The notes beneath the pieces are model-generated. The model saw only the letters and a list, made by a program, of their open reading frames with translations, was not told the origin of the DNA and did no database searches. The translations under genes were made by a program, and so were the position numbers. A stretch of 64,000 bases of DNA from Gracilimonas mengyeensis (GTDB lineage: Bacteria > Bacteroidota > Rhodothermia > Balneolales > Balneolaceae): the NCBI RefSeq assembly GCF_900182705.1, contig NZ_FXTP01000003.1:1-64000 (forward strand), written 5' to 3'. This document shows positions 1 through 64,000 of the stretch, one piece after another (positions within the stretch are counted from its first letter, which is position 1; every line of letters starts with the position of its first letter).

Positions 1-31
1 CTCTGTTGGTACTGTTGAGGTTCAACGGCAG

Positions 32-112
32 AAAAAACCAGCCTGGATATACCTGACGAAGTGCATCTGCCTGCAGGCAGTGCATAGACCAATACTGAAG
101 GTGCCAGGCTGG
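32..112 (-). terminator. Structured element, possible minus-strand terminator
   Basis: CCAGCCTGG (38-46) pairs with CCAGGCTGG (104-112), enclosing a second perfect palindrome CTGCCTGCAGGCAG (67-80). Read on the minus strand the outer stem is followed by six T residues (37-32), the layout of a Rho-independent terminator with a large structured loop. No minus-strand gene ends just upstream, so it may instead end a small RNA or be a repeat. Confidence 0.35.
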
Positions 113-699
113 CTCGATTCCAATAAAACAGGCAGAGAGTAAAGATCACAAGCTACTTATACAACCTTTTGCCTGTTGGTAAATAGTTCTCCCTCTAACA
201 TATGAGACCGCTGAACTTATCCGACCCTTTGTAACATCTTCCCGAAGCGGTCGGACGAAGGGTAAATTTATGTCAATTGTTTAAACATTGTTGAGCAAAC
301 AACGAAATCGTTTTAGTGATACTCTTTGTAGAGATTTAGGCATCTTAATAGTATCTGTTCCTCTTTCACCCCTTTATAAAATATCCCAAACCACCGATTC
401 TATTATATCCACCCGTCATTCCCGCGAAGGCGAGAATCTTATAGTTGCGAAGGACACATTAGCTGTTACAGTCTCTACTACACATACCGCTTCGAATGGA
501 ATACTTAAAATAGCTCCGGCTTTCAGGCCGGTGATAGCATGACAGAGGCACCAAAACCCGAGCCCAGATGAAAGAAAAGCCCCATTGATTATCGAGGGTT
601 GAGCTCCCATAGCTTTGGAAAGATCGCAACCAAAGCTTCGAAAAATGGAATAATCCCAACCACCATCAGGGCGAAGCTTTACTCTACTACAATTTCACC

Positions 700-719
700 C
701 CCCCGACGGAAGTCGGGGG
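700..719. repeat. Perfect 8-bp-stem hairpin
   Basis: CCCCCGAC (700-707), loop GGAA, GTCGGGGG (712-719). It lies about 70 bases beyond the arsS stop codon. There is no T-run, so it is more like an intergenic palindromic repeat than a terminator. Confidence 0.5.
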
Positions 720-787
720 CTATGGTAATTTGCAATTATGGATCATAACCAATCAGGGCATTTAATTTATAAACCAATCCATTTCAA

Positions 788-1834
788 TTAAACCGTAGCT
801 CCACCACAACTACTTCCAGCACCGGCGGTGCAGCCGTAGCAATGCTGGTTGATGCGAATCTCGCGGTTGTTCAGCTTTTCTAAATCAAAATCACGGATGT
901 GTTGAACACTGTTGGGATGGGTTTCCATTTCCAGCATCTGGTTGAAATCACAGTCATATAGGCGGCCATCCCAGCCTACCGAGATGGTATTTCGGCACAT
1001 CACATTGGCGGCCGCGCCGGGATTGAATGACTCCACCAGCTTCTCCATGTACTCATCCAGGTTACCGCTCATCAACAGAAAATTAAGAAAGCGACTGATG
1101 GGCAAATTGGTAATGGTGAACAACTCGTTAAATTCGATCTCATGCTTGCGACTGAGCTGTCGCTTGAACTCTGCCTCCAATGTCTTTTGATCACCCGGCA
1201 GAAAGGCACCTACGGGATTATATACCAAGTTGAGTATCAATCCCGTGTTGTCTTTGCCATAGCCAATATCATTAAGGGTCTTAAGAGCGGTGATGGATTT
1301 ATCGTAGGTTCCTTCACCCCGCTGACGGTCGGTACGCGACTTGCTGTAGAAAGGCAGCGAACAGGTTACTTCCACCTGATGCTCTTTGAAAAAATCTGGC
1401 AAGTCGCTGAATTTGTTGGTTGTGAGAATAGTAAGGTTTGATCGCACAATCACGCGCTTTCCCATTTTTGAAACTTCTTCCACAAACCAGCGGAAGTGCG
1501 GGTTCATCTCTGGAGCGCCCCCTGTAAGGTCCACGGTTTGGATATCGGATTCACGCAAGGCATCCAGGCAATGCTCAAAAGTTTCCCTGGTCATGATTTC
1601 CTGCCGGTCTGGCCCGGCATCCACATGGCAATGCTTACAAGTCATATTGCACATGTAGCCCACGTTCATCTGAAAAATATCTATGCCGGTCGGTTTAAGG
1701 GGATGAAGCTCTATCTCTTCCAGCTTTTCACCAAACTTTGGCAGGCTTTTTAGTTTTTCGGAATGATGGTTAATGATATCAAGCTGCACGGCCGGGTCCG
1801 ACAGCGTATGCGCTTCTGCTTGTAAACTCTTCAT
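788..1834 (-). CDS. arsS: Arsenosugar biosynthesis radical SAM protein ArsS
   Basis: A 348-residue radical SAM enzyme of the ArsS family, which acts after arsenic methylation in making arsenosugars. The cluster-binding motif CNMTCKHC (C62, C66, C69) is intact and followed by the glycine-rich DLTGGAPEMNPHF stretch. The C-terminal part has a further cysteine set (MCRNTISVGWDG, YDCDFN) and ends CYGCTAGAGSSCGGATV. Many relatives are selenoproteins; here the tail positions are ordinary cysteines (family knowledge, from memory). The peroxidase-like gene at 1886-2221 lies immediately upstream on the same strand, its usual partner. No arsM methyltransferase or arsR regulator is visible in the window, so the other pathway genes must be elsewhere or absent. 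Confidence 0.9.
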   Translation of the reverse strand: MKSLQAEAHTLSDPAVQLDIINHHSEKLKSLPKFGEKLEEIELHPLKPTGIDIFQMNVGYMCNMTCKHCHVDAGPDRQEIMTRETFEHCLDALRESDIQTVDLTGGAPEMNPHFRWFVEEVSKMGKRVIVRSNLTILTTNKFSDLPDFFKEHQVEVTCSLPFYSKSRTDRQRGEGTYDKSITALKTLNDIGYGKDNTGLILNLVYNPVGAFLPGDQKTLEAEFKRQLSRKHEIEFNELFTITNLPISRFLNFLLMSGNLDEYMEKLVESFNPGAAANVMCRNTISVGWDGRLYDCDFNQMLEMETHPNSVQHIRDFDLEKLNNREIRINQHCYGCTAGAGSSCGGATV

Positions 1835-1885
1835 AGGATGTAATTAATAGAATAAAAATAATTGATACACAAAGTGTGCAATACC

Positions 1886-2221
1886 TTACATAGACAAGTC
1901 CTTCACCTTGTTCATCATCTGCACGCCATGCACCAGCGAGGATCCTCCGCGAATAGCCGCAGATACGTGCACAGCTTCCATCATTTGTTCCTCGCTGGCC
2001 CCGGTTTCCAGGCTTTCGGTGGTATAGGCATCAATACAGTAGGGGCATTGCACCGTGTGTGCTACGGCCAGGGCTATCAATGCTTTTTCTCTTTTGGTAA
2101 GTGCCCCTTCTTCAAATACCTCGCCATAGTAATCAAAAAACTTCTCTCCCAGCTTTTCCTGGAATTCTGTAATATCACCAAACTTCTTTAAATCCTCTGG
2201 TTTGTAATAGGTCTTGTCCAT
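1886..2221 (-). CDS. Arsenosugar-associated peroxidase-like protein (CMD family)
   Basis: Small AhpD/carboxymuconolactone decarboxylase-fold protein, about 111 residues from the internal ATG at 2221 (MDKTYYKPEDLKKFGD), which fits the family N-terminus better than the upstream ATG at 2266. The redox motif CPYC with the following IDAYTTE and the downstream EAVHVSAAIRGG helix are clear. The family is found next to arsS and is presumed to be a thiol-dependent peroxidase or reductase. It is followed by arsS on the same strand with a gap of about 50 bases, so the two probably form an operon. Its exact reaction is not known. Confidence 0.85.
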   Translation of the reverse strand: MDKTYYKPEDLKKFGDITEFQEKLGEKFFDYYGEVFEEGALTKREKALIALAVAHTVQCPYCIDAYTTESLETGASEEQMMEAVHVSAAIRGGSSLVHGVQMMNKVKDLSM

Positions 2222-2429
2222 AATAGTTTTGTTATGCTTAAAAAATGGGTTAATAGTTTTATGCAAATCTCATAGGCACGATGTGGTATAATCAACCTCA
2301 ACATCCTATAAAATAATTCGTAGCTGCTTTATTGTTTTATTTTGAACAGGAATTAAAACTTCAAGTTGAAACTTTTTCCTGTCTCAAACCTTTAAGTGAA
2401 TAGAATTCTAACCAAAATTTATTTTCAGA

Positions 2430-2906
2430 ATGAAAAAATATAAACTGATACCACTTCTATTTATAATGGCTGGTATTATAGCCGTTTCTTCACCCGATGC
2501 CAAAGCACAAACCCAGGAAGGCGGAGACCTTGGGATAGGCGTAATGTTAGGTGAACCAACGGGACTTTCTTTTAAACTTTGGAATAATGACCGTTCGGCC
2601 CTGGCTTTTGGAGCAGCATGGTCTTTCGGCGCCTATGACGCCTTGCACCTGCATGGTGATTACCTGCTACACTCTTGGTTTAACGAAGTTGATCAGGGTG
2701 AACTTGCCTTTTACTATGGTATTGGTGCCCGCTTCCTATTTGCAGACCCTGATTCCAAAGTGGGTGTTCGTGTACCATTCGGGTTAAATTATCACATACA
2801 AGATGCGCCGGTTGATGTGTTTATTGAAGCTGTGCCCATCTTAAACTTAACTCCTGCCACCGAGTTTGATGGCAACGGGGCATTGGGTATCCGCTACTAC
2901 TTCTAA
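2430..2906 (+). CDS. Small outer-membrane beta-barrel protein, unknown function
   Basis: 158 residues with a clear signal peptide (MKKYKLIPLLFIMAGIIAVSS, cleavage near AKA-QT). The mature part alternates polar and aromatic residues, is rich in Gly/Phe/Tyr, and ends in phenylalanine (LGIRYYF), the usual signature of an outer-membrane barrel inserted by BamA. Motifs such as GIGVMLGEPTGLSFKLW resemble small DUF3996-like barrel proteins, but I do not assign a function. It converges with the metallo-hydrolase gene, only 7 bases separating the two stop codons. Confidence 0.75.
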   Translation: MKKYKLIPLLFIMAGIIAVSSPDAKAQTQEGGDLGIGVMLGEPTGLSFKLWNNDRSALAFGAAWSFGAYDALHLHGDYLLHSWFNEVDQGELAFYYGIGARFLFADPDSKVGVRVPFGLNYHIQDAPVDVFIEAVPILNLTPATEFDGNGALGIRYYF

Positions 2907-2913
2907 TCTGCGG

Positions 2914-3807
2914 TTACTGCACCGACACTTTATCAGATTTGATACAGGGCAGGGTTATTTCCTGCCCTTCTTTTGCCAGCCATATTTTTTCAAATTTATC
3001 AGCATGCTCCTTCATAAGCGTGTGCTCCAGGCGAGCCAGTACACCGTCTGAATTATCGGGATCATGATGTGTAAGGCATAATTGTTTCACGCCCGCTCTT
3101 GCGGCCATATCTACTGTCAGCTCCCAGGCGGAATGTCCCCATCCCTTTTTCGACTGATATTGTTTTTTTGAATACTGGGCATCATGAACGAGCAGATCCA
3201 CGCCTTCCAAAAAATCACATAGTTTGCTATTGAACTCATCGGCTGAACGGCCTCCTTTTTCATCCGGGATTTCATTATCCGGAGCAAAAACTATGGATTT
3301 ATCCTGTGTTCTCAGTTTGAATATGGCCGTAGGTACGGTATGATTTGCCCACATATATTCCATGGTATAATGCTCAAATACTTTCTTACCGTTTTCAAAG
3401 TTCTCGCAATCAATATCTGCTTGCAGCATATCCATGGAGACAGGGAAAAAGGTTTTTGACATATGTCCCTGCAGAATTTCCCGGCACCCCATCTCTCCCT
3501 GAGGGGGAAGATAAATCCGGAACCAGTTTTTATGATCATAAAAAGGTTTAAAGAAAGGAAAGCCTTGCAAATGATCCCAATGTGGATGCGTGATAAAAAT
3601 ACGGCCTTTAGCAGCATCTGTGTCGTTTTCGAGTGCATTACCAAGATTTCGCAACCCTGTTCCACAATCAAAAATAAGCAATTCATCCTGAGAAGGGATC
3701 TCCACCTGCACACAAGTGGTGTTCCCTCCATATTGCATATTTTCAGTGTTGGCACAAGGGGTTGAGCCCCTGACTCCCCACAAAATTATTTTAATCGCAT
3801 TTTCCAA
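2914..3807 (-). CDS. MBL-fold metallo-hydrolase
   Basis: 297-residue metallo-beta-lactamase-fold hydrolase. The zinc motif THPHWDH (H74, H76, D78, H79) is present, with later ligands in LLVHDAQY and CLTHHDPDNSD. The opening IILWGVRGSTPCAN and the YGGNTTCVQVE segment match the RNase Z/PhnP-like group that cleaves phosphodiesters. The substrate cannot be read from sequence; cyclic nucleotides or RNA-type phosphodiesters are possible. Single gene, convergent with the barrel protein gene. Confidence 0.85.
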   Translation of the reverse strand: MENAIKIILWGVRGSTPCANTENMQYGGNTTCVQVEIPSQDELLIFDCGTGLRNLGNALENDTDAAKGRIFITHPHWDHLQGFPFFKPFYDHKNWFRIYLPPQGEMGCREILQGHMSKTFFPVSMDMLQADIDCENFENGKKVFEHYTMEYMWANHTVPTAIFKLRTQDKSIVFAPDNEIPDEKGGRSADEFNSKLCDFLEGVDLLVHDAQYSKKQYQSKKGWGHSAWELTVDMAARAGVKQLCLTHHDPDNSDGVLARLEHTLMKEHADKFEKIWLAKEGQEITLPCIKSDKVSVQ

Positions 3808-3980
3808 ATTCCGGGTATTTTATTCTCGCCTCATAAAACGCGTATTTTCAAATAAAAACTACACATTTTATTACCGCATTAGCAAAGTAACCTTTTATAC
3901 GGCAAATACATTCTGAGATATACCAGTCTCATGAATTATGCTGAATTGTACAGAAATCTCACCCGCTAAACCAAAGAAAA

Positions 3981-6044
3981 TTATTCTTCTTCGTCGCCGT
4001 CCTCCTCATCGTCAAGGTCGGCACTGTTGTTTTTTATAAGGTCAATTTCTTTCTCCAGGTACTTGATTCGGTCATTCTTCTCCTCGATGGAAGATTCCGC
4101 TTTATCAATTTTATCCTGCAATTCATCGCGAAGCGCACTTCCTTTATTCGTTGGCTTAAAATAGGTTTGTGCCTCCTCGTACTGAATGACTTCGCTTTCG
4201 AGCTTGGATACCTCTTTCTTGAGCTTATCACTTTCCTTGCGGTATTTAATGACTTTCTTGCGGTCATCGGGATCAACACCTTGCGAAGCTAATTTCTTTT
4301 CCATGCCCAAATCAGAACCCAGTGCGCGGTAGCGATCGTATATCACGTCGCAAGCCTCGCGGTACTGCTTCCAGATTTTATTTTTCATTTTGATGGGCAC
4401 ATAGCCGATATCCTTAAACTCCTGCTGCAATTCTTTGGCTTCTTGTACTGCCAGCGCAGGATCGTCGTGGGAGCCCAGCTCTTCGAGTTTCTTAAGGATT
4501 TCCTGTTTCTTCTCCAGGTTTTCCTTCTGATCTTCCCGCCGGCCTTTAAAGGCTTCTCTGCGGCGATCGTAGAAGACATCCATTTCACCCTTGAACTTCT
4601 TCCAGATCTTGGATGATTTCTTCCGGGGTACAGGACCAATTTTCTTCCACTTCTTCATCAGATCTTGCATAATCTGATGCCCTTTATCAAAATCGTCGGT
4701 GTCTTTTATTTCAGATGCTTTTTCAATCAACTCATGTTTTTTATCCAGGTTCTTCTCTTCCTGCTCCCGGAGTACATCAATATTATCTGATTTCTTCTGA
4801 TTGAAAGCATCCGTGGCTGCTTTAAACTTGTCCCACATTTCATTCTCTTCTTTCTGTGGGAGGTTACCTGCTTTTTTCCAGGCCTTGTGCAGTTTGTTCA
4901 CCTTGCGTGCCGCTTTGGCAATATTGTCCATATCAACCAGCGCTTCGGCCTCTTTCACGAGGTTCTTCTTCTTATCAAGGGCCTTCTCAATCTTCTCGCG
5001 ATACTTCTTATCAAACTTGAACCGGAGTTCGTTAAACCTATCCTGTACCGCATTAAAGCGATCCCACAAGCCCTGATTTTTATCGGAAGGCACACGACCT
5101 ACTTTACGCCATTGTGAGATGAGCTTATTGAACTTGTCTTCCATCTCGCTAAAGTTGGAAGTACTTTCACTTAAAGAATTGGCCAATGAATCCATTTTGT
5201 CAAGCAGAAGAAGCTTAAGCTCCAGGTTTTCTTCTTCTTTCTGAAGCTTTTTAACCAAGCGGTCTACTTTGTGGTCTTCAAACTCTGCCAGCAGTTCATT
5301 GTAGCGTTTGTCCAGGGCTTCAGCTTCGCCTTGTGGCAACAGTTTGATAGAGTCCCACTTTCCTCGGATTTTGCCTACTTCGCGAGTAGCCGTCCATTTC
5401 TCTTCACTAACAATATCGGAAAGCTCTTTGAGGAGCTCTTTTTTTCTGGCAAGATTTTCTTCTTTGCGGCGATTTTGCTCTTCGTAGTGCTTGCGCTTCT
5501 TTTCCTCAAAGCCTTCACGCAACTCATTAAATTCATCGATGAGCTTGCTTGCCTTATCACTAACGGATTCAGGACCATCAGCAACCTGCTGTGCGAGATT
5601 AGCCAGCTCTGTAGTTACAAAGGTCCAGTCTGTCTGAACTACCAGTTCTTTGGCACGCTCCACGATTTCCTCGTAGTAACTCTCAGCGTCTACTTCAGAC
5701 TCTTCGGCTTCACCGTCACCCTCCTCTTCCGAGGCTTCAACGTCTTCACTTTCAGCTGATTCTTCTTCAGCTTCCTCGGCATCTGCAGCCTCGGCACTTT
5801 CTTCTTCTGCGGACTCTTCAGCAGTTTCAGCTTCCGGTGCTTCTTGTTGCTTCTCTTCAGATTCAACAGCAGCTTCCTCTTCAACAGGAGTGTCTTCTGT
5901 AACAGATTCATCAGTGGCCTTCGAAGTCTCTTCAGTCACTTCTTCCTGCTTGGTAGGCTTCTCTTCGCCTGCAGAAGTGTTGTTTTCTTCAGCGTTGGTA
6001 TTTTGATCTTTGGTATCGGTGTTGTTTTGCTCCAGGTTCTTCAC
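3981..6044 (-). CDS. DUF349 repeat protein with acidic N-terminus
   Basis: 687 residues. Residues 1 to about 125 are almost wholly acidic, low-complexity Glu/Ala/Ser/Thr. The rest is highly charged helix containing several copies of a roughly 75-residue DUF349 unit, recognised by repeated W-K-I-G-x-V-P and (I/M)W-x-(K/R)F motifs (for example WRKVGRVPSDKN, WKKIGPVPRKKSSKIW, FKDIGYVPIKMKNKIW). It ends in coiled coil and an acidic tail. There is no signal peptide, so it is cytoplasmic. DUF349 proteins have no settled biochemical function. It stands alone between a metallo-hydrolase and an MscS channel. Confidence 0.9.
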   Translation of the reverse strand: MKNLEQNNTDTKDQNTNAEENNTSAGEEKPTKQEEVTEETSKATDESVTEDTPVEEEAAVESEEKQQEAPEAETAEESAEEESAEAADAEEAEEESAESEDVEASEEEGDGEAEESEVDAESYYEEIVERAKELVVQTDWTFVTTELANLAQQVADGPESVSDKASKLIDEFNELREGFEEKKRKHYEEQNRRKEENLARKKELLKELSDIVSEEKWTATREVGKIRGKWDSIKLLPQGEAEALDKRYNELLAEFEDHKVDRLVKKLQKEEENLELKLLLLDKMDSLANSLSESTSNFSEMEDKFNKLISQWRKVGRVPSDKNQGLWDRFNAVQDRFNELRFKFDKKYREKIEKALDKKKNLVKEAEALVDMDNIAKAARKVNKLHKAWKKAGNLPQKEENEMWDKFKAATDAFNQKKSDNIDVLREQEEKNLDKKHELIEKASEIKDTDDFDKGHQIMQDLMKKWKKIGPVPRKKSSKIWKKFKGEMDVFYDRRREAFKGRREDQKENLEKKQEILKKLEELGSHDDPALAVQEAKELQQEFKDIGYVPIKMKNKIWKQYREACDVIYDRYRALGSDLGMEKKLASQGVDPDDRKKVIKYRKESDKLKKEVSKLESEVIQYEEAQTYFKPTNKGSALRDELQDKIDKAESSIEEKNDRIKYLEKEIDLIKNNSADLDDEEDGDEEE

Positions 6045-6249
6045 AGTAACCTTCCTTTCCTCGTGGGACAGTTTTATGATTTCACGGCTCTAAGCCTTCT
6101 TCGTTAGACTTGTTAAGATAATATATCTAACCAATTTTTGGCAATGCCGTCTAAAAAACCACAAACCTATTCAGATCAGGCAGATACGATGGGTTGATAT
6201 GTACCGCTGCTATTAAAAGATCGTCACCTAAAAGCACGAAACTGTCTTC

Positions 6250-7068
6250 TTACTCTTCTTTATGCAAGTGCACATCGCGCTGAGGAAAAGGCATTTCGAT
6301 GTCGTTGTTATCCAACTCTTCTTTAATTTTCTCCAGATTCTCCCAGAAGTAGCTCCAGTAGTCTTCGGTCTTGGTCCAGCTGCGCACGGAAAGATCAAGG
6401 GAGCTATCTCCCAGATTTGTCAACACAACCACTGGCTCTGGATCTGGCAATGTACGTTCATCACTATTCAACACATTCAAAATTACTTCACGGGCCTGTT
6501 TCACATCTGAATCATAACTGACACCTACCGAAAACACGGCTCTTCGTGTTTCTTTTCTTGAATAGTTTGTAACAGGTGAATTTGCAAGCTGGCCGTTGGG
6601 AACAATAATCACCTGGTTGTTCGGAGTTCTGATGGTGGTATGCAAAATATCAATTTTCTCCACCGTACCAGACTCGCTTCCGCGTTCTATAAAATTCCCA
6701 ACCTCAAACGGCTTAAAGAACAGGATCAGTACACCGCCTGCAAAATTGGAGAGGCTGCCTTGCAGTGCCAAACCTACCGCCAAACCCGCTGCACCAAGAA
6801 TGGCAATGAACGACGTCATTTGAACGCCCAACATACCCAGGGCTGTAATATAGACCAGTACTTTCAATAAAATGGATATCAGGCTTTTCAGAAATGCCAC
6901 CAGTGCATCATCCACATTACTGCGATTTAGCACCCTTACGGCTCCTTTCACCAAAATCTTTACAATCCATAAACCAATGACCAGCGTAGCAATTGCCGCC
7001 AGCAGTTTAGGACCAAACTCCATTACAAAGCCCATTAATTCTTCTGAACTGATCGTAAAACTATCCAT
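6250..7068 (-). CDS. mscS: Small-conductance mechanosensitive channel (MscS family)
   Basis: 272 residues, the length of canonical MscS. Three N-terminal membrane segments occupy about residues 15-105. The third is the Gly/Ala-rich pore helix AAGLAVGLALQGSLSNFAGGVLIL, followed by the beta domain (EVGNFIERGSESGTVEKIDILHTTIRTPNNQVIIVPNGQLANSPVTN) and an alpha/beta C-terminal domain. It releases solutes from the cytoplasm during hypo-osmotic shock, in keeping with the osmolyte genes a few kilobases away. Monocistronic as far as spacing shows. Confidence 0.93.
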   Translation of the reverse strand: MDSFTISSEELMGFVMEFGPKLLAAIATLVIGLWIVKILVKGAVRVLNRSNVDDALVAFLKSLISILLKVLVYITALGMLGVQMTSFIAILGAAGLAVGLALQGSLSNFAGGVLILFFKPFEVGNFIERGSESGTVEKIDILHTTIRTPNNQVIIVPNGQLANSPVTNYSRKETRRAVFSVGVSYDSDVKQAREVILNVLNSDERTLPDPEPVVVLTNLGDSSLDLSVRSWTKTEDYWSYFWENLEKIKEELDNNDIEMPFPQRDVHLHKEE

Positions 7069-7142
7069 TTACTATACTCCTAATTTTAAAATTTATACTC
7101 TCAAATATGGCAAAATAATTAAACAGTATCATTTATAGCCAT

Positions 7143-7171
7143 AAAAAAAGGAGGGCTGTTCACCCTCCTTT
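7143..7171 (-). terminator. Rho-independent terminator of the csbD gene
   Basis: Perfect 9-bp stem AAAGGAGGG (7147-7155) / CCCTCCTTT (7163-7171) with a 7-base loop. On the minus strand it is followed by a T-run and lies 20 bases past the csbD stop codon. Confidence 0.85.
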
Positions 7172-7191
7172 CAAATACAAGTTTTTTAAAA

Positions 7192-7377
7192 TCAGAGTTC
7201 AGCAATTTCTTTTTTTATCTGATCTTTTGTTTTACCAAGTTTTTTCTGAAGCTTTCCGAGCAGCTCATCTTCCTGCCCTTCTGTGTAAGCTAAGTCGTCA
7301 TCGGTAAGCTCACCGTATTTTTGCTTCAGCTTTCCTTTAGTTTCGTTCCAGTTACCTTTTATGTTAAGGTCATTCAT
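7192..7377 (-). CDS. CsbD family stress protein
   Basis: 61 residues, the full usual length of the CsbD family. It starts [29 protein letters not shown], the family signature, and ends with a [14 protein letters not shown] amphipathic helix. CsbD-like proteins are abundant general-stress proteins of unknown mechanism. It lies downstream of dps on the same strand with a gap of about 100 bases, consistent with a shared stress role, and is closed by its own terminator. Confidence 0.9.
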
Positions 7378-7480
7378 AATGCTCTCCTGTTTGCTTTAAT
7401 TATATGTATCAGTTGATAAGAGAGAAGGCAGACGAGCCGCCTTCTGCTCTTGGTATATTCTATATTAGTAAGTCGTTGTT

Positions 7481-7951
7481 TTAATCTTCTAAATGGCTTC
7501 GAAGCATCCAGGCTGTTTTGGAGTGTACCGTCAGACGTTCCGTTAACAGATCAATTGTAGCTTCGTCTTCGGCTTCGTTAGCAGGTTTTAGTGCTTCACG
7601 TGCAGTGCGGATTACCTGCTCGTTGGCTTTAGCTAAGCGTTTCACCATTTCTTTGGCCTTGGGCTGGTCAACATCTTCTTCAATAGATGTTAATTCATTG
7701 AATTCTTTAAAAGAACCCGGAGCCCGAAAACCGATGGCACGAATACGTTCCGCAATTTCATCAATAGCTTCAGCAAGTTCCGTGTACTGTTCTTCAAATT
7801 GCTCGTGAAGTTGATGGAAAAGTTCACCTGTAACGTTCCAGTGATAATTGTGTGTCTTCAAATACAGCAGATAACTGTCTGCCAATACTTTTGAGAGTCC
7901 TTCAGCAATTTTCTCTCTGTTCTCTTCAGTGATCCCAATATTTACTTCCAT
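7481..7951 (-). CDS. dps: Dps-family DNA-protection ferritin
   Basis: About 156 residues when started at the ATG at 7951. That start has a good ribosome binding site (GGAG eight bases upstream), which the longer frame beginning at 8017 lacks. The motif HNYHWNVTGELFHQLHEQFEEQY followed by DEIAERIRAIG supplies the inter-subunit ferroxidase ligands (His, Asp, Glu) of Dps. Dps dodecamers oxidise and store iron with hydrogen peroxide and shield DNA in starvation. The first 22 residues of the longer frame look unrelated to the family. Confidence 0.92.
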   Translation of the reverse strand: MEVNIGITEENREKIAEGLSKVLADSYLLYLKTHNYHWNVTGELFHQLHEQFEEQYTELAEAIDEIAERIRAIGFRAPGSFKEFNELTSIEEDVDQPKAKEMVKRLAKANEQVIRTAREALKPANEAEDEATIDLLTERLTVHSKTAWMLRSHLED

Positions 7952-8246
7952 GGTTGATACTCCGTTTAGTGTTTCAATATCCATCGTGCAACTTACTTTG
8001 TTTTTGTGAATATTCAATTAAATAAACAATACTAAACAGGATTGGTTCCATTACTCAACTCCTTATTTAAATAGATTTACAATAACCCTCATCGACAGTA
8101 TTTATGGAACATTCAGAGGTACAAATTAGCTTCTTTTTACCCCCGCATGGTTATCTTAAGAATGCTCAAATCCTTTGTATTAATTTGGAAATCTACAGCT
8201 CTTAGAAATGCTGAGCTAAGCTGTATACTATTTTTCTTTTCGCTTA

Positions 8247-9158
8247 TTAATCAAGGCATTCGGGAATCTGGCTAAGATGAGTGATGCTAATATCAGGTTC
8301 TATATTTTGGCACCGTTCATCATTCTCCCTTAGACGTAGTGAACGTTGATCTCCTGCAAACAGAGCGGTCTTAAAACCGGCCTCAGCAGCAGGGTATACG
8401 TCATTGAGCATATCGTTACCCACAAATAGTACTTCTTCTGGTTCAATTTCATAGTCCTCCCGAAGCTTTTTGCTGGCTATCTCATAAAAATGAACCGATG
8501 GCTTGGCGATGTCTTCCGAAAAAGACCAAAACAATAAATCCGGATGGAAGCCCATCTCTTCAAGCGATTTCTCTGTCAAGGCTTCCAATGTGAGTGGACT
8601 ATAAAACTGAGAGTTTGAAATGATCCCTAATAAGCGATCACTCTCTTGCAGGCTATCCAGAGTTGACTGCAAGCCGGGCATCAGCCAGGGTTCATCGTAG
8701 CGGGTTACAAATTCAGTAACCAAAGCGGGTATATCATCAAAATCGAATCCTCCAATCATTTCTTCCTCTTCCAGCTCCCGAACTGCTTCTATCCAAACAC
8801 GAATGATATCTACTTCGGGATAATCCTTTCCCTCTTCTTTTTTCTTATGATGGGTTTTCCGTATGATTTTGTGCAGCACGTTTACCGCTTTTTTAGCCAC
8901 GTCAGGCTCCATCGAAATGCCAAAAGCCTGAAAAGACTCCTGCATGGCTTTAATTTGCCGCTCTTTCCCATCTTGTTGCATGGGCTCGGTCCCGGAAATG
9001 AGAATGGTTCCATACACATCAAAAAACACAGCTTTTATATTTTTTAATGGAGATAGTTGTGGCTCAAAACCGGTTTCTATCGGGTCTTTGGCCACAGACC
9101 TTTTTCGAATAATCTCTTTAAATTTCTTTAGTTCTTTGGATGTAAATTCTGCCGACAT
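8247..9158 (-). CDS. HAD-family phosphatase of the osmolyte operon
   Basis: 303-residue haloacid dehalogenase-fold hydrolase. Motif I is FFDVYGTIL (nucleophile Asp in DVYGT), motif II is GIISNSQFY, and the late motif is LFVGNDMLNDVYPAAEAG with its paired acidic residues. An inserted helical cap lies between motifs I and II. Its start codon lies one base past the GT4 stop (TGATATG), so it is the last gene of a translationally coupled operon. From context it is a candidate phosphatase for a phosphorylated sugar-glycerate intermediate, a role played by HAD enzymes (MggB-like) in mannosylglucosylglycerate synthesis. That assignment is inference. Confidence 0.8.
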   Translation of the reverse strand: MSAEFTSKELKKFKEIIRKRSVAKDPIETGFEPQLSPLKNIKAVFFDVYGTILISGTEPMQQDGKERQIKAMQESFQAFGISMEPDVAKKAVNVLHKIIRKTHHKKKEEGKDYPEVDIIRVWIEAVRELEEEEMIGGFDFDDIPALVTEFVTRYDEPWLMPGLQSTLDSLQESDRLLGIISNSQFYSPLTLEALTEKSLEEMGFHPDLLFWSFSEDIAKPSVHFYEIASKKLREDYEIEPEEVLFVGNDMLNDVYPAAEAGFKTALFAGDQRSLRLRENDERCQNIEPDISITHLSQIPECLD

Positions 9159-9159
9159 A

Positions 9160-10641
9160 TCAGGTTCTGAGGAGTGAGAAGTTTTGGGGAGATTGAAATC
9201 TTTTTAATAGCGAAGAAGACCGGGCATATTTCACCTTTTCTGTCTCGCCATTTTGAAGTGCATCATACACCTCAAGTAATCGCTCAGCGTAGCGCGACAA
9301 ACTAAATTCCTTTTTCGTGATCGCTTTATTTTTTTCAATAATTGCCTCATCCGGCCATTTGCTACTTAGGGATACGGGCTGTATCTGCTCTTTCAGGGCA
9401 GGCTCTTTCCTGAGACGTGCAATCACCGTTCGCTGTATCTCTTCATCCAGCGCCCCAAAGTCAACCTTGTCTTCGTCTAATAACGTGTTTATCCAATAGC
9501 TCAGATCTTCTTCTTCAAATTCAATCCCGTAACGCTTCAGGTTCTTTTGTATCGCTTTCCTGAAACGTGCGGTTATCTTAGCCTTACTGATCCATGCTAC
9601 CGGTATTTTTACTTGCTCGTACATCCCGGGAAACTGAATTCCCCGTTCTCTAAAGTCAGCCACAATGTCGGGTAAAATTCTCCCGGTTAGAGGTTTACCT
9701 GCCAGCCAGCTTTCCAGGTAAATCAACCCGAAACCTTCAGCAATGCTGGTTGTGATAAAGGCATCGGCACGGTTCAGTAATTCCGGGAAACTCATGTCCC
9801 ATTTCTGGCCTGCTTCAAAAGTTACCGGCAGCTTTTCCTTTTCAGCAAACTTTTTCCACTGATTATAACTGTCATGATACTTGGGGTTTTTAGGAGCCAG
9901 GGTTACCGCAAAGTGTTCATTTTCGCCGGCGAGAGCTGACCAAAGCAAAAATTCACCAATATTTTTCCTGGGGATTACCCGACAGGGATACAAGTAAAGC
10001 TTTCCTGAACCCCCCTGATTATCTTCGTTACCTGCTATTTCTTCTTGCTCCAGATCTAAAGAAACAGGATTGGACAACAAATGAAGTTGATCCTTTTTGA
10101 TGCCTGTATCCGCCAGGATATCCTGATCTCGTCCATTAAGTACGGCATAGTGAATGTTCGGGGCTAATGGGTAAAGCCGTTGAGCCAATGAATGTTCTTG
10201 AGAAACAGACGACTCACCTGATAGGTAGCGATAATTTTTTGCACGATTATCTTCGGCAAAATCATGGATATGAAAAAGCATTCGGTGTTCTTGCTCGGCC
10301 AGCCTCAAAACCAGCCGGGTAAAAGCTGCATTTTTCCCTAAGGAGTGATTATGAACATGCCACACATCGGGCAGAGCTCCCAGTTGATCTTTCGCAGCAT
10401 CTTTCACTTCGGAAACCATCTCTTCGTAATCCCGTTCAGGATTTTCATTACCATAAGACAACCCTTTAACTACTTTGACGATTTCCTCCGGCACATCAAA
10501 GGAATCGCCAGGTTCTTCGCCTGTGATTATACACAGCTCCACGTCTTTATTTTTGAGGGCCTCAACAGTATGCTCAATAATACGGGTAACGCCTCCGCCC
10601 CGGAGATGATAGTGCAAGATGGCTACGCGTGGTTTACGCAT
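9160..10641 (-). CDS. GT4-type glycosyltransferase of the osmolyte operon
   Basis: 493 residues of GT-B fold. The N-terminal domain begins RVAILHYHLRGGGVTRII, the glycine-rich acceptor loop. The C-terminal domain carries the nucleotide-sugar site (CRVIPRKNIGEFL) and the E-x7-E motif in SIAEGFGLIYLESWLAGKP. A 110-residue C-terminal extension follows. Its ATG overlaps the gpgS stop by one base (TGATG). By position it could transfer a second sugar, for example mannose, onto glucosyl-3-phosphoglycerate or glucosylglycerate, as MggA does in Petrotoga. The sugar donor cannot be read from sequence. Confidence 0.82.
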   Translation of the reverse strand: MRKPRVAILHYHLRGGGVTRIIEHTVEALKNKDVELCIITGEEPGDSFDVPEEIVKVVKGLSYGNENPERDYEEMVSEVKDAAKDQLGALPDVWHVHNHSLGKNAAFTRLVLRLAEQEHRMLFHIHDFAEDNRAKNYRYLSGESSVSQEHSLAQRLYPLAPNIHYAVLNGRDQDILADTGIKKDQLHLLSNPVSLDLEQEEIAGNEDNQGGSGKLYLYPCRVIPRKNIGEFLLWSALAGENEHFAVTLAPKNPKYHDSYNQWKKFAEKEKLPVTFEAGQKWDMSFPELLNRADAFITTSIAEGFGLIYLESWLAGKPLTGRILPDIVADFRERGIQFPGMYEQVKIPVAWISKAKITARFRKAIQKNLKRYGIEFEEEDLSYWINTLLDEDKVDFGALDEEIQRTVIARLRKEPALKEQIQPVSLSSKWPDEAIIEKNKAITKKEFSLSRYAERLLEVYDALQNGETEKVKYARSSSLLKRFQSPQNFSLLRT

Positions 10642-11615
10642 CAGTCCACATTAAATTTTTTGCGGTATTCGGGGATATCAATCATTGGCGGGCGTTCATC
10701 CTCGTGAATCTCATGCTCCAGTTGCTCATACTTCTCTTTGCGGGCCTGGAACTGTCGTAAGATCGTGTTGTACGCTTGCTTAACCTCCACTACGTTTTGA
10801 TCGCCGGCACGGGTTAAAAAAGATTGCAAGAGTCCAAATGCCATGCGACCAAGTGCCTGGGTGGATTGGTTTCGGTGCACTCTTTTATCCAGATCGGTTT
10901 GGGCAAAAGCACCGAGGCCATGTTTGCTGTACACATCAATCAGGTGTGAGGTTTCCACACCGTATCCAATTGGAAAGGGAATTTCCTGCAGTACATCCCG
11001 TCGTACGGCATATTCCCCGGAAAGGGGCTGAATGATAGCAGTGAGTTCAGGATAAAACAGAGAAAACAAGGGACGGATGAGAATCTCCGTTACACGCCCA
11101 CCACCTGAAGGCCTCACAGTATCGGAAACGGCAAGCGGGCGGTCATAGAAAGCCTTCACATACTTAATTTCTTCACGATAGATAAGCGGCGCCACCAAAC
11201 CATAGACAAACCGGGGATGGATGTTTTTAATATCAGCATCCACATATACAATAATATCTCCTTTTAACTGGTAGATTGCTTTCCAGAGGTTTTCGCCTTT
11301 ACCTTTTTTCTGTTCAAGATCGGGCAAAATATCGCTAGCCAGGTAAGTGTCAGCCCCAAAAGTGGAGGCTACTTCCAGCGTTTTATCCTCGGAGCCGGAA
11401 TCAATCACTGCAATTTCATCCAGCAACGGATACCGGTTCACTAACTCGGATTTAAACAAGACCACCTCTTTACCGATGGTTTCTTCTTCATTCAGCGTGG
11501 GGATACAAAGCGAAATTGTAAGCCCCTGCTCTTCTTTCCGCTGAATAAGTTTTTTGAGATCCCAAAAATCGGAATGGTGATAGGTATTTTCTTCTAACCA
11601 CTTCTCAATGTTCAT
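10641..11615 (-). CDS. gpgS: Glucosyl-3-phosphoglycerate synthase
   Basis: 324 residues from the ATG at 11615, chosen because GGAGG lies eight bases upstream; an in-frame ATG at 11630 lacks this. A GT-A fold GT81-type enzyme: SLCIPTLNEEETIG opens the nucleotide-binding domain, VIDSGSEDKT follows, and VDADIKN holds the metal-binding DxD. PLSGEYAVRRD and GYGVETSHLIDVY complete the family pattern. It transfers glucose from an NDP-glucose to 3-phosphoglycerate, the first step to glucosylglycerate compatible solutes. It overlaps the preceding M20 gene by 11 bases and the next gene by one. Confidence 0.9.
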   Translation of the reverse strand: MNIEKWLEENTYHHSDFWDLKKLIQRKEEQGLTISLCIPTLNEEETIGKEVVLFKSELVNRYPLLDEIAVIDSGSEDKTLEVASTFGADTYLASDILPDLEQKKGKGENLWKAIYQLKGDIIVYVDADIKNIHPRFVYGLVAPLIYREEIKYVKAFYDRPLAVSDTVRPSGGGRVTEILIRPLFSLFYPELTAIIQPLSGEYAVRRDVLQEIPFPIGYGVETSHLIDVYSKHGLGAFAQTDLDKRVHRNQSTQALGRMAFGLLQSFLTRAGDQNVVEVKQAYNTILRQFQARKEKYEQLEHEIHEDERPPMIDIPEYRKKFNVD

Positions 11616-12804
11616 TGCAGTGCCCTCCATCCACAGCTAAGATAATAGCTACCAGTTGTGCAAGTCCTTTATACATGGGGTCAATGTTTATAAATTCGTC
11701 TTCCATTTGCAGGTTTTTTCCAGATGATACGCCTACGGTCAATGCCGGGATATCGTAATCGATGAAGCCCGAGAGCTCAGAAGTACTCGGTTCATAGCGG
11801 GGATTTACTTCACATTCCTTCAATATCTGTCGGGCGCAGCGCACCAGGGGATGTGAAAATTCAATACCGCCCGGCTGCCTTTTAGCAAAAATATCCAAAT
11901 TCAAATAATCGCCGGTTTTTGAAGCCACTTCTGCCACGGCTTCTTCCAGTCGATAACCAATTTCGTCTACTACACTGCCTGACTCCGAACGTATCTCAAA
12001 ACCAAGCTTTGCTGTTGTAGCGCGTTTGTTGAAGTCGGCACCGCCTTCCATTTTACCCAACACAATGCTGGAACGGGGACGTTTAGGCAGCGGGATATCG
12101 TTAATCTTGTTGATCACTTCATTAATGGTAAGAATAGCGCTTGAATCCCCAAAGCTGGTCCAATCATACTCGGCCGGAATACGGCATACAATCTCTCCGC
12201 GCAGCATCCCAATTGACATATGGCTGAGTCTGCCAAACTGAACGCCTTCTACGCAGATACCGGCTTTTATAGGATGTTCATTGTTGGCCAGAAAGAACCT
12301 CAACCCTTCAATATCGCCCCGGCCCAGGCTTTTGGTAGAACCCATCAGGATAAGATCGTTCTTAAGCTCAATATCCAGTTTGTTTAAAATATCCGGTAAA
12401 GAAGCAATGGCCGCCAGACCTAACGTATTATCAGCTACGCCAGGGCCTGTAACCACATCGGGCTTTACACTTAGTGTGTGATCGGTTTTCTCTGAAAAAA
12501 CCGTGTCGGTATGAGCCAATACCAAAATATTTCCTTCTCCTTCAGATCCCTCTAACACGCCAAAGCCGTTATCTTTCTCATCCATAGCCGTATTCAGAAG
12601 CCCGACTTCACTGAATCTGTTTACCAGCATTTTGTTTCGTCGTTCTTCTTTAAATGTGGGAGCGGGGATTTCGCCCAGCAAAACAAGATTTGCTAAAATA
12701 GTTTCCCGCATCTCGCTGATAGCTTCAGTTAATGCGGGTAGTTGCTCTTGGATCTGCTCAAATGTACCAGCCGTTTTTATACTCATGTTTTTTGATGGTG
12801 CCAT
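11605..12804 (-). CDS. M20-family metallopeptidase-like protein
   Basis: 399 residues. The first metal site is seen in LVLAHTDTVFSE and the second in GVADNTLGLAAIASL; a dimerisation domain occupies about residues 200-310. It ends with STSELSGFIDYDIPALTVGVSSG, resembling peptidase T/ArgE-type enzymes. The usual catalytic Glu-Glu after the second aspartate is not obvious (the text reads LMGSTKSLGRGDIEG), so activity may be altered. It is the first gene of the coupled four-gene operon with gpgS, overlapping it by 11 bases. Its link to osmolyte synthesis is unknown; hydrolysis of an amide or peptide solute is one possibility. Confidence 0.78.
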   Translation of the reverse strand: MAPSKNMSIKTAGTFEQIQEQLPALTEAISEMRETILANLVLLGEIPAPTFKEERRNKMLVNRFSEVGLLNTAMDEKDNGFGVLEGSEGEGNILVLAHTDTVFSEKTDHTLSVKPDVVTGPGVADNTLGLAAIASLPDILNKLDIELKNDLILMGSTKSLGRGDIEGLRFFLANNEHPIKAGICVEGVQFGRLSHMSIGMLRGEIVCRIPAEYDWTSFGDSSAILTINEVINKINDIPLPKRPRSSIVLGKMEGGADFNKRATTAKLGFEIRSESGSVVDEIGYRLEEAVAEVASKTGDYLNLDIFAKRQPGGIEFSHPLVRCARQILKECEVNPRYEPSTSELSGFIDYDIPALTVGVSSGKNLQMEDEFINIDPMYKGLAQLVAIILAVDGGHCNEH

Positions 12805-13319
12805 ATCAGGTTTTTTAAAAGGCAGATTGTGACATCAAACCGTAATTAATTAACCATTTTTCGCTTTTTACATTATAATTATCAGGTATTTAATGTTTTT
12901 ATCCTCATTAAACAAATTTTATCCCTGCTTAGTTTGTAAACATAGCTATTCTTAACCTTCAGTTTACACCAAACTTGTGTACATAGAGGCAAAAAATAAA
13001 GACAAACTTTTGCAGGCTATTTACTATGCATAGCCTAACTGCTAATGCTGTTGATTTTAGCCCCAATTTGATAATTGGCAGGTTTTTGTTTAGGATTGAT
13101 GAACTATTTAAGTCTTGATCTCTTTTATAGATGTAGTTGCATCAATTTTTTTATGTCTGCCTGATCCACATTTGTTGAATTTGGCACTTAATTCTTGGGG
13201 CTTTATCAAATTTTAGCAGCTTACCCCACCAGGCCAGACATCTTATTTCAAGTCCAGTTTAATGCGACTGAATTCTCACCATTAGTGCTGTATTTAATTC
13301 TAACCTAAAACAATCCATC
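12805..13319. promoter_or_regulatory. Divergent regulatory region between osmolyte operon and BCCT gene
   Basis: 515 bases without a supported gene, between two divergent transcription units both linked to osmotic adaptation. It is A+T rich and should contain both promoters. I see no recognised riboswitch. A loose inverted similarity (AGCCCCAATTTGATAA near 13060 and GGGGCTTTATCAAATT near 13198) may be a structured leader for the carrier gene, but it is not collinear enough to be sure. Confidence 0.4.
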
Positions 13320-14939
13320 ATGGCAATAAGAGGAGAAGAAAAAAAGCCTGGTAAACAGACGGGCTTAAACAAATATTTTGATATCCATAAACCCGTTTTT
13401 TGGCCCTCTGTATTACTAATTACTGCAATGATTGTTGCTACCCTATCATTGGGCAGCAGTGCCGAAGATATCTTTAGTAACATCCAGGCTTTCATTAGTA
13501 ATAATGGTGGCTGGTTTTTTGTTATAGCCGTTAACGTATTTATCCTGTTTTCGCTTTTTATTGCTTTTAGCCGGTTTGGTGATATCAAGCTCGGTGGCGA
13601 TGAAGCCGAACCCGATTTCAGCACACTTGCCTGGTTTGCCATGTTATTTAGTGCCGGCATGGGAATTGGTATTATGTTTTGGAGTGTGGCTGAGCCCATC
13701 TTTCATTACTTATCCCCACCAACCGTTGAGGGCGGAACCACGGAAGCTGCCCAACAAGCCATGAACATCACTTATTTACACTGGGGCTTTCACGCCTGGG
13801 GTATCTATGCCGTTGTTGGCCTGTCGCTGGCTTTCTTTGCCTTTAACCGCAATCTCCCTCTATCATTCCGCTCAGTATTTTATCCCCTTATCGGTGATCG
13901 TATTAAAGGCTGGATGGGTGACGTTATTGACGTACTTGCGGTGTTGGCTACCCTTTTTGGATTAGCCACTTCTTTAGGATTAGGCGTATTACAGGTGAGT
14001 GCAGGCTTAGAACATGTTTTTGGTTTGCCTGATAATATTTATATACAAGTCGGTATTATCATAGCTATCACCGGGGTCGCTACACTTTCTGTGGTATTGG
14101 GGATTGATAAAGGCGTACGGGTACTAAGCGAATTTAACGTCCGTATTGCCGCGCTATTTTTAGTGTTTGTGATATTTGTTGGGCCGACCATCTTTATCAT
14201 GGATAGTTTTGTACAGAACTTTGGCGGATACCTGAATTCTGTAGCAACCTTTAGCTTTTGGACCGAATCCTATGCCGGCAGTGACTGGCAAAACAGCTGG
14301 ACCATTTTCTACTGGGCCTGGTGGATTTCCTGGTCTCCCTATGTTGGGATGTTCATCGCCCGTATCTCTAAAGGCCGAACGGTTAAGCAATTTGTATTGG
14401 GCGTTCTCATTGTTCCAAGTATTATCACGTTTCTTTGGATGTCAGCTTTTGGCGGCTCCGCCATCAGCCTTGAAATGCAAGGCATAGGCAACATTGGAGA
14501 CGCTGTTAATGAAAACGTAGCAACGGCACTATTTGTATTCCTGGAGCAATTCCCTCTCGAGATGATTACTTCGGTAATCGCTATTGTGCTAATTTTGAGT
14601 TTCTTTGTGACTTCTTCTGATTCCGGCTCCCTGGTTATTGACGGACTAACCAGTGGCGGCAAGCTGGATGCGCCTGTTGGGCAACGGATATTTTGGGCAC
14701 AAACGGAGGGACTGGTTGCGGCCATACTTTTAGTCGGCGGTGGCTTAAGCGCCCTTCAGACAGCCTCAATTAGTACCGGCCTACCCTTTGCTCTTATTTT
14801 GTTGGTAATGTGTTACAGCCTGCAACAGGGCCTCAGGCGGGAATACCAAGAGAAACACAACAAAATAAAACAGGAAGAACGCGATACCTATAGAGAACTG
14901 GTTAAAGACACTATAGAAAAACAAAAAGACGAAGTTTAG
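13320..14939 (+). CDS. BCCT-family betaine/choline/carnitine transporter
   Basis: 539 residues with about twelve membrane segments. The family signatures are present: FSAGMGIGIMFWSVAEPIFHY in the substrate/sodium region, and WAWWISWSPYVGMFIARISKGRTVKQF, the aromatic box and loop that define BCCT carriers. The charged C-terminal tail (QGLRREYQEKHNKIKQEERD) resembles the osmosensing tail of BetP-type carriers. It probably imports glycine betaine or a related solute with sodium. A universal stress protein gene follows 17 bases later. The divergent operon encodes osmolyte synthesis. Confidence 0.93.
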   Translation: MAIRGEEKKPGKQTGLNKYFDIHKPVFWPSVLLITAMIVATLSLGSSAEDIFSNIQAFISNNGGWFFVIAVNVFILFSLFIAFSRFGDIKLGGDEAEPDFSTLAWFAMLFSAGMGIGIMFWSVAEPIFHYLSPPTVEGGTTEAAQQAMNITYLHWGFHAWGIYAVVGLSLAFFAFNRNLPLSFRSVFYPLIGDRIKGWMGDVIDVLAVLATLFGLATSLGLGVLQVSAGLEHVFGLPDNIYIQVGIIIAITGVATLSVVLGIDKGVRVLSEFNVRIAALFLVFVIFVGPTIFIMDSFVQNFGGYLNSVATFSFWTESYAGSDWQNSWTIFYWAWWISWSPYVGMFIARISKGRTVKQFVLGVLIVPSIITFLWMSAFGGSAISLEMQGIGNIGDAVNENVATALFVFLEQFPLEMITSVIAIVLILSFFVTSSDSGSLVIDGLTSGGKLDAPVGQRIFWAQTEGLVAAILLVGGGLSALQTASISTGLPFALILLVMCYSLQQGLRREYQEKHNKIKQEERDTYRELVKDTIEKQKDEV

Positions 14940-14956
14940 GAGGTACTATTTATATC

Positions 14957-15874
14957 ATGAAAAATTTAGAACACTGGTTTATTTGCCTTGATCTTTCCAA
15001 GATGGACGATATCCTAATTGGGTACATTAACTTTTTAACCTCTGTCGTAAAACCTAAAACTATTTCATTTTTTCATGTGGTAGAATCGGGCTCTGTTGCT
15101 GATGAGATGGTTGAGCTGTTTCCCGATATCGAATCTGAGGATGATTTTGAAGATGTAATCCGAAAAGAAATATCAGATAAGATTTCCTCAAATTTTGAAA
15201 GTTTAGATGATATTGAAACGCGGGTCATCATTAAAGAAGGTCGCCCAACCGACGAGATCATCGAGCTTATGAATAGTATGGATCCTGACTTGTTGGTTAT
15301 GGGAAAGAAAACCGGCTATAAAGGAGAAGGCGTGATTGCCCGGCGTATTGTTAAGTACGTTCCTTCTTCCATCTTGTTTGTACCTGAAAACAGTCGATAC
15401 GCCATCAATACCATACTTACCCCTGTCGACTATTCAGAACAATCAGCCAATGCTATTAAAACAAGCCTTGAATTAGTTTCATCTCAAGACGGTAAAGTGA
15501 GAGCACAACATATTTTTAAATACCCTTCTCACTTCTTCCCCTATATGCCGTCTGATGAAGAAAAAGCAAAGCTCAGAAATCATTTGGAAGAAAAAGAATC
15601 TGAATTCAAGGAAGAATATGATATCCCCGCTGAAGTAGATTTTTCGTTGACCCTGCACAAAGAAGGCCGAATGGGCGACGATGTGTATGATGAAGCCGTA
15701 CGAAATCAAGCCGATTTGATTGTGGTAGGTGCTAAATCTGGTAAGAAAATTACCAGTATTTTGCGCGACGACTTCACGGATAAGATGACTTATTATTCTT
15801 TTGGGATACCACTGCTGGTAGTCAAGAACAAAGACAAACACCGAAAATTTCTCAGTTCCTTATTTAGGGGCTAA
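14957..15874 (+). CDS. Universal stress protein with two UspA domains
   Basis: 305 residues made of two tandem UspA domains (about 1-145 and 150-290). The first contains DLLVMGKKTGYKGEGVIARRIVKYVPSSILFVP. The second begins NTILTPVDYSEQSANAIKTSLELV and ends ADLIVVGAKSGKKITSILRDDFTDKMTYYSFGIPLLVVK. It follows the BCCT gene by 17 bases, with AGGAGG at 14939-14944, so they are co-transcribed. Usp domains fused or linked to transporters often bind ATP and modulate the carrier; here that is inference from context. Confidence 0.9.
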   Translation: MKNLEHWFICLDLSKMDDILIGYINFLTSVVKPKTISFFHVVESGSVADEMVELFPDIESEDDFEDVIRKEISDKISSNFESLDDIETRVIIKEGRPTDEIIELMNSMDPDLLVMGKKTGYKGEGVIARRIVKYVPSSILFVPENSRYAINTILTPVDYSEQSANAIKTSLELVSSQDGKVRAQHIFKYPSHFFPYMPSDEEKAKLRNHLEEKESEFKEEYDIPAEVDFSLTLHKEGRMGDDVYDEAVRNQADLIVVGAKSGKKITSILRDDFTDKMTYYSFGIPLLVVKNKDKHRKFLSSLFRG

Positions 15875-15888
15875 ATTACTTTGAAGAT

Positions 15889-17610
15889 TTAGCTTTCTTC
15901 TTTTCTTACAAGGATAATTGCTTCCAAAATTATCCAAAGGGTGAAGCCAAGAATGATAGACCCAAAACCGAAAAGAAGGAAGTTAGCTTCATTCGCTCCA
16001 TAACCCGACCAATCTAAAACAACCTGTTCCGTCATAGCCCAGAGCGTCATGGCTAATACAAATATCATTGGTATGAGTGTATAAACGATGCTACGGCCAT
16101 TCCGTTTTAGCCAAATGGTCACCAGCAATAAACTAATACCTGCCAACAGTTGGTTTGATGTTCCAAATAGAGGCCACAACAAATAGCCGCCAGATCCAAG
16201 TCCTTTGGGACCTTCAGGTAATAATACCAAAGCGGCACTTGCTCCTACTGCTATCAAGGTAGAAAGATGTAATTTTGTGAGTGGTTCAACCTGGTATTCC
16301 TCCCCAAGTTCATTTATGATATATCTCATCAGTCGCACCGAAGTATCTAATGTAGTAGCGGCGAAACTTATCACGATCACGGCTATAATGGTCTTCGCAG
16401 CCTCTAAAGGTATCCACAAGGCAGTAGCCAATTCAGCGGCACCCTCTACGAAAATATTTAAGCCTACCGAACCTGCTTCTGAAAAAGAATGATAGACGTT
16501 CATGAACTCTCCGGTGCTATTAAAATAGGTTATGATGGCCGCGATGGTTATTAAGGCCAGTGAACCTTCTCCTATTGCACCAAGATATCCTACAAAGCGT
16601 GCATCGGTCTCTTTATCAAGCTGTTTTGCCGAAGTACCGGATGACACTAATCCATGAAAACCAGAGATAGCACCACAAGCTATTGTGATGAATAGAAGAG
16701 GAAACCAGCTAACATCGGTTGCCTCAGGATTGGTTGCAGGTGCTGTTATCTCAGGGCTGCTTAAGAATAAGCCGAGATAGAGTATTAAAAGTCCCAACAC
16801 CAGTTGATATGCATTGATTAAGTCACGGGGTTGTAAAAGCATCCAAACTGGCAGTGTAGAGGCAAAATAAACGTAGACCATCAAAACAATAATCCAGATC
16901 AGGAATGCCATCTCTACGCCTGAAAAACCTAACAGAGATCTCCCTTCTTCTCCTCCAAAATATTGGACCAGATCAATCTGCAATAACGGTACATAGCTGG
17001 CAATTACTGCTGTTGAGTACATTATTATCAGTACAAAAACGGATGGGATGACCATATTCCCCGTTTTTCTATAGGCTCTTACTCCAATCCAAATGGCCAG
17101 CGGTATTTGAATAAAGATAGAGAGTACTGTTGCAGGAAAGCTGATAAACAGGTTTGATATTACCCAGGCAAAAACGGCATTTACCATCAATACCAAAATC
17201 AAAATGATGAAAAGAAATAATAGCTTGGCACGGTGACCGATTAACTGGTCAGCAAGGGTCCCAATAGATTGACCTTTATGGCGTACCGAAAGCACCATGG
17301 TTCCAAAATCATGAACACCTGCTGCAAAAATAGTTCCTAAGACTACCCAAAGCATAGCAGGGAGCCACCCCCAGTAAACAGCAATTGCAGGGCCTACAAT
17401 AGGAGCTGCACCCGCAATAGAGGTAAAATGATGTCCTAAGAGCACCCATTTGTTTGCAGGTACATAATCGACATCATCCTGAAACTCATGTGCAGGTGTA
17501 ATATAGTTAGGGTTCAGTTGGTATATCTTTTCAGCAAGGAATCTTGAATAGTATCTGTACCCAACAAAAAATAGTATAAGCGATACCGCAGCTACCCAAC
17601 TTGCTTGCAT
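15889..17610 (-). CDS. cstA: Carbon starvation protein A (peptide/pyruvate transporter family)
   Basis: 573 residues with about sixteen hydrophobic segments. Family hallmarks are near the N-terminus: YYSRFLAEKIYQLNPNYITPAHEFQDDVDYVPANKWVLLGHHFTSIAGAAPIVGPAIAVYWGWLPAMLWV, and later SGFHGLVSSGTSAKQLDKETDARFVGYLGAIGEG. CstA proteins import peptides or pyruvate in carbon limitation. It converges with the Usp gene, 14 bases between stops. The next gene upstream on the same strand is DoxX, separated by a terminator, so it is probably its own unit. Confidence 0.92.
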   Translation of the reverse strand: MQASWVAAVSLILFFVGYRYYSRFLAEKIYQLNPNYITPAHEFQDDVDYVPANKWVLLGHHFTSIAGAAPIVGPAIAVYWGWLPAMLWVVLGTIFAAGVHDFGTMVLSVRHKGQSIGTLADQLIGHRAKLLFLFIILILVLMVNAVFAWVISNLFISFPATVLSIFIQIPLAIWIGVRAYRKTGNMVIPSVFVLIIMYSTAVIASYVPLLQIDLVQYFGGEEGRSLLGFSGVEMAFLIWIIVLMVYVYFASTLPVWMLLQPRDLINAYQLVLGLLILYLGLFLSSPEITAPATNPEATDVSWFPLLFITIACGAISGFHGLVSSGTSAKQLDKETDARFVGYLGAIGEGSLALITIAAIITYFNSTGEFMNVYHSFSEAGSVGLNIFVEGAAELATALWIPLEAAKTIIAVIVISFAATTLDTSVRLMRYIINELGEEYQVEPLTKLHLSTLIAVGASAALVLLPEGPKGLGSGGYLLWPLFGTSNQLLAGISLLLVTIWLKRNGRSIVYTLIPMIFVLAMTLWAMTEQVVLDWSGYGANEANFLLFGFGSIILGFTLWIILEAIILVRKEES

Positions 17611-17731
17611 AATTTTACCTCATTTACATTTATCCAACTTTATTTCCCCTCCCCAAATATATAAAAAGAGTGCTAAGTGTAAAGAGTAGCAAAAGGGAAA
17701 GCATAAGCTGCACCCTAGCTCTTTTACAAAT

Positions 17732-17764
17732 AAAAAAACCAGCCTGTATTCTTTTCAAGCTGGT
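17732..17764 (-). terminator. Rho-independent terminator of the doxX gene
   Basis: Stem ACCAGC (17738-17743) / GCTGGT (17759-17764), extended through one mismatch. On the minus strand seven T residues (17738-17732) follow. It lies 38 bases past the DoxX stop codon. Confidence 0.75.
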
Positions 17765-17801
17765 CTATGATCTAATCTACTGAAATGATTGTAATATCGT
17801 T

Positions 17802-18209
17802 TTACAGCTTACTATCTATTGAATACTTTCCACCACCTGTGAATAGGGTTACCATAAACATTAGCAAAAATATTAGTGCCTTCTCTTTTTGACTAAAAGG
17901 ATCCCCTGCATGGGCGAAAAATACGGCTACCGCCATGTTTATCACCAGGATGAATGAAGCTATGCGTGTCCATAATCCTAAAGTCACGAATAAGCCACAA
18001 ATTCCTTCAGCAAATGCAGCCAATATGAGAGAAAGTTCTGGCCCAATCCCAATGGGATCGGCAAATCCAAAATCACCATTTATAACTTTCATCAGTTTTG
18101 GCAGTCCATGGGTAAATATAAATAGACCCGCGCCAATCCTTAGTAACAGAACTGAATAATGGACAGATATAAATTTATTAACGTCTGTTGATGTTAACTT
18201 GTTAAACAT
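17802..18209 (-). CDS. DoxX-family membrane protein
   Basis: 135 residues with four membrane segments, the DoxX length and plan. LLLRIGAGLFIFTHGLPKLMKVINGDFGF near the N-terminus and AAFAEGICGLFVTLGLWTRIASFILVINMAVAVFFAH in the middle match the family. DoxX-like proteins are inner-membrane proteins, some associated with redox enzymes, with no assured function here. Monogenic, with its own terminator. Confidence 0.88.
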   Translation of the reverse strand: MFNKLTSTDVNKFISVHYSVLLLRIGAGLFIFTHGLPKLMKVINGDFGFADPIGIGPELSLILAAFAEGICGLFVTLGLWTRIASFILVINMAVAVFFAHAGDPFSQKEKALIFLLMFMVTLFTGGGKYSIDSKL

Positions 18210-18370
18210 AGTATCACCTCATTTTTATTGATGTCAAGTCTTGGTTATTGGCTGGCTTAAAAGCCGGTCTTTTTTGTAAACTAAATAAAATTAAAAGGAA
18301 GGTCTTAGCTAATATCTACATATTTGTTATCATTTTTTTGCATTTCACCGTTCCCCCATCATGTACAGAT

Positions 18371-18421
18371 ATAAAAAAACCCTTCATATAATGCTGATAG
18401 TCAGGCTTATACAAAGGGTTT
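18371..18421 (-). terminator. Rho-independent terminator after the 615-aa cohesin-like protein gene
   Basis: AAACCCTT (18377-18384) pairs with AAGGGTTT (18414-18421) around a 29-base loop. On the minus strand a T-run follows (18379-18373). It is 28 bases past the stop codon of the gene at 18450-20297. Confidence 0.65.
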
Positions 18422-18449
18422 CAGCAAATTTGCCGTAATTCTGAAGTTA

Positions 18450-20297
18450 TTACTTCATTAATAGCATTTTCTTTGTTTCAGTGAAGCTTCCTGCTTTTAA
18501 CTTCATCAAGTAAATCCCACTTGTTAAATTGTTTGCATCAAAAGTAACAGTATATGTACCTGCACCTTGCTGTCTGTTTACAAGTGTAGTAACCTTTTGG
18601 CCCAGTGCGTTGTAAACTTCTAACTGTACCGTTGCAGCTTCTGCAACATCATAACTGATATTGGTAGTAGGGTTGAAAGGGTTTGGGTAATTCTGATTCA
18701 GGGCAAAACTGCCTGGAGTGCCTGCAAGTTCATTGCTAATGGTATCATTTACATTCACTGTGGCACTGGTTGTTACTGAATTAACTCCATCGGAGGCCTC
18801 AACAGTGATCGTTTGCTCACCATCCTGACCATCTTCTGGAGTCCAGGTAAATACACCTGTTTCAGAATTAATGGTCGCACCTTCTGGTCCTTCTACTATT
18901 GAATAAGAAACTTCACTTCCTTCAGGGTCAACCGCAACATATGTAAATTCAAATAACTCTCCTTCATTAAGGGTAGCGGAGGATGTCAATGCAGTACCAA
19001 AAGTTGGTGCATTATTTGGTACTTCAACAGTTACAGCTGCTGTAGTTGTATCCGATAAGGAACCGTCAGAGATAACAACTGAAAAGCTGTACTCACCTGT
19101 TTCACTTTCCCAGTTTAGTTCACCTGTTGTTTCATTAATAGTAGCCCCAGTGGGTGCTGTGTCTAACAAGCTGTAAACAATGTCGTCGCCATCAGCATCT
19201 TCGGCTTCATAAGTAAAAGTTAAAGTACTCCCAGTATCTATGGTTGTATCTGGTAAAACAGCTGTAAATTCAGGTGCATTATTCAATACTGCTACAGTAA
19301 CTGTTGCAGTTGTACTATCAGAATAGGCTCCATCGGTAACTATGGCTGTAACATCAAAAGTACCTGTTGCTGATGTTTCCCAGCTGAATTCTCCAGTGGT
19401 TGGATCAATCTCAGCTCCTGCAGGACTATCATCAGCCAATGAATAACTCAAAGTGTTTCCATCTGGATCATCAGCCGTAAACGTAAATTCAAGAGTGCTA
19501 CCAGCATCTACTGTAGTATCTTGCAATACATTAGTGAATTCAGGGGCTGAATTTGCATCAACAATTACTGTGGAATAGGTTGTATCAGAAAGCTCTCCAT
19601 CACTTACAATTGCCTCAATTTTAAAAATTCCTTCTGTGGTGACCCAAGTGAACTCTCCGGTTTCAGAATCAATAGAAGCATTTTCGGGGGCTCCTTCACC
19701 TAAACTAAAATTTAGGGCATCACCTTCAGGGTCTTGAGCTGTATAAGTGAAGTTCAGAACCGAACCCGCCTTTGTTGTGGTATCAGATAAAGCGCCCTGA
19801 AACTCAGGTTTTTGATTTGGGATCTCATCCACTACAGAAACAGATAGATTATATGGCGCTGTAATATTTGTTTGTAGTCTGGTACTGCCATCATAACCAA
19901 CATCAATAATTGAGAAATTAAAACCTTCACTAGATTCTCCATTGTCTTTCAAAATGGCTTCGATTGTGAATAGGATCAGCTCTCCACTAATAGTTCCGCC
20001 ATACGCACCAAATTTTATTCTACCCTTTTCAGGTTCATTAGCGTTGAAAATCCCTGATACTCCTGCACCATTGTAGACATCATCTTCGCTAACACTGATT
20101 AAAGTGGTATCGTAGTTAAATTCAAAGCTATAACTGTCACTTTCGTAGCTTTTGAAATCTGCAGTAACATTGATTTCAACTGTATCACCAGGCATGCCGA
20201 TGATATCACCTCCAAAATCGAGCTCAACAACCTGAGCAACACTTATTTGGGTAAGCAAAAATGCGAATAATAACGATAGTAGATATTTAATATTCAT
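18450..20297 (-). CDS. Secreted cohesin-like protein with Ig-like repeats and T9SS tail
   Basis: 615 residues. A signal peptide ([23 protein letters not shown]) is followed by a cohesin-like module at about 22-155: [21 protein letters not shown], then [14 protein letters not shown] and [10 protein letters not shown]. Four cadherin/putative-Ig repeats of about 88 residues follow, each with a TFTYxAxDxDGDxxxYSL core and a DG-LSDTT end. A further related repeat and a type IX secretion tail ([21 protein letters not shown] ... KKMLLMK) complete it. It should be exported by the Sec and T9SS systems and held on or released from the cell surface. No catalytic domain is visible. It is the last of three neighbouring genes of this type. 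Confidence 0.85.
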
Positions 20298-20505
20298 AGG
20301 TTTATTTCTTGATTAAAACTCTCCGTAACAACTCTTAATTACATTATGGAAAAGTATAATTATAATTTTTCTGCTTCTAAAATTAAGATTTTTCTTCCAT
20401 TAGTTGTGGCAACTATTAGACATACCTGATAATAAATAGGATGTTCCTACAATAATGCCTTTATCAGTTATCGGGTTTTAAGCGATAAACTAAAATCACA
20501 AAACA

Positions 20506-20537
20506 TAAAAAAAGGCTCCCAGGTAAGTGGGAGCCTT
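20506..20537 (-). terminator. Rho-independent terminator after the 717-aa cohesin-like protein gene
   Basis: Perfect 10-bp stem AAGGCTCCCA (20512-20521) / TGGGAGCCTT (20528-20537) with a 6-base loop. On the minus strand a run of T follows to 20506. It lies 35 bases past the stop codon at 20573. Confidence 0.9.
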
Positions 20538-20572
20538 CTCAAACAGTCTCTCTTATTGAGCCTGTATGTATG

Positions 20573-22726
20573 CTACTTCAATAATAACATCTTCTTGGTG
20601 TCTGTAAAGCTGCCGGCTTGTATTTTAAAGAAATACACGCCACTTGTAAGATTTGTAGCATCAAAGGTTACAGTATAGTTACCTGCTCCCTTTTGCTCGT
20701 TTACAAGCGTTGATACTTTTTGTCCAAGAGCGTTAAATACATCAAGTCGCACAGTACTTGCTTCAGGTACTGCATATGTTATATTGGTAGTCGGGTTAAA
20801 TGGGTTTGGATAGTTTTGCTGTAGTGCAAAAGACTTAGGAGTAGTTCCGTCTATAGGAAGACTAACAGTATTGTTTACCATTACTGCCACAGTAGTAGAC
20901 ACTGTTGAATTACCATCGGTTACTTCTACGGTGATGGTATAACTGTCACCATCATCACCTGCGGTTTCAGATGGAGTCCAAGTAAATACACCTCCACCAG
21001 TGATAGAAGCTCCCTCCGGTCCTTCAACCAAGCTAAAGGTCAATTCTTCGCCATCAGCATCTTCTGCTTCGTAAGTGAATTCAAACTCTTCTTCCTCGTT
21101 AATGGTAGCACTTTCTTCCAATACACTTGTAAATGTAGGAGCAGCGTTACCTGGTATGATTTCGATCATGTCCACATAAACAGTTGGGGTAGCTGAAGCA
21201 CCTGAGCCATCAACCTGAAGGCCGATACGCTCAATTGTTTCAGATGGAGGAACTACAATATCCATAGTTACCCAAGTGTCTGCGGCAATGTTACCAGAAC
21301 CGTACCAATTGCTGTTCCAGCCCCATCCATTATTCTGAACAAAAGGCTGAATGCCATTGATCGCACTAAGAGAAGATGCAGGTACGTATACATGGAATCT
21401 AACCGTATCGCCTGGTGCAGCTTCTGAGTTATCATTCACAAATGCGCCATTAGCAGCATCGCTTCCAACGGTGAACATAACGGAATAATCGCCGTCATAA
21501 GCTTGATCATCGGTAATTTCACCTGACGTAGTATAGTTGTTATCGTCGAGGAAATACCAGTAACCGAGCGTGCCATTTTCAAAGCTGAAAGGAGCACTTC
21601 CTGCAACAGTTACTGCAGCAGTATCGGTAACAGAAGAGGTACCATCAGTTGCTTCTACAACAATGCTGTATTCGCCTTCTGAAGTTTCCCAGCTAAAAGC
21701 ACCTGTACTAGCGTCGATAGTTGCACCAGCTGGTCCTTCGAGGATGGAATAAGTTATAGTACCACTTTCACTTGATGCCATGTAGTTGTACTCAAGAGTA
21801 GATCCTGCGTCAACAACAGTATCTGGAAGTGCAGACGTGAATTCAATAAGTCCACCTTCTCCAACTGTAACACTACCATCAACTCCGGTAATTACTACCA
21901 GGTCTCCGTTGCTGTTGAAGAAATCAACTTTAACGAATTCCAACTCAGAGCTTGTTTCTGCCAGATAAGAAACATCCAGCTTTAACAGGTCTGTCCCGTT
22001 GGAAGAAATTGCAGAGCTACCAGCCCAAGCGATTTTGGCAGTATCTGTAGCACTTGTTCCCAAGTCTAAGAGTCCGCCTTCAGAAACAGTACCGTCAGCA
22101 CTAACACCATCAATAGAAATAGCGTCAGAATCGTAGGTAAAGCTGAGCTCGTAAGAATAGATATCTAAACCACTGAGGTCATCAGTAGTAATAACCAATT
22201 CTTCAGAAGAGCCAACTGATCCGTTAACATCAGGTAATGCTATTAATACGTCACTGGCTGAAGTTCTGATATCGAAAGGAGTTGAAACATTGTAAGCCAG
22301 GTCATCGCCAATATTGATATTGGTAAACTGTACACCAGAAGTGTTTACTCCTGAATCTTTAAATGTTCCTTTAACTGTGAACAGTACATTCTCTCCAGTG
22401 ATGCTGTTATTATACGTTGCAAGAATAATTCGGCCCATTTCAGGTTCATTCACCTGAAAATCTCCGGTTACTATAGATCCGGCTTCAATTGAATCGACAT
22501 CAATCTCAACGAGAGACGTGTCATATTCAAATTCGAAATCGAAATTATCGACCTCGGTTTCGCCCAGATCGGCTGTAACTTCGATGGTGAATGCATCACC
22601 GGGTCGGCCGGCAAGATCCCCTCCAAAGTCAAGCTCCACTTGTTGTGCAGATGCCGTGCCGTTTATTAAGAACAGCGTCAGCAGTGCCAACAGCGAGTTA
22701 AATATTATTGTTTTAAAGTTCTTCAT
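20573..22726 (-). CDS. Secreted protein with two cohesin-like modules, CBM-like domain and T9SS tail
   Basis: 717 residues. Signal peptide ends near TASA-QQ. A first cohesin-like module (about 28-155) opens [21 protein letters not shown], nearly the same as in the neighbouring 615-aa protein. A second, more diverged one (about 157-290) has [17 protein letters not shown]. Then come an Ig-like repeat (about 293-375), a jelly-roll, carbohydrate-binding-like domain (about 378-530: [30 protein letters not shown] ... VYVDMIEI), a second Ig-like repeat, and a T9SS tail ([21 protein letters not shown]). No enzyme domain is seen. It is probably a surface adhesin or scaffold. Its own terminator separates it from the next gene. 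Confidence 0.85.
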
Positions 22727-22795
22727 AAGATGATTCCCTTGTTTGTATATGAGATTCTATATAACTGAGATAAATTTCCTTTCATAGAAAGAAAA

Positions 22796-22821
22796 GAAGG
22801 CGGGCAGGATTGCCCGCCTTC
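22796..22821 (-). terminator. Hairpin terminator after the giant secreted protein gene
   Basis: Perfect 11-bp, G+C-rich stem GAAGGCGGGCA (22796-22806) / TGCCCGCCTTC (22811-22821) with a 4-base loop, starting 9 bases past the stop codon. The T-run on the minus strand is short (TTTTC). Confidence 0.75.
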
Positions 22822-22829
22822 CATTCAAT

Positions 22830-25800
22830 TTACTTAATTAAGGTCATCTTTCTTGTGGTCGTGAACGACTTGTTCTCTGCTTTCGCCTGGATGCGGTAGA
22901 TGTATACACCACTTGCAAGTCGAGATCCATCTACATTCACTTTATAAGCGCCAGCGTCCTGACGTTTGCTTACCAGAGTCTGAACTTTCTGTCCGTTAAT
23001 GCTATACAACTCGATGGTTACGTCTGCAGCTGAAGGCAGTGCATAGCTTACAGTTGTAGTAGGGTTGAACGGGTTAGGATAGTTCTGCTCAAGGGCAAAC
23101 TCTTGAGGAGTCGCACGCATGTTCAATTCATCCAGTAGGTATTCACTGTTGTTAGCAAAACCTTTACCTGAGAAGGATGTTTCAGCATACTCATCAGTGA
23201 TAGAGAAGGTCAGCGTAGCAAATTGACGTCCTGAGATAGGTGTTGAGCCTGCGAGAGCAAATTTAACTTTGCCTTCGTCGATAGACTTAACAACCATCCA
23301 ATCTTCTGGCAGACCGTTGAAGTCAATAGACTCAAGGCTTGCAGCAGAAGCGTCGAAGCTTCCGATAAAGTCAACAGCGTAGATTGCAGAACCTTCAACG
23401 TTCAGAGGAACGCTAATGCTTCCGTTGGTTGACTGAGTTTTACCGTATGCAACGATTGCTTGATCAACTTTTGCACTTGTGCTAAATGGCAGCTCTGTAA
23501 TGTCTTCGAGGAAGTAACGGAATGTTACAGAAGCATCGAAGGAGTTTACAGTACCATTTTCGTTTACATCAGCAGCACCTTCTTGTGCAGCAGTGAAGTC
23601 AACTTCTTCAATAGCAGCGCTCAAGATGAGAGAAGCATCAGAAGAGTTAACAGTACCGTCAGCATTCACATCACCGTAAGCAGGGTTAACTGTTACTTCA
23701 AATGTTTGCTCTGCAGTTGCGCCAGTAGCGTCTTCTGCTGTTACAGTAATCGTAATTGGCTGCGGATCAATGGATCCCATTTCACCTGTTACTGTCAGTG
23801 TATCGTTGCTTACGCTTACAGAAGCAGAATCTTCAGCAGAACTTGCAGCTGTAAATGTGTAAGGAGTAGATCCACCAGCAAAGAAGCTAGCAAGAGTATC
23901 TACAGACACAGTACCAGCAGCTTGGTTAGCATCATCACCGGCACGTACTACAACATTATTCATAGTACCAGTTGTGCCGAATACTCCGCCAACGTTCAGT
24001 GTGAAGGATACATTAACTGTATCGTTAGATGCATCAACACCTACCACAGAAATCGTGGTGTTACCCATTGTAAGAGCAGGCATCTCCAGAGTTACACTAT
24101 CTACAGAAGCTTCAGCTACTGAATCAGCAGAAGAGCTAGCAGTGAATGTGTAAGGAGCAGAACCGCCAGAGTAAACTGTGGTTAAGTCGATAGCAAGAGT
24201 GTCGCCTACGTTAGCTACTTGATCGTCAATTGAAGCTACAAATGCAGCGTTCACTTTAACTGTGAGTGAGCCAGTATTGCTGTCACCGAGTTCATCAGTA
24301 GCAGTAATTGTAAAGTTGGCTACACCTTCAGAGCCAGCAGCGATGTTTAATGTGTCGCCATCAGCATCTGCAGTTGCTACCGTAGCATCATCTACAGAGA
24401 TATCATAGCTACGATCGCCAGTACCACCTGAGAACAAGCTGTCCAGGTCGAATGCTAAGTTATTACCAGCGTTAACAAGTAATGTATCAACATCCAGAAT
24501 CTCGAGGTTAGATTTCAGACCGTAGGTAAAGATAGAACCGTTACCTGCCTGAATACCACCTTGTACATTCAGTCCAATAACTGTTGGATAAATGTCTCCG
24601 TTTTCAACGGAACCAGTCTGGTAGTTATCATAATCGTCTGCATTTCCTTGCAGTCTCCAGTCGTTATCTACGTTACCAGCAGCTCGACGGATAATGCGGA
24701 TGTCTTCAACATCGGTAATAGCACCGTCTTGCGTGTACTCACCATAACCCTGACGCTCCATTTCGAGCTCATAAGTAAGGTTAGATGGCAGAGAAGCACT
24801 GGTCTTAATTGGCCAGTAGAACTCATCTGGGTAACGAACAATATTTACACCTTCACGAACACCGTCAACAATTGGGAATCCGTTTTGGCCGCCTGGGTTA
24901 CCTTCTTCGTGACCAACAGTCATGTAAATGCCTTGTGGCAGAGAGTTGGTGTTAGTGAAAGTAAAAGCAACAGGGCTGTACTCATCTTCAGGAGCACCAT
25001 TCAATTCGTCCTGGTTGTTACCACCAACAGGGAAAATAATGCGCTCAGAAGTTCCGCTACCAGCAGGCAACAGTTTACGAACGTTACCAAATACGTGGCC
25101 GTCAGTTCTGTCGAATCCTTGATCTGTGGTAGAAGTGTGTACAAGCTGGATGTAGTTGTTATCACCAGTCCAAACAACACCAGTCTGGAAGTGAGGATCA
25201 ACTGCATTGTTAGAACCATCAGCGAATGTAATATTACCAGATTGGATATATACATTTTCTGCGTTGAATACTAAGGCATCACCCTCTGCAACTTGGTAGT
25301 TACCACCAAAGTTAACGTTCTGAACACCTGTACCATTAAAGGTAATAGTGTTGGTTCCGTCAGTTGTAAAGAATGCAGCAGATTCAGTATCCAAGTCACC
25401 TTGAATATTGATTCCTTGTGTAGTGTTGATATTGATAGCGTCGTTTTCGCCAATTTCTACATCACCAAAGGTATCAGAATTGGCAGCAAGTGTACCAGTG
25501 ATGGTACTTGCAGCTTCGTTATCAACTGTAATAGAGAAATTATCTCCAGCAAAGTAGTTATCTGGTGTATCTGTATCGATGGTACGAGAAGTACGGAAGA
25601 TCACAGTGTAATCTTCACTATCGGTATCGATAGCTGCAGCAAAGTCTGCAACGCCATCTTCAAGCTCAATAGAAGAACCAGCTACAAATGTCAGGTTAGC
25701 ACCTGAGTTATCAACAGTAGTTCCTGTAATAGAGAAGTTACCATTAACGTCAAATGCAGTTGTGATAGCAAGCTGATCGGCAGCTTCAGTAGAAACAACA

Positions 25801-28800
25801 GTGACATCATTTACACTACCAGCAGCAGCTGCAGGCACTTCATTTCCTGTGCTAATTACATCTGCACCAGCGGCTGTCGCATTATTATTATTGTAAACCA
25901 GATCAACAGAGCCTTCAAATGTAGGGGCTACTGCGATGGTGTGTGCATTTTCGGTACGTGTAATGGTTGCACCGTCAGCAATAACAACATCTTCGCTATC
26001 CCCGGAAGGCACTAAAAGTGCAGTATTCAGGGTCAGACCATTTTGAACGGTCAGCACATCACCAGATGTCAGCGTTACGTTGTTTGTACCCTGAACAGTA
26101 AGGTTCGGAATAGAAACATTAGCGCCACCAGTAATGATAGATCGGCCAGCAGCAGTTGCATCAATAATAATTCCACCTGTTCCAGTAGAAGAGGTATATG
26201 CACCTGCAGTAAGGCTCAGATTAGTATTAATCTGAATTGAGTTTTTATTCAACTCAATATCGCCACTTGTGTGAGTGTAAGTACCTGTTACGGTAATAGT
26301 ACGCGCAACTGTAGGAGACGCTGTACTGTTTGTAATCAGCTCAGTATCACCATCAATTTCCAGATCAGCGATCGTTACATCATCAGTCGTAACCTCTGCG
26401 CCTTCCAGAGTCACAACACCACCACCGGTAATGTTTCCTTCTACAGTCAGGGCTTCAGAAACAACTAAAGCTGAAGTTGATGTAGCTGGAGACAACACTG
26501 ACAGGTAAGGAATAGTTGCGCCGTTAGCTTCCAGGTTAGTACCACCTGTAAATACAAGTGCACCGCCTGTAGAGCTAACAGTAGCATCAGCTCCGCCAAT
26601 TGTAATATCAGCACCGTTAATTACCAAATTGTTTCCAGCAAGTGTAAGATCAGAATCATCTGCAATACTCAGAGCACCGTTTGCTTGAGTAGCTGAGGAA
26701 ATAGTAACAGCATCGCCAGCAACAGTTGTAGTAACCGCTCCGTCAATCACACCGTAGTCAGTGCTTGCGTTAGGAGCAGCTTCGTCAGTAGCAATCAGGT
26801 CAACAGTCACTGCAGCAGTAGAAGTACCACCGTTTACAGTAAGAGCACCCATTGACTGGAATCCAGAAATAGTAGCAGCAGATCCAGTAACAGTGAAGTC
26901 AGCTACAGCGTAGTTGTTGTTAGCATCTTCTTCGCCGCTACCAGCTACAGTTATATTATCACCGGAAACAGTAAATGTTGCACGAGTACCTCCGTCAACA
27001 ACAGCACCGGAAACATCATGTGTTTGATTATTACCAGACAGTTCAAAATCGGAAGCCGTAGCTGCATCAGAAAGCAATGTACCATCTTCTTCAATCGTAA
27101 GTACGCCAGAGATCTCGTTAGACTGGGCTGCACCTGCGGCTTGCAAAGTAGCACCATCTTCAATGGTCAAGTTCACCATGGCAATATCAACGGAAGGCAT
27201 GATTACAGAGAAAGCACCCGTAGTACTAATGGTAACATTGCGTACATCAGAGGTGAGTTCTGCACCAATAGTTTGGTTAGCTGTAATAGCACCATCGTAC
27301 TTAATGTCATAAGCAAGTCCGGCATCATTAAAGGAAGCACCACCAGTAACTCCGTCAGAAAGCTGAGGATTTATAGTGAGCTGTTGATTAGCCTGAGTTG
27401 GTGAAATATCAAATGCACCACCAGAAATGGTACCAGAGATAAAAGTCAGGTTTCCACTAAAAGTCACATCTGCATTAAGCGAAATATTGTTAGCAGCTGC
27501 ACCGGTATTCAGTATAATGTTAGAATATCCACTACCAGCAAGAGTTGCACCTGGGGTTGTAAAATACAAACCACCTTCTGTAGGTGTATCACTCACAATA
27601 GTACCATTAGTAGTGTTAGTAACTTGCCCATCAGCCGCAATAGTCAATGTGTTATCTTGCAAGTTGAATGTACCAGCCGTTACAGTAAGAGCAGCAGCAC
27701 CACTTGCGGACAATGAAGCATCGTCAGTTAGAGTAAGTGCCTGACCACTCTTATTCATAGTGATAGCACCAACGCTAAAGTTGGATCCGGGCGTTAATGT
27801 TGCAGCAGCAGTCGTTCCTGTAAAAGAAAGAACAGAAGCAGCCGTAGCAGTAAATGTACCCTGGTCGTTAATAAAAGAACCATTATTCAAGGTTAGAGTC
27901 TGACCTGAAATATCAAGGCCATTGCCTGAATTAATAGTAACATTAGTAGCAGTAACAGAATTACCTGTAGTCATGGTGCCACTATTGATAGTAATATCAT
28001 TTGTAACAACCAGTGGATTTACAGAAGCAACAGCGTTACTACCAGTAACAACTAAGTCACCAATTTCAGCACCAGCTCCAGATGTGGTAATATCATTTCC
28101 AGTTGTTACGGTACCAGTAACCTCAGCATTAGCGGCCAAGTCAAGCGCGCCATCCAAGTCAACATTACCATCAACCATTCCGGCAAGGTTAAATGCAATA
28201 TCACCAGTAGTACTAGTTAGTGACACATTACCAACTATGTCGCCATTACCAGCAACAGCACCTGTACCGCCAACATCGCTCGTGTTATTAATAGTCAAAT
28301 CACCAGTTAGCGTAGCAGCTCCAGCGATAGTCGTAGTTAATACACCAGCATCACCAGCATTTGTTATAGAAACTTCGCCAGTTACATTACCGTTAAACGC
28401 AATACTACCAATACCACTGGCACCGTTATCTGTATCTGCCTGACTAATAGTTACATCACCAGTAATTGCTTTACCAGCTGCAAGGTCTAAACCAGGAGCA
28501 TTTCCTGCAGTTGCATTAACTACAAGATTACCAGTAAAACTATCGTCAAGATCAACAGATGCAGAAGCATTTACGGTAACAATACTGCTACCAATAACAC
28601 CATCTCCATTACCAGAAGCGTCATTCAGGTCAAAAACAGCAACAGTCACATCTTTGGTAAGATCCAAAGCTGTTCCTGCATTTCTGGTTTCAACAATAAG
28701 AGATCCACTACCAAGATCAGCAGGAAGCTCATCACCGGTTGTATAATCAGCAGCTACATTATAATTAACATTAACATTGGTAGGGAAATCAATTGTACCG

Positions 28801-29297
28801 GTAAGCGTACCAGCAGTTGTTCCGTTTCCAACAAAAATATCTCCACCTGTAGTTGTTACAAGATCAGTTCCAGCAACAATATTACCTTGCGTCAGATAAA
28901 TATCATCTACTGAAAAGGTGTTTGCACCGTTAGCAGTAAACGTCAGTGTTTTACCTGAACCATTTATCGTAAGGTCCTGAGTGTTAACCACAGTTTGAGT
29001 ACCAGTAGTTCTAGCAACGAAAGATACTGTTTTACCAACAGTAACGTTTTCGGCGTAGTTACCAGCCTCTATACTAATGATATCACCATCACTAGCAAGT
29101 GACAGCGCATGTGTAATGGTTTCAACCGGACCGTCACTACCACTCAATGATGGGGCAAGACCGTTATTGGTGTTATTACCACCGGTATCCACATAATATG
29201 TTGTTTGCGCGTACGACGTTGTCACACCCATCGCTACGGCAAATAAGAAAGTTAAAATTGAAAAAGCTACCGTTCGTAGCAATTTAGGAGGTTTCAT
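22830..29297 (-). CDS. Giant secreted beta-helix protein with dockerin-like and cohesin-like modules and T9SS tail
   Basis: About 2,155 residues from the ATG at 29297, chosen because AGGAG lies six bases upstream and a signal peptide follows ([31 protein letters not shown]). An in-frame ATG at 29369 would add 24 residues. The N-terminus has a DUF1565-like segment ([48 protein letters not shown]). About 1,400 residues of Thr/Ala/Gly/Asp/Val-rich beta-strand repeats follow, probably a long right-handed beta-helix. Three Ig-like repeats come next, then a dockerin-like pair ([16 protein letters not shown] and [16 protein letters not shown], about 30 residues apart), a cohesin-like module of about 115 residues, and the T9SS tail ([19 protein letters not shown]). 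It is probably a surface adhesin or structural fibre. Confidence 0.85.
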
Positions 29298-30301
29298 ACC
29301 TGGCTCCTCTGTTATTTTAGGTTTTGAGCGTGGTATACCCACGTCGTTGATTATTGAAGCAGTTTTCATAGTGATTTACTTTGTGTATTGGTTATGTATT
29401 ATAAAATGATTGATGTTCGTGTTACAATTCTTTTAAAACCTTACAAATCTTACAAGTTATTCACCTGAAAATGAGTGTATTGCATCCCGATTTTCGCATA
29501 CAAGTCAGCAAATTTACTCATCCATCTGTTGGGGTTAAATTTTTGTTAGAAGTTAAATTGTACATTGTTTACAGACAAGCCCAAATTACTAATATTTTTC
29601 ATTCTTTCAAGTTTCAATAATATAAAAATTTTATCCGAAGACTATGCCAGAAGCATTGTCGATCTTCAGAATATATCAACTGCTTGATAGTATGCTATAA
29701 GTAACTATTAATACTTCACATGCATTCCATTAATGCAGAAAACTTGAATCCTTGTAATTTTTCTGGCTTTATGTGCTTTCAGTGATTGGAAATTATAAAC
29801 AGCATCACAAAACCTATCTATTTTCACTTCTGTTGTCTTCATTTAACTTCCGGATAAATGGCTTTTTTGTGCAATATCGTGCAATTAGCTTTCTTTACTA
29901 TTCGCTATTGCTGATTTCATTTATCAAATTATCTAAAGAACTCTCCCTCTTGAAAGGGGGCACTAAAGATAAGGTCTTGTTCTTACAAAACAAGAATAAA
30001 ATTATGGGAAACTTAGACTTCCGCAATTCTGCTTTTCGGCATTTTAACGGAAAAACTTAAATTTATGTTCGTCATCTACCTGAACTTATAATCCCCACTA
30101 TTGTTCGCTTCAGGATACATGCTCTAAAATGATAGCTAAGCAGCTCCTATTATTTTATCTGATTGGCTGGAGGTCCGTAATTGCCTTCGATGGTTTTGTT
30201 ACTGATTTATGAAATGCATATTCCTTAATTCCAACCAAAACGATTCGTATCTTCTGATTGTTAATCACTCACTCTATTAATTATAAATTATACTATATAT
30301 A
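29298..30301. other. Long A+T-rich intergenic region
   Basis: About 1 kb between the divergent giant secreted protein gene and ypdA. The only sizeable open frame (29773-30060, 95 codons) is A+T rich, lacks a ribosome binding site and recognisable features, and crosses a palindromic repeat (ctctccctcttgaaaggggg at 29941-29960), so I do not call it a gene. The promoter of the giant gene must lie near 29300-29450 on the minus strand. No riboswitch or RNA gene is recognised. Confidence 0.5.
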
Positions 30302-31255
30302 ATGGTCATTATAATAGGTGCCGGTCCAATCGGCCTTGCTACCGGAATTGCACTTCAGGAACAAGGCATTCCTTTCAAAATCATTGAACGAGGCTGTCTG
30401 GTTAATTCTCTCTTTCACTATCCTACTAATATGACATTCTTTTCAACTTCGGATAAGCTAGAGATTGGTAATATTCCATTTATCTCACATGGCTCTAAGC
30501 CTACACGAAGTGAAGCACTTGAATATTACCGACGGGTAGCTGAGCATTATGATTTGCCTATTCATCTCTATGAAACCGTAACCTCACTTGAGGGAACGGA
30601 CGGCGACTTTACGGTTAAAACCGACAAAGACATTTATAAAGCAGAAAAAGTAGTGGCAGCAACTGGCTTCTACGGACAGGCTAATATGATGAATGTACCC
30701 GGTGAAGACCTCCCAAAAGTAAAACACTATTATGATGAGCCACATCCTTATGCCTGGCAAAAAGTATTGGTAGTGGGGGGCGGCAACTCGGCCGTAGATG
30801 CCGCACTGGAATGCTGGCGTGGTGGTGCTGAAGTTTCTATGCTACTTAAACATGACACCATCAAACCTACTGTTAAATACTGGGTGAAACCGGATATAGA
30901 AAACCGGATTAAAAATGAAGAAATCCCGGCTTATTTTAATTCTGAAGTGAAAGAAATTCGAGAACGGGAAGTTGTACTGAAAACTCCTGATGGAGAAGTA
31001 ACCCTCGAAAATGATTTTGTATTAGCAATGACCGGCTATCACCCTAACTTTTCTCTGATGGAAAGTCTGGGCGTAGAGCTTACTGAAGACAAGAACTGCA
31101 TGCCTATCTACGATGAGGACAGCCTGGAAACCAACCGTAAAGGCGTTTATGTAGCTGGAGTAGTTTGTGGCGGCATGGATACGAGTCGCCTTTTTATTGA
31201 GAACTCCCGCGTACACGCTGAACAGATTGCTACTCATATCCAAGAGCATTTGTAG
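30302..31255 (+). CDS. ypdA: YpdA-type bacillithiol disulfide reductase
   Basis: 317-residue flavoprotein with two dinucleotide sites: VIIIGAGPIGLATGIALQEQGI at the N-terminus for FAD, and VLVVGGGNSAVDAALECWRGGAEV near residue 158 for NADPH. The family motif YPTNMTFFSTSDKLEIGNIPF is present, and the C-terminus reads GVYVAGVVCGGMDTSRLFIENSRVHA. Unlike thioredoxin reductase it has no CxxC. YpdA reduces oxidised bacillithiol to keep the thiol pool reduced, which suggests this organism makes bacillithiol. Single gene, with terminator-like hairpin at 31466-31491 beyond a repeat. Confidence 0.92.
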   Translation: MVIIIGAGPIGLATGIALQEQGIPFKIIERGCLVNSLFHYPTNMTFFSTSDKLEIGNIPFISHGSKPTRSEALEYYRRVAEHYDLPIHLYETVTSLEGTDGDFTVKTDKDIYKAEKVVAATGFYGQANMMNVPGEDLPKVKHYYDEPHPYAWQKVLVVGGGNSAVDAALECWRGGAEVSMLLKHDTIKPTVKYWVKPDIENRIKNEEIPAYFNSEVKEIREREVVLKTPDGEVTLENDFVLAMTGYHPNFSLMESLGVELTEDKNCMPIYDEDSLETNRKGVYVAGVVCGGMDTSRLFIENSRVHAEQIATHIQEHL

Positions 31256-31267
31256 TTTTTTTGTTGA

Positions 31268-31385
31268 TGGAAGATTGAAAATTACAGATTGCAAATTGTG
31301 GATTCATTCCGTACTTCATCTGACGGCTGAATTTGCGCCTCGCACCTTAAAACCTGCAAAGAACCGTCTGATGAATTTCTTCGGC
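31268..31385 (+). repeat. Dispersed intergenic repeat, uninterrupted copy
   Basis: This segment has gaagattgaaaattacagat near its left end, then ctgacggct (31320) and accgtctgatg near its right end; GACGGCT and (A)ACCGTC form an inverted pair. The same left and right parts flank the IS3 element (left at 41505-41532, right from 42836), so this is an uninterrupted copy of the sequence that the IS entered. A short piece of the left part recurs near 35573-35605. Confidence 0.6.
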
Positions 31386-31465
31386 CAGCCCGGCGCCACC
31401 TACTTAATAATCATCATAGCTACCTGTGGTTGTTAACAGCATTTGATAATTACCCCTTAAAACAA

Positions 31466-31491
31466 CAAAGGCGCCTTATCAGACGCCTTTG
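31466..31491. terminator. Hairpin between ypdA and the convergent dehydrogenase gene
   Basis: CAAAGGCG (31466-31473) pairs with CGCCTTTG (31484-31491) around a 10-base loop. It sits between two convergent genes and could stop transcription from both sides, although neither side has a long T-run. Confidence 0.55.
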
Positions 31492-31536
31492 CTGGTTCTT
31501 AACCTCATAGCATACCTCATAGAGTAATTGTGCTAT

Positions 31537-32709
31537 TTACCGAAATCGTTTATAAACTTCTCCCAATCGTCCAGAAACAGATGACTGTGAAGAGTATTTG
31601 TTATGAATACTTCCTATCTGCTTAATTCTTTTTTCAGCCAGAGCATTCGATGCTTGGTGGGCAGGAATCTCATGTTCTTCCGCATAATTTAAAATATCGG
31701 TGATGGTATCATAGATTTTAGCGGCTTTTTGCATCGCCCGATCTTCGTTGTAGCCTTCCAATTCGCTTGCAATATTGATAATACCACCTGCATTAATTAC
31801 ATAATCGGGCGCATATATAATACCACTATCCATTAATAATTGACCATGGCGGTCTTCTTCATCTAACACATTATTAGCACCACCCGCAATAATATCACAA
31901 TTAAACACACCAAGTGTATCATCATTAATGATGCCACCTAATGCACAGGGCGTAAAAATATCCACATCCAGTCCATAGATTTCATCCGGGGAGACGAGTA
32001 CGCCACCCACTTCTTCTGCCAGTGCTTTAGCCTTGGCTTCATAAATATCACAAATGAATAACTTTGCGCCTTCCTTAGCGGCATAGCGCGCAAAAGAGGA
32101 AGCCACATTACCGGCACCCTGTAAGGCTATTCGCTTTCCTTCCAAAGAATCACTCCCGTAAGCTTTCTGAGCACAGGCTTTCACTCCCATATATACTCCA
32201 TAGGCTGTTACCGGCGAAGGATTGCCGCTACCGCCTAATGCTTTGGGAATTCCGGTTACGAATTTGGTTTCGGAGTAAATCCATTCCATTTCCTGTTCGG
32301 TCATCCCTACATCCTCTGCAGTGATGTACCGGCCTCCTAAACCATCTACAAACCGACCAAAGGCCCGAAATAGCGCTTCATTTTTGTCGGTGTGAGGATC
32401 TCCAATAATGACAGCCTTTCCTCCCCCCAAATTCAATCCGGAAATAGCGGCTTTGTAGGTCATACCGCGTGAAAGACGAAGTACATCTTTCATTGCAGCC
32501 TCTTCGTTTTCATACATCCACATCCGGGTTCCCCCTAAGGCTGGTCCCAGTGTAGTATTGTGGATTGCAATGATAGCCCTTAGCCCGGTTTCGGGATCGG
32601 AGCACATCACCACTTGTTCGTGGCCATGGTTAGCCAGTTCATTAAAAACGGGAAAATCCGCATCTTTCTTAATGCCTGCATTAACTTCTTTTACGGGTGC
32701 TTCTGTCAT
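31537..32709 (-). CDS. Leucine/valine/phenylalanine-type amino acid dehydrogenase
   Basis: 390 residues of the Glu/Leu/Phe/Val dehydrogenase superfamily. The substrate-binding segment LGPALGGTRMWMYENEEAAMKDVLRLSRGMTYKAAISGLNLGGGKAVI holds the two lysines of the active site. The NAD-binding domain carries GKRIALQGAGNVASSFARYAAKEGA. The GGTRM signature separates it from glutamate dehydrogenase and matches leucine dehydrogenase. It deaminates branched-chain amino acids to 2-oxo acids with NAD, supplying fatty-acid primers or nitrogen. An operator-like inverted repeat lies 37 bases upstream of the start. Confidence 0.92.
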   Translation of the reverse strand: MTEAPVKEVNAGIKKDADFPVFNELANHGHEQVVMCSDPETGLRAIIAIHNTTLGPALGGTRMWMYENEEAAMKDVLRLSRGMTYKAAISGLNLGGGKAVIIGDPHTDKNEALFRAFGRFVDGLGGRYITAEDVGMTEQEMEWIYSETKFVTGIPKALGGSGNPSPVTAYGVYMGVKACAQKAYGSDSLEGKRIALQGAGNVASSFARYAAKEGAKLFICDIYEAKAKALAEEVGGVLVSPDEIYGLDVDIFTPCALGGIINDDTLGVFNCDIIAGGANNVLDEEDRHGQLLMDSGIIYAPDYVINAGGIINIASELEGYNEDRAMQKAAKIYDTITDILNYAEEHEIPAHQASNALAEKRIKQIGSIHNKYSSQSSVSGRLGEVYKRFR

Positions 32710-32745
32710 AATTAAACTACCTGCCTACCATAAATCATTTATTTC

Positions 32746-32759
32746 TGGAACCGCTTCCA
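32746..32759. promoter_or_regulatory. Operator-like inverted repeat upstream of the dehydrogenase gene
   Basis: TGGAA (32746-32750) and TTCCA (32755-32759) are separated by CCGC. The 14-base symmetry and CG-containing centre resemble sites of LacI/GntR-type repressors. It lies 37 bases upstream of the start codon, suitable for control of the promoter. No regulator gene is nearby. Confidence 0.35.
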
Positions 32760-33024
32760 AAATCTGTATTTATTTATAGATTTTCAACCGCAGAAACCAA
32801 AATGTGAATGATTTACAATTTATTTAGATGATATATTTGAGGTTTCAGTGGCTATGTTATTCACAAGCCACGTTGTGAATCAGCTCAAAGATAGCATAAT
32901 CAGAAAAACAGAAAAATACTTTAATAAATTTTTAAGTCTATTAGAATTTAATACGTTATTAAATTAATAATAACAATCATTATGTTTTAAATAATTATGC
33001 GTTAATGCAAAAATGACTAATAAA

Positions 33025-33057
33025 AATTAAGCCCAAATGCGTCATTTGGGCTTAATT
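33025..33057 (-). terminator. Terminator of the TonB receptor gene
   Basis: A perfect 15-bp inverted repeat, AATTAAGCCCAAATG (33025-33039) and its complement (33043-33057), with a 3-base loop. On the minus strand it is followed by TTTTA. It starts 25 bases past the receptor stop codon. Confidence 0.88.
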
Positions 33058-33081
33058 TATTACACACTCTTACTTTTTTCT

Positions 33082-35364
33082 TTAAAACCTAAGGCTGGCT
33101 GTTAAAAAGAAATTCAATCCAGCATTTACCAGGTAACCAGGTTCACCACTCACGGGCGATCCACTCGAATAATAGGGCTCGTCAGCCAGGTTGTTGAGCT
33201 CAAGCCGCAGAGCTACGTGATCAAGCTCGTAGGCTGCCGAAGCATCCAGCACGAAATACGAGGGCAATGTTAGGTCTGGATTATTGGTAAGCTCAAGATA
33301 GGACTCACTTACATACTTACCTGAAAGCGCCACCGTAAACCTCTCTACAGGACGAACTTGAACCTCTTGATTTACAATCCATTCCGGGCTCAAAATAGGA
33401 GTCTTGTTCGTGTAGGTATCCCCTACGCCGGTTGTAAAGGATTCAATCTCGCTTTGCATGTAGATCAGATTCCCTTTTAAAGATAGCAGATCAATCGGCA
33501 GATAATTCCATTCCAGCTCTACGCCGGTGCGGTAACTGTCGGGGATATTACGGCGTTTTTGTACACCAAAAGCCAGCACTTCACCAATGGGTGCAATCTC
33601 ATCCTGAAAGTCCATGAAGAAGTAGTTGGCATTGAACGCTAGCTTCTGATAGGTAAGCTTCACACCGGCCTCGTAATCGTTCACATATTCCGGGGCAAAA
33701 CTATCTGCCCTGGCCTGATCGTAGTTGGCGGCGCCAAGACTAAATCCTCCAAAAATGTCGATTCGGGTTGGTTCGCGTCCCATTCGTCCGGCAGAAGCGT
33801 AAGCCGTTACATTCCGGCTAAACGTATAACTTGCGCCAATTTTTGGGTTGATGAAGGTCCAGTCTTTCACCAAGTCACCCTCCGGGGCAATCCCGATGTA
33901 GCTGTAATCCGGTTGGATAGATAAGGTAGCAGTACGGATCTGCAAATCAGCAAAAAGCGTTAACTTATCCCTATTCCACTCGGCCTTGCCAAACCAGCTG
34001 AATTCCTTTTTATCCGAGGTTTCGTAGTAATACGGATTTTCAAAATCGGGTGCGAAGGATTCTTCATTAACACGGTCAAAAATATAGCCGTGGATGCCTG
34101 AACTTAGATTCCAGCTTTCGTTTTCCCAGAATCCGTTCACCATCAATCCATAGTGATCGTTGTATAACGGATAATTAATTTGAGCCAGCGTGGTATCAGA
34201 ATCGGCATACGTGTACAAGTAATCCCCACCTGAACCTCCATAATAAAGAGAAGCATTGGTTTTAAACTGATCACTGAAGATATGCGTGTGCTGCAGCTGC
34301 ACCAGTCGCTGACCAAAATCGTCCTTATCGTTTTCATTCAGATAATTGGTTCGGGGATCAGCTTCCAAATCGCTTTCAGCCACAGCTGAATACCCCAAAC
34401 CGTTTTTAGAGCTGGCATTAAAGGCATTGATTTTGATCATATCTTTCTCACCGAAATATCCTCCTGAAAAGAAAAAGGAAGAAGCATCGGTGCTGGTGTT
34501 ATAGCGGTAGCCATCAGATAGAATACGGCTGTAGCTTCCATAAAATGACCACTTATCATCAATCATCCCGGAAGAAAGACTGGTGTTCATCCGGTAAGTA
34601 TCAAAAGATCCCATCCCGAGCTCTACCTGCCCGCCTTGCGCCCGGTCTTCAATATTGACCGACTCAAAGTTGACCGATCCTGCATACGAAGCCACGCCAT
34701 TACTGCTGGTTCCTACGCCGCGTTGCACCTGCATAGACTCAAAACTATTGCTGATGTCCGTGAAGTTTGAAAAGAACACGCCATGGTCAATCATATCATT
34801 CAGCGGCACCCCGTTCAGGGTCATATTGATACGCTCCTGGGCAATTCCCCTTAATCGCATCCCTCCGTAATTAGCCAGACGGGTTCCCGACTCGGAATAG
34901 GAAAAGATAGCCGGAGTTAGTTCTTCCAGCAAAAATACGGGTTGTTCGCCGTTGTATTTCTGCTCGATCTCCCGGCGTTGAATCGTACTTTGCGCTACCG
35001 GATCGTTGACCTCAGCGCGTACGCCTTGAATCAACACTTCCTCAAGGTTTACAGACGGCTCAAGATAAATCTCCAAATCCTGCGCTACGGTTACTTCTTT
35101 GGTTTGATAGCCTACAAAACTAACGGTTAGTGACTCAATATCATCAGCTAACTGCAGCTTAAATGAACCATCGAAGCTTGTTGAAGTCCCAATATTGGTT
35201 CCGGGCACATACACACTGGCTCCCGCCAATGGTTCCTGGCTTTGGGCATCGTACACAACGCCCTCTAACGAATTAGTTTGCCCCCATGCCTGGGATGAAA
35301 AAAGAAAAGTGAATAGAAATAAAAGTGCCGGTAATACCGACTTCTTGAAGTGAATGGTAAACAT
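33082..35364 (-). CDS. TonB-dependent outer-membrane receptor, probably for thiamine or a precursor
   Basis: About 760 residues from the ATG at 35364, preceded by GGAGG at the right distance; the frame also opens four codons earlier. Signal peptide (MFTIHFKKSVLPALLFLFTFLFSSQAWG-QT), then a carboxypeptidase-regulatory-like domain (about 25-110: LEGVVYDAQSQEPLAGASVYVPGTNIGTSTSFDGSFKL). The plug domain (about 125-230) has GGMRLRGIAQERINMTLNGVPLNDM, and a 22-strand barrel ends FLTASLRF. A TPP riboswitch lies in its leader, so expression should fall when thiamine pyrophosphate is plentiful. This makes thiamine, or a thiamine precursor, the likely ligand. Monocistronic, with a strong terminator. 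Confidence 0.92.
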   Translation of the reverse strand: MFTIHFKKSVLPALLFLFTFLFSSQAWGQTNSLEGVVYDAQSQEPLAGASVYVPGTNIGTSTSFDGSFKLQLADDIESLTVSFVGYQTKEVTVAQDLEIYLEPSVNLEEVLIQGVRAEVNDPVAQSTIQRREIEQKYNGEQPVFLLEELTPAIFSYSESGTRLANYGGMRLRGIAQERINMTLNGVPLNDMIDHGVFFSNFTDISNSFESMQVQRGVGTSSNGVASYAGSVNFESVNIEDRAQGGQVELGMGSFDTYRMNTSLSSGMIDDKWSFYGSYSRILSDGYRYNTSTDASSFFFSGGYFGEKDMIKINAFNASSKNGLGYSAVAESDLEADPRTNYLNENDKDDFGQRLVQLQHTHIFSDQFKTNASLYYGGSGGDYLYTYADSDTTLAQINYPLYNDHYGLMVNGFWENESWNLSSGIHGYIFDRVNEESFAPDFENPYYYETSDKKEFSWFGKAEWNRDKLTLFADLQIRTATLSIQPDYSYIGIAPEGDLVKDWTFINPKIGASYTFSRNVTAYASAGRMGREPTRIDIFGGFSLGAANYDQARADSFAPEYVNDYEAGVKLTYQKLAFNANYFFMDFQDEIAPIGEVLAFGVQKRRNIPDSYRTGVELEWNYLPIDLLSLKGNLIYMQSEIESFTTGVGDTYTNKTPILSPEWIVNQEVQVRPVERFTVALSGKYVSESYLELTNNPDLTLPSYFVLDASAAYELDHVALRLELNNLADEPYYSSGSPVSGEPGYLVNAGLNFFLTASLRF

Positions 35365-35369
35365 GAATT

Positions 35370-35396
35370 CCTCCATTTATTACAGATTAATGGAGG
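35370..35396 (-). promoter_or_regulatory. Hairpin covering the receptor's ribosome binding site
   Basis: An 8-bp perfect inverted repeat, CCTCCATT / AATGGAGG in minus-strand order, spans 35396-35389 and 35377-35370 with an 11-base loop. The 3' arm contains the GGAGG Shine-Dalgarno of the receptor gene (35374-35370). It lies between the TPP aptamer and the start codon, the position expected of a riboswitch expression platform that hides the ribosome binding site. Confidence 0.7.
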
Positions 35397-35419
35397 AGGT
35401 TAACTTGCGTTACTGTGCG

Positions 35420-35510
35420 GATACAGGTTTCCCTACGCCGGTATTATCCGGTTCAGGTATTAGGGTATGATCTCAGCCCGCGGTGCAAGCACCCCCAACC
35501 TAGTGAGGTG
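35420..35510 (-). promoter_or_regulatory. TPP (thiamine pyrophosphate) riboswitch
   Basis: Read on the minus strand, all conserved THI-element blocks occur in order. They are the P1 strand AGGTT (35501-35497), GGGGGTGC, GCTGAGA, ATACCC, ACCTGAACCGGATAATACC, GGCGTAGGGAA and the closing P1 strand AACCT. CUGAGA and the GGAUAA...GCGUAGGGA segments are the pyrimidine- and pyrophosphate-binding loops. The aptamer ends about 60 bases before the TonB receptor start. Binding of thiamine pyrophosphate should lower translation or transcription of the receptor. Confidence 0.95.
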
Positions 35511-35512
35511 CA

Positions 35513-36150
35513 AAGATAAGGGCTTGTTCTTCAAATTGTAAATGAATGTTTGAAGGAATTTCAGATTGTTTATTGCAGATTACAGATTGAAAATAGAAAG
35601 ATGGAAGATTGGGAGCATTTGATACCACATCTTAAATCCCAAAAGCAGTCATCCCGGTCAGGCCGTAGCGTAGCGGAAGTGCAGAACCGGGATCTCCTAA
35701 TACGGGCAACACCGCACCCAAAGATTTCCCCGCTTGGGCGGGGATTAAGGGGTGGGTAAATCTAGCCAAGGCATCGCTTTTTTTTAATGAAGAAGACCCA
35801 TATCGACTTTGGCTACTTTCCGACCTCTTTTGTTTTCTCCTTCTCAAGGAGAAAGACGCTTGTATGGCATTTTAGATAAGAATTATTTTCGTAGCCAAAT
35901 TATACTCTGAACACTTCCTCTCCTTGTGAAGGAGAGGACTGAGGTGAGGTCAATGTTTCGAGTAGACACTGCGGATTGCCTGCAGGAAGCTCTGCTTCCA
36001 CATAGTGCCATTGCAAATAATGCATCTGTAAGGCTCAAAGGCAGTTGTAAGTAGATTCTTCACTCCGCATTCGCTTCGTTCAGAATGACAGCGTAAACGG
36101 TAGCAACCATAGCCGCTCTGCGGACAGACTTTCACTTTTATGTGATTGCG
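35513..36150. other. Intergenic region built of palindromic repeats
   Basis: No gene is supported. It contains a piece like the 31268 repeat (gcagattacagattg near 35573), a catcccggtcaggc / gaaccgggatct palindrome (35650-35695), and an element with ccccgcttgggcggggatta (35729-35748) followed by aggggtgggtaaat, which recurs at 42950. Two hairpins built on ctccttctcaaggag (35838-35852) and cctctccttgtgaaggagagg (35918-35938) follow, then ttcactccgcattcgcttcg (36058-36077). The open frames here are repeat-derived. Confidence 0.6.
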
Positions 36151-36153
36151 GGA

Positions 36154-37344
36154 TTACTTACTCCCCTTCAACCCTTTAATCCCCTTCATTGCTTTCTCAC
36201 TCAGCAGGTTGGTATCGTAGCTGCGAACGCGGCCATTTTTGGCTTGATGCTGTTTCAGGGCAATATCTACCAGTTCTTCCAGCAGTTTGTCGAATGGAAG
36301 ATCGGTTTCCTCCCACAAATAAAAAGAGAAGGAGCCCGGGATGGTATTGATTTCATTAAAATAAACTTCCTCGGTATTGGCATTTACCAGGAAATCGAGC
36401 CGGGCCAGGCCGGAAGCGTTCAAGGCTGAAAAGGTTTTGGTGGCCAGGTTTTGAATTTTCTTGGTGAGTTCCGATGAAATATCTGCTGGTATCACACGAT
36501 CGGCCGAAGCCATACCTTTGTCGCCGCCTTCACCACTTTGGTATTTATCCTCGAAGGAAAGCGTTTCGGTTTTTCCAAGGGGTTTCTCGCAAACGCTGGG
36601 ACGACAGTCTTCCGGCGTACCAATTACCGAGCAGTTTATTTCCATAAGCGGGTTGATGGCTTCTTCAATCAATAAATGTGCATCGTAGCGGAAGGCGGTC
36701 TCTACCGCATTTATCAATTCTTCGCGGTCATTGGCTATGGCCACGCCAATACTGCTTCCCAGAGAAACCGGCTTTACAATCAGTGGATAGTCATAGCCTT
36801 CAGCCACTTGAATAATTTCCTCTTGCTCCTGCTGCCAATCACTTTCGTAGAAATTCACGGCTCTGGTTACCGGCACTCCTTGCGCCGCAGCTACCAACTT
36901 GGCTTTCACTTTATTCATCCCCACGGACGAACCCAGAACTCCACTGCCCGTGTACGGGATGTTCATCATCTCACAAACACCCTGAAAACTACCGTTCTCT
37001 CCTTCACTTCCATGAAAAGCACACACCACCGCATGTACCGGGTAACTCTTGGGTTTGGAAAAAAGCCCGCCACCTTCCTGCTCCCTGAGCAAGGTTTTGC
37101 CGGTATCGTCTTTTACAAAGGCACAAGACTTCGACGCCTCTTCCAGCTTATCCAATTCCTTGAAATTGCTGAGGTCCAGAAGTTTCTCACCCGTCAGCCA
37201 ACGCCCCGATTTGGTCACATACAGCGGAATGCAGTTATAAGCTGAATCTTCCAGTGCAGAGATGGCTTGTATAGCGGTAAGCACAGAAACTTCATGCTCT
37301 GGCGAAACGCCGCCGAAAGCAACAATCAGATTTTTTTGAGACAT
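36154..37344 (-). CDS. ddl: D-alanine--D-alanine ligase
   Basis: 396 residues of the ATP-grasp fold. The N-terminal domain starts LIVAFGGVSPEHEVSVLTAIQAI with the substrate Glu in HEVS. CAFHGSEGENGSFQGVCEMMNIPYTGSGVLGSSVGMNKVKAK is the family signature. YDYPLIVKPVSLGSSIGVAIANDREEL supplies the ATP-binding lysine, and LARLDFLVNANTEEVYFNEINTIPGS the metal-binding residues. It joins two D-alanines for peptidoglycan. The length is slightly greater than the 310-370 usual for the family because of an insert near 60-90. It stands alone. Confidence 0.93.
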   Translation of the reverse strand: MSQKNLIVAFGGVSPEHEVSVLTAIQAISALEDSAYNCIPLYVTKSGRWLTGEKLLDLSNFKELDKLEEASKSCAFVKDDTGKTLLREQEGGGLFSKPKSYPVHAVVCAFHGSEGENGSFQGVCEMMNIPYTGSGVLGSSVGMNKVKAKLVAAAQGVPVTRAVNFYESDWQQEQEEIIQVAEGYDYPLIVKPVSLGSSIGVAIANDREELINAVETAFRYDAHLLIEEAINPLMEINCSVIGTPEDCRPSVCEKPLGKTETLSFEDKYQSGEGGDKGMASADRVIPADISSELTKKIQNLATKTFSALNASGLARLDFLVNANTEEVYFNEINTIPGSFSFYLWEETDLPFDKLLEELVDIALKQHQAKNGRVRSYDTNLLSEKAMKGIKGLKGSK

Positions 37345-37596
37345 AATGGTGTGACTAAAATTTTGTCCGAAAATAGGATTGTTTGAGGATAATTACAGGA
37401 CGGATATAGATGGAAGTTAAAAATGAAAATTTAAAGATCAGTGATAGTGAGATCTGCTTTTAGCGGGATCATTAAGCTTATCAAATATTTTTTAACTATT
37501 TCGAATGACATGCAGCTTGTTCCTCAGTATGATATTTACAATATTTGTAATTCTGTGCACTTATCTGATTACCCCAAATAAATATTCTTAATCTAT

Positions 37597-38493
37597 ATGG
37601 CAAAAGTTATCGCATCTTCCAGTCAACTGGATTTTTCGCTTTCAGAGCTTGAAAGCATGCCCCTTCCTGAAAAAGTTCTATTGGTGAAGCCCACCTATTT
37701 TACGGTGGAGTATGTCATCAACCCGCATATGGAGGGACATATTGGAGATGTAGATAAACTGGCCGCCCAAAATGAATGGGATCACCTGAAAAGTGCCTAC
37801 GATGAGCTCGGCTATTACACTCACGTCGTGGAAGGACAGCGCGGTTACCCCGATATGGTTTTTTGTGCCAATCAAAGTTTTCCTAACATCACCAAAGATG
37901 GAAAGAAGCAGGTGATTATGAGCGTGATGCATGCCAGGGAACGCCAGGGGGAAGTACCTTTTATCCGAAAGGTGTACGAAGAAAGCAGTTATGAAATTCT
38001 TTACCTGGATGAATCCAAATTCAACAGCTTTGAAGGGATGGGCGATGCACTTTGGCATCATAAAAAGAGATTAATTTGGGGCGGTTATGGCTTCCGAACT
38101 TCCAAGGAAGTGTATGAGCCCATTTCTGACCTTTTTGACACGCCGGTGATTGCCTTAGAACTGACCGATGAACGCTTCTACCACCTGGATACCTGCCTGT
38201 GCATATTGGATGAGGCCACCGCCCTTATCTATCCAAAAGCTTTTACCGATGAAGGCATTGAGCTGATCGAAAGTATTTTTGAGAATGTAATCGAGGCTTC
38301 CAAATACGAGGCGGAAAAACTATTTGCCTGCAACGCTACCTGTCCCGATGGCAAAAACGTCTTTATCCAACAAGGCTGCGTGGATGTAAATCATAAACTC
38401 AAAGAAGCTGGATTTAAAGTACACGAATACAGCACCTACGAATTCCTAAAAAGCGGCGGCTCTGTTTTTTGTATGAAGATGTTGTTGTGGTGA
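37597..38493 (+). CDS. Dimethylargininase / amidinotransferase-family hydrolase
   Basis: 298 residues of the pentein (amidinotransferase) fold. GYPDMVFCANQ holds an active-site acid, FYHLDTCLCIL the catalytic histidine, and GGSVFCMKML the cysteine nucleophile near the C-terminus. This arrangement matches DDAH and arginine deiminase-like hydrolases that release ammonia or methylamines from arginine derivatives, or ornithine-forming relatives. Substrate is not certain. The gene ends just before the octamer repeat cluster at 38494. Confidence 0.85.
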   Translation: MAKVIASSSQLDFSLSELESMPLPEKVLLVKPTYFTVEYVINPHMEGHIGDVDKLAAQNEWDHLKSAYDELGYYTHVVEGQRGYPDMVFCANQSFPNITKDGKKQVIMSVMHARERQGEVPFIRKVYEESSYEILYLDESKFNSFEGMGDALWHHKKRLIWGGYGFRTSKEVYEPISDLFDTPVIALELTDERFYHLDTCLCILDEATALIYPKAFTDEGIELIESIFENVIEASKYEAEKLFACNATCPDGKNVFIQQGCVDVNHKLKEAGFKVHEYSTYEFLKSGGSVFCMKMLLW

Positions 38494-38597
38494 TATAGTG
38501 TTTGGGTGTTAAAGTGTTACGGTGCTATGGTGTTAGAGTTTTATGGGTAGAGTTTCCACCTTTGGAAGGAACATAACACTATAACACTATTTTGGGT
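38494..38597. repeat. GTGTTANN octamer repeats, left side of the four-helix-bundle gene
   Basis: On the plus strand a tandem series of 8-base units runs GTGTTAAA GTGTTACG GTGCTATG (38507 onward), then GTGTTAGA. About 40 bases later two units occur in the opposite sense (aacactataacactat, about 38575-38590), making a long imperfect hairpin. The cluster fills the space between the dimethylargininase stop and the four-helix-bundle stop. Related octamers lie beyond the other end of the gene at 39040-39075. Confidence 0.8.
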
Positions 38598-38599
38598 GC

Positions 38600-38962
38600 T
38601 TATTTGTTGTAATGTTTGATTAGGGAGAGGATCATCCGTTGGCAATGCAAAGCATCTTCTCGAAGCTTTTCTGCGAATTCCTCGGGAATGTATTCCAAAT
38701 CTTCTGCTACGTATAGCAAACTTTGTACTTCTGCGGCAGAGCTTTGGGCGAAATCGTAGAACCGAACGGAATCTTTTCGATGGAATCTTGAAAATCCTTC
38801 CGCTATGTTCGTCATAATAGAAACAGTCGCCCTTCTTATTTGATCTATAAGCCCAAAATCTTTACCAAATTTCCCTTTACTGCTCGTTTTATAAATCTCT
38901 TTCACCAATATTCGAGCTTCTTGCCAGCAGTTTAAATCTTCAAATCGTGTAATTTTTGTCAT
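38600..38962 (-). CDS. Four-helix-bundle protein (23S rRNA intervening-sequence/S23 family)
   Basis: 120 residues from the ATG at 38962 (MTKITRFEDLNCWQEARILVKEIYK); an upstream in-frame start at 39073 lies in repeat DNA and is unlikely. The pattern FEDLxxWQxAxxLVKxIY, FGLIDQIRRATVSIMTNIAEGFSR, and the FYDFAQSSAAEVQSLLYVAEDL helix define the S23/four-helix-bundle family. The founding members are encoded in 23S rRNA intervening sequences, and relatives include Avd proteins of diversity-generating retroelements. There is no rRNA or retroelement here. It is bounded on both sides by GTGTTANN octamer repeats. Function unknown; RNA or DNA binding is plausible. Confidence 0.9.
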   Translation of the reverse strand: MTKITRFEDLNCWQEARILVKEIYKTSSKGKFGKDFGLIDQIRRATVSIMTNIAEGFSRFHRKDSVRFYDFAQSSAAEVQSLLYVAEDLEYIPEEFAEKLREDALHCQRMILSLIKHYNK

Positions 38963-39039
38963 AGTGCAATTATTGGTTAGGATGTATATACTAAGAGCCA
39001 CATCAAGCCAATTCCTTACATAATTTCTAAGAAAACTCT

Positions 39040-39075
39040 GTAACACCTTAACACCATCGCACTGTAACACCACCC
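39040..39075. repeat. GTGTTANN octamer repeats, right side of the four-helix-bundle gene
   Basis: Plus-strand ctgtaacaccttaacacc followed by atcgcactgtaacacc. Read on the minus strand it is GTGTTACA GTGCGATG GTGTTAAG GTGTTACA, four 8-base units in register. Order and variants (including the GTGC-type unit in the second position) mirror the units at 38507-38540 in inverted sense, so the gene is enclosed in inverted repeats. The penicillin acylase start codon follows at 39077. Confidence 0.8.
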
Positions 39076-39076
39076 T

Positions 39077-41491
39077 ATGAACCCCATCAAAGCTACTGCC
39101 TCCTTCCTGATTCTTCTTGCCGTTATTATTACGCTTAATGCTAAAATTGGTCCGGTGCCGCCATTAGGTGCTTTTTTAGATCCGGAGGCTGGCTTTTGGG
39201 CTAATGCAGTGACTAATACTGCGGAATCTGAAACACTGGATATTCCGGGTTTGCAAGAAGAAGTAACCGTGTATTTTGATGAACGTAATGTGCCCCACAT
39301 CTTCGCCCAAAATGAACACGATCTGTTTTTAGCCCAAGGATACATCGTCGCCCGCGACCGACTTTTCCAGATGGAAATGCAAACCTACGATGCGGCCGGC
39401 CGACTGGCTGAAGTTGTAGGTCCACAGTTGTTGCAAAGAGACCTCAACACCCGCCGGCGCGGGATGGCCTATGGAGCGGAACAGGCAATGGAGGCTATCA
39501 ACCAGGATTCACTTATTTCCTCTATCGTAAATGCGTATGCAGACGGTGTGAATGCCTACATCGATGAACTTTCTCCGGCTGACTATCCCGTAGAGTATAA
39601 AATTCTGGGCATTGAACCGGAAACCTGGGAACCCATCAAAACCGCTTACCTGCTCAAAAATATGACCCGCATGCTGGCTGGTCGGCATAACGATGTACGC
39701 ACCAGCAACACCATCCAATATTTTGGGGATGATTTTGTGGAGAAATACTTCACCCGCAAACCCGAGCTCAACGACCCCATCATACCACCTTCCAAAGAAT
39801 GGGACTTTGACGGCGACATCCCCCCTTCGCCCGATTCTCTCTTCACTCCTTCCGTTTCTAAAGTGATTGATCCCTTTCCGTTTCAGGAAGGTATTGGCAG
39901 TAACAACTGGGTAGTAAGCGGTGAGAAAACAGCTTCAGGCTACCCCATCCTGGCCAACGATCCACACCTGGGACTATCGCTACCCTCCATCTGGTATGAA
40001 ACACAACTGCATGCGCCCGGCATCAACGTGTATGGTGTAGGATTACAGGGTTCGCCAAGCATTATCATTGGTTTCAACGAGCAGACGGCCTGGGGTACAA
40101 CCAACGTAGGTTCGGATGTGATGGACTGGTACGAAATCCAGTTTCGCGACGAAAGCAAGCAGGAATACTGGCACGATGGCCAATGGAAGCCTACCACCCA
40201 ACGGGTTGAAGAAATCAAAGTCCGTGGAGAAAACACGGTACGGGATACGGTTATTTATACCCATCACGGTCCCGTTTTTGAAGTAGAGACGTCCACCGGG
40301 GAAGACGGGCCGGTGTATCATGCCCTGCGATGGATTGCCCACGAAGCGTCCAATGACCTTCGTACGTTTTATGGCTTCAACAAGATGGAAAATTATGAGG
40401 ATTACCGGGAGGCCGTAAACAACTACACCGCACCCGCCCAGAATTTCGTTTTTGCTGATACGGCCGGCGATATTGCACTTTGGATTACCGGCAAGCTTCC
40501 GAAGAAATGGGAGCATCAGGGGCGAACCGTCAGCGATGGCACAGATGCTACCTACGACTGGCAAGGCTGGATTCCTTCCGGACAAAATCCCCACATTAAA
40601 AACCCCGAGCGTGGTTTTGTAAGCTCTGCCAACCAGGAATCCGCAGCGCCCAACTACCCCTATTACCTGGATGATGATTTTGCTCCCTACGAGCGCGGGC
40701 GACGTATTAATGATCTGCTCGCAGAAATGAACAACATCACCCCGCAGGATATGCAGCGTATGCAAATGGATAGCTATGCGTATAATGCGGCGACCATCAT
40801 CCCCGAAATGATTGCATGGACGGACCGCTCCAAATTAGATGAAACCGAACTGGAAGTATTGGATCTAATGAGCAACTGGGATTTCCATATGGATGCCGAA
40901 AAATCAGCCCCTTCGGTATACCTGCGCTGGTTCAATCAATTTTATCGGGCGGTTTGGAGTGATGAGTTTGAGGGCACGGAAGCCAACCTTCGCTATCCGG
41001 CTCGGGATATATTTGTGGAAGTTATCAAGAATGAGCCCACGATGGCTTTTGTGGATGACATAAACACACCGGAAGTCGAATCCCTTGGTATGCTGGCCAC
41101 CCAAACTTTTAAGGAAACCGTAGCTGAACTGACAGAAGAATATGGCCCGGATATAGAAAGCTGGCAATGGGGATATGATATTGATAATGACCTGAACCAT
41201 ATTGCTCAAATCCCCGGTTTTGGAGCTCAGGATTTATTTACCAGTGGCTCTGCCGAAGCCATCAACGCGGTAAGAGGCACGCACGGCCCCTCCTGGAGAA
41301 TGGTCGTAGAATTGGGCCCCGAAGTGAAAGGCTGGGGCGTATACCCCGGCGGACAATCCGGCAACCCCGGCTCGCCCAATTACGATAACACCATTGAAGC
41401 CTGGCGTACAAGTCAGCTTTTTGAGCTGAATTTCTTACGGGATGAGCCGGAGGAGTATCAATACAAGCTGGAGTTATCCAGTAGAAACTAA
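39077..41491 (+). CDS. Penicillin acylase family N-terminal nucleophile hydrolase
   Basis: 804 residues. The N-terminus is a signal or anchor helix (ATASFLILLAVIITLNA). A-chain-like region: VYFDERNVPHIFAQNEHDLFLAQGYIVARDRLFQMEMQTYDAAGRLAEVVG. The autoprocessing site is GIGSNNWVVSG, making Ser275 the new N-terminus and nucleophile of the beta chain. Asn and Arg residues of the oxyanion site follow in the B region. Family members cleave amides such as acylated beta-lactams or N-acyl homoserine lactones in the periplasm. The natural substrate is not evident. Start codon sits two bases beyond the octamer repeat. Confidence 0.92.
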   Translation: MNPIKATASFLILLAVIITLNAKIGPVPPLGAFLDPEAGFWANAVTNTAESETLDIPGLQEEVTVYFDERNVPHIFAQNEHDLFLAQGYIVARDRLFQMEMQTYDAAGRLAEVVGPQLLQRDLNTRRRGMAYGAEQAMEAINQDSLISSIVNAYADGVNAYIDELSPADYPVEYKILGIEPETWEPIKTAYLLKNMTRMLAGRHNDVRTSNTIQYFGDDFVEKYFTRKPELNDPIIPPSKEWDFDGDIPPSPDSLFTPSVSKVIDPFPFQEGIGSNNWVVSGEKTASGYPILANDPHLGLSLPSIWYETQLHAPGINVYGVGLQGSPSIIIGFNEQTAWGTTNVGSDVMDWYEIQFRDESKQEYWHDGQWKPTTQRVEEIKVRGENTVRDTVIYTHHGPVFEVETSTGEDGPVYHALRWIAHEASNDLRTFYGFNKMENYEDYREAVNNYTAPAQNFVFADTAGDIALWITGKLPKKWEHQGRTVSDGTDATYDWQGWIPSGQNPHIKNPERGFVSSANQESAAPNYPYYLDDDFAPYERGRRINDLLAEMNNITPQDMQRMQMDSYAYNAATIIPEMIAWTDRSKLDETELEVLDLMSNWDFHMDAEKSAPSVYLRWFNQFYRAVWSDEFEGTEANLRYPARDIFVEVIKNEPTMAFVDDINTPEVESLGMLATQTFKETVAELTEEYGPDIESWQWGYDIDNDLNHIAQIPGFGAQDLFTSGSAEAINAVRGTHGPSWRMVVELGPEVKGWGVYPGGQSGNPGSPNYDNTIEAWRTSQLFELNFLRDEPEEYQYKLELSSRN

Positions 41492-41572
41492 GAGCAATTT
41501 TTATTGAAGATTGAAAATTGCAGATTACAGATTGGACTTGCAACAAAAAAGTGGACAATGGGTTAAGGGTGA

Positions 41573-42457
41573 TTATGCGGCCTGTTGTAGTTTATGTTTA
41601 AGTTGTTGCTCGGCCTCGGCCGGTGTTTTATATCCCAGGGAAGAATGCAAGCGTTTTCGGTTGTACCAGCTCTCAATATATTCGAAGAGCGCTGTCCGTG
41701 CTTGCTGGTAGCTATTAAAGCGTCCTGTATGGGAGATTAATTCTGCTTTTAAGGTCTTAAAGAAACTCTCCGCCGGGGCATTATCCCAACAGTTTCCTTT
41801 GCCGGACATGCTTTGCACCAGCTGGTATTTACGAAGCAGGTTGGTAAATTCTGAACACGCATACTGACTGCCCCGGTCGGAATGGAACATCATTCCCGGG
41901 GCAGTCCGGCGCTTGGTTTGTGCCTGATTAAAGGCTGCTATACTGGTTTGCTCAGCACTTAATGTCCTGCTTAAGGCCCATCCTATTATCTGACGGTCGG
42001 CTAAATCCATTACCGTGGTCAGGTATAACCAGCCTTGCTCGCTTGGCAGATAGGTAATATCGCTGACCCACACCTGATTGAGCTGCCCGGGGCTAAACCG
42101 GCGATCCAACAGATTTGCCGCCACCGGATAGCGATGGCCCGAGTCGGTGGTCTTTACCCACTTCTTGCGCAACTGGCTGGCAATACCCATACTTCTCATC
42201 AAACGGGCTACCCGCGGGCGTGATACCTGCCAGCCCAGGCGCAGTAACTCCTGGTAAATGCGCGGAGCTCCATACCTACGTTTAGACAAGACCCAAACCA
42301 GTCGAATGGCTTCTCTAAGTCGCATGTTCTCGCTGGTACGTTTGCTCGGTGGGCGCCCCATCCACCGGTAATATCCACTGGGGGAAACCCCAAATACCTG
42401 CGACATCTTCCGAATGGGAAACCGATGGCTGTGATCGGCCATAAACTGATAAATCAC
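41573..42457 (-). CDS. IS3-family transposase OrfB (DDE integrase domain)
   Basis: 294 residues from a GTG at 42457, although in life it is probably made mainly as an OrfAB fusion. The N-terminal HTH_21-type region (FPIRKMSQVFGVSPSGYYRW) is followed by the rve core with the DDE triad: Asp in WVSDITYLP, Asp in MFHSDRGSQYACSEF and Glu in GNCWDNAPAESFFKTLKAEL. The C-terminus has RTALFEYIESWYNRKRLHSSLGYKTPAEAE, typical of the family. The frame stays open upstream of the GTG to the slippery site. Confidence 0.93.
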   Translation of the reverse strand: MIYQFMADHSHRFPIRKMSQVFGVSPSGYYRWMGRPPSKRTSENMRLREAIRLVWVLSKRRYGAPRIYQELLRLGWQVSRPRVARLMRSMGIASQLRKKWVKTTDSGHRYPVAANLLDRRFSPGQLNQVWVSDITYLPSEQGWLYLTTVMDLADRQIIGWALSRTLSAEQTSIAAFNQAQTKRRTAPGMMFHSDRGSQYACSEFTNLLRKYQLVQSMSGKGNCWDNAPAESFFKTLKAELISHTGRFNSYQQARTALFEYIESWYNRKRLHSSLGYKTPAEAEQQLKHKLQQAA

Positions 42458-42795
42458 CCATCGCTCTTGCCGAAGATGCCAATGGCCTTTTTTAGGATAT
42501 CCCGCTCCATCTTGGCATCGGCCAGCTGACGCTTTAGTTGCGCAATCTCTTGTTGTTCCGGACTCATCGCAGCTATGCCTTGACCGGTAAACACCGGAGT
42601 ATCTGACCCGCTGCGCTGTTCATAAGCGGCTCGCCACTTGTAAATTAACGCCGGTCGCAACCCTAATTCACTGGCCAGTTCCCGGATGTTATCTCGCAAG
42701 TAACTTTGTTGGATCACATCCAGCTTAAATTCCTTGCTATATTGTTTGCGTGTTGGTTTTATTCCCATGTCTATATTTTGTTTTTCCAGACACAA
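42454..42795 (-). CDS. IS3-family transposase OrfA (HTH protein)
   Basis: 113 residues. A helix-turn-helix domain (KQYSKEFKLDVIQQSYLRDNIRELASELGLRPALIYKWRAAYEQ) that binds the IS ends is followed by a leucine-zipper-like helix (SPEQQEIAQLKRQLADAKMERDILKKAIGIFGK), the standard OrfA plan. The stop overlaps the orfB GTG by four bases (GTGA). A slippery heptamer near the 3' end lets ribosomes enter the orfB frame. Confidence 0.92.
   Translation of the reverse strand: MCLEKQNIDMGIKPTRKQYSKEFKLDVIQQSYLRDNIRELASELGLRPALIYKWRAAYEQRSGSDTPVFTGQGIAAMSPEQQEIAQLKRQLADAKMERDILKKAIGIFGKSDG
42487..42493 (-). promoter_or_regulatory. Programmed -1 frameshift site A AAA AAG of the IS3 element
   Basis: On the minus strand orfA reads CTA AAA AAG GCC, so the heptamer A AAA AAG is in the phase needed for a -1 slip. 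After slippage the frame continues without a stop through CAT TGG CAT CTT into the orfB frame. This yields the OrfAB transposase, as in other IS3 members. Confidence 0.88.
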
Positions 42796-42835
42796 TATAC
42801 CTTAACTTCCTGTCTACTAAAATGTAGCAACTCCA

Positions 42836-43059
42836 CTGACGGCTGTCATGACACTCCGCACCTCCAACCCTGAAAAGAGCCGTCCGATGGATAAATTCAA
42901 GCATTTTCTAAATATTTCAACCTCCTATTGCACCCCTCAACCCCCGCTTGGGCGGGGATTGAGGGGTGGGTAAATGGTGCCAACGCTTCCATAATTTTTG
43001 ATTGATAAGGAGCATCAATTTAGTCCCCCCTCGTTCCATACGCTCTGCGTTGGAACGCA
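42836..43059. repeat. Palindromic repeats to the right of the IS element
   Basis: From 42836 the sequence ctgacggct ... agccgtccgatg matches the right half of the repeat at 31268-31385 and forms a GACGGCT/AGCCGTC inverted pair. A second element at 42931-42975 is a palindrome of cacccctcaa, cccccgcttgggcgggg and ttgaggggtg followed by ggtaaat, sharing its core with 35729-35760. From about 43027 tcgttccatacgctctgcgt / ggaacgcaatgattcc is another hairpin. Confidence 0.6.
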
Positions 43060-43113
43060 ATGATTCCAGCGATAAATCCGTATCATTCAGCCACAAACAT
43101 TAGCCCACTTTAT

Positions 43114-43467
43114 ATGCCCATCACCCCAACATCCAAAACCAAAAGCCGTGCCACCAACCTGATTCGCATCAGTGTATTGTTGTTGATATTACCGGTTTTA
43201 TATCTTGCTTTATGGTACCCTATTTCTACAGATGAAACCCTTACTTACTTCGAAAAAGTAACTAAGCTAATGGGCTATTTCCCCGAGAAGCTCCGCCACC
43301 CCTACTGGATCACCGTTACCTTTTGTGGACTCTCGCTTTCTTCAGCTATTTTTGGATTCAACTCCTATCTCAAATTCGAGACCCGACAGGGACAAATCAT
43401 CGCTATCATCATCAGCGCCGTAGCTGTTTTTCTCACTGCTATTTTTGGCATGATGGTAATCAGGTGA
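43114..43467 (+). CDS. Small hypothetical membrane protein
   Basis: About 117 residues from the ATG at 43114 (MPITPTSKTKSRATN). The frame opens at 43060, but that part overlaps a repeat hairpin. Three membrane helices can be seen: ISVLLLILPVLYLALWYP, WITVTFCGLSLSSAIFGF and IIAIIISAVAVFLTAIFGMMVI. I do not recognise a family. It converges with the YheT-type hydrolase gene. Confidence 0.55.
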   Translation: MPITPTSKTKSRATNLIRISVLLLILPVLYLALWYPISTDETLTYFEKVTKLMGYFPEKLRHPYWITVTFCGLSLSSAIFGFNSYLKFETRQGQIIAIIISAVAVFLTAIFGMMVIR

Positions 43468-43477
43468 AATCACTATA

Positions 43478-44446
43478 TTACTCCCCGTCTTCAAGCCACT
43501 CCGAAATCACCCTAAAGGTCCAGCCTGGAGGATCACTCAAAAAACCTACATGCCCGCCTTCTTCTGTAAAACAAGTAGTGATATAAGGATTGCTTTTCAT
43601 CTCTTTTAACGGTGCATATTGAATAGGGCACAGTGGATCCACTTTACTATGAATGATCAATAAATCCGTTTTCACCTCTTCAAAGAAATGCATACTGGCG
43701 GATTGATGGTAGTAATCGTCGGCGTCTTCAAAGCCATGAATGGGAGCCGTAACCTGGTCGTCAAACTCATATACCGAATCTCCATTAAATGAGGGTAAAT
43801 CCGGAAATTCCCGCCTTTTGTTTTCCAGTTTCTCTACCAGGGTTTTCAGGAAATTGATTTCATATACCCGGTTAAATCCATGATGCAAATTGATGGAACC
43901 AGCTTTCAAATCGTACGGAGGTGATACAGCCACAGCACGTTCCACCTGACTTTTAAAGCCCTCCTCTCCAAGATATTTCACCAAAGCATTTCCACCTAAT
44001 GAGTATCCCACCGCATACATAGCATTATCGGGATAACGCTGCTTTAGCCAGTCAAAAAAGAACCGGTAATCATCGGTTTCACCGGAGTGATAAAAACGGG
44101 GCTGTCGGTTCAGGCGGCTTCCACATCCCCTAAAATTTAAGGCTGCAGAGCCTATGCCTTTTTCCTTCAATACCTTCATCAGATTTCGGATGTAATACCG
44201 CTCACTGGACCCTTCCAGGCCATGAAATAAAGCTACTACCGGCTTTTCAGGCTCACCTTCACAGATGTCAATCTCCAGGAAATCCCCGTCCGGGGTATCT
44301 ATCTCCAACCGTCTAACATCAGGCTTTTCTACCTTACCAAACTGCGAGGGTACGATCGTATGCACATGGGTATTCCATGCCCACCAAACCGGTTGAAAGG
44401 TTTCTCTAATACGCTGGGACTTCTTCTCTGTAACTTGCGTACCCAT
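43478..44446 (-). CDS. YheT-family alpha/beta hydrolase
   Basis: 322 residues. VVALFHGLEGSSERYYIRNLMKVLKEKGIGSAALNFRGCGSRLNRQPRFYHSGETDD is the family block with the oxyanion HG motif. The nucleophile is Ser in YAVGYSLGGNALVKYLGE, the acid is in LLIIHSKVDPLCP, and the histidine is in TEEGGHVGFLSD. YheT-type proteins are esterases of unknown natural substrate. Stands alone between a small membrane gene and an acyltransferase gene. Confidence 0.9.
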   Translation of the reverse strand: MGTQVTEKKSQRIRETFQPVWWAWNTHVHTIVPSQFGKVEKPDVRRLEIDTPDGDFLEIDICEGEPEKPVVALFHGLEGSSERYYIRNLMKVLKEKGIGSAALNFRGCGSRLNRQPRFYHSGETDDYRFFFDWLKQRYPDNAMYAVGYSLGGNALVKYLGEEGFKSQVERAVAVSPPYDLKAGSINLHHGFNRVYEINFLKTLVEKLENKRREFPDLPSFNGDSVYEFDDQVTAPIHGFEDADDYYHQSASMHFFEEVKTDLLIIHSKVDPLCPIQYAPLKEMKSNPYITTCFTEEGGHVGFLSDPPGWTFRVISEWLEDGE

Positions 44447-44740
44447 CTGAAATTGCTATGGTTACTAAAGCACAGAAGGTATCAAATATTTTTTGATTTA
44501 TGGAACACATGAGCTGGTTTTAAGATATGTGAGAATTAATCCAAAAAACCATCAGAGTCATTCCAGCGCAGGCAGGAATCTAATTGTTGCTAGTAAATCA
44601 AAAGTTGATACCTGAAAAGCAATTGGATTCCGGGCCTATAGCAAAATTCAGATTGAGCGATTAGCTCAATCACTCAATAAACAAATCATCCCCTTACATT
44701 TTGCTTTGCTTCCGCTATATTCAGGCACAAATTTATTCCT
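44447..44740. repeat. Intergenic region with repeat palindromes
   Basis: Contains a degenerate attccagcgcaggcaggaat element (44561-44580) and its echo ggattccgggcc (44625 onward). The hairpin GATTGAGC gatta GCTCAATC (44651-44671) lies 70 bases upstream of the acyltransferase start. No gene is supported. Confidence 0.45.
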
Positions 44741-45502
44741 ATGGCCAGCTCACTAACTTTTATTGAATACCTGCGCAGCATTTTGGCGATTATCGTTTTT
44801 TTCCTGATGTTCGCCATCTGCACACCGGTGATTGCTGTATTGCTCTTGCTTAGCTTTGGGCGGGCTACCAATTTCATAGTCGAGAACTTTGGTCCCATCA
44901 TCGCTTACCCTGTACTTTGGACTTTAGGCATTCGTTTCAATGTGATTCAACACGGAGAACCTGTGAATCCTCCCGTTATCTATACCATAAACCATAGCTC
45001 TACGCTAGACCTTGTGACCATGATTGCCCTTGGGCTGCCACATATCCGCTTTGTAGCCAAATGGGAGCTTCAATATAATCCCCTGTTTTTTATTGTTGGC
45101 AGACTTACAGGACAGATTTTTATTCAACGTAAAAGAAGTGCCAAGGCCATCCAAAAATTACAAAACACCTACGACCGTATTCACCGGGATAATCTATCCA
45201 TCATGGTAGCTCCCGAAGGTTCTCGCAAGCATCCCGGTGTTATCGGTCCTTTCAAGAAGGGGGCTTTCCATATGGCCATTGATCTAGGGCTGCCTATTGT
45301 CCCCATCTACTTTGAAGGCAATCAGGAACTCAGCCTGGGCGGTTCACTCTTTTCTAAAAGCGGAACCATTAATGCACACATTCATCCCCCGGTAGATACT
45401 TCCGAGTGGAAAAAAGAAACCATGGATGAGCATATCAAACAGCTGCGGGATAGGTACCTGGAGTGGGCCGGCGTTAGCAAGGCTCAAGATATTGTAAGCT
45501 AA
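44741..45502 (+). CDS. PlsC-type lysophospholipid acyltransferase
   Basis: 253 residues with an N-terminal membrane segment (ILAIIVFFLMFAICTPVIAVLLLLSFG). The catalytic H-x4-D is in INHSSTLDLV and the substrate motif in VAPEGSRKHPGVIGPFKKGAFHMAIDLGLPIVPIYFEG. These are the four conserved blocks of 1-acyl-glycerol-3-phosphate acyltransferases that make phosphatidic acid. Its 3' end overlaps the convergent egtD gene by 29 bases. Confidence 0.92.
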   Translation: MASSLTFIEYLRSILAIIVFFLMFAICTPVIAVLLLLSFGRATNFIVENFGPIIAYPVLWTLGIRFNVIQHGEPVNPPVIYTINHSSTLDLVTMIALGLPHIRFVAKWELQYNPLFFIVGRLTGQIFIQRKRSAKAIQKLQNTYDRIHRDNLSIMVAPEGSRKHPGVIGPFKKGAFHMAIDLGLPIVPIYFEGNQELSLGGSLFSKSGTINAHIHPPVDTSEWKKETMDEHIKQLRDRYLEWAGVSKAQDIVS

Positions 45503-46424
45503 ACCAGTCATTTTCATCCGTCCAAACTTGTTTTACCTCAAACCATGGAGCAACCATATCCCTGAATTCCTCCAGCGAATATTTATGTGAATTCTCGGTA
45601 TGAATACTTTCTCCTTTTTGGAATGATATGGTCTTATCACCTACGGTTACTTCGTGGCTTTCTTTACACACCAGATGCATCTCAATCCGCCCTTCCTGCT
45701 CATTCCAAATTGCGCGGTGATTAAATTTCTCGAGGTCAAAACCTGTCCCCAATTCATCATTAATATGCGTAAGTATATTTTTGTTGAATGCAGCCGTAAT
45801 GCCTTTCGAGTCGTTGTAAGCAGCTTCCAGGACTTCCACATCTTTTTTGAGGTCAACGCCAATCAGAAAAGCCCCTTCTCGCCCCGTAAGATCAGTAACT
45901 ACTTTCATGAAACGATGCACCGTCTCACGCTTAAAATTGCCAATGGTTGAGCCTGGAAAGAAAACGATTCTCCTTCCCTCTACAGAAAGTTCAGGTAGTT
46001 GTATCGGCCGGGTATAGTCTGCCCCTAAGGGCGAAATTTCTAAGTCAGGATATTCACGCCGTAGTTCTTTGGCTACTTCCTGCAAATACTTGCCGGAAAT
46101 ATCGATTGGGATATAACCGGTAATGGTGTTCAGCTTGTCTAATAGAATGCGTGTTTTTTCACTGCTTCCGCTACCCGGCTCAATAAGCAATACCCGGTCT
46201 CCCAGGTATTCACCTATTTCAAGGGCATAGTCCTCCAGCAGTTTACGTTCGGTTCGCGTAGGATAGTACTCTTCTAACCGCGTAATCTTATCAAACAGCT
46301 GTGATCCGTACCGATCATAAAAATATTTACTGGGCAATGACTTCTGAGGTTGTGCTAACCCTTCTTGCACTTCCCGAAGCATACTTTTTGACCGGTTTAG
46401 GCTGGACATAAACGATTTTACCAA
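45474..46424 (-). CDS. egtD: L-histidine N-alpha-methyltransferase (EgtD-like)
   Basis: 316 residues, the family length. The AdoMet-binding part has VLLIEPGSGSSEKTRILLDKL and PLGADYTRPIQLP. YFYDRYGSQLFDKITRLEEYYPTRTERKLL at the N-terminus and HTENSHKYSLEEFRDMVAPWFEVKQVWTDENDWFSLQYLEP at the C-terminus match EgtD, with the conserved late Glu/Ser substrate residues. EgtD trimethylates histidine to hercynine, first step of ergothioneine. No egtB partner is visible in the window, so the pathway may be completed elsewhere or the protein may do another betaine methylation. Confidence 0.9.
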   Translation of the reverse strand: MVKSFMSSLNRSKSMLREVQEGLAQPQKSLPSKYFYDRYGSQLFDKITRLEEYYPTRTERKLLEDYALEIGEYLGDRVLLIEPGSGSSEKTRILLDKLNTITGYIPIDISGKYLQEVAKELRREYPDLEISPLGADYTRPIQLPELSVEGRRIVFFPGSTIGNFKRETVHRFMKVVTDLTGREGAFLIGVDLKKDVEVLEAAYNDSKGITAAFNKNILTHINDELGTGFDLEKFNHRAIWNEQEGRIEMHLVCKESHEVTVGDKTISFQKGESIHTENSHKYSLEEFRDMVAPWFEVKQVWTDENDWFSLQYLEPC

Positions 46425-46520
46425 ATTGATCTTCAGTTGCGTTCAACCGAATCTGCAAATTTATGGTTCCGTTCACGCACAGCCCGCAGGGTGTAATTTT
46501 ACTTTATACCGAGGATATAC

Positions 46521-46772
46521 TTATTTATCCCGGAAAAAATATATTTTTTTATTGTCAGCGTCTCTTCGGCTTTTCACTTTGATATCGTTTTGCTTACCGA
46601 ATTGATAAACAGCCGTACGCATTGAATTAATATTTTTTTCGTTGGTATAACTCACTTCTACAGCTTGTCCACCGGGCTTTAATTTTTCAATAGCTTCCAG
46701 CAGTGGTTTAAACTTTGAAGTTCTTTTTTTCGATGATTTAACCTTTGATCGGTTTACTAGTTTAATGTCCAT
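46521..46772 (-). CDS. Small basic hypothetical protein
   Basis: 83 residues, very lysine- and arginine-rich at the start (NRSKVKSSKKRTSKFKPLLEAIEKL). A compact alpha/beta-looking core follows (AVEVSYTNEKNINSMRTAVYQFGKQNDIKVKSRRDADNKKIYFFRDK). This looks like a small nucleic-acid-binding fold, but I do not recognise a family. Codon use resembles the surrounding genes, and the frame is clearly protein-like. Lies 96 bases upstream of egtD on the same strand. Confidence 0.6.
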   Translation of the reverse strand: MDIKLVNRSKVKSSKKRTSKFKPLLEAIEKLKPGGQAVEVSYTNEKNINSMRTAVYQFGKQNDIKVKSRRDADNKKIYFFRDK

Positions 46773-47044
46773 TGTCCTTAAATGATTGTCCTAATTTATT
46801 AATGATACCTATAAATAAATATAATGATTAATTAACTATATAAAACAGGGTCATATTGTTTTATACCGAAATTTACAGTTTTAGTTAATCACCTGATATG
46901 TATACCATTGCGGGATTTACACAACTATATTTATATCAACTTTAAATCCTTCAAAAACGCCAAATAAAGCAAATTTTTTTAAGCATATGTGCGCTCAGAA
47001 ATTTACATTACGGAAGTTTTATCACACACTTAACCAACTGATTT

Positions 47045-48676
47045 ATGACTGGAATAGATATTGTAGTATTCACCGCCTACTGTCTGCTTATTGTGGGCAT
47101 CGGGCTATGGGTATCGCGCGATAAAGAAGGACATCAAAAGAACGCAGAAGATTATTTCTTAGCTGGCAAATCCCTGCCATGGTGGGCTATCGGGGCTTCG
47201 CTAATCGCAGCCAACATCTCGGCTGAGCAAATCATCGGGATGTCGGGATCGGGTTTTGCCGTAGGTCTCGCCATTGCCTCCTACGAATGGATGGCCGCTA
47301 TCACGCTGATTATTGTAGGTAAGTACCTGCTACCCATCTTTATTGAAAAGAAACTCTACACCATCCCGGAGTTTATTGAGCACCGCTTTAACACTACCCT
47401 CAAAACCATCCTCGCCGTTTTCTGGATAGCATTGTTTGTATTTGTTAACCTTACCACGGTAATGTTTTTAGGAGCCAAAGCGCTCGACACTATTATGGGA
47501 ACCGGCGATGGCAGCCTGATTATGTATGCTCTCATCGGGCTGGCATTGATTGCCGCAGCCTATTCGCTGTACGGTGGACTTTCAGCCGTGGCATGGACTG
47601 ACGTGCTGCAGGTGGGATTATTAGTCTTGGGCGGTTTCGTAACCACCTTTGTAGCTCTCCATAACATCACCCCCGAAGGCGGTATTTTTAACGGCTTAAG
47701 CCACTTATATGAACATGCGGGTGATAAATTCCAAATGATACTGGACCGGTCAAATCCAGAATTTAATAATCTGCCCGGCATTGCGGTACTAATTGGCGGA
47801 CTTTGGGTGGCCAACCTGTATTACTGGGGCTTTAACCAGTACATCATTCAGCGTACGCTGGCCGCCAAATCACTCAAGGAATCTCAAAAAGGGATTATCT
47901 TCGCGGCTTTCCTCAAGCTCCTAATTCCTTTAATTGTCGTTATTCCCGGCATCATCGTATACGTATTATATACCCAGCCCGAAGGCACCGCGCACATCCC
48001 CGGCGTGCTGGACGCTTTCACTCGAACCGATGGCAGTATTAACTACGATAATGCCTACCCCTGGCTAATAAAGATATTTTTGGCACCCGGCTTTAAAGGA
48101 TTGGTAGTAGCAGCGCTTGCCGCAGCCATCGTGTCGTCCCTGGCTTCTATGCTGAACTCGGTAGCCACCATTTTTACCATGGATATCTACCGCCCCTATT
48201 TCAAGAAAGATGCTACGGACCGACAAACCGTAAACACCGGTCGCATCACTGCAGCTGTGGCTTTGGTTATTGCTGTTATTATGGCTCCACAGTTACAAAG
48301 CGTTCCGCAGGTGTTCCAGTACATTCAGGAATACACGGGTATGGTTAGCCCCGGCATCCTGGCCGTATTTATTATGGGGCTTTTCTGGAAGAAGACCACC
48401 ACCAAAGGAGCCATTTACGGGGTGCTGTCCTCCATCGTCATTGCCATCTTGCTTAAGATACCCGCTCTGCAATTACCGTTTCTCGATCAGATGTTCTACA
48501 CCCTTATCATGACCATCGTTATTATTGCGGGCGTAAGCTTAACCACCAACCCCCACGATGAAGATCCAAAAGCCATCCACACCACGGCCAGCTTGTTCAA
48601 AACCGGTCCGGCCTTTAACATTGGTGCTTACACTATCTTGATTATCACCGCATTGCTTTACGCATTTTTCTGGTGA
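47045..48676 (+). CDS. Sodium/sugar symporter (SSS family, SGLT-like)
   Basis: 543 residues with about fourteen membrane helices. DYFLAGKSLPWWAIGASLIAANISAEQIIGMSGSGFAVG is the sodium-solute symporter signature. YSLYGGLSAVAWTDVLQ and NLYYWGFNQYIIQRTLAAKSLKESQKGI match vSGLT-type sugar symporters, and the second-sodium and sugar residues lie in the unwound helices. It probably imports galactose or a related sugar with sodium. It precedes a beta-galactosidase gene on the same strand and has its own terminator, so the pair may be transcribed separately. Confidence 0.92.
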   Translation: MTGIDIVVFTAYCLLIVGIGLWVSRDKEGHQKNAEDYFLAGKSLPWWAIGASLIAANISAEQIIGMSGSGFAVGLAIASYEWMAAITLIIVGKYLLPIFIEKKLYTIPEFIEHRFNTTLKTILAVFWIALFVFVNLTTVMFLGAKALDTIMGTGDGSLIMYALIGLALIAAAYSLYGGLSAVAWTDVLQVGLLVLGGFVTTFVALHNITPEGGIFNGLSHLYEHAGDKFQMILDRSNPEFNNLPGIAVLIGGLWVANLYYWGFNQYIIQRTLAAKSLKESQKGIIFAAFLKLLIPLIVVIPGIIVYVLYTQPEGTAHIPGVLDAFTRTDGSINYDNAYPWLIKIFLAPGFKGLVVAALAAAIVSSLASMLNSVATIFTMDIYRPYFKKDATDRQTVNTGRITAAVALVIAVIMAPQLQSVPQVFQYIQEYTGMVSPGILAVFIMGLFWKKTTTKGAIYGVLSSIVIAILLKIPALQLPFLDQMFYTLIMTIVIIAGVSLTTNPHDEDPKAIHTTASLFKTGPAFNIGAYTILIITALLYAFFW

Positions 48677-48697
48677 TCTAACGACTATTTAACCCAT

Positions 48698-48726
48698 AAG
48701 CCCCGTTGCACACAGCGGGGCTTTTT
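48698..48726 (+). terminator. Rho-independent terminator of the symporter gene
   Basis: AAGCCCCG (48698-48705) / CGGGGCTT (48716-48723) with a 10-base loop, followed by TTTTTT. It begins 21 bases past the stop codon. Confidence 0.9.
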
Positions 48727-48867
48727 TATACATCCCATTTTCCACAGACTTTCAGATTTGGAAATGCACAACAATCTTCCAGGCCCATTCCCCTTCGCCC
48801 CGCGAAGGGGTGGCCAAGCCGAATGGCGATGGCCGGGGTAGTCCATTACCCAATTTTAATTTTGAGT

Positions 48868-48879
48868 GTTAACGTTAAC
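48868..48879. promoter_or_regulatory. Perfect 12-bp palindrome, LacI-type operator candidate
   Basis: GTTAACGTTAAC is fully self-complementary with a central CG, the form of many LacI/GalR-family operators. It lies 40 bases upstream of the beta-galactosidase start and downstream of the symporter terminator, in the expected promoter zone. Confidence 0.5.
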
Positions 48880-48919
48880 TTTTCATATTCCGATAGCAAC
48901 CTAACCAACCCACTGTGTC

Positions 48920-51382
48920 ATGAAAGTTTTTAGCTCTTTTTTCTTATCAATCATTTCCTCACTCTTTCTTTTTTCCGGGGTGATGGCTTTTCAACAACAG
49001 AGCCCTGATCAAAACCTCCGGCAAGTTACCACCTTGCAAACCGGCTGGACCTTTGCTAAAAGCAATCATCCCCAGGCAAAAACACTGGATTTTGATGATT
49101 CGGATTGGGAACAGGTTTCCGTTCCGCACGATTGGGCTATCTCCGGTCCCTTTATTATGGATGGTGACGGAAGCACCGCCAAACTGCCCTGGAAAGGCCA
49201 GGGTTGGTATCGCAGGACACTGGATATTCCCGCTGATTTAGGCAACAAAAGAGTGTACTTGGAGTTTGACGGCGTAATGGCCTTCCCAAAGATTTACGTC
49301 AATGGCGAACTGGCCGGCAAATGGGATTACGGCTATAACTCCTTTTACCTGGATGTGACCGAGCACCTGAGTCCCGGCGGAGAAAACCTGCTGGCTGTAC
49401 ACGCCGATACCCGTCAACACGACAGCCGCTGGTATCCCGGGGCCGGCATCTACCGCAAGGTGCAGATGAAAATTGTGAACCCCGTGCATGTGGACATTTG
49501 GGGTACGTACATCACCACCCCTATTGTAAAACCGAATTATGCAGACGTACGCATCAGAACGACCGTTGAAAATAAAACGCAGAACGATGCAGATATAAAA
49601 GTGGAACAAATTATTTACAGTCCAGGAGGTAATGAAGTAGGCCGCGGAGACATCACCCCAACAATAAAAGCCAATAGTGAAGCCCAGCCAGAAGTCACCA
49701 TCACGCTCACCGATCCGCAGCGCTGGGATATCGACAACCCGGTTTTATATACCGCCAAAACGTTGGTCTATAATGGTGATGAACTGGTGGATAGTTACAA
49801 AACCACTTTTGGCGTTCGCACCATCCGGTTCACTGCCGATAACGGCTTTTACCTGAACGACCGTCGGGTACAATTTAAAGGCGTGAACCTGCATCACGGT
49901 CACGGCCCACTGGGCGCCGCTTTTCACCCGCGTGCGATGGAGCGTCAACTGCAGATTATGAAAGACATGGGCGTAAACGCCATCCGCACCAGCCATAATA
50001 CGGCCGCCCCGGAATTGCTGGAACTGTGCGATAAAATGGGCCTGCTATTTTTCAATGAAGTGTTTGACAAATACGACGAAAAAGCAGGTATCACGGATAC
50101 TACGGATTTCGATAGCTTTGCACGCCGCAACATCCGCAACCACGTAGTGCGCGACCGCAATCACCCCTCCCTGTTTTTGTGGAGCGTTGGAAATGAAATC
50201 GGCGATGTGCAGTGGAATGTCGACAATGGCTTTCAGCGGCTAAATACCATGGTGAGTTACACCAGAATGTACGACCCGACGCGCCCGGTTACATTGGTGA
50301 ACGACCAAACCGAAGGTGCCCGTATGCGCCATTTTGATTACTACGACGTGCACAGCTGGAACTACAACCGCCGGTATCGTATTGCGCGACAAATGGAACC
50401 CAATAAAGCGGTGATTATCAGTGAATCGGCCTCTACGGTTAGTACGCGCGGGTTTTATGAGTTCCCCCTGCCCGACGAGCACACCTATTTCACCAAATCC
50501 CTGCAGGTTAGCTCTTACGATCTGAACGCTCCCTGGTGGGCCGAAATCGCCGATGATGATTTCATGTGGCAGCAACAGGAACCTTACATTGCCGGCGAAT
50601 TTGTGTGGACCGGCTTTGATTACCTGGGCGAACCCACTCCGTACGCCAACAACCAGGTTCAGGACATGGGCATGACTGACCGTGAAGCCTCCCGCAGTTC
50701 CTATTTTGGGATTGTAGACTTGGTGGGCATCCCCAAAGACCGTTTCTATCTCTACAAAAGCTACTGGAAACCGCAAGAAACCACCATCCACATTCTGCCA
50801 CACTGGAACTGGGAAGATGCTGATCAGGATACCATCCCGGTTTTTGTGTACACCAATGGCGACTGCGCCGAGCTGTTTTTAAACGGTGATTCCCAAGGCA
50901 AACAATGCAAAAATCCTAAATCGGAGACTTCTGTGGAACGCTTCCGGTTAATGTGGGATGATGTGGTATATGAGCCCGGTGAGCTGAAAGCCGTAGCCTA
51001 CAAAGAGGGCGTAAAAATCGGCGAAGAGATCAAGAAAACCACCGGCGAAGCCACCAAGCTCAAACTGACGCCCGACCGTACCGCCATCACCGCAGATGGC
51101 ATGGATTTATCGTACATCCTTGTAGAAGCTTTTGATGCCGAAGGAAATGCGCATCCCCTAAGTGATGAGCGCGTGAACATCTCCCTGGAAGGACCGGCCC
51201 AGATTGCAGGCGTAGGCAACGGAAACCCGCAATCATTCGAGCCCTTCCAGGCCGACTACGCAGATCTTTTTTACGGAAAAGCGATGATTATACTGAAATC
51301 TAAACACCAAGCCGGCAAGGTTACGGTAAACGTAAGTGCAGATGGGTTTGAGGGGGATGCAGCGGAAATTGTGGTGAAGTGA
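48920..51382 (+). CDS. Secreted glycoside hydrolase family 2 (beta-galactosidase-like)
   Basis: 820 residues with a signal peptide (VFSSFFLSIISSLFLFSGVMA-FQ). The GH2 sugar-binding domain (about 35-190) contains WEQVSVPHDWAISGPF and RHQDSRWYPGAG-type motifs (here TRQHDSRWYPGAGIYR). An Ig-like domain and TIM barrel follow. The acid/base is Glu426 in LWSVGNEIGD and the nucleophile Glu502 in VIISESASTV. C-terminal Ig-like domains occupy about 640-820. It should release terminal beta-linked sugars, most likely galactose, from plant or algal oligosaccharides. No T9SS tail, so it is probably periplasmic. A LacI-type operator candidate lies upstream. Confidence 0.9.
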   Translation: MKVFSSFFLSIISSLFLFSGVMAFQQQSPDQNLRQVTTLQTGWTFAKSNHPQAKTLDFDDSDWEQVSVPHDWAISGPFIMDGDGSTAKLPWKGQGWYRRTLDIPADLGNKRVYLEFDGVMAFPKIYVNGELAGKWDYGYNSFYLDVTEHLSPGGENLLAVHADTRQHDSRWYPGAGIYRKVQMKIVNPVHVDIWGTYITTPIVKPNYADVRIRTTVENKTQNDADIKVEQIIYSPGGNEVGRGDITPTIKANSEAQPEVTITLTDPQRWDIDNPVLYTAKTLVYNGDELVDSYKTTFGVRTIRFTADNGFYLNDRRVQFKGVNLHHGHGPLGAAFHPRAMERQLQIMKDMGVNAIRTSHNTAAPELLELCDKMGLLFFNEVFDKYDEKAGITDTTDFDSFARRNIRNHVVRDRNHPSLFLWSVGNEIGDVQWNVDNGFQRLNTMVSYTRMYDPTRPVTLVNDQTEGARMRHFDYYDVHSWNYNRRYRIARQMEPNKAVIISESASTVSTRGFYEFPLPDEHTYFTKSLQVSSYDLNAPWWAEIADDDFMWQQQEPYIAGEFVWTGFDYLGEPTPYANNQVQDMGMTDREASRSSYFGIVDLVGIPKDRFYLYKSYWKPQETTIHILPHWNWEDADQDTIPVFVYTNGDCAELFLNGDSQGKQCKNPKSETSVERFRLMWDDVVYEPGELKAVAYKEGVKIGEEIKKTTGEATKLKLTPDRTAITADGMDLSYILVEAFDAEGNAHPLSDERVNISLEGPAQIAGVGNGNPQSFEPFQADYADLFYGKAMIILKSKHQAGKVTVNVSADGFEGDAAEIVVK

Positions 51383-51422
51383 GTAGTTGATGGGTGATTA
51401 CGGTTAATGAGTAGAATCCGCT

Positions 51423-51629
51423 CCCTGGCCACAGACACCCTCCGCCGGTTTTGGCGAGCCAAAACTAAGGCACCTTCCTCAAGGAAGGACTTGTTCGAAG
51501 TGGAATTCAATAACCTGTCCCTAATTCAGCTTCCAATGTTTAATACTATATCTAAAAGTCTCTCCTTGAGGAGAGATCGCCCAATGCGGCTGTTCCCGCA
51601 TTGGGCGTGAGAGGTGTTGGCGCCAAGGC
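51423..51629 (+). repeat. MITE-like element, copy A (207 bp)
   Basis: A 207-base non-coding unit whose ends are imperfect inverted repeats (left ...GACACCCTCC, right GAGAGGTGTTGGCGCCAAGGC). In between are three hairpins in order: GTTTTGGC gag CCAAAAC type (51448-51465), ccttcctcaaggaagg (51473-51488) and tctctccttgaggagaga (51560-51577). Copy B at 52982-53187 has the same ends, the same order and nearly the same length in opposite orientation, and galT lies between. No protein is encoded. Confidence 0.8.
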
Positions 51630-51676
51630 CAAAAACTATTTTACCCGGCACAAATATTCATTTCACCCTTAAGGCT

Positions 51677-51702
51677 GGTTCCCAAGCTCCTGCTTGGGAA
51701 CC
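51677..51702. terminator. Strong hairpin downstream of galT
   Basis: Perfect 11-bp stem GGTTCCCAAGC (51677-51687) / GCTTGGGAACC (51692-51702) with loop TCCT. A second small hairpin TGAAGCT cc AGCTTCA follows at about 51709-51724. They lie 80-105 bases past the galT stop. No T-run, so these may be repeats rather than a terminator. Confidence 0.45.
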
Positions 51703-51782
51703 TAAATGTGAAGCTCCAGCTTCAATACCATCGCTAACCAAGACCTTCCCACCAAATCTTCCTACGGAAGATGCCAACTGCT

Positions 51783-52826
51783 TTATCTCTGCTTATAATG
51801 CACTTCCGGCAGATCACGCAATAATCCGGCACTATATTCAGCCGTGACATCACGCTGTGGATTGGCGAGCATCTCGTAACCCACACGGAACTTTTTGATG
51901 GTAGCAGAGCGCAGCAGCGGTGGATAAAAATGCATGTGATAATGCCATTCGGGATGGTCCTCGCCATCGGTAGGCGCGGGGTGATGTCCGGCTGAATATG
52001 GGAAGGATACTTTAAACACATTATCGTATTTAATAGTTAGCCGGCGGACGATATCAGCCAGTCCTTTTTTCTCGGCTTCATTCATATCGGTAAGGCGGGC
52101 GAAAGGTCGCTTGCTGATAACAAGCGTTTCAAATGGCCAGAACGCCCAGAAAGGTACCACTACAGCAAAATGGTCATTTTCTACCACTACCCGTTCTTTT
52201 TTATCTAATTCCAGCTTCAGGTAATCTTCCAGCAGGGTGCGTCCGTGTTTTTCGTAATGTTTTTTGAATTGCTTCCACTCTTTGGCGGGTTCTTCCGGCA
52301 CGGTTTCCTGCGCCCAAATCTGTCCATGCGGATGCGGGTTGCTACACCCCATCACTTCGCCTTTGTTCTCAAAAATCTGCACGTAATTAATGTAATCTCT
52401 TTCACCAAGTTCACGGTACTCTTTCACCCATAAATCCACTACATCCTCTACCTGTGAGGGCTCCATCTCCGGCAAGGTCAAATCATGACGGGGCGAAAAA
52501 CAGATCACTTTACAAATACCACGCTCCCCTTTGGCTATCAGCAATCCGCCTTCATTAAACACCTCATCAGAGGTATCGGGCAACAAGGCACTGAAATCAT
52601 TCACAAAGGAAAAAGTGGATTCATAATCCGGATTCTTGGCATCACCGGCACGCTCATTACCGGGGCAAAGATAACAGCCCGGATCGTACTTAGGCTTTTT
52701 CTCACCGGCCGTGTCTTCTTCCTGCCCCTGCCACGGGCGTTTGGTACGATGTGGCGAAACCTGCACCCATTCGCCGGTTAGCAAATTTAATCTTCGGTGG
52801 GGATGCTGGCTAAAGTCTAGATTCAT
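51783..52826 (-). CDS. galT: UDP-glucose--hexose-1-phosphate uridylyltransferase
   Basis: 347 residues. The zinc-binding part has [38 protein letters not shown], and the catalytic motif is [15 protein letters not shown], with the His nucleophile in [32 protein letters not shown] and [27 protein letters not shown] complete the family pattern. It swaps UMP between UDP-glucose and galactose-1-phosphate in the Leloir pathway. It follows galK on the same strand but 362 bases of mostly repeat DNA separate them. Confidence 0.95.
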
Positions 52827-53188
52827 GGGTGTAGGGTTAGGAGTTTCGGGTTTTGTGTTGTGGGTTGTGGGTTATAGCTCGTTACCAAGCTCCGGCTTCC
52901 GTGATTTTTGATAAGCCATGATTTATCGTAGTACATCATACAAATCACATCTATCACAGTTTTATGGATTAAACAAATGATGCCTTGGCATGAACACCTC
53001 TCACAATCAAAACAGGAATAACTGTTTTGACTGATCTCTCCTCAAGGAGAGACTTCTCGAGGTCGTATTTAGCTATAGTGCTCATAGTAAGATGTCGATA
53101 TGGAATTACACATCGAAGAAGTCCTCCCTTGAGGGAGGTGCTGGGTTTTGGCTTGCCAAAACACGTGGAGGGTGTTAGCGCCAAGGCT
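52827..53188. other. Repeat-filled gap between galT and galK
   Basis: Contains MITE-like copy B (52982-53187). The remaining 150 bases (52827-52981) are simple, T/G-rich next to galT and include a ccaagctccggcttcc fragment similar to the hairpin downstream of galT. No gene is supported. It could still carry a galT promoter. Confidence 0.55.
52982..53187 (-). repeat. MITE-like element, copy B (206 bp)
   Basis: Inverted with respect to copy A. The ends are GCCTTGGCATGAACACCTC (52982) and GGAGGGTGTTAGCGCCAAGGC (to 53187), so the terminal inverted repeat is about 20 bases. The internal hairpins are tctctcctcaaggagaga, cctcccttgagggagg and GTTTTGGC tt GCCAAAAC. It starts one base past the galK stop codon (53189), between galK and galT. 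Confidence 0.85.
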
Positions 53189-54370
53189 TCACTTCTTAAT
53201 ATCAGCTTCATCACCTTGCAACACCTGCGTGCCGCCATTTATTTGGGTGATATAAATCTCGGTATCTTTGCCGGTGCGGGCTTTGTATTGTTCTTTGATA
53301 GCATCGGTAAAAGCCTCCACATGCTGCTCTTCTACCAGATTGATGGTGCAGCCACCAAAGCCACCGCCCATCATGCGGGCGCCCAGTAATCCGGGCTGAT
53401 TTTTGGCGATATCCACCAGTACATCCAATTCCTCACAACTTACTTCGTAGTCGTTACTAAGCCCATCATGAGACGCGAACATACGTTTTCCAAAGGCTTC
53501 AAAATCGTTGTTTTCCAAATCGCGGCAGGCTGCATGTACGCGCTCATTTTCTTCCAGCACGTATTTACAACGCCGGTAGACGACTTCCTCCATTTCGTCT
53601 TTATGTGCATTCAGAAGCTCAAGATCCACATCACGTAAATTCTTGATTTCTGGTTTATAATTCTTCATCACTTCCACACCTTCTTCACACTGGCTGCGGC
53701 GCACATTGTATTCCGAATCGGCAAGGTTATGGCTTACTTTCGAGTCACAAAGCACAATTTTAATATCATCCCGTATAAATGGATAGAGTTCATATTCCAA
53801 CGACCGGCAATCCAGTTTCAGCACCTTATTGGCTTCGCCATGCAGGTTGATGAACTGATCCATAATCCCGCAATTCACACCTACGTGATTATGCTCGGTC
53901 AACTGACCAATTTTAGCCATTCGTTTCCGGTCTAATCCTAAACTAAATAGCTTTTCCAAGCCCACCAGCACAGCACCTTCCAATGCAGCTGAGGACGACA
54001 AGCCCGCCCCAATGGGGATGTCCCCACCAAACACCACATCAAATCCTTTGGGTTTATGACCTGCTTTCATCACCTCACTCACGGCCCCTTTGATGTAATT
54101 AGCCCAGTGCTTGTCACTTTTTTGAAGGTTATTGAGGTCCAGCTCCACGGCTTCATCCATATCCTCTGAATAGGCCCGGATCTTACCGATACCATTTTTA
54201 GCTATACCCAGCAATATCACCTTTTGTATTGCTGCTGGTAATACAAAACCATCATTATAATCAGTGTGCTCACCAATCAGGTTTACACGTCCGGGCGATT
54301 GTATCAGCACCGGTTCTTCGTTAAATCGTTCTTTAAACCGGGATTTTATTTTTTTGATAAGGTCAGTCAT
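53189..54370 (-). CDS. galK: Galactokinase
   Basis: 393 residues of the GHMP kinase family. The galactokinase signature SPGRVNLIGEHTDYNDGFVLPAAI is at residues 25-48. The phosphate loop is GGDIPIGAGLSSSAALEGAVL, and the third motif is LLGARMMGGGFGGCTINLV. The catalytic acid and base are in NHVGVNCGIMDQFINLHGE. It phosphorylates galactose at C1 for GalT. The mutarotase-like gene lies 94 bases upstream on the same strand. Confidence 0.96.
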   Translation of the reverse strand: MTDLIKKIKSRFKERFNEEPVLIQSPGRVNLIGEHTDYNDGFVLPAAIQKVILLGIAKNGIGKIRAYSEDMDEAVELDLNNLQKSDKHWANYIKGAVSEVMKAGHKPKGFDVVFGGDIPIGAGLSSSAALEGAVLVGLEKLFSLGLDRKRMAKIGQLTEHNHVGVNCGIMDQFINLHGEANKVLKLDCRSLEYELYPFIRDDIKIVLCDSKVSHNLADSEYNVRRSQCEEGVEVMKNYKPEIKNLRDVDLELLNAHKDEMEEVVYRRCKYVLEENERVHAACRDLENNDFEAFGKRMFASHDGLSNDYEVSCEELDVLVDIAKNQPGLLGARMMGGGFGGCTINLVEEQHVEAFTDAIKEQYKARTGKDTEIYITQINGGTQVLQGDEADIKK

Positions 54371-54464
54371 GCATCAATCCGTTTTCATCTATTTCCATCA
54401 CAAAACTAACAACAGTTCGTGAATCCACAATGAAGATAGCGCTATTTGTTAACGATATCATCTA

Positions 54465-55502
54465 TTAAAAATCAACAGGTTTTGCGTTTATTAGTGAAAA
54501 GGCAACCTTCCATTCTTTTACTTCTTTTGGTTGTATATACACACTTTGGCTCAACTGTCTTGCCTCCGACAATACATCTGTAGATGCCGTTGTTGGCTCA
54601 AAAGCAATAGAATAATCCGCTGTATAGTTATCATCGTCGGGCCAGCCCCCATAGCACAACCATAGTCCCAGATGCGGAACAGATTCAGTATCAAATTCAA
54701 TCAACAGGCTTTCATCAAACCGCTTGCGATATAAAGCCGCTTTACCGGATTGTGGGTTTTCAACAAACAACTTGCTGGCAAAACCTGAAGACTTTTCTTT
54801 AACCACATCAAAAGAGCTACTACCAGGTATCAATTCCGGCCAATTAGCAGTTTCACCGTCTTCCAGACGTTCATCTGTAGCAGCATGTATCCTAACCTTT
54901 CGGGTTTTTTGGGGCAACAACACTTCATCTCCAGCTTCCACACTTAGCAAAGGGTGAGCAGACCACAAGTAATCAAAAGCTTCATCCCCGGTGTTTTGCA
55001 ACCGGTATTTAAATTCCACCTGATTTTTGTGCAAGCTGATTTCTTTTCTGAAATTATATTTCATCGCCTTGCCACTGATGTCTAACACCAGCTTATCAGG
55101 TTGAATATCAGCTCTCCAGGCTTGGGTCCATAATTCCCCATGGTCTGGAATATTTCGGGTCGTTCCATTACTTTCGTAGATATCTGCTCCTATGGAAGGG
55201 AAACACTCATCAAAACCATAGGCATAGGGAGGCAGGAATGCTTCTGCATATTTCGGCAAATCGATATCATCTAAAGGTACATTTCCAGGCCTGATAAACT
55301 GTGTACCACTCTGCTTATTCAGTAGTTCTGTGATTTTACCACCCATTTCCGGAACTACTGTCAGCTTTATGTATTTATTCTCGAAAGTAACTTCCCGTAT
55401 TGCCTTTTTTGTTTTTCTTTTGGATGCCGTCTCTTCTAACAATGTTTCTTCTTTTACGTGTTTGCGGAAGTCATTTGAGTGTCTGTTTTGATACTTCAGC
55501 AT
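54465..55502 (-). CDS. Galactose mutarotase-like protein
   Basis: 345 residues of the mutarotase-like beta-sandwich. TFENKYIKLTVVPEMGGKITELLNK, IPDHGELWTQAW (with the conserved His) and YLWSAHPLLSVEAGDEVLLPQ follow the aldose 1-epimerase plan. The usual C-terminal catalytic Glu is plausibly in YSIAFEPTTASTDVLSEA. It should interconvert galactose anomers or bind a related sugar before GalK. It lies upstream of galK on the same strand. Assignment to a specific epimerase is uncertain. Confidence 0.75.
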   Translation of the reverse strand: MLKYQNRHSNDFRKHVKEETLLEETASKRKTKKAIREVTFENKYIKLTVVPEMGGKITELLNKQSGTQFIRPGNVPLDDIDLPKYAEAFLPPYAYGFDECFPSIGADIYESNGTTRNIPDHGELWTQAWRADIQPDKLVLDISGKAMKYNFRKEISLHKNQVEFKYRLQNTGDEAFDYLWSAHPLLSVEAGDEVLLPQKTRKVRIHAATDERLEDGETANWPELIPGSSSFDVVKEKSSGFASKLFVENPQSGKAALYRKRFDESLLIEFDTESVPHLGLWLCYGGWPDDDNYTADYSIAFEPTTASTDVLSEARQLSQSVYIQPKEVKEWKVAFSLINAKPVDF

Positions 55503-55622
55503 ACTTCCAGTTCAATAATCGTTATGTTCACATGCCATTATTTGTATTCAAATAAACTTTTTTCCATGGCAGAGGCTTTTTACAAACCACTTAAAATCGT
55601 TTTATGTTTCTTCATTAAAACC

Positions 55623-58010
55623 TCACTCCACTTTTAGTTCTATGGAACCCACTTCCAGCCCTTCTGCTGCTGCACGGATAACAACCTTTCCAGCTTGTTC
55701 TCCTGCCCGAAACAGAACGGTTGCAATACCGGCTTCAGCCTGTATCGGATTCTGCCCGATTAACTCACCTTCGCCCTCCAGGGTAAATTCAACTTCTTGA
55801 TCTGCATCCCACACAGTGTTTCCGTCGCTATCGGTAATGTGTGCATATACAAATACCACATCATTTTCACCGCTTTGAATTTTTTTACCGCTAAGGTCCA
55901 CGGCCATTTCAATTTGTGCAGGTTCTTTTGGGGTGATACGCTCATCGCTAGCTACTACTTCTTCGCCGATATATGCCTCCGCCCGTAGCGTGCCCGGAGT
56001 AAATTCATCCAGCTCAAAGGTAAATGGCGGATGCTTTAACTCAGATGATATACGATCGGTATCAGGTCCCTGACGGGCAATCTCTTCTCCATTTAATATT
56101 AACGCCACTTCTTCCGCGTTGCTATACACCTTCACCGTAGTATAGTCCGGATCATTCCAGTAGTTGGCGATATAGGCCATTGGGCCATTAAACTCAGCTT
56201 CCGCTTCATCCAGATTTTTATCCCCCTGACTTTGATAAAAGTAGAAGGTGAATTTTGGAATTCTGAAAATATCACTGATACCGGATGCTTCCAGGTTATC
56301 GGCATAGCCCCGGTTGTAGTCATACATCACCCAGTTTGCATCCCCGAAAGAAGGACCTTTGAGGTTTGAATTATGTGCTTCCTGGAAATTTAGGGCTTGC
56401 TGAGCCAGTCTTTTTTGACCAAAACCCCGCAATTGCCGCGAATTACGCTCATCTTCAGTCAGATCCTCAAAAGCCGTTTGGTTGAAGCCTGCGTTATGAG
56501 CGTAGTACTCCCAATCACCATATTCAGCAATAAACAGGGGCTTATCTTTCTCGTAACCACTCCAGTACCCGGGGGGACGTGAGTGCTGCCGCGCCGGAAT
56601 AAAAATATCATAGGCATAGTCACGCCAGCCACTGGTATAATTTTGGCCGTAAGGCAGCTCTTCTTTCACAGCGGAATGCGCCTGATCCATGAATGAATCC
56701 GGCATGCCGGATTCATTCAGTGAGGCCTCCCAAAATACAATACTGGGATGATTGCGATCACGCCGTATCATAGTTCGTACATCATTCAACGCACGCTCGG
56801 CAAATATTCCATCCTGGTAAAACTGCCAGCCCGGTATGGCATCCATGAATAAAAGTCCAAGTTCATCGGCGGCCTCCAGAAAAGCCGGATCGGGCGGATA
56901 GTGCGCTATACGGATGAAGTTGAAGCCCGCTTCTTTAGTTTTATAAGCATCGCGGTACTGTGCCTCATTCGATAAGGCGTACCCGATGTACGGATAATCC
57001 TGGTGACGATTGGTTCCACGGAGGTACAGGCGCTCGCCATTGAGGGTAAACTGGTTTTCTTCATCAAAACCAAAAGTGCGAATGCCAATGCGCTGCTGCC
57101 AGCTATCAATTAATTTCGTCCCGTCATAAAGCTGAGCGGTGAGCGTGTACAGGTATGGATGGTCAGGAGACCATAATTCAGGGTTTTTAACGGCTATTTT
57201 TTCGGTATGAATCCTGTTGGATTCGGCCGGAATACTTAAGTCTGAAACAGTTGAACCCACCGATTTCCCTTCTGCATTACTGAGCACCAAGCTGAGGCGG
57301 ACGTCATCTTCTTTTGTAGCCCTGCCGTTTTCAACATCGATTTGCACATTCACTTTGGCTTCGCCACTCAGTACATCTTCATACCAAACATATACACCGC
57401 CGGCTGCCTTGCGGTTTGCAGCAATAGGATCGGAGATATGCAGAGGATCTTTGGCAACCAGATACACGTCCCGGTAAATGCCTCCGTAGTAATTAAAATC
57501 CAATGTGGCCATGGGTTTCCCTGGCGGGATTTCCGGATTGTCTTCATTATTCAACCTAACTAATAGCGTATTCTCCCCTCCGATGCTCACTTGATCGGTA
57601 ATATCTACTACAAAGGGCAGATATCCACCGGCATGATAGCCAACCTGTTTCCCATTCAGGTACACCCAGGCCTCGTGCATTGCCCCTTCGAATTTCAGGC
57701 TGAGATGCTTGCCTTCGTGTTCCGGTTCAACCCTAAAAAACTTACGGTAGAAACTATCGCCCTGCCATTGCTGATCTTCAATCACCAGGGGCTCAATGTT
57801 AGCTGTATGGGGCAATCGAATAGATTTCCAATTAAGATTGCTAGAAGCAAGATCAAAAAGGGATGGAGTTATGGTGGTATCCATATCCTTCACAAATTCC
57901 CAGTTCTTGTTAAAGTCAAAGTGCGTTTGTACGGTTTCAACCTCAGAAGACGGAGTACATCCCCAAGAAAAAATTAAGAGCGATAAAAGAGCTAAAAATG
58001 ATCTATTCAT
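55623..58010 (-). CDS. GH2 beta-glycosidase lipoprotein
   Basis: 795 residues. Lipoprotein signal MNRSFLALLSLLIFSWGC puts the lipidated cysteine at position 18, so it is membrane-anchored. The GH2 sugar-binding domain (NLNWKSIRLPHTANIEPLVI, WVYLNGKQVGYHAGGYLPFVVDI), an Ig-like domain and a TIM barrel follow. The acid/base is Glu433 in EASLNESGMPD and the nucleophile Glu496 in LFIAEYGDW. Two C-terminal Ig-like domains close it. Such enzymes remove beta-galactosyl or related units from oligosaccharides. Its start is 20 bases past the PL11 stop, so it shares that operon. Confidence 0.9.
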   Translation of the reverse strand: MNRSFLALLSLLIFSWGCTPSSEVETVQTHFDFNKNWEFVKDMDTTITPSLFDLASSNLNWKSIRLPHTANIEPLVIEDQQWQGDSFYRKFFRVEPEHEGKHLSLKFEGAMHEAWVYLNGKQVGYHAGGYLPFVVDITDQVSIGGENTLLVRLNNEDNPEIPPGKPMATLDFNYYGGIYRDVYLVAKDPLHISDPIAANRKAAGGVYVWYEDVLSGEAKVNVQIDVENGRATKEDDVRLSLVLSNAEGKSVGSTVSDLSIPAESNRIHTEKIAVKNPELWSPDHPYLYTLTAQLYDGTKLIDSWQQRIGIRTFGFDEENQFTLNGERLYLRGTNRHQDYPYIGYALSNEAQYRDAYKTKEAGFNFIRIAHYPPDPAFLEAADELGLLFMDAIPGWQFYQDGIFAERALNDVRTMIRRDRNHPSIVFWEASLNESGMPDSFMDQAHSAVKEELPYGQNYTSGWRDYAYDIFIPARQHSRPPGYWSGYEKDKPLFIAEYGDWEYYAHNAGFNQTAFEDLTEDERNSRQLRGFGQKRLAQQALNFQEAHNSNLKGPSFGDANWVMYDYNRGYADNLEASGISDIFRIPKFTFYFYQSQGDKNLDEAEAEFNGPMAYIANYWNDPDYTTVKVYSNAEEVALILNGEEIARQGPDTDRISSELKHPPFTFELDEFTPGTLRAEAYIGEEVVASDERITPKEPAQIEMAVDLSGKKIQSGENDVVFVYAHITDSDGNTVWDADQEVEFTLEGEGELIGQNPIQAEAGIATVLFRAGEQAGKVVIRAAAEGLEVGSIELKVE

Positions 58011-58029
58011 ATCTACGCTATCGGGATAT

Positions 58030-60861
58030 TTACTTAATGAGTAATAACTTTTTAGTCATGGAAAAATCACCAGCCTTGAGCTGGTAGATATACATGCCGG
58101 AGGCAAGGTCAGCAGCTTCAAAAACTTCAGCGTGGGTGCCCGCCGGTTGTATCCTGCCATCTACCAATGAGGCCACCACCCGTCCGGACATATCAAAAAC
58201 CTCTAAATTGACTTTGCTGTTCACGGGTAACTGATAACTGATCACTGTAGATGGATTGAATGGGTTTGGGTAATTCTGCCTCAGTGTAAATTCGTCAGGG
58301 AGGCTAATCTCGCTTTCACTGGAGGTTGCCATTTCGTAATCGAAAGTCTCGCAGGAACTCCATTTGTGAGCCAAAATCATATCCTCTTCGCCCATATTAT
58401 AACCACGGCCACGACCAGAAGTATGGAAGGCGGTACATGTAATCGGTATTTCCTCTTTATACTCTTCATAATTATCCCAGGTGCCAGTGGTCATATAGTA
58501 GTAGATCCCTGATGCACCGGGTTCAGCTTCCATCACGTGGGTATAAATATCGCCGTACACATTTTCCATCTCTACAATATCCCAGTTCACGATCACCCCT
58601 GTCAAAAAAACGCCACGGGAAGTATCTTGACCCTCCATATCCACAGCAAATCGAACTTCCGTCGGTTCGGGTTCTACCTGTATATCAAAAGTGAATTTAG
58701 TTTGGCTGCCACAAGCATTGGTATAACGAACAAAGTAACTGCCGCCCTGTTCTTCCCTAAGTTCTTCCAAGGTGATTTCGCGTCCTTCTGCTGTAAAACC
58801 TTCGGGCCCGGTCCAGCTCCAGCTGCCTTCTCCCTCAGCTTGTGGTGCCAACGATACAGTTGCACCAAATTCTACAAAAGCATTGGCAGTAGCCTCAAAC
58901 TCACCGTCCCCAACCTTCAAAAAGGGAGTTATGGGAGTGAGCGCACAGCTGGATATATCTTCTTGGGCAAATTCCACATCAGGTGTAGACAATGGGAAAT
59001 CCATATCGGATGCCACATAAAACCCCGGATGCGGCGGCTGGTTGTAAGCCGTATTCTGCCAGGCTATAGCCGTACGATATACGGGGTCATGCATAAAAGT
59101 GTATAGTCGGTGATCGGTAGGCATGGTCGTAGTAAACACCCGCAAGCGCTCATTATCAGTGGTTCGCAACAACACTTCCTCACGCCAGTCACCTAAAATA
59201 TCAGCCTGAAGATTCGGGTTTGATTTGGTGCCATTGACGGAAGCCGTACCACTGCCTGACAGCAATGTAGTTCCTGAATTATTGGCCACGCTCCACTTGG
59301 TAACCCTGTTGCTGTTCAGCAGCTCACGGCTCAGCTCTCCATCCCACCAAACCACATGGTTGATGGAACTCGGAATCTGCCCTGCCACATTGCCATCCAT
59401 ATCATACAAACCCATTCCACTGGATGCCCAAAACTTGAATCCCGGCACCTCCGAATCCAGTTCTGCAGCCGCACCACGGCCTATGTCTCCTGACTTATCA
59501 TTATTAAAGAGCATAGAACCATCATCCGCATTACGCAGCGATACACCGTATTGATCCCATTCGTGGGGCATAAAAATCTTGGGAATAGGATCGCCTTTCA
59601 CCATTTGGGTAACATGCAGCGCATCGCCATGTCCCTGTCCGGTATTATGCAAACCGGAGCCGTCATCGTCAATTACTACGGAGCCATAAATAATTTCGTG
59701 CCTGCCGTCGTTATCGGCATCTGCTACCGAAAGCTGGTGATTCCCTTGTCCCTCCCAGGAGCTTCCATATTCCGGATCGTCGGTATCAAACACCCAGCGT
59801 TGGGTTAGTTCACCATTGCGCCAGTCCCAGGCTACTACCACCATACGAGTGTAGTATCCACGGGCAAAAATAGCACTCGGTTTTTCGCCATCTACATAGG
59901 CCACACCGGCAAGGAAACGATCTACCCGGTTGCCGTAGCTGTCGCCCCAATCCTCCTGCATGGTACCACCACGTACCGGCACATATTCAGTGGTCGCCAG
60001 CTCCGCGCCTGTCTCCCCGTCAAAAACAGTAAGATACTCCGGGCCTCTCAATATATAACCGTCACTATTACGAAAATCTGCGGAATGATTCGCTGAAGCA
60101 GCCGGTCCTTTACTCAAAAAATTACCATTGCCATCTTTAGTGCCGGGAGCCGTTTTCACCATCAATTCGGCTTTTCCGCTGCCATCAAAATCATACACCA
60201 TAAATTGTGTGTAATGCGCCCCAGCCCGGATATTACGTCCGAGATCAATACGCCACAACATGGCGCCATCCAGCGTGTAGGCATCCAGATATACATTATC
60301 AGTCTTGCCTGCCTGTGAATTATCTTTGGCATTCGAGGGATTCCATTTTACTACCACTTCATACTGGCCATCGCCATTTAAGTCTCCCACAGAAGCATCG
60401 TTGGGCGAATAGATGCCGCCCTCCGGGCCTTGCTGTGGTCGGTTTAGCGGTATATCAAAATAGCCGGCGTGTTCGCCTTCTGTGTTTTTAATCAGCCTTG
60501 CCGGCTTGCTGTCGGTTTGTTCGGAGCCATCCACCACGGCACGCACCGTATAATTAGGGGCTTCTCCGCCATCGGTATCTGTGAACAAGGTAGCACCCGT
60601 AATCGGGGCTTCATTTAGTTTTTCTCCGTCACGGTACACATTAAAACCGGTGTCGTAGGCTTCATTTCCCAGCAATCGCCAGGAAACCAGATAGCCGTTC
60701 TCTTGCGCTATAGCTATCAGTCCACGATCTAAATTTTCCACCTGTTTGGTTTGAGCCTGGGCCGTAGAACCCAAACTCATCATCCCGCTAATAATTAATA
60801 CCGGCAGCAGGAATATTCCCATCACTGTCTTCATATTTATGCTGTTATTAACATCTATCAT
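58030..60861 (-). CDS. Rhamnogalacturonan lyase, PL11 family, with T9SS tail
   Basis: About 943 residues. Start is uncertain: an ATG at 60861 and another at 60834 (MKTVMGIFLLPVLIISGMM, a good signal-peptide start) both fit. The mature part begins VENLDRGLIAIAQENGYLVSWRLLGNEA, with the PL11 beta-propeller (PNDASVGDLNGDGQYEVVVKWNPSNAKDNSQAGKTDNVYLDAYTLDG, YDFDGSGKAELMVKTAPGTKDG). Repeated Asp-rich calcium-binding loops continue to about 590. Ig-like domains and the T9SS tail ([21 protein letters not shown]) follow. It cuts the rhamnose-galacturonate backbone of pectin outside the cell. Last residues KKLLLIK are typical of the tail. Confidence 0.92.
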   Translation of the reverse strand: MIDVNNSINMKTVMGIFLLPVLIISGMMSLGSTAQAQTKQVENLDRGLIAIAQENGYLVSWRLLGNEAYDTGFNVYRDGEKLNEAPITGATLFTDTDGGEAPNYTVRAVVDGSEQTDSKPARLIKNTEGEHAGYFDIPLNRPQQGPEGGIYSPNDASVGDLNGDGQYEVVVKWNPSNAKDNSQAGKTDNVYLDAYTLDGAMLWRIDLGRNIRAGAHYTQFMVYDFDGSGKAELMVKTAPGTKDGNGNFLSKGPAASANHSADFRNSDGYILRGPEYLTVFDGETGAELATTEYVPVRGGTMQEDWGDSYGNRVDRFLAGVAYVDGEKPSAIFARGYYTRMVVVAWDWRNGELTQRWVFDTDDPEYGSSWEGQGNHQLSVADADNDGRHEIIYGSVVIDDDGSGLHNTGQGHGDALHVTQMVKGDPIPKIFMPHEWDQYGVSLRNADDGSMLFNNDKSGDIGRGAAAELDSEVPGFKFWASSGMGLYDMDGNVAGQIPSSINHVVWWDGELSRELLNSNRVTKWSVANNSGTTLLSGSGTASVNGTKSNPNLQADILGDWREEVLLRTTDNERLRVFTTTMPTDHRLYTFMHDPVYRTAIAWQNTAYNQPPHPGFYVASDMDFPLSTPDVEFAQEDISSCALTPITPFLKVGDGEFEATANAFVEFGATVSLAPQAEGEGSWSWTGPEGFTAEGREITLEELREEQGGSYFVRYTNACGSQTKFTFDIQVEPEPTEVRFAVDMEGQDTSRGVFLTGVIVNWDIVEMENVYGDIYTHVMEAEPGASGIYYYMTTGTWDNYEEYKEEIPITCTAFHTSGRGRGYNMGEEDMILAHKWSSCETFDYEMATSSESEISLPDEFTLRQNYPNPFNPSTVISYQLPVNSKVNLEVFDMSGRVVASLVDGRIQPAGTHAEVFEAADLASGMYIYQLKAGDFSMTKKLLLIK

Positions 60862-60932
60862 CACGCCTCGATTTTCAACCCTGTAGAGATCTAAAACCCT
60901 TCCAGAGTTATTACAATTTTAACTTTTTGCTT

Positions 60933-60967
60933 CAGACCTCCAAGGTTTGGCAAACCTTGGAGGTCTG
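60933..60967. repeat. 17-bp perfect palindrome
   Basis: CAGACCTCCAAGGTTTG (60933-60949) and its complement (60951-60967) around one base; a looser TTGGCAA loop is more likely in RNA. It lies between the PL11 and GH5-like genes, 13 bases from the stop of the latter, and could stop transcription. The same core is a frequent dispersed repeat in many genomes. Confidence 0.6.
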
Positions 60968-60979
60968 TGTCGCTATCTA

Positions 60980-63580
60980 CTACTCGTTCTTGTGCAACCA
61001 AATGCCGTCCATATGAAATCCTGCTGCCTTTCCAATCAAGTCTTCATTATCTGCCGGATTGAGAAACACTTGTACAATTTCTGCTTCTGATACATCCAGC
61101 GGCCCATCCGCTTCCGGTTCAAACCAATAGGGTAAAAAGGTTGGGTACGGACGAGGCAGCAGCACCATTTTTCCCGGTTCAAAATCTTCTTTCTTTAGCG
61201 TGATGGTTTCTGTCTGGGCAGTAACCTCAATTCCTGTGGCGTATGGAATGCCCCGCCGGTCTGTAACCACTACCGTCAACTGTTGCCGGGCGGCTGTGGC
61301 GCCGGATATTTTCAGCGAAAGTGTTTGAAAAGATTCACCGGTGCGATCTTTTAAATAACCGCCGACATATACACTTAGACCGGGAATGTCGGGTGTTCCT
61401 TCCAGACTATCTGCAAAAACGCGGACATAAGACTCGCCGGTATTCTGATCAAACCCCAAACTGCGCTGGTAATCGCTGGACCAGGGTGAGAAAGCAAAAT
61501 CTAATTCAGCTGCATCCTCTGTGGCCGAAAATACCTGAACGGGCGCCTCAGCGGGAAGCACCGGCACGCTCCACATTTCCTCATGATAATAATCCCACGC
61601 CCACGGGTAGCCGGGATGTCCCCCTGGGAAGGTAATTTGCTCCTCCTCTTCCCCAATGGTAATCCAGTAATTCAGCTGTCCTTGGGTTAAAAAATCGGCA
61701 GGCAACTCGGCTGCATATATCCCCGGCTTCATTTCTTCCATGGGGAAACTGCCGCCCTGACGTCCATAGGGAGCCGCAATCACGCGAACCTCCCGCTCAC
61801 CCACTCCAAGCACCGTTGCTTTTATAGATGCCGGCTCGCCCGCTAACAGGTTTTTTTCGGGTTGATGTGTGACCACCGGTTGTTCGTAGGTGTTAGCTTC
61901 TGGGGCATAAAATTCATTCAGGCCGATATTTTGTTTCCCAATGGTAGTTTCCGCTTCAGGCCGGCTGTTTTTCTTTGATGAATGCGTGAGCAGGTACGTT
62001 CCGGGATTTACCTTAAACAAACCCTCTTCTGCTGCAGTCAATTGAGCGTTTCCATCATTCAATCCGGAAACAGAAAAATCACTCCCCAAATCCGGCAGGT
62101 TTATTTCCATTTCGCGTTCACCCCACAAAATATGCGTTACCTCTTTGCTAAAATTGGGCTTGGCAAAAGGATCGCTGACAGGCACCGCATCGGGATACAC
62201 TTCCAGCCGCCACACGCCCTCTTCCAGCTTATCCAGGAAATACACGCCCGTACCGCGGTACTTTACAACGGGCGAGGAGCCCGCTCCCGCAATGTGCCTC
62301 AGGTTTGAAGGAGAAGAAGGCTCGGATTCGGTGTGATTGGTGTAATAAAATTTTTCCCCGGAGTTCAGCTCGGCCAGGTTTTGGGAATGACTCAACCGAA
62401 AATCGCCAAACACAGTATCAGCTAAAAAAGAATCAAAGGTTTGGCGGCGATCTACCTGGTGAAAAACTTCCGAGGCAATCATCATACTGAGGGCTCTTTT
62501 TGGAGAATACGCCAGGTTCAGAAAATGCGTGGGATAATCGGAGTTGTGCGGCGCAATGGGCACCGGATCGTAGGCAAATTGTGTGGCCCATTGGAAACCG
62601 GCCTCGCGAAAGCTGCGGGCCATCATCGGATAGGCGTACGTGTGACGCGTATCAGCGGCATCAAACTCGTACACCATCATGGCTTTACCGGAAAAACCCG
62701 CTCCATCCCGAAACGGAATGGGATAATCGTGCACGTAAGGCATATAATTTTGATGCTGGGTTTCCCCGCCTACCAATCCGCCGGGATACCATTGAAAGGT
62801 GAGACCATCTACCTCGGCCCGCATCACCGCATCCACTACCGAGGGATTTTGGGCGATGTTATAAAATATGGGTTTTTCCCAGCCGGTATCGCGCACGTGA
62901 TCGGCCATTTCGTTGATGAAATCCGTAATGGCTTGTTCATCGCCCCAATGCGAGGGTTCGTTAATAATTTCCATAGCGATGATATTGGGATCTTCGCGGT
63001 AGGTTTTACCTGTGTATGGATTTTTGTGATTCAAAAACTGATCGAGGTAATTTTTGATAACCGGATAGAATTCCTCATTCCGGGGCGCTTCTCCTTTGGA
63101 GATGTAATTGGCGAAACCGTCGGTGGGCGTAGCGCCATCGGGATAGGCATTGTTATAAAAAGTTAGCGGGGTGAGGATAACTTTGATGTTCCGCTCTTCC
63201 AGCTTGGCCAGCATATAATCAAACAAATCCAGGTGTTCGTTGGGGATGAGATTACCCAGGCTGTCGCTGATCTCCGTATCCCAGAGGTGAATACGGAAGG
63301 CATCTAAACCCAGCCGTGCAAAGTGGTACACATCCTGGTCGATAGCCGCTTTATGATCTTCGCCCAACAACTTTAACGCGCGGTAGCTGTGGGCAAAAGG
63401 CGTGGAATAGTTCACCCCAAAATAGGTGACTTCTTCCCCATCCGGTGAACGCAGCACACCATCCTCATCCACATAATGAAAGGCATTCTGGGCAGCCAGT
63501 GGGGACATCATTCCAAATAAAAAAAGAAGCAGCAGACTGCTTAATCGCCCTAAATATTTCATTTTTAATTTTCGGTTCAT
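60980..63580 (-). CDS. Secreted GH5-like cellulase-family glycosidase
   Basis: 866 residues. Signal peptide ends LLLLFLFGMMSPLAA-QN. A GH5-like TIM barrel occupies about 30-400: YFGVNYSTPFAHSYRAL, the acid/base Glu208 in AMEIINEPSHWG and the nucleophile Glu305 in AMMVYEFDAADTRH. About 450 residues of beta-sandwich domains follow, including YWITIGEEEEQITFPGGHPGYPWAWDYYHEEMW. There is no T9SS tail (ends DGIWLHKNE), so it is periplasmic or uses another anchor. Substrate is unclear; a galactan, mannan or other hemicellulose fits the neighbouring PL11 and galactose genes. Start of the operon in this window. Confidence 0.85.
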   Translation of the reverse strand: MNRKLKMKYLGRLSSLLLLFLFGMMSPLAAQNAFHYVDEDGVLRSPDGEEVTYFGVNYSTPFAHSYRALKLLGEDHKAAIDQDVYHFARLGLDAFRIHLWDTEISDSLGNLIPNEHLDLFDYMLAKLEERNIKVILTPLTFYNNAYPDGATPTDGFANYISKGEAPRNEEFYPVIKNYLDQFLNHKNPYTGKTYREDPNIIAMEIINEPSHWGDEQAITDFINEMADHVRDTGWEKPIFYNIAQNPSVVDAVMRAEVDGLTFQWYPGGLVGGETQHQNYMPYVHDYPIPFRDGAGFSGKAMMVYEFDAADTRHTYAYPMMARSFREAGFQWATQFAYDPVPIAPHNSDYPTHFLNLAYSPKRALSMMIASEVFHQVDRRQTFDSFLADTVFGDFRLSHSQNLAELNSGEKFYYTNHTESEPSSPSNLRHIAGAGSSPVVKYRGTGVYFLDKLEEGVWRLEVYPDAVPVSDPFAKPNFSKEVTHILWGEREMEINLPDLGSDFSVSGLNDGNAQLTAAEEGLFKVNPGTYLLTHSSKKNSRPEAETTIGKQNIGLNEFYAPEANTYEQPVVTHQPEKNLLAGEPASIKATVLGVGEREVRVIAAPYGRQGGSFPMEEMKPGIYAAELPADFLTQGQLNYWITIGEEEEQITFPGGHPGYPWAWDYYHEEMWSVPVLPAEAPVQVFSATEDAAELDFAFSPWSSDYQRSLGFDQNTGESYVRVFADSLEGTPDIPGLSVYVGGYLKDRTGESFQTLSLKISGATAARQQLTVVVTDRRGIPYATGIEVTAQTETITLKKEDFEPGKMVLLPRPYPTFLPYWFEPEADGPLDVSEAEIVQVFLNPADNEDLIGKAAGFHMDGIWLHKNE

Positions 63581-63797
63581 TCGTATCTATTATTGTTAAA
63601 ATAAAGAGTGTCGTCGCGCGGAGTTAACCAGCTTGAAATTTGATTTATTAAGCTAAGCGATGCGGCCCCGAGCAGTCGGGGTTGAATCTTAGCAACTCCA
63701 TTTCCATCATTTCGTTGTTAAACATCCGGCCAGTATCCGGGAGATTGCCGCGTTCCCGAATACTCGGGACAATGACGATTTATTTATTGAACTCAAA
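63581..63797. other. Intergenic region with a palindromic repeat
   Basis: 217 bases with a cccgaatactcggg palindrome (about 63754-63767), part of a common intergenic repeat, and another ccccgagcagtcgggg hairpin at 63665-63680. It should hold the promoter for the GH5-like gene. No gene is seen. Confidence 0.5.
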
Positions 63798-64000
63798 TTA
63801 CTTCACCAGCATCATTTTTCGGGTTTCCACAAACTCCCCGGCCTGCAGCCGGTAGATGTACAAGCCTGATGAAAGATTAGACGCGTCAAACACCGCCGTA
63901 TGCTCTCCGGCCGCCTTCCGCTGTCCATTTACCAACCCGGCCACTTCCCGCCCCAAGGCATCGTACACCGTTAGCTCCACCGTACTATTCACGGCTAACT
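63798..64000 (-). CDS. C-terminal end of a T9SS-secreted protein (cut by the window edge)
   Basis: Only the last 67 codons are present; the frame continues past 64000. They encode the end of a type IX secretion tail: LAVNSTVELTVYDALGREVAG, VFDASNLSSGLYIYRLQAGEF, and KMMLVK. The GTG at 63992 is internal, not the start. The missing N-terminal part cannot be known, but as the next gene on the strand it is probably another secreted glycan-degrading or binding protein. Confidence 0.85.
   Translation of the reverse strand, partial: LAVNSTVELTVYDALGREVAGLVNGQRKAAGEHTAVFDASNLSSGLYIYRLQAGEFVETRKMMLVK

Follow-up and report, generated by a model that had tools for sequence, protein, structure and literature searches.

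Putative cohesin-dockerin surface scaffold specified by three T9SS cargo genes of Gracilimonas mengyeensis

Three consecutive genes in the 64,000-nucleotide stretch of Gracilimonas mengyeensis DNA analyzed here (the window) probably specify a non-enzymatic surface scaffold displayed by the T9SS, in which the dockerin of a giant protein would plug into cohesins of the two neighbouring proteins. A non-cellulosomal surface assembly had been suggested in the first-pass annotation, and it is now favoured by family matches, by the lack of recognized enzymes and by a conserved dockerin-then-cohesin gene order, the pairing itself being presumed. The features on which this proposal is based, all on the minus strand, are as follows.

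22830-29369, minus: gene of the giant T9SS cargo protein (open reading frame list, Pfam, family A7 of 8 relatives)
23511-23678, minus: type I dockerin with two calcium-loop repeats (PF00404, phmmer)
23091-23501, minus: cohesin-like module "cohX", directly C-terminal of the dockerin (PF00963, Foldseek)
22869-23081, minus: T9SS type A sorting domain of the giant (PF18962)
22795-22822, minus: terminator-like hairpin 3' of the giant gene (12-bp stem and T-run)
20573-22726, minus: gene of the 717-aa scaffoldin-like protein (open reading frame list, Pfam, PF00963, phmmer)
22307-22621, minus: cohesin 1 of the 717-aa protein (PF00963, 33.4 bits; AlphaFold model)
21863-22240, minus: cohesin 2 of the 717-aa protein (PF00963, 24.5 bits; structural match to CipA cohesin-2, 1anu)
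21143-21601, minus: CBM44-like carbohydrate-binding domain (phmmer to 2c26_A)
20588-20812, minus: T9SS type A sorting domain of the 717-aa protein (PF18962)
20509-20540, minus: terminator-like hairpin 3' of the 717-aa gene (hairpin search)
18450-20297, minus: gene of the 615-aa protein (open reading frame list, Pfam, PF00963)
19857-20246, minus: cohesin of the 615-aa protein (PF00963, family profile, identity to cohesin 1 of the 717-aa protein)
18465-18689, minus: T9SS type A sorting domain of the 615-aa protein (PF18962)

The giant protein, whose true start may be the methionine at 29297, comprises a repetitive beta-rich arm that is probably a beta-helix, an Ig/cadherin-like stretch, the dockerin, the cohesin-like module and the T9SS tail. 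Both a type I dockerin with two calcium-loop repeats and a cohesin-like module had been proposed for it from the letters of the sequence, and profile searches bear this out. The dockerin matched Dockerin_1 (PF00404) with 46.2 bits (E 5.4e-12) in the Pfam scan and with 52.7 bits when the whole genome was searched, the curated cut-off being 22.9, and phmmer linked it to a series of dockerins that includes C. thermocellum CelS and endoxylanase Y. Its two loops ([12 protein letters not shown] and [12 protein letters not shown]) are both present and keep D1, N3, D/N5 and D12 at ligand positions 1, 3, 5 and 12, as predicted from the sequence. The module cohX scored 24.4 bits against PF00963 (cut-off 24.1) over nucleotides 23178-23432. 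Foldseek analysis of a model of the dockerin together with cohX (five aligned rows, dockerin pLDDT about 40) gave a mixture of cohesin and adhesin matches, the best being the C. perfringens cohesin 2vo8 (E 3e-4), a weaker fold match than that of the 717-aa protein.

The 717-aa protein contains two cohesins followed by an Ig-like domain, the CBM44-like domain, a second Ig-like domain and the T9SS tail. Its AlphaFold model of the tandem cohesins, which is of moderate confidence (mean pLDDT 67.7), supports a cohesin jelly-roll fold: it aligns with 1anu (C. thermocellum CipA) at Z 14.2 (123 residues, rmsd 2.3), and its top Foldseek matches are dyads of type II cohesins and cohesins from cellulosomes. 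The CBM44-like domain was recognized by sequence comparison with 2c26_A (phmmer, 39 bits, E 7.7e-9), in which three tryptophans are aligned; the same region scored 20.3 bits, below the cut-off, against CBM_4_9. This domain and the second cohesin are additions to the first-pass annotation, which had given both smaller proteins cohesin-like modules, one in the 717-aa protein. The 615-aa protein, consisting of a cohesin, four Ig/cadherin-like repeats and a T9SS tail, is the borderline case, since its cohesin scored 21.4 bits, slightly under the cut-off that the giant's module and both modules of the 717-aa protein exceed. It scored 63 bits against a family profile built partly from this very cohesin, and it shares 47% identity with cohesin 1 of the 717-aa protein.

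The T9SS tails proposed for all three proteins are confirmed by PF18962 (50, 48.7 and 37.7 bits, cut-off 27) and, likewise above cut-off, by TIGR04183. The genome encodes 83 such tails and one homologue of SprA (TIGR04189, 1544.8 bits), the translocon component for which we searched. The genes had also been described as separately terminated, which holds for the giant and 717-aa genes; no terminator hairpin was found 3' of the 615-aa gene. With strong terminators between them, the three genes need not be co-expressed.

Cohesin and dockerin modules occur in about one third of the genomes in the phylum sample searched. Among 394 phylum genomes, 89 carry both (odds ratio 11, p 2e-24, uncorrected for phylogeny). 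In 58 relatives, a cohesin lies within 4 kb on the same strand for 36 of 60 dockerin matches, against about 0.2 expected, a count which includes proteins that carry both modules. The fair figure comes from a held-out set of loci picked by the docA-cohX alignment alone, where the next recognized gene downstream on the same strand is cohesin-bearing in 25 of 29; a cohesin gene follows 40 of 47 docA genes when loci selected for carrying both modules are included. The full order, giant then two-cohesin then one-cohesin gene, recurs across classes (loci L108, L109, L151, L152, L155 and L157). A three-row genome-contig scan returned one family member (Balneolaceae MES10) and two Ruminococcus dockerins. 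Such neighbourhoods indicate functional linkage, not contact. Pairwise identities of dockerins and partner cohesins correlate at 0.54, or 0.50 with the tail controlled, a suggestive relationship which is confounded by shared inheritance.

It is possible that the giant pairs in cis or homotypically, because it bears its own cohesin-like module. The dockerin might bind this adjacent module within one protein, giving a locked C-terminal stalk like that of X-dockerin units, or head-to-tail between giants to form homopolymers, and the neighbouring cohesin proteins would then serve something else. Almost all docA proteins examined do have a cohesin-like module separating docA from the T9SS tail, yet this post-dockerin module is the least conserved of the three (mean pairwise identity 0.19, while partner cohesins average 0.25 and dockerins 0.44), giants also end in cohesin-like modules in the genus-mates G004, G005 and G007, for which there was no dockerin match at all, and the conserved downstream cohesin gene is left unexplained. 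We therefore regard self-pairing as unlikely to account for the locus.

Perhaps the modules do not pair at all, the cohesins acting as beta-sandwich and the dockerins as calcium-stabilized spacers in surface proteins, since T9SS cargo often strings together Ig, PKD and cadherin-like spacers. Mere spacers would not need matched neighbours, however, and the co-occurrence within genomes, the strict dockerin-then-cohesin order, and the retention of calcium ligands and GDVxxxG repeats in most docA units make this purely architectural use quite improbable.

PF00963 finds four cohesins in the whole genome, all four within the three-gene cluster. Dockerin genes number two, that of the giant and one for a 309-aa protein, of which a dockerin and an interrupted T9SS tail are the sole parts recognized; no enzyme part was recognized on reading its sequence. 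The three window proteins had been said to lack catalytic domains, and indeed no catalytic Pfam family was found in them, in the giant family of relatives or in six other dockerin/cohesin proteins scanned. Membership of a cellulosome was rejected on the ground that dockerin-bearing enzymes were not found in the genome. A cellulosome-like device of reduced form, with the 717-aa protein recruiting enzymes encoded elsewhere to beta-glucan, has in its favour the classical scaffoldin layout of cohesin plus CBM and the aligned tryptophans kept in the CBM44-like domain, but is very improbable given that the only dockerins in the genome are those of the giant and the 309-aa protein without a recognized enzyme part, and that the CBM44-like domain was not detected in any of the other cohesin proteins fetched.

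The non-enzymatic scaffold may be envisaged as follows. The T9SS would export each of the three proteins, which would be retained at the outer surface. With calcium, the giant's single dockerin would enter the two sockets of the 717-aa protein and probably also the one socket of the 615-aa protein, such that one short scaffoldin could bring a pair of giant beta-rich arms together and keep them at the surface. The CBM44-like domain may bind polysaccharide with the arms held nearby, the outcome being a fibre, a matrix or an adhesion complex on the cell surface. A surface linker is not strictly required, because all three proteins bear their own T9SS tail. More tentatively, and with slightly more doubt than confidence, we suggest that the locus may represent a T9SS surface organelle found throughout the Bacteroidota (as GTDB defines the phylum). 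Its giant beta-helix protein would be tipped by a dockerin, end in a distinctive unit of dockerin, cohesin-like module and T9SS tail, and be encoded immediately ahead of a scaffoldin with several cohesins; in the presence of calcium the parts would self-assemble into a fibre or adhesion layer devoid of enzymes.

Cohesin-dockerin pairing is known chiefly from cellulose-degrading enzyme complexes, and to our knowledge the non-cellulosomal cases so far are mostly lists of modules without named partners. No account of the dockerin-gene/cohesin-gene pair was found in the open literature searched. The plug and socket genes, which in many genomes adjoin one another in a constant order, name candidate partners and make function testable. 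If the pairing is true, it would offer T9SS bacteria a new route to surface assemblies and would supply new high-affinity module pairs.

The clostridial cellulosome (CipA) resembles the window system in its type I dockerins, which have two calcium loops, in tandem cohesins of the same fold (Z 14) and in a cohesin protein that also has a CBM, here a CBM44-like domain. With its two cohesins and this putative CBM the 717-aa protein has the layout of a scaffoldin, though with far fewer cohesins than CipA. In the cellulosome, however, enzymes bear the dockerins and anchoring is by SLH or sortase, whereas here no dockerin-bearing enzyme was found, a giant beta-rich protein has the dockerin, anchoring would be by T9SS tails, and the cohesins of the two partner proteins number two plus one. 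Non-cellulosomal cohesin and dockerin modules were reportedly described by Peer and colleagues in 2009 (as cited in PMC9012536); these occur outside cellulose degraders, a loose class that includes the window system, which differs in its fixed gene pair or trio, multi-cohesin partners, T9SS export and phylum-wide conservation. The cohesin modules of Clostridium perfringens glycoside hydrolases (2vo8, 2jh2 and 2w1n) are also non-cellulosomal, and cohX comes nearest in fold to 2vo8; unlike the cohesins of the window they are fused to catalytic domains of secreted enzymes.

Candidatus Stygibacter (Cloacimonadota) has a large scaffoldin with cohesin repeats, a CBM and a conserved C-terminal domain assigned to cell-surface attachment, and dockerins on a chitinase, an amylase and peptidases, which its authors read as an enzyme complex (PMC8542988). 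It resembles our system in the large protein with cohesin repeats and a CBM (here a CBM44-like domain) and in the C-terminal domain for putative surface attachment, and differs in its dockerin enzymes, none of which were found here. In the non-cellulolytic ANME archaea, extracellular assembly was proposed for scaffoldin-like multi-cohesin proteins in an S-layer context, with transporter binding proteins among the dockerin/cohesin partners (PMC9012536); unlike the window system, this one is tied to an archaeal S-layer and is without a T9SS. The window system is best read as a new variant of the non-cellulosomal cohesin-dockerin systems rather than as a cellulosome.

We propose, as the best reading of the three minus-strand genes listed here, that their products form a surface assembly working like a scaffoldin system.

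22830-29369, minus strand: giant protein, 2179 aa, first in transcription order (translation could equally well begin at the Met at 29297)
20573-22726, minus strand: 717-aa protein, second in transcription order
18450-20297, minus strand: 615-aa protein, third in transcription order

In the giant, PF00404 identifies a type I dockerin, at 46.2 bits in the Pfam search and 52.7 bits in the genome search; both of its calcium loops are complete, and phmmer matched it to CelS and other clostridial dockerins. Directly after it lies a cohesin-like module scoring 24.4 bits against PF00963 (cut-off 24.1). The cohesin that the first-pass annotation had placed in the 717-aa protein is present, the count being one too low: there are two in tandem (33.4 and 24.5 bits). 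The 615-aa protein possesses a single cohesin (21.4 bits, just below the cut-off), showing 47% identity to the first of the 717-aa protein. Genome-wide, PF00963 revealed four cohesins, all in these three proteins; besides the dockerin of the giant, the genome has just one more, in a 309-aa protein on a different contig. In the gene for this protein (L085 9082-10011; G000 contig C1, about 579 kb) the T9SS tail is broken at a run of approximately 10 Gs, past which tail-like sequence resumes in another frame; the run may be phase-variable, or the break may come from an error in the assembly.

When the tandem cohesins of the 717-aa protein were modelled (mean pLDDT 67.7), Foldseek matched the structure to cellulosomal cohesins and to ScaA's dyad of type II cohesins; compared with CipA cohesin-2 it gave Z 14.2 over 123 residues (rmsd 2.3). 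For the post-dockerin module of the giant, C. perfringens cohesin 2vo8 ranked first (E 3e-4), narrowly ahead of Ig folds from adhesins; the dockerin part of the model combining both modules was unreliable (pLDDT about 40).

Each of the three proteins has a C-terminal T9SS type A sorting domain that scores above the curated cut-offs. A full-length SprA (1544.8 bits) is encoded in the genome, along with 83 such tails; T9SS cargo is thus common here, and the cluster tails are likely in use. A further T9SS-tailed protein (about 944-962 aa; 58030-60864, minus strand) is, as far as seen, unrelated to the cluster. Strong terminator hairpins lie 3' of the giant and 717-aa genes, so the genes may be expressed at graded levels or uncoupled from one another; a search after the 615-aa gene found no such hairpin.

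Residues 376-528 of the 717-aa protein (21143-21601, minus strand) resemble the second module of 2c26, a fragment of a C. thermocellum endoglucanase (E 7.7e-9); three tryptophans line up between the two. The 2c26 module is CBM44, and the tryptophans form its glucan-binding platform; as a lead from the alignment, the region may be a CBM44-like domain binding glucan through these residues. Being single-copy in the genome and not found in the other cohesin proteins collected for the comparison, it appears to be a lineage-specific accessory. With its cohesins and this putative CBM, the 717-aa protein is laid out like a small scaffoldin.

Balneolaceae MES10, of the same family, carries the protein closest to the giant (49% across the dockerin-cohesin unit and about 52% across the arm), and by sequence the arms of giants from eight loci make up a single family. 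Within the order, same-strand cohesin genes mostly come next after dockerin genes, usually within 100 bp. The order giant, two-cohesin, one-cohesin recurs in other classes (L108, L109, L151, L152, L155, L157), L110 having an extra two-cohesin gene in between. Clusters with the dockerin type of the giant (docA) are of two kinds. In one, a large protein carries docA, then the cohesin-like module and the tail, and the next gene encodes two or three N-terminal cohesins. In the other, a cohesin precedes docA, the cohesin-like module and the tail in the first protein, and the gene after it usually encodes a single cohesin. There is also a third arrangement, in which another dockerin type (VWPGDTNNDG, long insert) and a cohesin share one protein. 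These dockerins are a distinct subfamily, with about 35 extra residues between the repeats and usually sharing the protein with an N-terminal cohesin (L041, L042, L050, L058, L059, L061-L064, L079, L092, L093, L096, L098). The most cohesin-rich scaffoldin-like protein seen here (2582 aa; L127 1184-8932) has six weak cohesin modules and lies near a dockerin gene. Among the genus-mates, four T9SS giants, roughly 2,900 to 3,600 aa long (L087, L088, L089, L090), have a cohesin-like module, three being from genomes without a dockerin hit (G004, G005, G007).

Across 58 relatives, 36 of 60 dockerin hits lay ≤4 kb from a same-strand cohesin hit, pairs inside one protein included, against about 0.2 expected at random. 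Cohesins occurred in 127 of 394 Bacteroidota genomes, dockerins in 135 and both in 89 (odds ratio 11 with p 2e-24, before any correction for phylogeny). To obtain loci not picked for having the expected answer, 394 genomes of the phylum were searched with the docA-cohesin-like unit alone (72 positive), and only long, previously unseen proteins were kept. The next recognised downstream gene, that is, the nearest same-strand ORF matching one of five local profiles, bears cohesins in 25 of these 29 loci.

The dockerin might instead have its partner in cis, in the cohesin-like module that follows it. However, this module varies more than any other part (its mean identity is 0.19, that of partner cohesins 0.25 and that of dockerins 0.44), and similar modules are present in genus-mates without a dockerin hit. 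We provisionally favour a structural role for it, like that of X-modules.

Pfam revealed no catalytic families in the three proteins, none in the eight-member giant family beyond marginal, below-threshold names, and none in six further dockerin and cohesin proteins scanned. A cellulosome was rejected because no enzyme domain was recognised on either of the two dockerin proteins in the genome. Related giants of other families are right-handed beta-helices by Pfam; for the arm studied here, which had no Pfam match, repetitive sequence suggests the same fold. In the proposed scaffoldin-like surface assembly, the 717-aa protein would be a T9SS-anchored scaffoldin with two sockets, the 615-aa protein a second socket protein with one, and the giant a beta-rich arm bearing a single plug. 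Cargo with T9SS tails of this kind loses the tail and becomes attached to the surface; both partners would thus be anchored, unlike cellulosomal enzymes, which fits a picture of anchored proteins being cross-linked to give a layer or fibre.

Both bacteria and archaea are known to have cohesins and dockerins outside cellulosomes (Peer et al. 2009, as cited in PMC9012536), with scaffoldin-like versions in ANME archaea (PMC9012536). No description of this dockerin-then-cohesin gene pair was found in the open-access literature searched. A Cloacimonadota scaffoldin (PMC8542988) has a C-terminal domain assigned to surface attachment, but its dockerins, unlike those here, are on enzymes.
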